IMG/VR virus record: IMGVR_UViG_3300044681_000506
Span: 1 to 23,991 of that record
Length of the DNA stretch: 23,991 bases
Direction: 5' to 3' (one strand)
Source: a virus
In this document: in pieces, positions 1 to 23,991 of the stretch
Position numbering within the stretch: position 1 is the stretch's first letter
Layout of the letters: every line of letters begins with the position of its first letter
Position numbers and translations under genes: made by a program
Notes under the pieces: model-generated
What the model saw: the letters and a program-made list of their open reading frames with translations, nothing else
Database searches by the model: none
What the model was told of the DNA's origin: nothing

Positions 1-803
1 TCGGTCGGCGCCGCGCCTAATGTCGCTTTAAGCTGGGCAAGGGCATTTTGCGTGATGAGGTTGTTAAGGTCTTCCGTCGCCTTTCCTGCCTCATCGCCAA
101 CAATAGAGCCAACATATCCGCGAATGCCTGCTGTCGGCCCTGTGTACGCCTTTTTGCTCAGCGCAACCGCGTCGTTAAGGTTTTGGATGACCCCTTGCGT
201 GGTCATCACCATTTCGTCGGCCTCCAAGATCGCCTTTTTGTCTGTCGCGGTAAGCGGGGACTGGTCCTCACGCGGCATCTTCCCGGACGCGATGAAAACT
301 TTGTGCCTTTGGTCGTTCGGGTCCAACCCGGCATCGATCAGTTGTTGGCGCCGTTTCTGCGTGTCCAAATTCTGCGGGGTGTACGTGCCGTTGAGCACGA
401 ACCCACGCCCCTCCGGCGTGTTCACGTCGATGCCGAAACGTTGAGCAATTGCCGCCCGCCCGTCCGGCGTGAGCGCCTTCGCCTGTGCAAGCTGGGCACT
501 CGTCGCCGCGATGGACGTTTGCTTTGCCAGCTTGTTCAGCGAGTGCATATCTTGCGCCCTGGTCTCCGAGCCCCGCGAGGCGTCGATGGCCGCTTGCGCT
601 TGGGCTTCCCGCAACGGCGCGAACCGAGCCTCCCGGTCTTCCGCCGACGCCGCCCGGCGGTCCTGAGCCATGGCGCGCGAGTTCTGGAACGCCTGCTGTT
701 TCAGCGCCTGTTGATAGTCAAGCGCCTGATTGATCGGCGCGAGATCCAGCAACAGCGAGCGCGGGGCCTGGACCTGCGGAAGCGCGAGTAGGTTAATCGC
801 CAT
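1..803 (-). CDS. Putative DNA-ejection / internal virion protein, C-terminus beyond window
   Basis: The reading frame opens with ATG at 803 (MAINLLALPQVQAPRSL) and stays open for 267 codons to the window edge, so the C-terminus is missing. The N-terminal half is rich in Ala, Gln and Arg and predicted helical (INQALDYQQALKQQAFQNSR and on). A later part reads AYTGPTAGIRGYVGSIVGDE, then NALAQLKATLGAAPT. The last motif resembles the C-terminal region of phage proteins usually called DNA-transfer or internal virion proteins. It starts 4 bases after the stop of the preceding ejection-type gene, in the place where P22-like phages carry their ejection proteins. The family match is from memory of motifs, so the product name is tentative. 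Confidence 0.6.
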   Translation of the reverse strand, partial: MAINLLALPQVQAPRSLLLDLAPINQALDYQQALKQQAFQNSRAMAQDRRAASAEDREARFAPLREAQAQAAIDASRGSETRAQDMHSLNKLAKQTSIAATSAQLAQAKALTPDGRAAIAQRFGIDVNTPEGRGFVLNGTYTPQNLDTQKRRQQLIDAGLDPNDQRHKVFIASGKMPREDQSPLTATDKKAILEADEMVMTTQGVIQNLNDAVALSKKAYTGPTAGIRGYVGSIVGDEAGKATEDLNNLITQNALAQLKATLGAAPT

Positions 804-807
804 CGGT

Positions 808-1929
808 TTAGCCCCACTTCGGAAGTTGCGGCATGGGCATGAAGCGCGCAGCCGTGCCCGCGAGGTTGATCAGGTTTTGCATAGGCGCGGTGCGCGTGTT
901 CGCGAACGCATTGCCCAGCGAAATCGTGTTGCCCGCCGTCTGTTGCCCGTAGCCATAGGCGAGGTTCGCCAGTTGAGACCCCGTGCCGCTCGATAGGCCC
1001 GCGAGCTGGTTGCCCTGGCCTGTCGCAAGGTTCGCCCGGTTGTTCGCTGTCGTGCTGATGGCGTTCCCGGTCGCCGTGGCTTGGTTGACCGCGTTGTTAC
1101 CAAGCGCTGTGCCGCGATTGGCCGCCGACGACGCCAGCGCATTCCCCGCCGCTTGCGCCGCCCCGGCCATGTTGTTGCCGAGGCCAGTTGCGAGCCCCGC
1201 CTGCGTTTGCCCGGTCTGCATGGCCTGATTGCCGAGCTGACCCGCCACCTGTGCACCTTGGCCAGATGCCCGCTCTAGCCTAGAGAGGTACGCCTGCAAG
1301 TCCTGGCTGCCGCGCTCTAACGACGCCCGCGACACGGCCAAGGACTCGCGGCCTGAACCGCCCATGCCGCGCGCGTTCATCGTCGCCGCAATGGCTTTGT
1401 TGGCCATTTCCTCGTTAAACGCACGATAGGGGTCGTTTGCCGCGTAGTTCTCATAAAACGCGGCCGCATCGGATGCGCCGCCGCTCCCGAGCCCGAGCGC
1501 TTGATCGTAAAGAGCCTGGGCCGCCTCGCCGCTTTGCCTGTACGGATCGAGGTAGGACGCCGCTCGGTCCGCACCGCCCTGCACAAACCCCTGTGCTGTA
1601 TCGTAGGCGCCCTGATAATCGCCACGGGCTGTCGCGAGCGCCTCGCGCGTTGCCGCGTCCGCAGCGTCGTACCCCGCAGTGATGTCCCCGCGCGCCTGTC
1701 CGTAGCCCTGATTGAATTGGGCCATAAGCTCGGGAAGCGCCGCAAGCAGCGTGCTATCGGCCCGCCCGTAGTTGGACAGGATGTCATTGCGCGCGGCGTC
1801 GGTGCCTTGCGTTAGATACCCCGTCGCCTGGTCGCGAGCTGAGGCAAGCCGGTCGTTCGCCTGCCGGCTGGCTTCGACTAAATCGGCGCGGGCTTTGTTG
1901 GTCCCGAACAGGCTATCGAGTAGTCCCAT
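808..1929 (-). CDS. Putative DNA-transfer (ejection) protein, P22 gp7/gp20-like
   Basis: I choose ATG 1929 (MGLLDSLFGTNKARADL, 373 aa). GAGGGG sits just upstream, and this start clears the stop of the preceding gene at 1941; an in-frame start 11 codons earlier would overlap it. The protein is Ala/Gly/Gln-rich with many short GxARGD- or YGxA-type helical repeats in residues 60-130. A central SYLDPYRQSGEAAQALYDQA stretch and a GMGGSGRESLAVSRA segment follow. The C-terminal third is a repetitive Asn/Ala/Gly helix rich in QxGNxxA units. This composition and the central motif are typical of phage proteins annotated as DNA-transfer proteins, which leave the capsid with the DNA. It sits after the tail genes and beside a second ejection-like gene. 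Role inferred. Confidence 0.65.
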   Translation of the reverse strand: MGLLDSLFGTNKARADLVEASRQANDRLASARDQATGYLTQGTDAARNDILSNYGRADSTLLAALPELMAQFNQGYGQARGDITAGYDAADAATREALATARGDYQGAYDTAQGFVQGGADRAASYLDPYRQSGEAAQALYDQALGLGSGGASDAAAFYENYAANDPYRAFNEEMANKAIAATMNARGMGGSGRESLAVSRASLERGSQDLQAYLSRLERASGQGAQVAGQLGNQAMQTGQTQAGLATGLGNNMAGAAQAAGNALASSAANRGTALGNNAVNQATATGNAISTTANNRANLATGQGNQLAGLSSGTGSQLANLAYGYGQQTAGNTISLGNAFANTRTAPMQNLINLAGTAARFMPMPQLPKWG

Positions 1930-1940
1930 TTCTGCCCCTC

Positions 1941-2447
1941 TCAGGCGAACGTTCCGACCCACAATTCATACTGAACCGTGTAGCTCGGGAGCGAGTACCC
2001 TTGGGCGAATTCGCCCGTTGAATAATAATACAAAAGCAGCCGTTCGTTGAGATAAACGGCGCCGCCGGACGCATAAAACGTCAATGCGATCACGTCATCG
2101 AGGCGCGCGCCTGTCGCGGCGCTTTCGATGGGGAATCCGACATAGGTTCCGTTCGCGTAAATCCAGTCCCCCACGTCGGTGAAGGGCTGCGCATTCAAAT
2201 TTGTGCCGCCGTGCGACGTGACCATGAAATACCCATTCACGAAGTCGGACCCGCTTTCGCAGGCGCCCAGATACGTGTCGGTGTCCGTCGAAACCACGCC
2301 AGCGGATGCCACGGTACGCGTCGAGAACGTGACGCTGCCGGTTAAAGCATTCGTGACGCGGAACAGCTTCTCATCCGTCGTCCAGCGCGTGTTCCCGTCA
2401 CTCCCGATCAGTTCAAACCGGGAACCGTTGAGGCGAAATGTTCCCAT
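1941..2447 (-). CDS. Unknown phage structural protein (168 aa)
   Basis: A complete frame begins MGTFRLNGSRFELIGSDG and ends YTVQYELWVGTFA. Its ATG lies directly after the TGA of the preceding gene (TGAATG), which implies translational coupling. The sequence is dominated by predicted beta strands with many Thr, Gly, Tyr and Ser residues, and has no signal peptide or membrane segment. I do not recognise a family. Its place between fibre-like genes and the ejection genes suggests a minor virion protein, for example part of a tail appendage. Confidence 0.7.
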   Translation of the reverse strand: MGTFRLNGSRFELIGSDGNTRWTTDEKLFRVTNALTGSVTFSTRTVASAGVVSTDTDTYLGACESGSDFVNGYFMVTSHGGTNLNAQPFTDVGDWIYANGTYVGFPIESAATGARLDDVIALTFYASGGAVYLNERLLLYYYSTGEFAQGYSLPSYTVQYELWVGTFA

Positions 2448-3257
2448 TCAGATTTGCACCGTCTTCGACGTGGCATTTGGCGTTGCCGCTGGCGCATAGG
2501 TCGGTGATGTGGTGCTCGTCAAAGTCAGGTAGTCAGCATCCACGCTATGCGAGCCCGCCGCGAACTTGAACGTCGTCTGTTTAATGATGCTGGTGCCGCT
2601 CTGATACGTCCCCCGGAACGTCGCGGTTTTGCCGCCGCCCACCAGCGCAAAGCCGCTCCCCTCGCGGATATATTTGCGCTCGCTCGAAAGCGTCCCGTAC
2701 CGCGTCACGAATTCGAAGGCGTTGCCGCTGATGCGCGCCGAAAACGTCGTGTTTGTGCTCTCTGTCGTGCTCAGATCCCGGCTGAGAATGTAAATCTCAT
2801 AGTTGATCGTCGCCGCGTCCACTTTGCCGGCCGTGTCTTCGTAGCAAACGACATTCCCCCCGCTCACCCCCAGCGTGAGCCACCGAGACCAGCTCAGGCG
2901 TTTGTAGCTCGATGCCGGCGGAAAGGGCGCTATGGGAATGCTCCCGGTCCAAGGGCAAGCGCTGATCGACCCGCCCGTGATGCGCCCGACAATCATCGGC
3001 AGCCCGCTTTGACCATGCGCGCCCAGCACGTGCTTTGTCGTCTGGTGCACAAACAGCGCCCCCGACGTGACGGCCGGCAACGAAAGCGTGCCCGTAAACG
3101 ACGTGACCACGGTCGGGTAGCGCAGCGACGAATGCACAATCACCCGGCTCATGTAGCCCAGCGGATTGATCAACGGGATATCGTCCGTGCTGTTCGACGC
3201 GGGGACCGTGTAGAGCCCCACCCCATAGCTCGGGTCGATTTTGAAGCGCACGGCCAT
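2448..3257 (-). CDS. Unknown phage structural protein (269 aa)
   Basis: The frame starts MAVRFKIDPSYGVGLYTVPA at ATG 3257, two bases past the upstream TAA. The protein is beta-rich and Ser/Thr-rich throughout, with a Trp-rich patch near residues 122-126 (LSWSRWLTL) and a cysteine-poor C-terminus. It directly precedes and is coupled to the 168-aa gene, and both follow a tail-fibre-like gene, so they probably act together in the tail or baseplate. No motif allows a firmer name. Confidence 0.7.
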   Translation of the reverse strand: MAVRFKIDPSYGVGLYTVPASNSTDDIPLINPLGYMSRVIVHSSLRYPTVVTSFTGTLSLPAVTSGALFVHQTTKHVLGAHGQSGLPMIVGRITGGSISACPWTGSIPIAPFPPASSYKRLSWSRWLTLGVSGGNVVCYEDTAGKVDAATINYEIYILSRDLSTTESTNTTFSARISGNAFEFVTRYGTLSSERKYIREGSGFALVGGGKTATFRGTYQSGTSIIKQTTFKFAAGSHSVDADYLTLTSTTSPTYAPAATPNATSKTVQI

Positions 3258-3260
3258 GCT

Positions 3261-4223
3261 TTAGCTCGTGATCTGAAAAACGCCGGTGTTGAGATCCCAA
3301 TAGGATGTCCCCGCCGCGTTCTGGATGCGACCGGCCGTGACCGTGCCGAGGTTCGCCGTGATGGCCGCCAACGTGGCTACGTTCAACTTGGCCGCCGTGA
3401 TGGCACCCGCCGCAATCGCGTTCGCGACGATGGTGCCATCGACAATGAGGTTGCCGTTGATCCCGACCGTTGAAGATCCGTTTACGCTCCCGACAACGAA
3501 CGCTTGGATGGTCGTCCCGTTCGAACTGGGGTGCACAATGATGAATTTATCCGCCAGCACGGCAAACGTGCTCAACGATGGCGATGCGGAGCCCGCAGCA
3601 GTCGTGCTCGAAAGCTGAACCGCGCCCGTCACGCGGCCGTTGGCGTTGGTGTAAATCGTGTAGTAGCTGGCAAGCGTGCCGTCCGCAGAAGCGCGGGCGC
3701 TAGCCTCCGTTGAGACAGCAGCCGACAACGTTGCGTCCGCAGTCTGATAGGCTGCCTGAATTGTTGTAATCTGCGACGCGAGTGCAGCATCAGCGGCCGC
3801 CCTCGCGTTTGTTTCAACTGTTGCCGCCGCAGCAATCAAGGAATCCGCAGTTTGGTACGCCGCCTCAACCGTTGTAATCTGCGACGCAAGCGCGGCATCC
3901 GCCGATGCTCGCGCCGTTGCTTCGTTTGTCACCGCCGCAGATAGGGACGCATCCGCAGCTTGATACGCAACCTCGACAGTGGTGATCTGTGACGCGAGCG
4001 CGTCGTCCGCATTCGCGCGGACAGTTTGCTCAGTTGTGATCGCTGCAACCGCGTTGTTCGCCGTGGCGGTCACCGTCACAATGTCCGACGAATTCTTGTC
4101 GACGCTCTCCAGAAGCGGCTTGATCCATTTCCACCAAATCGGCGTCCAGCGCCTGTATCTGTCAATGATCGGCACCCGTTGATCGGGCAGCGTGTTTGTC
4201 GTGTTGTTCCGGGCTCTGGTCAT
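3261..4223 (-). CDS. Tail fibre-like protein with 36-residue repeats (DUF1983-like C-terminus)
   Basis: The 320-aa product starts at ATG 4223 in an ATGA overlap with the preceding stop. After a basic, Trp-rich N-terminus (RRWTPIWWKWIKPLLESVDK) come repeats with a 36-residue period. The unit includes ALASQITTVEAAYQTADASL followed by a TExxARASADA segment, with ALAS beginning at residues 75, 111 and 147 and a degenerate copy near 184. Such alanine-rich units form trimeric coiled-coil shafts in fibres. The C-terminal part (FAVLADKFIIVHP, then GINGNLIVDGTIVANAI) matches the style of the DUF1983 domain found at the end of tail host-specificity proteins and fibres. It probably forms a fibre or tail-tip shaft; host-range function is inferred. 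Confidence 0.75.
   Translation of the reverse strand: MTRARNNTTNTLPDQRVPIIDRYRRWTPIWWKWIKPLLESVDKNSSDIVTVTATANNAVAAITTEQTVRANADDALASQITTVEVAYQAADASLSAAVTNEATARASADAALASQITTVEAAYQTADSLIAAAATVETNARAAADAALASQITTIQAAYQTADATLSAAVSTEASARASADGTLASYYTIYTNANGRVTGAVQLSSTTAAGSASPSLSTFAVLADKFIIVHPSSNGTTIQAFVVGSVNGSSTVGINGNLIVDGTIVANAIAAGAITAAKLNVATLAAITANLGTVTAGRIQNAAGTSYWDLNTGVFQITS
3677..4027 (-). repeat. Degenerate 108-bp tandem repeats in fibre shaft coding sequence
   Basis: About three and a half copies of a 36-codon unit lie head to tail, with unit starts (ALASQI codons) at 4001, 3893 and 3785 and a diverged start near 3677. The copies differ by synonymous and conservative changes, so the array is an old duplication kept for coiled-coil periodicity. 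Unequal recombination here could change fibre length. Confidence 0.7.
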
Positions 4224-5689
4224 GCAGCGAGGCCCTCCACGTCAACAGCAAGCCCGAGGATGGATTTGACGCGCGAGGAAACGGAGCCGCCGGGGACAAA
4301 ATCAACGAACGCGGCATGCACGCGCGTCCGGTTCGGCCATGCGTGCACTGCCGGGACCACTATCGTCATCGGCTGGAGCGCCGCGCCTTCCACAATCGCG
4401 TTGGTGATGGCCACCTCGAAAATCGCCCCGTCCTCCGGCATCAGGCCGAGCCGGTTGAACCGAGCCCGCGCGGTGCGGGCCGCAGCCGTGCCGATGGTCG
4501 TGCTCCGAAGCGTCGTCCAGGTGCCCCCGTGATCAACGCTATGCCGAAAAGTCACCGCCGAAGCGCTGCCGGGCGTCTGCGCGCGCGAGCGCTGATACAG
4601 TGCGCCGCTCGTGGCGTGCATCAGGATTGTTTTGCCGGCGAACTCCGCCGCGTTCCCGATGGCCCATTGCCCGCCGTCCGTCTGGCGTTCGTGCCAGAGT
4701 CCCGTTCTGAGGTTGTATTCGTAGGACCAAGACGAGCCACGAATGCAGTAGAACGTGGCGCCGTCCCCGTTCGTGTAGGCAAAGGCCGACACGGTATCGG
4801 CGGGCGTTGCTTCGGCACGAATGAGCCTGTCGACCTCCCCCGTGGAGATACGCCGCGCGTCATATCCCGCGAGCATCATCACCCCGACGAAAGCCCCGTC
4901 CCGGTTGCTCGCCGGCCAAATCACGGTGTCTGTGAGCGCCGCGTCAATTGTCGCCAGCGTCGGGACTACAGCCGCCGGGCAGTAGGCCCCGAACTCTACC
5001 GCCTGAGACCTTTCAAACGGGAAATCCGTCGCGCCCGTGTTCTGCCAGAACTCGCAGCTCCTTGGGCCGAACAAGCACAGTTCACGCCCCCGGACAACAC
5101 CGCGCGTCAATCCATCGGGGTTGCTCTGGGCTGATGCAAAATCGAGCGCATCGATGTCGGTCCCACTATCAATGGCGGTGATGTAGAACTCGCCATTGGA
5201 CATGGTGATGACAAAATAACCGTCCAGCGCACAGACGCTGTTGAACAGCGACGATGGGATTTCAGAGTCAAGCGTTGGCGTACTAACCACGCCAGCTTCG
5301 ATGACCCGGAACAGCCCGTCACTTGTTACCACCGCAACCTGCGGGTTTCCGCCGAGCCCATCGGAGCCCCGACGGTTGCGGGCCATGTACGCCCACCCGC
5401 TGGTGGCCAGCGAAGCAAGCGACGTGACGCCGCCGCCAGTGGCCACGCTTTGCAACGTTGTCCCGGTCACGACATACAGCGCATCGTCATCGAGATTGAT
5501 CGCCCCGCGCACTTGGCCAGCCGCAGCCGTGCCGAACGACGCATAGCCGTCGCATGCGGTCACGATGACGCGCGATTTCGCGCCAGCGCCTGCCGTGTCC
5601 GCGAAGCAGTTGACGAGCCGGGCCGGGTTTATCGCGCCGTCGCGGCCCTGCTCGGACTGAACCGGGATGTTGATCGGGGTCAGGGCCAT
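4220..5689 (-). CDS. Packaged DNA stabilisation protein, P22 gp10-like
   Basis: The 489-aa protein starts MALTPINIPVQSEQGRDGAI at ATG 5689 within a TGATG overlap. The opening segment (NIPVQS, then INPARLVNCFADTAG), the VVTGTTLQSVATGG stretch, a GRELCLFGPRSCEFWQNTG segment and a YDARRISTGEVDRLIR segment follow the pattern of the phage stabilisation family (P22 gp10). That protein plugs the portal-gp4 channel after packaging and forms part of the tail hub. The length is close to P22 gp10. Many short strands fit its beta-propeller-like fold. It overlaps the gp4-like gene upstream by one base, matching the functional order of tail completion. The family assignment is well supported; the exact contacts are inferred from P22. 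Confidence 0.85.
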   Translation of the reverse strand: MALTPINIPVQSEQGRDGAINPARLVNCFADTAGAGAKSRVIVTACDGYASFGTAAAGQVRGAINLDDDALYVVTGTTLQSVATGGGVTSLASLATSGWAYMARNRRGSDGLGGNPQVAVVTSDGLFRVIEAGVVSTPTLDSEIPSSLFNSVCALDGYFVITMSNGEFYITAIDSGTDIDALDFASAQSNPDGLTRGVVRGRELCLFGPRSCEFWQNTGATDFPFERSQAVEFGAYCPAAVVPTLATIDAALTDTVIWPASNRDGAFVGVMMLAGYDARRISTGEVDRLIRAEATPADTVSAFAYTNGDGATFYCIRGSSWSYEYNLRTGLWHERQTDGGQWAIGNAAEFAGKTILMHATSGALYQRSRAQTPGSASAVTFRHSVDHGGTWTTLRSTTIGTAAARTARARFNRLGLMPEDGAIFEVAITNAIVEGAALQPMTIVVPAVHAWPNRTRVHAAFVDFVPGGSVSSRVKSILGLAVDVEGLAA

Positions 5690-6042
5690 CAGAAATAATC
5701 CGCCACGCCGGGAAGGCCGGAGGCTTGGGCGCCGAGGTGGCGCCGCAGCCGGCGTAGGATGATCGTCTCCTCCTGCTCTTTCTCCGCAGCCGAGATCGGC
5801 AGGCCGAAGGCCCCCCTCACCTCATTCGCCACGAGATCCCGCACCGTCAGAAACACCGCGTTGGGGATGTCGCTGTACGGGAAGTAGGTCATTTCGGCGC
5901 CGTGGCCGCTAATTTCCTCCCATTTCGCCGCCCAAACGTCGGTGATGTAGGTTTCATCCGTGCTGGCAATCGTCGCCCCGGCATCGAGCGCGCCTAGATG
6001 TTGCATGACGGCCGTTGCGAGTTGAGATGTCGTGTAGCTCAT
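5689..6042 (-). CDS. Head-tail adaptor, P22 gp4-like (putative)
   Basis: The 117-aa product begins MSYTTSQLATAVMQHLGALD at ATG 6042 in an ATGA overlap. It is mainly helical, with an acidic TDVWAAKWEEIS segment, a central ETMTYF-like stretch and a basic C-terminal helix (IILRRLRRHLGAQ). Proteins of this size and style sit beside gp10-like genes and act as the adaptor that binds below the portal ring. It is shorter than P22 gp4. Function is inferred mainly from context and helical architecture; a neck or head-completion protein of another family is the alternative. Confidence 0.6.
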   Translation of the reverse strand: MSYTTSQLATAVMQHLGALDAGATIASTDETYITDVWAAKWEEISGHGAEMTYFPYSDIPNAVFLTVRDLVANEVRGAFGLPISAAEKEQEETIILRRLRRHLGAQASGLPGVADYF

Positions 6043-6371
6043 GTGCGGTAGGCGTCCATGGCGCCCTCATAGAATGGCGAATTCTGCACCACGAACGACC
6101 CCTCCAGCGCCGAAGCCGTCGTCGTGCCGGTCGTTTCCCATCGGAACCACCAGCGGCCGGACATATTCGGGCTGTAATCCACGTAGTAGTCGCCCGCGTT
6201 GGCCTTCACCAATTCGGCGTCAGTGCCATACGTATATGTCGTTGTCGTGCCGTTCGGGCCCATCAGCTTGAGCACAACTGTCGTTGGGTCCACGTCCACG
6301 CGAGTTTCATCCTGGAAATTCGCCGCGATCCGAACCGGACCGTTGACGTATTTTCTCCCCGGCGTGAGCAT
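6039..6371 (-). CDS. Small Ig-like beta-sandwich virion protein (putative)
   Basis: The 110-aa frame starts MLTPGRKYVNGPVRIAANFQ; its ATG directly follows the upstream TAA (TAAATG). Alternating strands and turns, including DPTTVVLKLMGPNG, VKANAGDYYVDYSP and SGRWWFRWETTG, are typical of an Ig-like beta sandwich of the sort appended to phage capsids and tails. No signal peptide or catalytic motif is visible. It is probably a minor decorating or tail-associated component made with gp4 and gp10. Confidence 0.65.
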   Translation of the reverse strand: MLTPGRKYVNGPVRIAANFQDETRVDVDPTTVVLKLMGPNGTTTTYTYGTDAELVKANAGDYYVDYSPNMSGRWWFRWETTGTTTASALEGSFVVQNSPFYEGAMDAYRT

Positions 6372-6956
6372 TTAGCCTCCGAATGCACGGCGCCGCGTGC
6401 CGTGACCTGTCGATGCGAACACCCTGATTGGCTCGGTTCCACGTGAAACGCCGCGCGCCCCGCGACCGACGCTCGGGAACACCCGGATTTTCGGCGGGTC
6501 CCCTGCATAGGTCAGGATCGCCGCTTGGCCCGCGAGCGTGAACGCGCCCCGCTCTGCGGTGAGCGTAACCCTGATAGCAAACTCGACATTCTTGCCAGAT
6601 AGCGCGAACGTCGTCGCAGGCGGCGACTCTTGTGTTCCGGCTCCGAGCGCCCGGAACCCCAACGGCGCGAATAGGAAATGGTTCGGCGTCGGAACTGGCT
6701 GATCCGGGCCAGCGTGAAGCACCAGAGCCCGCTTGAGTCCAGATGCGCCGCTTGCAGTGAAGGCGCCCGTTGACGCCGGGAAGTTGAACGCCGCGCTTGC
6801 GTCAACGCCAGTGGCAGCGAACGTGCCCGTCGCAGCTGGCAGGGCCACATTGAGCCCACGGCCCGTAAGCGTGAACGCCCCCGCGTCCGCGACAATTCTC
6901 GGAATGACCCCGTAAGCGCCAAGCGCCTGTTCGCCAAGCGCGGTGAATCCGAGCAT
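6372..6956 (-). CDS. Repeat-containing beta protein, unknown virion component
   Basis: The 194-aa product starts MLGFTALGEQALGAYGVIPR, with a TGATG overlap to the preceding gene. It contains several degenerate beta units: GAFTLTGRGLNVALPAATG, GTFAATGVDASAAFNFPA, GAFTASGASG and GAFTLAGQAAILT. These resemble the short beta repeats of phage tail and appendage proteins. The C-terminus is basic and lacks repeats. No enzyme motif is seen. The gene also contains a 16-base palindrome close to a parS site at 6435-6450, listed separately. Confidence 0.6.
   Translation of the reverse strand: MLGFTALGEQALGAYGVIPRIVADAGAFTLTGRGLNVALPAATGTFAATGVDASAAFNFPASTGAFTASGASGLKRALVLHAGPDQPVPTPNHFLFAPLGFRALGAGTQESPPATTFALSGKNVEFAIRVTLTAERGAFTLAGQAAILTYAGDPPKIRVFPSVGRGARGVSRGTEPIRVFASTGHGTRRRAFGG
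6435..6450. promoter_or_regulatory. parS-like palindrome inside a structural gene
   Basis: The 16 bases ggttccacgtgaaacg match 13 of 16 positions of the common bacterial parS sequence, including the CACGTG centre. The site is in coding DNA, with no parA or parB gene in the window. One such match per window of this size is not very unlikely by chance, so this is only noted. Confidence 0.15.
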
Positions 6957-7147
6957 CAGCCGTCCCGCGCCGCTTCAAGAGCCAGCGCCGCAATCGCGCG
7001 CTCTAGCCGCTCCACACGCTCACCTAAAGCCAGCACCGCGCGTGCCAGATCGTGCGACACCTCCGTTTTCACGATTTCGCGGGTGTGTTCGGTCCGCACC
7101 TCGCGCGGGCGCCGCCACTTGGTCAACGGCGCTACGGCGTCGGCCAT
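6956..7147 (-). CDS. Small coiled-coil protein (63 aa), unknown
   Basis: ATG 7147 overlaps the end of the upstream gene and the TGA overlaps the next ATG (TGATG), so the frame fits a tightly coupled set. The product has a basic N-terminus (LTKWRRPREVRTEHTR) and a C-terminal leucine/arginine helix (LALGERVERLERAIAALALE) with a clear heptad pattern. It may be a small accessory or oligomerisation partner of the neighbouring tail proteins. I do not recognise a family. Confidence 0.55.
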   Translation of the reverse strand: MADAVAPLTKWRRPREVRTEHTREIVKTEVSHDLARAVLALGERVERLERAIAALALEAARDG

Positions 7148-7671
7148 GTGATCGCCTCGTAAGCCGCGCGGGCCGCTGCCGTGTCCGAGGCCGCCGCGAT
7201 GGCCGCCTTGCCACTCAGCCGCGCGCGCTCGATGGCAAGCGACATTTGCGCAAACGCTGCGTATTTCGCGAGCACCAGTTGTGCACAGTCGTAGAGCGTG
7301 CCGGCCTCGATGCCGACCGATGCCGACAGCGTTGGGAATTGCGCCTCGCGGTCCTGGGCTGACAGCGCGTTGGCTGCTACCTCCCCCATATCCGCGACCG
7401 CTTGGGCTTGCGCGAATTTCTCTTGATACGTCAAAGCCATGCCAGATCCTGGCGTGATGAATTGGAGTCGTGCCGTCTCTGCATCAGTATCTATTTTTTC
7501 TTGATAGGCTTTTTTTTCAGCGGCAACATCGACAGGTAGCGGCTCGGGCACATTGCCTTCTGCCAGCCATTCCAGGTATTCTTGATAGTCCCTGTTGCCT
7601 CCATCAAAAGGAATGAAGGCATTATCGGTGAGGCGATGAACTGTGGTTTCTGATTGTGTTAGCCTATACAC
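7132..7671 (-). CDS. Tail fibre assembly-like protein
   Basis: A 179-aa product starts with GTG at 7671, preceded by AGGAG at good spacing. The N-terminus contains AFIPFDGGNRDYQEYLEWLA followed by EGNVPEPLP. This is the hallmark of small proteins encoded next to tail fibres (tail fibre assembly/chaperone and DUF4376-type proteins). The middle is charged (VAAEKKAYQEKIDTDAETAR), and the C-terminal half is Ala-rich helix. It directly follows the fibre gene and shares that gene's lower GC near the junction, so the pair has probably moved as a unit. Chaperone activity is inferred. Confidence 0.65.
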   Translation of the reverse strand: MYRLTQSETTVHRLTDNAFIPFDGGNRDYQEYLEWLAEGNVPEPLPVDVAAEKKAYQEKIDTDAETARLQFITPGSGMALTYQEKFAQAQAVADMGEVAANALSAQDREAQFPTLSASVGIEAGTLYDCAQLVLAKYAAFAQMSLAIERARLSGKAAIAAASDTAAARAAYEAITWPTP

Positions 7672-7684
7672 TATATTCTCCTAA

Positions 7685-9244
7685 TTATAGTTCTGCTGAT
7701 GCCACAAAATGCAACCCGTACGGATAGCCGGATGTGCCATTAGTGGTCTTTTGTGCGAAAAATCCCCTTTCACCTTCCGAATCAGTGGATGCGGAAACGG
7801 CAGTTCCTGCTATAAAATCAGTAATGCTTGCCGCAGCCCCCAAAGTCGCGTACATGGTTACAGTTGGCGTTGCTCGTTTTGCGGCCAAGAAGTATACCGG
7901 AAATTCAACACTCGATGATGATGCTCTAAAACGTATTGCGCCATTTAGCGTATTTGTTCCGGGGTAGGCTGATTGACTATAGCTTTTCTCATAATACCTC
8001 TGGCACAACGCCAATTCAATCCCGGATGGTCTAACCTCAAATGTGGTGGCAACTGAACCCGCCTCGAGTTGCACTTGTGCTATGTCGAACGTTCCCGACT
8101 GTTGGCCAAGTGAGTTTGTTCTAAAGTTGAAGTCCGATCCCGCGTCAAACCAGAAAATAACCCCTAAATAATCATCGGAATTCGTCCCCAATGTCTTCCC
8201 AGAGATCGACGGGACATCGACTGAAACAGAGAACTGCTGCCATGATGTAGTTAGCGCGCAAGTTGTGGCGCCGGTGCCCGTCACTTCCGAAGATGGCGAC
8301 CCGCCCGTGCCAAAATTCTGAACAAATTCAACCGCGATATTCTTTGCCGCATCAGCTTTAGCCCAAAACGACAATGTTGCTGTCTGCCCAGCCATCTGAC
8401 GGACGGATTCAATGCGTTGTTGCAGGTTACATTTGTTTGACGCGCCGGCTGATGACGTCACAACGTTTCGTAGGTAATAGGTTGGCTCATACGGCACGTC
8501 TGTTTGCCCAACCGTGAATGCCTGTCGCGATGTGGCGACAGTTGATCCAGTCAATGTCGTGGTCCATCTATCGGCCAAATACCCAGCCGAGGATGTGCTT
8601 GTTCCTCTCTGCCAAAAATCAAAATTGCCGTTGATGATCCGGTTTCGCATCCCAGCCGAAGTGCCGTCGCCAATCGTCGTCACGAGGCCCGCAGAGTCCC
8701 TGAACCTCAACCGCGTCGTGCCGCCGTCGTCATACGCATAAAGGCGCGCTACATTCGCGCTCGGGTTTGCGGGGGCGGAGATCTCCGCAACGTCTAGGTA
8801 GCCGATCATCGTCTGGTTGACGACACCGGACACGTTGCCGCTGTCGTCAACCGTCACCGCGCTCGATTGTACTCCGCGCCCGGTGCCGTCGGTGCGAACC
8901 AGGCGATTGTCAGTGCCGAATGTCGTTTCAGCGGTCGTGCGAACGTCGAAATCCTCTGCCGCTGCCGTGATGAAAACCTGGGCGCTACCAGACAAGCTGA
9001 TGGCCGCGTTGGAATTCGTGCTTTTGAGCACCGACCGCGTCAACGTCGTGCCGCTTGAGGTGTAGACGCCCCGCCCGATCTCTGAGGCCGTGCCGTCCTG
9101 GATGGCATAGGTGACCGTCTCGCCATCGGAGACGCCAGCCGAGGCGAACGACAGAAACCCGGACACGGCAGAGCCAAGCGTGATCGTCCCGGCGCCGGTC
9201 GTGCCGGTCGTCATGCGCGCGAGATTGTAGAGGCTAGCGGCCAT
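7685..9244 (-). CDS. Tail fibre / receptor-binding protein
   Basis: The 519-aa product starts MAASLYNLARMTTGTTGAGT at ATG 9244 (TGATG overlap). Residues 1-100 hold the glycine/threonine-rich virion-attachment module seen in many short-tailed phages, including SEIGRGVYTSSGTTLTRSVL and SGSAQVFITAAAEDF. From about residue 199 (MRNRIINGNFDFWQRG) a separate C-terminal module begins. It is a beta-rich, carbohydrate-binding-like domain ending near FDIAQVQLEAGSVATTFEVR and LCQRYYEKSYSQ. The base composition drops in GC from about 8650 onward, at the module boundary, which suggests domain exchange. It likely binds the cell-surface receptor; the receptor is unknown. Confidence 0.8.
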   Translation of the reverse strand: MAASLYNLARMTTGTTGAGTITLGSAVSGFLSFASAGVSDGETVTYAIQDGTASEIGRGVYTSSGTTLTRSVLKSTNSNAAISLSGSAQVFITAAAEDFDVRTTAETTFGTDNRLVRTDGTGRGVQSSAVTVDDSGNVSGVVNQTMIGYLDVAEISAPANPSANVARLYAYDDGGTTRLRFRDSAGLVTTIGDGTSAGMRNRIINGNFDFWQRGTSTSSAGYLADRWTTTLTGSTVATSRQAFTVGQTDVPYEPTYYLRNVVTSSAGASNKCNLQQRIESVRQMAGQTATLSFWAKADAAKNIAVEFVQNFGTGGSPSSEVTGTGATTCALTTSWQQFSVSVDVPSISGKTLGTNSDDYLGVIFWFDAGSDFNFRTNSLGQQSGTFDIAQVQLEAGSVATTFEVRPSGIELALCQRYYEKSYSQSAYPGTNTLNGAIRFRASSSSVEFPVYFLAAKRATPTVTMYATLGAAASITDFIAGTAVSASTDSEGERGFFAQKTTNGTSGYPYGLHFVASAEL

Positions 9245-9474
9245 CAGCCCGTCTTCCCGTTCAGCGCGCGCGCGATCATCGCCCGCTCTTGCTCGATCTC
9301 ATAAAGCCCGGCTTCCGCCTCGCGGATCGCCTTCTCTAGCGGGGCGACAATGTTCGAATGCCGCATCACTTCTGCGTTGTATTCGTCGCGGAACCGCGCG
9401 GATTGAGCCCGAATGGACGTGGCTTCGGCGGTCAACGCGGAAAACCGCTTGCGGAGTGCTGCTGGGTCCATCAT
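9244..9474 (-). CDS. Small coiled-coil protein (76 aa), unknown
   Basis: I choose the first of two adjacent ATG codons at 9474 (MMDPAALRKRFSALTAEATS). Here ATGA overlaps the stop of the preceding gene, and the alternative upstream extension is an out-of-frame shadow of that gene. The product is almost entirely charged helix (FRDEYNAEVMRHSNIVAPLE, then YEIEQERAMIARAL). Such short helical proteins before fibre genes may link or scaffold tail parts. No family recognised. Confidence 0.6.
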   Translation of the reverse strand: MMDPAALRKRFSALTAEATSIRAQSARFRDEYNAEVMRHSNIVAPLEKAIREAEAGLYEIEQERAMIARALNGKTG

Positions 9475-9896
9475 GCGAGGGTGAGAACTCCGTTGCTGGC
9501 GTCGAAGTCCACTGTGAACGACTCCGTGTCGGCCAACGTGACGCTCGATCCGTAATCCCAATATCCGATCAGCGGATCGGCTGGGCTCGTGGGCGTGTCG
9601 TTGTAGAGCACCGCGTATCGAAACGGCCCAATCGAGCCCCCAGACGCGGTGAACACCACATCCGCAAGCACGAGTTTATAGGTGCCGCTCGTTTGGGAGC
9701 TGCTTGAAATCGTCGCCGCAGTGCCGCCCGCCGTGTAGCCGCTCCCCGCGCTGATTTCCGTGATGTCGGAAAATGTCGAATTCGACGCCGACGGGGCCGT
9801 ATTCGTAAGCGCCACTTTCAGCGTGTCCGAGCCGAGGTTGTGCACCTTTTCGGCAAGGTTTTCCACAAAGGCGTTGAATTTATTGAAGCTGGCCAT
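9469..9896 (-). CDS. Putative capsid decoration / structural protein (141 aa; stop codon at 9471-9473)
   Basis: The coding frame runs from ATG 9896 to the TGA at 9471-9473. The product opens MASFNKFNAFVENLAEKVHN, then LGSDTLKVALTNTAPSA, and later GPFRYAVLYNDTPTSPADPL. This opening and the beta-rich remainder are common in a family of phage structural proteins of about 140 residues encoded just after the capsid gene. GAGGGG lies upstream of the start. The role as a decoration or minor head protein is inferred from context. Confidence 0.65.
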
Positions 9897-9913
9897 CGCG
9901 TCCCCTCAGCATT

Positions 9914-9933
9914 GGGGCGGCCGGAGCCGCCCC
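9914..9933 (-). other. Intergenic GC-rich hairpin
   Basis: A perfect 8-bp inverted repeat (ggggcggc / gccgcccc) with a CGGA loop lies between two structural genes. It lacks a following T-run on either strand, so it is more likely an mRNA-stability or partial-termination structure than a full terminator. Confidence 0.4.
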
Positions 9934-9939
9934 GCTGGC

Positions 9940-10446
9940 TCAGATCAGGTAATACAGGACGTAGGCCGCAGCCGTGCCAGCCGCGAACGAATTCGCCGCC
10001 GCGTTGGCCTCGATCTGCACCATCGTTCGCTCGGAAAAATATAGCGGGTCCGGGTAGAACTGAATGCGCTGGTTTCCCGTGTGCGACTCCGTAAGGCCGT
10101 CGCCGGTCAGAACGCCCGCGTTCGAAAAGCCCGTAGCCGAGGCGTTCTCGCCGCTGTTCGTGTAAGTGACGTTCGTTTCCGGGTCGGTGTACGTCGCCGC
10201 CCCGCCACCATTTGCAGACCAGCCGAGATCCATATCGAGGCTTTCGGTGCCGGTGTCGATGTCGTCACAGACGAAAACCGACCCGATCACCATGCAATTC
10301 TTGGGCAGATACCCTAGCTCGAAAATGTCCCCGTCTTCGACGTTCGCCGCGATTTCGTATTTCGCGTGCCACACTTTGACGTTCTTCGAAAGCCCGTGCG
10401 TGGCGCCCACGCTCAACGGGCTGTTAGACAGCGTTTCCGCGGTCAT
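9940..10446 (-). CDS. Putative head protein following the capsid gene (168 aa)
   Basis: The frame starts MTAETLSNSPLSVGATHGLS at ATG 10446 with GAGGA six bases upstream. It is mostly beta structure with a central Asp/Gly/Thr-rich patch (CDDIDTGTESLDMDLGWSA) and a C-terminal AAYVLYYLI strand. It immediately follows the major capsid gene, separated by a hairpin, where phages of this group carry a minor head or decoration protein. No more exact family is recognised. Confidence 0.65.
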   Translation of the reverse strand: MTAETLSNSPLSVGATHGLSKNVKVWHAKYEIAANVEDGDIFELGYLPKNCMVIGSVFVCDDIDTGTESLDMDLGWSANGGGAATYTDPETNVTYTNSGENASATGFSNAGVLTGDGLTESHTGNQRIQFYPDPLYFSERTMVQIEANAAANSFAAGTAAAYVLYYLI

Positions 10447-10481
10447 GGCAGATCCTCATTCCAGATTGTTGGGAGAAGCGA

Positions 10482-10498
10482 GCGGGCGTAAGGCCCGC
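10482..10498 (-). terminator. Hairpin just after the capsid gene
   Basis: gcgggc and gcccgc form a 6-bp stem with a 5-base loop only a few bases past the capsid stop codon. On the minus strand the trailing bases are TCGCTTCTCC, not a clean T-run, so any termination is probably partial. That would help keep capsid mRNA abundant relative to downstream genes. Confidence 0.3.
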
Positions 10499-10504
10499 CC
10501 GTCA

Positions 10505-11596
10505 TCAAGCGTCAGCAGCGGCGGCGAAGTACCCGGTAACGAGGCCGTGATCCTTCAAGTCGTCGGTGTCGGTCGTGCCGGAGCCGAAGCGCATTTTCTC
10601 GACCTTGTACCACTGCTTAATCCCGAGGCCGACGGCGCGCTTGTAGTCGAACTCCTCTTCGACCGTCTGCGGCCGCATGGCCCACGCCATGCCGAGCGCC
10701 TGAGCGCCGCACAGGTAGCAAGGGCGGACCACGGCGGACGAATTGCCCACAGCACCGAGCGAGGGAATATCCTCGATTTCGTAGATGTAGACGTTCTCCC
10801 ACACGTAATCGGCGCCCGTGAACAGCGGGTTGTCCATCCCCCTGTTGCGGGCCTCGCGGTTGGCCTGGACGAACGTGGAGTTGGCCGAAAGATCCCGGAT
10901 CATCTGCGTCGGGGCGAACAGAACGTAGCCGTCGCTCGAACCGATGGATGATTTGGCCCGCATGGGACGAATGCGCGGGTTGGCCGTCTTTGCCATGCGC
11001 TTCATCAGCGAGATGGCGTCGGGCGTGAGCTTGTCGCTCGTCGTGTCGATAGTCGCCAGCGCAGCCGAATGATCGTTCGAGGCGTTGTTCGACTTCGCCG
11101 CGCCGAAAAGCACCCGGTCCGCGTTGTCAGCGAGCCATGCGTCCTTCTGCGCTTCCGAAGCAGAGGCATAGGCAACGCCGTTGATGGAGCCGAGCGCTGC
11201 GATGATGTTGTCGCGGTCCAGCTCCATGTTCCAGTCCATAAGGATGTCCTTATGGGCCTGGCGAAGATCGATGGCCGTTTTCTGAGCCTCGAACTTCTTG
11301 AAGCGGACGGCGTGCGCGTACTCGCGAACCGTCACCTGCATCGAGCGCAGGTCGGCTTCTTCTTCGGCGCCCTCCAGCGCATCCGAGGCGCCTTTGGCCG
11401 AGCCGGTCAGGCGGTTGACGAGCGTGAACGTCACGCTGTCGCCCGGCTTCTTGGTGAGATCCTCCTTCACCTGGATCATTTTGGACGATCCAGTGCCCAT
11501 GAACTGCTTGAACCAGTTCGAATTCAGGTACTCGCGAAAATAGTTACTGTCCCACTGTTGGACAGTCAGGCCAGACGGCACAGCGGTTTCCGCCAT
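10505..11596 (-). CDS. Major capsid protein, N4-gp56/DUF4043-like
   Basis: The 363-aa product starts MAETAVPSGLTVQQWDSNYF at ATG 11596, preceded by GGAGA. Recognisable family features are FREYLNSNWFKQFMGTG, KPGDSVTFTLVNRLTG, the internal EYAHAVRFKKFEAQKTAIDL helix, MDWNMELDRDNIIAALG, DGYVLFAPTQMIRDLSAN and a C-terminal KRAVGLGIKQWYKVEKMRFG segment. The family consists of HK97-fold coat proteins of podoviruses and related prophages. The gene directly follows the scaffold gene. It is the most abundant virion protein by expectation; no protease gene is visible nearby. Confidence 0.85.
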   Translation of the reverse strand: MAETAVPSGLTVQQWDSNYFREYLNSNWFKQFMGTGSSKMIQVKEDLTKKPGDSVTFTLVNRLTGSAKGASDALEGAEEEADLRSMQVTVREYAHAVRFKKFEAQKTAIDLRQAHKDILMDWNMELDRDNIIAALGSINGVAYASASEAQKDAWLADNADRVLFGAAKSNNASNDHSAALATIDTTSDKLTPDAISLMKRMAKTANPRIRPMRAKSSIGSSDGYVLFAPTQMIRDLSANSTFVQANREARNRGMDNPLFTGADYVWENVYIYEIEDIPSLGAVGNSSAVVRPCYLCGAQALGMAWAMRPQTVEEEFDYKRAVGLGIKQWYKVEKMRFGSGTTDTDDLKDHGLVTGYFAAAADA

Positions 11597-11608
11597 GTCA
11601 TTTCTCCG

Positions 11609-12346
11609 TTATCCAAGAATGTCTTCTAGCGATGGCGGTCCGTCGAATTGCCCCTTCGTGTTTCGGGGCTGTTGGGACACGTCTCGCGCGAGGCTGCGAG
11701 GCACGGGCGCCGTTGGCTTGGCGTCGGCTTTGGCGGCTGGAGACTGGCCAAGCTCTGCGAGGATTTGTTCCCGCAGTTTGGCCTTGTACGCATCAGGGTC
11801 TGTGCCAATTTCGTTCATCAGCCGGATTTGACGGCCCGTTTCGTAAGCGAACTTGGCCGGCGACGGGTGTTGCATCATCTGCTGCACAAGCGCGGGATTG
11901 GCCTTCGCCTGTGCCGAGAATTCAGCAACAATGTCGTCGTAATCCTGATGGCGCTCACGCATCAGCATTTCGCTTGTCGCAACCTTCGTTTCGAAAAGCT
12001 GCATGGCGAATTGATTTTGCAGCTGTGCGGCGGCGCTTTGCGGGTCCATGTCCCACGACGGCGGCTCCACGTGCTGCGGCTGATGATTGAGCCGTTCTTC
12101 CAACTCCTTAAGCCGGCGTTCCGCCTCCTGGCGTTTACGCCTCTCTTCGAGATGGGCCTTCTTCGGGATGTAATCGCTTTCCTGCGCTTCCTGCGCTGGT
12201 GCGCCCGGCGGCGGCACACCCTCTGTTTTCACGCCCTGGTCTTGAGGCTGCGGCTCGACAGCTTGCGGCTCGGGTTGAGCAATAGCGGTCTGGTCCGCCC
12301 CCTCGTCGTTATCGAGGAAGTCGGCAAGCGAATTTTGATCCTGCAT
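11609..12346 (-). CDS. Capsid scaffold protein
   Basis: The 245-aa protein (MQDQNSLADFLDNDEGADQT) begins with an acidic, Pro/Gln-rich disordered region. A charged coiled coil follows (KKAHLEERRKRQEAERRLKE), then a helical domain with YDDIVAEFSAQAKANPAL and KFAYETGRQIRLMNEIG. The C-terminal tail has TKGQFDGPPSLEDILG. This composition and its place between portal and capsid genes are typical of P22-type scaffolds, which direct procapsid assembly and then exit. No protease motif is seen. Confidence 0.8.
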   Translation of the reverse strand: MQDQNSLADFLDNDEGADQTAIAQPEPQAVEPQPQDQGVKTEGVPPPGAPAQEAQESDYIPKKAHLEERRKRQEAERRLKELEERLNHQPQHVEPPSWDMDPQSAAAQLQNQFAMQLFETKVATSEMLMRERHQDYDDIVAEFSAQAKANPALVQQMMQHPSPAKFAYETGRQIRLMNEIGTDPDAYKAKLREQILAELGQSPAAKADAKPTAPVPRSLARDVSQQPRNTKGQFDGPPSLEDILG

Positions 12347-12367
12347 TGTTGGCCCTATAACGCCCGA

Positions 12368-14320
12368 TTAGCCCGGCGGCGGCATTCCATCGCCCGGAAC
12401 CCCGGCGGCGGGACTCGGGGGCTGCATGCCTCCCGAATTCTGTTGGCTGCCCATCGGCGGCACGATCTGCGGTGCGCGAATGACGCCAATTTCAGCGTCC
12501 GTCTTGTCCGCATCGACCAACGCTTTCAGCGCGTCGGCCTTGAGCTTTTCAATCTCGGCTTCGGTTTTCTTGATCGCCTGCTCCATCTGGATCTTGGCCG
12601 CTTCAGCCGCCACGGGGTCTTGCCCCTGGCCTTGGCCCATGATCTCCAACAAGCGCTTCTTGTTCCGGAGCGACGATGCCTCGATGTAAACCTGAGGCGG
12701 GAACACAACGGCGGGAGAGAGCCGCGTCAGCATGTCGAACTGCTCCATCTGCACGTTCGCGCTGTCCGGCACCTCTTCAAGCGTAATGTCCATATCCATC
12801 TCGGTCGCGTTGTTCGCGAGGCGGACGGTCATCTGCAGTTGGGCTGCAATGTTCGGATCGGCGGCCAACTCTTGCAGTTTCGCGTCGGCCTGCTGTTCGT
12901 CGGCGCCGTTCTTCATGAGCCGCGTGCGCAGCTCTTCCGCAGCGGTGACGGGTCGGTTTATGCCGACGAATTTGACGTTCTTCTCGTCATCCGTGACCCT
13001 GATCCACCATTCCTCTTTTTTGTACTGGCGAATGAGATCCCAGATCCCGCGATAAACGCGCCGCTTCAGGTGCCGGTGCCGATCCAGCAACAAGCTGATT
13101 TCCATCTGGCCACCCTGCTGGTTCGCGAGGATGGCGCGGCCCGATGGCGCGCTGTCCTGCTTGCCTTGCATGGCAGCGTTCGGCCCCATGAGTTCGATTT
13201 CGTTCTTTGCCTCTTGCAGCAGATTTAGTTCGGCCTGGAGTTGTTCGCCGGCCGCCATGACCTCGAACGAAAAGCCTGGATTTGTGACAATCACACCGTC
13301 CGGCTTGGCAAGCTCAGCCTTGAGCGCGTCTACGTCTTCAACCGCGCCGTGCTCAGTGCGCACCTGGCGCATCGTGAGCCGGTGCAGCGCCTTCGAGCGG
13401 CGCTTGTTGATTTCGTCTTGCACCCCAATCATGGAATGCACGATGCCGTAGCGATTATTCTGGCGATCCACGAACGCGGATTGCAGAAACAGCGGGCACC
13501 AGCTCATGCCGTCTTTATCGACGAATGGAACGGGCGTGCTTTCCAGTTTCCCGCCCTTGGTATAGATGCACGAGACCCACTGCGGGCCTTCCTTGTGGTA
13601 CATCTGGACGACGCGAACGCGCGCCCGTGCGCCTGCGCCCTTGCCGCCCCGCGACACCCACTTGTTCGGGCGGTCGTCGTAGGTCGTGGAGAATGTTTCC
13701 TCGTTGACCATCAGTTCGACGCTATCGGCCATCTCAGGCCAGCGGCGCTTGACCTCTTCGGCGTCGTACCAAAGGACGCCGCCCAAATAGCGCGCGTCTG
13801 AGAAATCGTGCTTGCGGCTATGCGGGTCGAAAAAGAGCCGGTCCCATTCCCACACAACCGGGACAATGCGCGGTTCTCCGCTCTGGTCGGGCTCAACGGT
13901 CAATTCGATGCCGCCGAAGCCCTCGACCAGCATGTGCTCCCACACGGTCGAGAACAGTTGGTTGATGTCCGAGGCATCGCCCACATAGCGCAGCGCGTCC
14001 GTCGCGGCCTCCGCCGCTTCTTCGTCCTGCGGCGTGCGCGGGAATGCCCGTGGGTCGGTGCGGTTCACCGTTTCCCAGCCGAGCAGGTAATTTATTTTCG
14101 GCGCAATCCGGTTGATGACGATGTCCGGCTGCCCGCGCTTGCGCAGCTTCTGGATCTCAGCCGCAGTGAACTGCTTGCCGTCGTAGTAATCTCGGCTCCG
14201 CTCGCTCGATTTGCGTGCGTCTTCAGACGCCTCTTCGGCGTCCTCAAACCACGCGACAAGCGTCTCCAGCGGCGTGCCCTGATCTTCTTTGGCTTCCGCT
14301 GGCGTCATTTGATCGAGCAT
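12368..14320 (-). CDS. Portal protein, P22 gp1-like
   Basis: I start it at ATG 14320 (MLDQMTPAEAKEDQ, 650 aa), two bases after the terL stop (TAACAATG); the longer in-frame start lies inside terL. Diagnostic stretches include DARKSSERSRDYYDGKQFT, LRKRGQPDIVINRIAPKINY, GWETVNRTDPRAFPRTPQDE, the FGGIELTVEPDQSGEP core and QNNRYGIVHSMIGVQDEINK. A long C-terminal coiled-coil (KIQMEQAIKKTEAEIEKLKA) corresponds to the barrel region. The protein forms the dodecameric DNA channel at one capsid vertex and docks the terminase. Family assignment is strong; the C-terminal Pro/Gly tail is probably disordered. Confidence 0.9.
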   Translation of the reverse strand: MLDQMTPAEAKEDQGTPLETLVAWFEDAEEASEDARKSSERSRDYYDGKQFTAAEIQKLRKRGQPDIVINRIAPKINYLLGWETVNRTDPRAFPRTPQDEEAAEAATDALRYVGDASDINQLFSTVWEHMLVEGFGGIELTVEPDQSGEPRIVPVVWEWDRLFFDPHSRKHDFSDARYLGGVLWYDAEEVKRRWPEMADSVELMVNEETFSTTYDDRPNKWVSRGGKGAGARARVRVVQMYHKEGPQWVSCIYTKGGKLESTPVPFVDKDGMSWCPLFLQSAFVDRQNNRYGIVHSMIGVQDEINKRRSKALHRLTMRQVRTEHGAVEDVDALKAELAKPDGVIVTNPGFSFEVMAAGEQLQAELNLLQEAKNEIELMGPNAAMQGKQDSAPSGRAILANQQGGQMEISLLLDRHRHLKRRVYRGIWDLIRQYKKEEWWIRVTDDEKNVKFVGINRPVTAAEELRTRLMKNGADEQQADAKLQELAADPNIAAQLQMTVRLANNATEMDMDITLEEVPDSANVQMEQFDMLTRLSPAVVFPPQVYIEASSLRNKKRLLEIMGQGQGQDPVAAEAAKIQMEQAIKKTEAEIEKLKADALKALVDADKTDAEIGVIRAPQIVPPMGSQQNSGGMQPPSPAAGVPGDGMPPPG

Positions 14321-14322
14321 TG

Positions 14323-16782
14323 TTAGGCTGTTTTCCAGTCGTTCGAACTGTTGTCTGCTTCCGCGCGGCGCGCGAACGCCCGGCGCCATTTGTCTGTCGG
14401 CGTGGCCTCAACCCGAGGTGCCCTGCCGCCCACCATTTTGTCCACCATGCGCCCAATGAGTCCGAGCGCGTCCACCTGGTCGTCGTGCCGCCCGGCCGGG
14501 AACGTGAGCAATTCGCCCATGAGATCCGCGACCCACGGCGCGTTGTGGGGGAGATAGACCTTCCCCATCGCGGCGCGAGCCTGGAATGACCGCGCCCGCG
14601 TTGGCTTGTCTGCCACGCTCGTCATCTGCTCTTGTGCGCAGTAGACGCGGCGCTCGCGCATGCGGCGGTCGATAAACGGGCCAAGGCTTTTGATGATCTG
14701 CCCCGACTCTTGCGCCCACATCAGCGGCTTCCAGCGGGCAATCAGATCGATGTAGGCGTCTACCCAATGGTGCGTTTCCGCCTGGGACCGCCACACGTCG
14801 ATGATGAATATGTTGTCGTCTGGATCGACCCCGGCGACGACGTGCACCGTGTAGTCTCCCCCTTTAGCCGTCACCGCGTAGTCGCTAGCCCCGTAGGTGC
14901 GGAGGTTCGTTGGCATCGCGTCGTAGAACCGGAACCATTCGCGCTTGAAGTAGGCGCCCTCGTCTGGCGTCGGCCGCTGCTGGTACAGCGCGGACCAATC
15001 GCGGATTGGAAGAACCTTGCGGTATCGCTCCAGCGTTTCAATCGGGTAGAACTCAGGCCAAAGCGCTTCGCCGTTGTCGTTGATGGCGGGAAGCTCCAGC
15101 TTCTCCCACTTGTCGCCGCCGCGCTCTTCTTCCGCGATAAGGCGCCCGGACAGGTCGTCGGCGTGCCATCGTGTCTGGATCAGTATCACGCGCCCGCCCG
15201 GCGCCAGCCGCGTGTAGGCCGTTGACGTGTACCAGTCCCAAACCTTTTGGCGCTGGAGCTCGCTGTCCGCTTCCTCGCGATCCTTCAGCGGATCGTCGAT
15301 CAACAGGCAGTTGTGGACCAATACGCCGTTGGCGAAAAGGTTGTGGTTCCCTTCTACTTGGATGTCATAGACAACGGTTTCTTGGCGTACTCGCTCAACC
15401 AAGGCCACAACGTCACGGACGGCTTTGAATCCTTCGCCCCGTGCCACTTCCGATGGCATGGGGAACACAATGTTACTAGGTTCGATGCTGCGTTGTTCAT
15501 TGGCCAGTTGTCGATGTGATGCACTTCGAGACGCTTCCCGGATGCCGAACACACGACGCAAGCGTGGCCATCCCGCTCCAGGATAAGGGGACGCACAATC
15601 CTGAACGCTTTCGCTGAATGAGGCTGCTCCCGCAAAGGCGTAGCCCCATGCTTCCACTTGGGGTTCCCCTTTGCCGACATTCGCCGCGAATGCGCACGTT
15701 CGGCGCACGCCTTGCTGCAATACGTGGCGTGCTTTCCTGCCGATTTCCCGCGCCAAGCCGCCAGAAACTCGTTGTTGCACATGGGGCATGACTTCAAGAC
15801 CGGAGGATAAACTGCGGCCCTGCCCTTTGGTTTCGGCCTGCACGGCGGGCAATATACGCGCCCGCGCTTTGCCACCGGCCCACCACACGCCTTGCACGCC
15901 GATCTGTTTTTGATCGCGTGGTGCGCTTCCGAGCACTCTTTGCTGCAATAAGCGTCTACGTGCCCGCGCTCGATACTCTTGCGGTATTGGTAACCCGGCC
16001 GCGTGTACGTCTTCTCGCAGCGCGCACACGATAATATCACCGGGGGCAACATGATCCGCTGGGACGTATCGTCCGCCAACGTAGACAGGATGGTTTCCCG
16101 TAACTTCAACCACTCGTCCGGACTGAGTGGTGATCCTGTAAAGCCCATCCGCCGTGCGGCTTGCGACAGCTTGCAGGCTTTTATATTCAAGTCTCCCATT
16201 TGCCTCCGAGTAAGACAGGATTTTGCAGTCTTTAATATACTGCAATTCGTCTACTCGAACATCTCCGAAGTTTGTTGCGACCAGCGTCCAAGGCGCGAGG
16301 CAATCCGCGCCACGGCCAGTGATCGCCGTCCCGACACCTGCTGCGACGTAACCACCGCCCTCCGCTGTATTCCAGCGGTTTGCGGCCCGGCTGTCTTCCG
16401 CAAGCTCAGTCTTGAAAATGGCCTTGTATTCTTCGGCAGCGATGATGTTGCGCACCTGCCTGCCGAAGTCGGTCGCGAGATCGCTGTTGTAGCTCGCGGC
16501 GATGATGCTCTTGCCCGGATGCCGCCCGAGGAACCACGCCGGGAACCGCCTTGACGCCAACTCCGATTTCCCATGGCGTGGCGGCATGTTGATCATGAGG
16601 CGGTCAATTTCACCGCGCTCGATGGCTTCCAGCTTTTCAGCAATCGCCTTGTGATGCGCGGCTGGGACGTACCAATCGCACGTCGCTTCAGTGAACCGGA
16701 CCAGACTCTCCTGCGCCCGCTTCCGCTCCAGCAGTTCCCTCAGCACCTCCCTCTTCTGCAAGGATGGCTTCAAGCTCTGCAA
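14323..16782 (-). CDS. terL: Terminase large subunit interrupted by an intein
   Basis: The 819-codon frame begins with TTG at 16782, with AAGGA eight bases upstream; a GTG at 16746 is an alternative. It overlaps terS by 95 bases. Residues 1-160 form the N-terminal ATPase half, with Walker A PPRHGKSE at 67-74 and the adenine/coupling region to GTAITGRGAD. Residues 161-491 are an intein. The ATPase resumes with C492 and Walker B LLIDDP at 493-498, followed by the motor and the C-terminal nuclease (YGASDYAVTAKGGDY, QESGQ, HDDQVDALG). Removal of the intein leaves 488 residues, the usual TerL size. The protein translocates and cuts DNA into the procapsid. Splicing is presumably required for packaging, because the intein splits the ATP site. 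Confidence 0.93.
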   Translation of the reverse strand: MQSLKPSLQKREVLRELLERKRAQESLVRFTEATCDWYVPAAHHKAIAEKLEAIERGEIDRLMINMPPRHGKSELASRRFPAWFLGRHPGKSIIAASYNSDLATDFGRQVRNIIAAEEYKAIFKTELAEDSRAANRWNTAEGGGYVAAGVGTAITGRGADCLAPWTLVATNFGDVRVDELQYIKDCKILSYSEANGRLEYKSLQAVASRTADGLYRITTQSGRVVEVTGNHPVYVGGRYVPADHVAPGDIIVCALREDVHAAGLPIPQEYRARARRRLLQQRVLGSAPRDQKQIGVQGVWWAGGKARARILPAVQAETKGQGRSLSSGLEVMPHVQQRVSGGLAREIGRKARHVLQQGVRRTCAFAANVGKGEPQVEAWGYAFAGAASFSESVQDCASPYPGAGWPRLRRVFGIREASRSASHRQLANEQRSIEPSNIVFPMPSEVARGEGFKAVRDVVALVERVRQETVVYDIQVEGNHNLFANGVLVHNCLLIDDPLKDREEADSELQRQKVWDWYTSTAYTRLAPGGRVILIQTRWHADDLSGRLIAEEERGGDKWEKLELPAINDNGEALWPEFYPIETLERYRKVLPIRDWSALYQQRPTPDEGAYFKREWFRFYDAMPTNLRTYGASDYAVTAKGGDYTVHVVAGVDPDDNIFIIDVWRSQAETHHWVDAYIDLIARWKPLMWAQESGQIIKSLGPFIDRRMRERRVYCAQEQMTSVADKPTRARSFQARAAMGKVYLPHNAPWVADLMGELLTFPAGRHDDQVDALGLIGRMVDKMVGGRAPRVEATPTDKWRRAFARRAEADNSSNDWKTA
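15354..16199 (-). CDS. HNH homing endonuclease nested out of frame in the intein
   Basis: The 281-aa frame is +1 to terL. ATG 16199 (MGDLNIKACKLSQAARR) has GGAGG three bases upstream; ATG 16052 (MLPPVILSCARC) is an alternative start that begins where the Hint N-part ends. The protein has three zinc-ribbon-like modules: C58/C61 with C85/C89, C102/C105 with C117/C120, and C138/C141 with C161/C165. A GNPKWKHG linker follows, then a typical HNH domain: ERDGHACVVC, LEVHHIDN (H228), N240 and LCSPCHRKWH (H249, H253), with C214/C217 and C245/C248 as zinc ligands. The HNH core ends level with terL-frame residue 447, just before the C-terminal Hint half. It would be expected to cut intein-less terL, allowing homing. 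Independent translation is supported by the GGAGG; a +1 frameshift from terL is an alternative. Confidence 0.88.
   Translation of the reverse strand: MGDLNIKACKLSQAARRMGFTGSPLSPDEWLKLRETILSTLADDTSQRIMLPPVILSCARCEKTYTRPGYQYRKSIERGHVDAYCSKECSEAHHAIKNRSACKACGGPVAKRGRVYCPPCRPKPKGRAAVYPPVLKSCPMCNNEFLAAWRGKSAGKHATYCSKACAERAHSRRMSAKGNPKWKHGATPLREQPHSAKAFRIVRPLILERDGHACVVCSASGKRLEVHHIDNWPMNNAASNLVTLCSPCHRKWHGAKDSKPSVTLWPWLSEYAKKPLSMTSK
16203..16207 (-). promoter_or_regulatory. Shine-Dalgarno of the nested HNH gene
   Basis: On the minus strand CGGAGGCAAATG gives a perfect GGAGG with 3 bases to the ATG at 16199. The spacing is shorter than ideal. The site lies inside intein coding sequence, where it encodes part of YSEANG. 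It supports separate initiation of the endonuclease. Confidence 0.5.
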
Positions 16783-17053
16783 TCGAGTAATCCTTCAACT
16801 GGCGCTTGTCCTGCACTTCGACCTTTGCCGATGCGAGACGTGGGTGAACGTAGGGCGCGGCCTGGACGGCGTGTTGGACGGCTTCCGTGACCTTGCCCGC
16901 GTCCCATGCGGAGCGCATTGCGGTGAGCATGACTTCGAGCGGCGTGATGCCCTTCGAGGCGCACCGCATGAGCATTTCTTGACGTAGCTGTGTGGCCTTG
17001 CTCTGGGAGCCTTTCTTGCGCCCGGAACCTGGTCTGTAACCCCCGCGAGACAC
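16688..17053 (-). CDS. terS: Putative terminase small subunit
   Basis: The 121-aa frame starts with GTG at 17053; GAGG lies eight bases upstream. The N-terminus (SRGGYRPGSGRKKGSQSK) is a basic Gly/Arg/Lys segment of the type found at the start of phage small terminase or packaging-recognition proteins. The middle is helical (ITPLEVMLTAMRSAWDAG, VTEAVQHAVQAAPYVHPRLA), and the C-terminus is Ala/Gly/Glu-rich and probably disordered. It lies directly before terL and overlaps it, the usual order. It would bind DNA and recruit TerL; function rests on context plus the N-terminal motif. Confidence 0.75.
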   Translation of the reverse strand: MSRGGYRPGSGRKKGSQSKATQLRQEMLMRCASKGITPLEVMLTAMRSAWDAGKVTEAVQHAVQAAPYVHPRLASAKVEVQDKRQLKDYSIAELEAILAEEGGAEGTAGAEAGAGESGPVH

Positions 17054-17070
17054 TTTGATTTCCTCTTGAT

Positions 17071-17098
17071 ATTAGACCCTACGCGACAACCAAATCAA
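17071..17098 (-). promoter_or_regulatory. Putative promoter for the packaging/head operon
   Basis: On the minus strand TTGATT (17098-17093) and TCTAAT (17076-17071) are separated by 16 bases and lie about 20 bases before the terS start. TCTAAT matches the -10 consensus at five of six positions; the -35 matches at four of six. This is the only sizeable gap upstream of the late genes, but no experimental support exists. Confidence 0.35.
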
Positions 17099-17143
17099 AG
17101 ACGTGTGTTTTTTCAATGGCTTGGCGTGAGTAGTCCGATCTGT

Positions 17144-17377
17144 CTACTTGGACGCCTTGTTTTTGGTCCCCTGCGTGCCCTTCCAAATCTCGAACTTGGC
17201 GCGCACGTCTGCGATTTCTTGTTCTGTCGGATCGCCCCGGAGCCCGAGGAAATAGGCCCCCTGGGTTCCGTCCTTTGTCTCTAGGATGATCTGGGCAATG
17301 TAGCCCTTGCCGTCCATCCGGGGGAACACGTCTACGTTTTGGAGCCCGATGCGGTCGGCTATCTCTTCTTCAGTCAT
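17144..17377 (-). CDS. Small phage protein, paralogue of the upstream gene
   Basis: I choose ATG 17377 (MTEEEIADRIGLQNVDVFPR, 77 aa), which overlaps the stop of the preceding gene by a few bases. It aligns without gaps to the product of 17370-17603 over 67 residues, with about 21 identities including EEI..IGL, DG.GY, PT.Q, RA.F and W. No catalytic motif is visible. The pair is an evident tandem duplication. The product may be a small alpha/beta accessory protein; function unknown. Confidence 0.65.
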   Translation of the reverse strand: MTEEEIADRIGLQNVDVFPRMDGKGYIAQIILETKDGTQGAYFLGLRGDPTEQEIADVRAKFEIWKGTQGTKNKASK

Positions 17378-17603
17378 TCGGCCTGCTTTGTTCCGCAACC
17401 TCGTTCGCCCACCGAAGGAATTGTGCCCTCAATTGTTCGAGGTCTTGGCGGGTCGGGTTAAGCGGGCACCGGACCACGTGCGCGTACTCCTTGCCGTTCG
17501 TCGCTTGCATCACGTCGACGAGGGCGTAGCCCGTGCCGTCTTTGAGTGTCTCCACTTTGAGGCGTTCTAGGCCGATCCCGGCTTTGATCTCTTCCGGCGT
17601 CAC
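17370..17603 (-). CDS. Small phage protein, tandem paralogue
   Basis: GTG 17603 overlaps the stop of the membrane-protein gene as GTGA, giving 77 residues (VTPEEIKAGIGLERLKVETL). Translation upstream in this frame is an Arg-rich shadow of that membrane-protein gene, so the long ORF start is rejected. It is a gapless paralogue of the next gene. No recognised domain; both precede the terS promoter region. Confidence 0.65.
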   Translation of the reverse strand: MTPEEIKAGIGLERLKVETLKDGTGYALVDVMQATNGKEYAHVVRCPLNPTRQDLEQLRAQFLRWANEVAEQSRPND

Positions 17604-18565
17604 GCGGCGATGGCCTTTACGTCGGGGCGGTCTGCCCACCGCTTGAGGGCTTCGATGGTGGCCGTGTCGCGCAAGGTGACGATAGACGGGGCGAGCGGCT
17701 GTTCTGCTTTGGCCTCGATCTGGGGCACCAGTGCGTCTGGCGTGCCCGGACGGCGGCGCCACGAGCGGAACCCGAGCCAATTGAACACGGCACCAAGGCT
17801 CGTGCTCAGCAGTGCGAGATAGGCGCCGATGCCGATGTTGGCCCATGCGATAGCCGATGCTGTCGGCGCGAGCGACCCAGTCGCCGCCGTGGCAAACAGC
17901 ATGGACTGATTGACGGCGATGCTGTCGCCCTTCTCGGTGCCTGCTGATTTCTCACGGAGCGCGACCAAAACCTTTTTCGTCGCGGCGATCTGCTTGCGGA
18001 GGTCGGCGGACTCTTCGGCAATGGCGATCTTGGCCTTAATGTCCATGCACTTGGGGCCGCACCCGCCACGCTTGGACTCGGCTTCGGCCTGGGCGCGAAG
18101 GGCATCAGCCGTGACGCTGGCAGTCCAGGCGTTCGACTTCTCGAGCTCAGCTAGCCGGGCTTCCCACATGGCGATGGAGCGCTTGTTCTCGGCTACGCTA
18201 TCGCGGGCGTCGTCATAACGGGCGGTCTGAATGCTGGCTTGTTCGACATTGTGGGCGCGGTGCGATGTGCTGAACGCAACGTGGCTGGCGTATTCCCCGC
18301 ACGCGGCCATCACGAACACAAGGCCAAGCGCTGCGGCAACGGTACGTTCCCCGGCGGCCCAAGCGGCATCGACAAAGGACAGGAGGATCGCCACCGCGAC
18401 CGTGAGCCCAGCCAACAGCGCAGCGAGCACGATGCACGCGAACGTGCTGTCGCCGCCGAATTTCCAGCCCGCTGCGGCGCTCATCGCGGCTGCGAGAACG
18501 GTAAACACACCTCCGAGGCCACGTGCGGCTTTCTGGAGATCCTCAATGGTTTTGATGCCGTGCAT
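17600..18565 (-). CDS. Membrane protein with coiled coil, unknown function
   Basis: I start at ATG 18565 (MHGIKTIEDLQKAARGLGG, 321 aa), preceded by AGAGG; the 133 codons before it look non-coding and cross a terminator. Three or four hydrophobic spans lie in residues 18-105 (VFTVLAAAMSAAAGW, IVLAALLAGLTVAVAILLSF, TVAAALGLVFVMAACGEYA). A charged coiled coil follows (RDSVAENKRSIAMWEARLAE), with a Cys pair in RGGCGPKCMD, then another hydrophobic stretch (IGIGAYLALLSTSLGAVF). The tail is basic and soluble. It is not clearly a holin, being too long and with a large extramembrane coil. Location between a terminator and the late genes is compatible with a membrane-acting accessory such as an exclusion or lysis-timing factor, but this is speculation. 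Confidence 0.6.
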   Translation of the reverse strand: MHGIKTIEDLQKAARGLGGVFTVLAAAMSAAAGWKFGGDSTFACIVLAALLAGLTVAVAILLSFVDAAWAAGERTVAAALGLVFVMAACGEYASHVAFSTSHRAHNVEQASIQTARYDDARDSVAENKRSIAMWEARLAELEKSNAWTASVTADALRAQAEAESKRGGCGPKCMDIKAKIAIAEESADLRKQIAATKKVLVALREKSAGTEKGDSIAVNQSMLFATAATGSLAPTASAIAWANIGIGAYLALLSTSLGAVFNWLGFRSWRRRPGTPDALVPQIEAKAEQPLAPSIVTLRDTATIEALKRWADRPDVKAIAA

Positions 18566-18601
18566 GGCGCGGAGCCTCTGATCAACGCGCACAAACGCGA
18601 A

Positions 18602-18628
18602 AAGGCGGCGCTCTGGTGAGGCCGCCTT
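18602..18628 (-). terminator. Putative rho-independent terminator
   Basis: aaggcggc (18602-18609) and gccgcctt (18621-18628) form a perfect 8-bp stem with an 11-base loop. On the minus strand the second arm is followed by TT, giving CCTTTTCG. It lies between the 167-aa gene and the membrane-protein gene, so it could separate early from later transcription. Confidence 0.45.
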
Positions 18629-18683
18629 GACGCAACTATTTGATGCTATGTTTTTGCCGCAATTCGCGGTTCCCGTCAAGGGG

Positions 18684-19187
18684 CTAGCGTTCTGGTGGTC
18701 GCAGGATGCCGTAATAGACGGCCAAATCTCCGAGAATGTGCCGCAGGCGGGCTTGAGCGCGATGCAAGGCGTTTGCCTTTTTGCCGCCCCCACCGAGATC
18801 GTAAAGCGGCACTCCCTCAATGAATTGCCCAATCCATTCAGCATTTCCGCGCCCGATGAAATGAGTGGCCTCCTTGTGGAGCATGTACCAGTCGATTGAG
18901 CGGGCCGCGTCGTCGTCATTCGCGAGTTGGCCGGCCGGTGTACCTTCCGCGATGCGGGAGCCATAGCTCCCGGTCACGGTGACGCGCGTTGCCATCTCGC
19001 GATGCCGCTCGAATTTAAGCCCTGCTGCGGCTTCTTCCGCGTCAATGCGCCCGGCAGTGAATGACGCCTCGAAACGGGACACCTGCCGTGCTGGCTTGAC
19101 CGTGCCGGCCCTCTTGTCGTGGTGCAGCGGCTCCCACGTGTCTCCAGCGTGGCGGGCTCGTTCGAGTGTTGGCGCGATGTGTTCCAT
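18684..19187 (-). CDS. Unknown phage protein, possible late regulator
   Basis: The 167-aa frame begins at ATG 19187 (MEHIAPTLERARHAGDTWEP). It is helical and charged, with SRFEASFTAGRIDAEEAAAG, LKFERHREMATRV, DWYMLHKEATHFIGRG and a C-terminal ALHRAQARLRHILGDLAVYY helix. The layout, with a helix, an AAGLxFxR segment, a low-complexity middle and a C-terminal LR..L..LA..YG helix, resembles small phage or plasmid DNA-binding proteins of alphaproteobacteria, including DUF6456-type. I see no definite HTH. The terminator-like hairpin directly downstream fits an operon boundary. Confidence 0.45.
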   Translation of the reverse strand: MEHIAPTLERARHAGDTWEPLHHDKRAGTVKPARQVSRFEASFTAGRIDAEEAAAGLKFERHREMATRVTVTGSYGSRIAEGTPAGQLANDDDAARSIDWYMLHKEATHFIGRGNAEWIGQFIEGVPLYDLGGGGKKANALHRAQARLRHILGDLAVYYGILRPPER

Positions 19188-19225
19188 GTGTGCTCATGAG
19201 TTGTGACGCGCGCACTGGTTGTCTG

Positions 19226-19339
19226 TCAGCTACGTGCGGCCCTGATGGCGACCGCGATAAGGACGATGCAGATAGCGAGCCCGATGACGACGGCTAGGCC
19301 ACCGAGCATGGCTGCAAATACCGTCTCACCGTGGATCAT
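19226..19339 (-). CDS. Micro-ORF: single-span membrane peptide (37 aa)
   Basis: ATG 19339 overlaps the upstream stop as ATGA. The peptide is MIHGETVFAAMLGGLAVVIG, then LAICIVLIAVAIRAARS. It is one long hydrophobic helix with a short N-terminus and a basic C-terminal end (RAARS), the layout of a small inner-membrane peptide. Tight coupling to the preceding micro-ORF supports it being real. It could be a small accessory to lysis or host-membrane functions, but nothing shows which. Confidence 0.55.
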   Translation of the reverse strand: MIHGETVFAAMLGGLAVVIGLAICIVLIAVAIRAARS

Positions 19340-19512
19340 GCGGCGACCTCGCGGCTCACGGCACGGACACGCTTGCGTTCAGGGAGCGGCGGCGCCTTGT
19401 CCGTACTGCACAGCGCGATTACGTCTGTGCAGTGCATCATCATCCCTGTTTTGCCCGACGCAATGCACCCCTCTGCGTACTCCTTGATGGCCTTGCGCTT
19501 TGCTTCATCCAT
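19336..19512 (-). CDS. Small cysteine-containing protein (58 aa), unknown
   Basis: ATG 19512 has GAGAGG seven bases upstream; the product begins MDEAKRKAIKEYAEGCIASG and ends KRVRAVSREVAA. It has three cysteines (16, 28 and 35) and a basic C-terminal tail. Its start lies within the 3' part of the 62-aa frame at 19440-19628 and its stop overlaps the next ATG. No family recognised. Confidence 0.5.
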   Translation of the reverse strand: MDEAKRKAIKEYAEGCIASGKTGMMMHCTDVIALCSTDKAPPLPERKRVRAVSREVAA

Positions 19513-19628
19513 TTTTCCGCCTCTCGTTTTGCTTGCCCGTGGATGCGTTTGCGTTTCGATGCGTCCAGGCGGTGCACTTTCTCGACCTTGCCGCCTTTCA
19601 CGCGATAGCCGTCAATCCTTGCAGCCAT
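19440..19628 (-). CDS. Small basic protein (62 aa), unknown
   Basis: ATG 19628 gives MAARIDGYRVKGGKVEKVHR and a very basic C-terminal half (KRKRIHGQAKREAEKWMKQS). The N-terminal RIDGYRVKGGKV motif resembles the beginning of small basic phage proteins seen in accessory regions. It overlaps the following 58-aa frame by 73 bases in another frame, so one of the two could be shorter than drawn. Its ATG lies within the end of the upstream 39-aa frame. Confidence 0.4.
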   Translation of the reverse strand: MAARIDGYRVKGGKVEKVHRLDASKRKRIHGQAKREAEKWMKQSARPSRSTQRGALRRAKQG

Positions 19629-19731
19629 CGTCGGCGTCCCTCATGCGGGCTCCCCACCATGCGCCGGCAAGAAAGCCAACGTTGAGGGCCAGCACAATCA
19701 TCCCGATTGCAATTGCAAACCCTGTGCTCAT
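19612..19731 (-). CDS. Micro-ORF: single-span membrane peptide (39 aa)
   Basis: ATG 19731 overlaps the stop of the GapR-like gene as ATGA. The peptide begins MSTGFAIAIGMIVLALNVGF, then LAGAWWGARMRDADDGCKD. A single hydrophobic span of about 20 residues is followed by a charged tail, which predicts a small membrane protein. It has no recognised family. With the 37-aa peptide it makes two unrelated one-span peptides in this small region. Confidence 0.55.
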   Translation of the reverse strand: MSTGFAIAIGMIVLALNVGFLAGAWWGARMRDADDGCKD

Positions 19732-19982
19732 TCTGCTGCCTCCAATTCGAGCCCTTTGCGCTTGCGAATGCCGACTTCGGCGCGGAACATGTCCAATTGG
19801 TCTTCGTCGTCGTAGAGCTTCGCGAGTTTCCCCGCGTCGGTGATCAGCTCTTTCGCGACTTTGCGGAGCGCCCGGACATTCACCCCGGCGTCTTTCGCGG
19901 CCTCGATTATCGCGCCGGCTTCGATGCGCAAATCCTCCATGCGCATCATAACATCGCTGAGTTGTTCGGCATACTGTTTCAC
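19728..19982 (-). CDS. GapR-like (DUF2312-type) DNA-associated protein, putative
   Basis: I choose GTG 19982 (VKQYAEQLSDVMMRMEDL, 84 aa). It overlaps the upstream TGA (ACGTGA) and has GGAGA upstream, in preference to a TTG 11 codons earlier. The middle contains EDLRIEAGAIIEAAKDAG then VNVRALRKVAKELI. This helix-loop-helix with the ALRK signature recalls GapR/DUF2312 proteins of alphaproteobacteria, which bind AT-rich overtwisted DNA as coiled-coil dimers. The C-terminus (LDMFRAEVGIRKRKGLEL) is charged. If the match is right, it may aid replication or transcription of phage DNA. The similarity is moderate. Confidence 0.55.
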   Translation of the reverse strand: MKQYAEQLSDVMMRMEDLRIEAGAIIEAAKDAGVNVRALRKVAKELITDAGKLAKLYDDEDQLDMFRAEVGIRKRKGLELEAAE

Positions 19983-20149
19983 GTGTGTCTCTCCCGTTTT
20001 TTCCTGATTTGCCAATAAGCTAACTCTTCCGCTTTCTCCCTGGGCAACCCCTCGTCATGTTCGAGGATCGCCGCCCGCTCCTCCCATTCCATGCGTTCGT
20101 CCGGCGTCCAGCTTGAGAGGGCTTTGGGGATGTACGCCTTGCCGCTCAC
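19979..20149 (-). CDS. Small charged helical protein (56 aa), unknown
   Basis: GTG 20149 overlaps the preceding stop (GTGA) and the TGA overlaps the next GTG. The peptide begins VSGKAYIPKALSSWTPDERM, followed by EWEERAAILEHDEGLPREKA and a basic C-terminus. The ERAAILEHDEGLPREKAEEL motif recurs in small phage and plasmid proteins that start with a W-TPDER-like segment. Tight coupling on both sides supports translation. Function unknown. Confidence 0.6.
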   Translation of the reverse strand: MSGKAYIPKALSSWTPDERMEWEERAAILEHDEGLPREKAEELAYWQIRKKRERHT

Positions 20150-20481
20150 AGATCCCTCGGCACGACGTAGACTCGCGTAAGCCGTGCGTTCGACTTCGGT
20201 CCCCGCATAGGGACAAACTTATCGGTCGCGATCAGGTAGGGCCGCGTCCCGTCGCGAAGGTGCTGGAGTTGGTTGATCAGAGCCCCCCATGCGTTGTGGT
20301 GCGTCGGCGCGATGCCCAGCTCTGCGCAGCGGAGCCGGATGTCCTCTCCCGTGACCTCCTGGCCTCGCATCGTGCGGACGACGAGGCGGGCTAGGGTCAT
20401 CCAGTCCACGCCAGCGCTATCGAGCACGCGGCGCATGGCGTCCTTCTTGGCGGTTAGCGCAAGTTCAAGCTGGCCAGTCAT
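20146..20481 (-). CDS. Small protein with HTH-like character (111 aa)
   Basis: ATG 20481 is chosen (MTGQLELALTAKKDAMRR); it overlaps the upstream stop as ATGA and has GGAGG seven bases upstream. The protein has VTGEDIRLRCAELGIAPT followed by HHNAWGALINQLQ, then a basic, strand-rich C-terminus (RGPKSNARLTRVYVVPRD). The HHNAWGAL motif recurs in small phage proteins near replication genes and fits a winged-helix-like fold. DNA binding is a guess. Confidence 0.6.
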   Translation of the reverse strand: MTGQLELALTAKKDAMRRVLDSAGVDWMTLARLVVRTMRGQEVTGEDIRLRCAELGIAPTHHNAWGALINQLQHLRDGTRPYLIATDKFVPMRGPKSNARLTRVYVVPRDL

Positions 20482-21032
20482 TCCTTTGCCTCCGCTGCTT
20501 CTCGCGGCGCCATGCACGGCCGCGCGCTAATTTCGCACCGCCAGCGATTGCCGCCGGCCTCCGTTCCGATTGCATCCCGAACCGCCTCGCCAATCCTGCC
20601 AGTGACGTTCTGGCTCGCCGCAGAGATGTTGCAGAGGCGGGTTATGCTCTCCGCGTGCACGATGGCCATAAACCTCTCGCCGTAGGCCCATCGCACTGCG
20701 TTCATCCAAGTGCGGCGGGCGTCATCCCACGCGTTCTCAGCCGTCAGGCGCTCGTGAGAAATAGCGCTAATTGGGGCCATGCAAGTCGCGCGGGTAACCG
20801 CAGGATCATTTTCGTCTTTCGCGGGCACAATGCGGACGACCTCACGAACATGGGATTTGCGGGCAACGTGCGTATGGCTGCGCCGACGATACACGCGCGG
20901 CTCTGGCCTTCTGTCAAATTCCCGCGCATTTAGAGTGTTACCAATCCATCGTGCGTCGAAATCTTCCGCTGCTGCGCTGCACGCGCTCATCGCTAAGAAC
21001 CCCGCCAATGCTGTCGAAGCCGTGCGCGTCAT
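20478..21032 (-). CDS. Exported protein, possible lipoprotein, unknown
   Basis: ATG 21032 (ATGA overlap) opens with a signal-like sequence, MTRTASTALAGFLAMSACSA. It has a basic start, a hydrophobic core and an AMSAC box that could be a weak lipobox (Met at -3) or a signal-peptidase I site (AAAED). The rest is hydrophilic, with a basic region (RVYRRRSHTHVARKSHVREV) and five further Cys residues after the signal region (LCNIS, RCEIS, RPCMA and others). An exported protein among replication genes is unusual; it may be a surface or moron-type gene. No family recognised. Confidence 0.55.
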   Translation of the reverse strand: MTRTASTALAGFLAMSACSAAAEDFDARWIGNTLNAREFDRRPEPRVYRRRSHTHVARKSHVREVVRIVPAKDENDPAVTRATCMAPISAISHERLTAENAWDDARRTWMNAVRWAYGERFMAIVHAESITRLCNISAASQNVTGRIGEAVRDAIGTEAGGNRWRCEISARPCMAPREAAEAKE

Positions 21033-21514
21033 GGGGACACCGTAGAGATCCCAGGCATCCCGCCGGCGCTGTCGGCTTTGCCTGCCCGCCGACGGCGCCG
21101 CTCCGCGTAGATCTCACCAACAATCCGCAACACGGCTACATCATCGTCGGCGAACGTGATGCAAACACCTCCCGCCCGCTTTTCGTCAGCATCTATTAAC
21201 CGCTCAACTTCTGAGCAAAGCCTGGAATGCTCTCGCTCTTTAGCGATGAGCCGCCGAACCTGATGTTCCCAATCCAGCCTCAACCACTGGAACCTTTTCG
21301 GATAAGCCAAAACAACCTTGCTTTGGGCCATTACAATCTTGTCAACGTCTGTTGCCCACGACTTCTCCGCCATGTGTAACGGCCAATGCGGAATGTCACC
21401 GTCTGGGAGATGCGGCTGGCAAAGCGAGTTGCTGTCGTAATGGCGCGTATAGTCACTCCAAGTCACGTCCACGCCGCCTGATTTCGTTACCTTGAATGTG
21501 CCGGTGTCGTTCAT
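21029..21514 (-). CDS. Unknown early protein (161 aa)
   Basis: ATG 21514 has GGAG seven bases upstream. The product opens MNDTGTFKVTKSGGVDVTWS and contains DYTRHYDSNSLCQPHLPDGD, then a helical basic middle (RFQWLRLDWEHQVRRLIAKE) and a strand-rich part (CITFADDDVAVLRIVGEIY). The C-terminus is Arg/Gly-rich. The gene lies in the early operon; no enzymatic motif is apparent. Confidence 0.6.
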   Translation of the reverse strand: MNDTGTFKVTKSGGVDVTWSDYTRHYDSNSLCQPHLPDGDIPHWPLHMAEKSWATDVDKIVMAQSKVVLAYPKRFQWLRLDWEHQVRRLIAKEREHSRLCSEVERLIDADEKRAGGVCITFADDDVAVLRIVGEIYAERRRRRAGKADSAGGMPGISTVSP

Positions 21515-21516
21515 TT

Positions 21517-21948
21517 TCAGCTCCCTTGTTCAGCAGTTGCCGCCGCGCCATAAGTCGCCTTGTGAGCGCGCAAATAGGCGTCGAACGTCCCGTGCTTCGC
21601 GGCCATGTCGCGCTTCCAGCGCATCGCCGCGTCGTACTTCTTGGCCTGGGTGCTCCAGTATTCGGCCGTGGCCAGATCCGGCATGCATTCCTCGACGCTC
21701 GGCTTACGGTTGCCGCGCGCGATGGCCTCGCGAACGACGCGAATGCAGTGCTGCCGGAGTTGGCCAGCCCAGCCTTCGACGATGGCCTTGCGCACCCAAC
21801 GGTGGCGCATGAATTCTTCCGTGAATTCGCCGTGGGCGATGCGCGGCTGGTCTTCGTGAAGCACGCCGTCGGTCCCGACCGTCGCGCGAAGCCCGTTGAC
21901 GTAGACGCGGGCGGCGTAGTCGGCCTTCTTGAGAAAATCGAAGTCCAT
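21517..21948 (-). CDS. Unknown early protein (143 aa)
   Basis: ATG 21948 overlaps the preceding stop as TGATG, giving MDFDFLKKADYAARVYVNGL; upstream codons of the longer frame are a shadow of the preceding gene. A charged helical core (EFTEEFMRHRWVRKAIVEGW) is followed by VREAIARGNRKPSVEECMPD and a basic tail (AMRWKRDMAAKHGTFDAYL). It belongs to the replication cluster by position. No family recognised. Confidence 0.6.
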   Translation of the reverse strand: MDFDFLKKADYAARVYVNGLRATVGTDGVLHEDQPRIAHGEFTEEFMRHRWVRKAIVEGWAGQLRQHCIRVVREAIARGNRKPSVEECMPDLATAEYWSTQAKKYDAAMRWKRDMAAKHGTFDAYLRAHKATYGAAATAEQGS

Positions 21949-22442
21949 CACCGCACCGCCTTGTGCATATTGTTCCCACCGGCGGCGCGGGCCGCGTCGA
22001 AGCTGTCGCGGTCCAGCCCCTTCCACTGCTCGCGATCCAGCGGGCTATGCGTGGCGCGGTGCTGGCGAATGAATTCCCGCGCGACTTCGGAGGCGGACCG
22101 CCCTTGGAATTCCGGGAAATCCTTCGGCTTCCAATTGCGGTATTTCGCCGGGTCTTCGCCGTCGGGCGTGTAGCCTTCGGCAAGCATTTCGTCCGGGAGC
22201 CCCGATTTCGGTTTGCGTTCGGCCCACCAGCGGAGCGCTGTTTCGAGGTGCTTGCGGAGCGCCACCGGGCGGGGCCACGTGAATTCCTCGTCAACCACTA
22301 GCGTGGTGAGCTTGTCGAACACTTCGACCGGGGCGGCGCGCGTTATGCGGGCGTATTCCGCGAGCGTGCCGGTGTGCTCCGGGTTGATCTGGCCAAACAC
22401 GCTGGTGAAGCGCGCGACCATGGTTTCAAACTCCTTGTGCAT
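21948..22442 (-). CDS. Unknown early protein (164 aa), possible initiator partner
   Basis: ATG 22442 is chosen (MHKEFETMVARFTSVFGQIN) with GGAG six bases upstream, overlapping the end of the initiator gene by 17 bases. The N-terminal half is helical (LAEYARITRAAPVEVFDKLT) and contains TWPRPVALRKHLETALRWWA. The C-terminal half is hydrophilic (DPAKYRNWKPKDFPEFQGRS). Directly following an O-like initiator, this is where a helicase loader or other replication partner would sit, but no AAA+ or P-loop motif is present. Confidence 0.6.
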   Translation of the reverse strand: MHKEFETMVARFTSVFGQINPEHTGTLAEYARITRAAPVEVFDKLTTLVVDEEFTWPRPVALRKHLETALRWWAERKPKSGLPDEMLAEGYTPDGEDPAKYRNWKPKDFPEFQGRSASEVAREFIRQHRATHSPLDREQWKGLDRDSFDAARAAGGNNMHKAVR

Positions 22443-23268
22443 TTTGGGCTCCGTATTTGGCGCGCACGTCGGCAAGCAGTGCTTGCATGTCCACGACTTG
22501 GCCGCCCTTGCCCTTGGCTTGGCGGTTCGCGTAGCAGCCGCTCAGCACCTTGGCGAAGTTCGATGGCTTGGCGAACCAGTGGATGTTGCAGATGAAGCCC
22601 CCGTCGCCATTCAGGCCGCGCAAGAAGTCGCTGGCCTCCATGTTGGCGATGGCCTTGCCCCAAGCCTCTTGGCCGCTGTCTTTCAGACGGGCGCCGATGC
22701 TGCGGCGGAGCTCCGGGCTCAGGCCGATTGGCAGCGGGGTGTTCGAGCGGATAGCGGCTTGGCAATACGCCTCATAGGCCCGCGTCACTGCCAACCCTGA
22801 ACTACGGTCCCGAATAAATTTCGCGGGCTCCGGCTCATCCCCCGTGGGGGGTAGGGGGGTATTATTCTTCTCTGTATCTGTATCTGTATCTGTCTCTGTA
22901 TCTGGGCGTTTTTCTGCGTTCGCTTGCGTTCGGTTGCGTTCGCGCCATGCTTTTGCGCGTTCGGCGCTCCCATCTTCCCGTTTTGGCTGGCGTTTTTCCC
23001 AGCCCGTCAGCGCATCGCCCTGAAGCGTCTTGCCTTGCATGGCGTCGTAGATTGCTTCGACGTGCTCCGGCTCCATATCGAGCGCCGCAGCAATATCGTC
23101 GTGGCACCATCTTTCGAGCACGCCGCGTTCGGTTGCGTTCGCTCCTGCGTTCGTCAACATGTGAACGAACACGGCTAGCACCTCAGAGAGTGGGCGACCG
23201 GAGCGCTTCGCAACAACGCGCCACTTCGGATCGGTCGGCATGTCTTGCCAAAGGCGAACCCAATTCAT
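22426..23268 (-). CDS. Replication initiation / replisome organiser-like protein
   Basis: The 280-aa protein starts MNWVRLWQDMPTDPKWRVVA at ATG 23268; GGAG lies six bases upstream. Residues 1-90 look like the winged-helix DNA-binding domain of phage replisome organisers (WRVVAKRSGRPLSEVLAVFV, then DDIAAALDMEPEHVEAIYDA). A low-complexity linker with an Asp/Thr repeat (TETDTDTDTE) follows. The C-terminal domain contains KAIANMEASDFLRGLNGDGG, FICNIHWFAKPSNFAKVLSG, typical of this group. The gene contains two clusters of short direct repeats, like the iterons inside lambda O. It would bind the origin and recruit helicase. The origin role is inferred. Confidence 0.7.
   Translation of the reverse strand: MNWVRLWQDMPTDPKWRVVAKRSGRPLSEVLAVFVHMLTNAGANATERGVLERWCHDDIAAALDMEPEHVEAIYDAMQGKTLQGDALTGWEKRQPKREDGSAERAKAWRERNRTQANAEKRPDTETDTDTDTEKNNTPLPPTGDEPEPAKFIRDRSSGLAVTRAYEAYCQAAIRSNTPLPIGLSPELRRSIGARLKDSGQEAWGKAIANMEASDFLRGLNGDGGFICNIHWFAKPSNFAKVLSGCYANRQAKGKGGQVVDMQALLADVRAKYGAQNAQGV
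22871..22906. repeat. Six TCTGTA-type hexamers (possible unwinding tract)
   Basis: Hexamers at 22871, 22877, 22883, 22889 (tctgtc), 22895 and 22901 (tctggg) encode the Asp/Thr repeat of the initiator. Purines are all on one strand. This tract is next to the iterons and a GC hairpin (22839-22850), a layout seen at phage origins; equally it could be only a microsatellite-like linker. Confidence 0.55.
22915..22963. repeat. Putative origin iterons, cluster 1
   Basis: tgcgttcg begins at 22915, 22925 and 22935, spaced exactly 10 bases, with a variant cgcgttcg at 22956. On the coding strand each reads CGAACGCA. Beside it (22871-22906) is a run of TCTGTA-type hexamers, purine-rich on the coding strand, followed by AATAATACC. 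The order iterons then asymmetric A-rich DNA inside an initiator gene resembles lambda ori. Confidence 0.5.
23124..23153. repeat. Putative origin iterons, cluster 2
   Basis: cgcgttcg at 23124 and tgcgttcg at 23134 and 23146 repeat the octamer of cluster 1 about 200 bases away. They fall in the winged-helix coding part. Codon constraint is an alternative explanation, since both clusters encode Asn-Ala-Thr/Arg runs. Confidence 0.4.
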
Positions 23269-23280
23269 GTGCGTCTCCGA

Positions 23281-23730
23281 TCAGAATGGAATATCGTCCT
23301 GCCGCACGTCGCGCGTGTAATCGCGGGGCGGCTCGGAGCGGGTGGCGGGGGCTTGGTGATCCGGGCGCGTCTTTGCCCCTCCCGGCGCATCGAGAAGCGT
23401 CAGCGTGCCGCCGAAGCCCTGAATAACGACCTCTGTCGAGAACCGCTCGTGACCGTCTTTGTCGGTCCATTTGCGCGTCTGAAGTTGACCCTCGATGTAG
23501 AGCTTTGAGCCCTTCTGCACGTAGCTCTCGACAACCTTGGCGAGTCCGTCATTGAAAATGACAACTCGGTGCCATTCGGTGCGCTCGTGCTTTTCGCCGG
23601 ATTTGTCGCGCCAGCTTTCAGACGTGGCGAGCCGGATATTGGCGATGCGCCTGCCGTCGTTCGTCGTGCGGATTTCAGGGTCCGCCCCGACATTCCCGAC
23701 TAAAATCACCTTGTTGACTGATCCTGCCAT
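23281..23730 (-). CDS. ssb: Single-stranded DNA-binding protein
   Basis: The 149-aa product [20 protein letters not shown] has the conserved SSB OB-fold motifs: [64 protein letters not shown] and the F-STEVV region. It ends in the acidic tip QDDIPF, the usual docking tail for replication proteins. The length is typical. It is the first gene after the terminator hairpin and leads the replication operon; the initiator start lies 12 bases past its stop. It coats single-stranded DNA during phage replication. Confidence 0.93.
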
Positions 23731-23850
23731 GCGTCTTGATCCTGCCTAAGTTTTTGGCTATTCAGGCTTTTGAGAGGGTTTGCGTCCCCTCGCGTGTGTC
23801 GAGTGTGTTGCGTACCTGCCCGGCCCGGTGCACTGTCGGGCCAAAAAGAA

Positions 23851-23884
23851 GGGGGTTCTCCGTGGCTGCACGTTGAGAACCCCC
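23851..23884 (-). terminator. Rho-independent terminator before ssb
   Basis: gggggttctc (23851-23860) and gagaaccccc (23875-23884) form a perfect 10-bp stem with a 14-base loop. On the minus strand the stem is followed by TTCTTTTT. It terminates transcripts coming from above 23890, so ssb must be served by read-through or by its own promoter in 23731-23850, where I see no convincing -35/-10 pair. A smaller hairpin (ggcccg / cgggcc, 23822-23842) lies in this leader. Confidence 0.7.
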
Positions 23885-23890
23885 TATCAG

Positions 23891-23989
23891 TCAGGGGACG
23901 CACACAAAACTTTCCAGCGACCGCAGCGCATTTAGCGTGGCCTTCTCAACGCGGGCTGATGGCCCCATCATCGTCGGGCGCGGCCTGGC
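23891..23989 (-). CDS. C-terminus of an unidentified upstream gene (partial)
   Basis: One minus frame is open from the window edge to a TGA at 23891-23893, ending RVEKATLNALRSLESFVCVP. The stop is immediately followed by the terminator hairpin, which supports it as the end of a gene. Another frame ends at 23946, so the assignment is unsure. The start lies outside the window or at an ATG near 23971. Confidence 0.35.
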   Translation of the reverse strand, partial: ARPRPTMMGPSARVEKATLNALRSLESFVCVP

Positions 23990-23991
23990 CT

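Follow-up and report, generated by a model that had tools for sequence, protein, structure and literature searches.

Can one stretch of viral DNA encode protein splicing in one reading frame and homing in another? The question is raised by the terminase large subunit gene (terL) of IMGVR_UViG_3300044681_000506, a viral sequence from a metagenome-type contig, of which positions 1-23,991 were studied (this whole stretch of 23,991 nt is referred to as the window). A preliminary description of the locus had placed an HNH endonuclease out of frame inside a TerL intein. The reading favoured here, to which we give a probability of about 0.8, is that of a mobile intein with its homing endonuclease encoded as an overlapping, out-of-frame gene; there are no expression, splicing, cleavage or homing data.

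A Hint domain and an HNH protein in overlapping frames

The terL frame and its parts were delimited as follows (a slash marks an intein insertion site or junction).

16782-14323, minus strand: terL open reading frame with intein, TTG start, 819 aa, uninterrupted; matches Pfam Terminase_6N/6C and PHROG terminase large subunit (1e-117)
16782-16303, minus strand: N-extein of TerL
16302-15310, minus strand: intein, 331 aa, from C1 to HN and followed by a +1 Cys, sited in TerL Walker B (GRGAD/CLLIDDP)
16302-16009, minus strand: Hint-N half (intein residues 1-98) with C1 and block B (TGNH); AlphaFold2 pLDDT mostly about 90; C1, T68 and H71 invariant
16008-15445, minus strand: disordered loop in the terL frame (residues 99-286), pLDDT about 33, a shadow of the HNH code
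15444-15310, minus strand: Hint-C half (residues 287-331) with blocks F and G (VYDIQVEGNHN...VHN); D313, H330 and N331 invariant
15309-14323, minus strand: C-extein of TerL

In Pfam the terL frame matched Intein_splicing (E 5.7e-15) together with Terminase_6N and Terminase_6C, and in NCBIfam both intein_Nterm and intein_Cterm were matched. The junctions, GRGAD upstream and CLLIDDPLKD downstream, make up the Walker B motif of TerL. The sequence criteria of a class 1 intein (blocks A, B, F and G, Cys1, TxxH, a C-terminal HN and a +1 Cys/Ser/Thr) were met, as was the criterion of site, an in-frame position at a conserved site of an essential protein, which is empty in Pam1. The Hint catalytic residues C1, T68, H71, D313, H330 and N331 were invariant across 15 related inteins. 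AlphaFold2 assembled residues 1-98 and 287-331 of the intein into a Hint fold and left residues 99-286 disordered, and a Foldseek search with this model matched the DnaX and DnaB mini-inteins with target-normalised TM-scores of 0.85-0.86. The Hint splicing domain with blocks A, B, F and G that had been claimed for the terL frame is thus supported by Pfam, NCBIfam, invariant residues and the predicted fold. Judged by sequence and structural model, the terL insertion is a class 1-type intein, and its splicing is inferred from the intact catalytic residues and the fold.

The observation that the central codons of the intein lack an endonuclease motif stood, with their length refined from about 200 to about 188 codons (residues 99-286). 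A Pfam search of the host-frame loop matched no domain, and a functional host-frame domain was ruled out on this ground, on the AlphaFold2 disorder and on a conservation that is accounted for by the HNH code. A self-splicing group I or group II intron was also excluded, since the Rfam intron search gave no match to a group I/II ribozyme core at E <= 1.

The +1 frame of the same DNA holds the following features.

16207-16203, minus strand: Shine-Dalgarno-like GGAGG, 3 nt before the HNH ATG at 16199
16199-15354, minus strand: nested HNH endonuclease open reading frame, 281 aa, +1 frame relative to terL; AlphaFold2 mean pLDDT 79.5
16028-15933, minus strand: zinc module 1, Cys pairs C58-C61 and C85-C89, from the alignment
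15896-15840, minus strand: zinc module 2, Cys pairs C102-C105 and C117-C120, from the alignment; missing from some distant members
15788-15705, minus strand: zinc module 3, Cys pairs C138-C141 and C161-C165, from the alignment
15560-15441, minus strand: HNH domain (residues 214-253), Pfam HNH 2e-5, with H227, H228, N240, H249 and zinc Cys 214/217/245/248

Profile searches with the +1-frame protein matched Pfam HNH at 2e-5, which is above the cutoff, the IscB HNH region, and HNH endonuclease families of PHROG (7.8e-29). Sequence profiles were used for the assignment because no structure matched the HNH model in Foldseek at E <= 0.001. All of the catalytic and zinc residues of the HNH domain listed above were invariant in 18 homologues, and the motif criterion of an HNH homing endonuclease (HNH motif, zinc Cys pairs, catalytic His/Asn) was met. 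Each frame therefore matched its own family in the profile search, Intein_splicing for one and HNH for the other, and the complete HNH protein with zinc modules proposed for the +1 frame at 15354-16199 was recovered by Pfam, PHROG and the alignment. The HNH gene runs from intein residue 35 to about 316, overlapping the loop and both Hint halves (about 64 codons of Hint-N and about 30 of Hint-C).

How the HNH protein would be translated is a matter of inference. The duplex energy of the GGAGG was -8.9 kcal/mol against a background mean of -2.8 and a 5% quantile of -7.2, with a short spacing to the ATG (3 nt). Many members of the group to which the window belongs carry a stop in the HNH frame just ahead of the conserved start, at a distance of only a few codons. 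Ribosomal +1 frameshifting from the terL frame, giving a fusion of TerL-N, Hint-N and HNH without an independent start, could be envisaged from the +1 relation, which is constant across the loci, and from the weak Shine-Dalgarno sequence of some relatives. However, the upstream stops would leave a very small slippage window, the window itself has a strong GGAGG before its ATG, and the fusion would be made at a cost to TerL. We regard frameshifting as improbable; the upstream stops and the GGAGG favour internal initiation. Independent translation of the HNH gene nevertheless stays inferred, because several relatives (L002, L003 and L010) do not have a good ribosome-binding site.

Distribution of the layout and selection on both readings

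Homologous TerL inteins and other loci of the same layout were sought with the HNH protein, its alignments and the intein as queries; a locus was accepted where Hint-N and Hint-C lay in one open frame and flanked a match to the HNH family. The layout was found in 76 loci, 44 of them non-redundant (<90% HNH identity), and the HNH frame was +1 in 44/44 of the latter. None of the 76 loci had its HNH in frame. As the searches began from this HNH protein and this intein, the set is not an unbiased census of inteins. Going by these loci, the arrangement is a large family and not a one-off, and the homologues conserve the +1 frame, the lack of which would have refuted the preliminary description. Among these loci are those of Gordonia phage Clown and Synechococcus phage S-EIVl, and one on a Streptomyces glaucescens contig. 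Clown and S-EIVl are annotated at this locus as terminase only, and they were the only two cases of the layout under a terminase annotation among 50,697 phage records searched with three HNH proteins of this family and one more distant. The insertion site is TerL Walker B in most hosts; other sites or host proteins are used in L107, L121 and L026/L029.

Several loci departed from this pattern. L129 (2965-3873) has an intein with a nested +1-frame nuclease of DUF559/MTES_1575, a restriction-endonuclease-like fold and not an HNH, and no stop interrupts its host frame, where 9.3 were expected. In L128 (2254-3147) the protein nested in the intein is an HNH_3 read in the +2 frame, with 0 host-frame stops against 4.0 expected. 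The TerLs of L003 and L010 carry a second intein C-terminal to the Walker B intein (..QC LTGDT.. to ..SHN/TRWHEDDL).

The number of stops expected in the host frame was obtained by resampling the synonymous codons of the HNH gene in 2000 trials and counting host-frame stops. For the window 11.4 host-frame stops were expected and 0 are present, a result reproduced in 0/2000 trials; the count in the other alternative frame, 12, is close to its expectation of 12.3. Nested loci of the relatives likewise had 0 host-frame stops, where 3-18 were expected in most, and free-standing HNH relatives and endonuclease genes lying between split-intein halves had about as many as expected. The avoidance could be traced to single codons: pooled over 44 inteins, 0/1048 NNY codons standing before AA, AG or GA ended in T, compared with 1753/3763 in other contexts and 176/256 before AA/AG/GA in free-standing relatives. 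An open host frame by chance is ruled out by this T avoidance and by the 0 stops against 11.4. Enumeration of the code with the host frame at HNH +2 found no stop that is unavoidable, NNT being always replaceable by NNC; in the other frame a stop cannot be escaped wherever Met precedes I, K, M, N or T. The host frame can thus be kept open without cost to the endonuclease, because a silent T-to-C change removes every stop. This NNY rule favours the +1 frame and does not force it, as is seen from L128 (+2) and from the third frame reported for the ShiLan domain (PMC11855218); +1 as a universal outcome of the rule is contradicted by the same two cases. The constancy of +1 within this HNH family may reflect common ancestry.

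Constraint on the host frame was assessed in nine divergent members by comparing its identity with the level that results when the same HNH proteins are recoded with randomly chosen synonymous codons, and the reverse test was applied to the HNH frame. Tests of identity excess were used in place of dN/dS, a ratio without a clear definition where frames overlap. Host-frame identity was in clear excess only at 16172-16038 and 15452-15357 and lay close to the shadow expectation in between, while HNH identity was in excess along the whole open reading frame, both ends included. Codon position 3 of the HNH frame was most divergent in the core. Two segments had excess identity in both directions.

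16172-16038, minus strand: 5' doubly constrained segment, Hint block B region and HNH N-terminus
15452-15357, minus strand: 3' doubly constrained segment, Hint block F region and HNH C-terminus

As the HNH protein is constrained throughout 15354-16199 and the Hint domain at its ends only, about 230 nt are constrained in both frames. By these identity comparisons the central terL-frame sequence is a by-product of the HNH code and not itself selected. Profile and constraint tests agree in placing splicing and endonuclease functions in overlapping frames of one DNA stretch.

A sequencing frameshift that had displaced an in-frame HNH domain was the refutation foreseen for the nested layout, and the origin of the window in a metagenome-type viral contig lends it some initial plausibility. 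A single frameshift, however, could not keep both Hint halves in frame, and two compensating assembly or sequencing errors would be required at the same places in 76 loci, among them the isolates Clown and S-EIVl and a bacterial genome, that of Streptomyces. Moreover, silent avoidance of stops cannot arise from errors. We consider this explanation refuted.

Spread and decay of the intein

Evidence that the nested gene moves with its intein comes from comparisons with the host protein. Between L003 and L005 the HNH proteins are 81% identical, the Hint domains 65% and the TerL exteins 29% (HNH 82% and TerL 37% by local alignment); an HNH some 81% identical inside TerLs 29% identical indicates that the intein unit moves. 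In AU tests the clade seen for HNH was rejected by the TerL data (p-AU 1e-57), and the clade of TerL was rejected by the HNH data. The mobility criterion of an HNH homing endonuclease, a spread independent of the host gene tree, was met. Pooled rank correlations of identity were 0.33 for HNH with Hint and 0.19 for HNH with extein; the first is modest, so that some exchange of HNH genes from one intein to another, or else noise where identity is low, is likely. An empty site (TGRGAD/IALIDDP) is seen in the nearest isolate TerL, that of Pam1.

It could also be argued that the HNH gene does not home this intein, being either a parasite of it (a homing endonuclease gene that invaded the loop of a mini-intein) or a terminase-linked packaging protein. 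Members of the same HNH family do occur free-standing and in methylase and PolA genes without a Hint domain, and phage HNH proteins encoded beside the terminase can act in packaging, according to literature listed in PMC12613952. The joint movement of HNH and Hint into different TerLs in L003, L005 and L013 speaks against both versions, and the close TerL of Pam1, having no intein, indicates that the HNH protein is not required for packaging. The pattern of decay described below also fits a homing cycle. Neither the parasite nor the packaging protein can be dismissed outright, and together they retain little weight against a separate HNH enzyme that spreads the intein, which is probably its role, homing itself being inferred.

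In L013 and L022 the HNH frame contains stops while the host frame is open, and L048, L108, L111, L120 and L126 have shortened inteins with HNH remnants. Read from their sequences, the stops and the shortened inteins are decay stages of the kind predicted by the homing cycle. L048 (1-2568) has in addition a TerL Walker A intein that resembles the in-frame endonuclease type, beside a Walker B intein in which the nested HNH is mostly deleted. Such relatives, whose HNH frame is broken by stops or deletions, might suggest that the HNH frame of the window is itself a decaying fossil without present function. Against this, the open reading frame in the window is unbroken, none of its catalytic or zinc residues has been lost, and across the family constraint on the HNH frame extends over the full length; a fossil is very hard to reconcile with these data, and a functional homing endonuclease gene remains the preferred reading.

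The mechanism that we propose has the following steps. Translation of terL would give a TerL whose Walker B motif is interrupted by the intein. From the two ends of the intein the Hint fold would form; it would accommodate a loop of about 188 disordered residues and self-splice, as inferred from the catalytic residues and the fold. On the same transcript, initiation at the internal ATG (16199) would yield a separate zinc-ribbon/HNH protein of 281 aa, for which the evidence is the GGAGG and the start codon. This enzyme would cut an intein-less terL at or near the insertion site, a step inferred from the TerL-independent spread, the target site being unknown, and repair of the cut terL would copy the whole intein with both genes. 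Selection acts on both readings, on HNH at full length and on Hint at its two ends, and freedom from stops is all that the middle of the Hint frame needs, as the tests above demonstrated. More speculatively, we entertain as a possibility for which the case is still incomplete that such elements form a widespread, undescribed class of dual-coded inteins. In these, overlapping splicing and homing genes would home as one unit, with about 230 nt doubly constrained and silent stop avoidance holding the host frame open in the only same-strand frame that always allows it. The class would include nucleases of other folds (DUF559/MTES_1575 in L129) and would decay to mini-inteins.

Comparison with known systems

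Inteins in the ATPase domain of TerL are known from the mycobacteriophage TerL1-b and TerL1-c, for which splicing and cutting of intein-less terL have been demonstrated (PMC5050341). They share with the window a Hint intein in this domain. In contrast, the mycobacteriophage inteins contain their endonuclease as an in-frame domain, and none is in frame in the window and its relatives (76 loci). A canonical in-frame endonuclease intein was excluded for the window since its HNH is in the +1 frame and its in-frame loop is disordered. Group I introns with HNH open reading frames likewise have an endonuclease gene inside a self-removing element of a phage gene. In the window, however, removal would be at the protein level by Hint, the host frame has no stops, and Rfam gave no match.

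Split inteins with an endonuclease gene between their halves have reportedly been described in fractured genes (Dassa et al., 2009). The likeness lies in the endonuclease as a separate open reading frame between Hint-N and Hint-C. In split inteins, though, the host frame is interrupted and splicing occurs in trans, whereas the window has one open frame; its uninterrupted 819-aa terL frame and the stop counts given above rule out a split intein. L147, L148 and L166 are RNR-type split inteins with GIY-YIG or other endonuclease open reading frames between the halves and many host-frame stops, and they served as negative controls for the stop counts.

A close precedent is that of the ShiLan domain and the Pacc40 gp60 insertion, in which an HNH lies out of frame in a phage methylase without a splicing domain (Arsenault, Gosselin and Gogarten 2025, PMC11855218). 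As in the window, a stop-free insertion in the host frame encodes a zinc-finger HNH in another frame, and the distribution is disjunct and homing-like (PMC11855218). The ShiLan insertions differ in having no detectable splicing domain, in using the third frame and in being confined to the methylase (PMC11855218), whereas the insertion in the window is a full Hint intein and its HNH gene overlaps the Hint halves too. With a splicing domain beside its out-of-frame HNH, the window fails the criterion of a ShiLan-type insertion. Copies of the same HNH family were found out of frame and without an Intein_splicing match, and thus ShiLan-like, in L049, L051, L054, L060, L064, L067 and L070, the hosts being methylase genes and, in L060, a DNA polymerase A gene. 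On account of these Hint-less relatives, ShiLan and the nested inteins are probably connected. L052 (2208-4631), a methylase with a nested HNH and with intein-like ends (C...GN/S) that Pfam Intein_splicing does not detect, is possibly a link between ShiLan-type and Hint-type elements.

The ShiLan paper cites, for overlapping frames, a 2025 preprint by Gosselin, Arsenault and Gogarten on actinobacteriophage inteins of non-canonical architecture (bioRxiv 10.1101/2025.01.02.630785), which from its title and that citation alone may describe actinophage members of the nested-HNH intein class (PMC11855218); the window and most of its relatives are not actinophage isolates. In the open-access full-text literature, subscription papers and preprints being outside its scope, no title or abstract on a Hint intein with an overlapping out-of-frame endonuclease was found. 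Novelty is lessened by the ShiLan precedent and by the preprint; at the level of sequence the layout is real, general and well supported.

The layout offers a clean example from nature of gene overlap governed by a rule that can be measured, silent T-to-C stop avoidance, and tested directly by recoding, and Hint domains that accept disordered inserts of about 190 aa would have practical use. The nested HNH gene is invisible to standard annotation, as in Clown and S-EIVl, so that nucleases may lie concealed in large 'mini-inteins' and in odd, disordered inserts of phage proteins. The endonuclease would be freed from the splicing precursor and yet stay tied to the intein, since parting the two would destroy one reading or the other. 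Such an arrangement would be a third way to join protein splicing with homing, beside in-frame endonuclease domains and split inteins.
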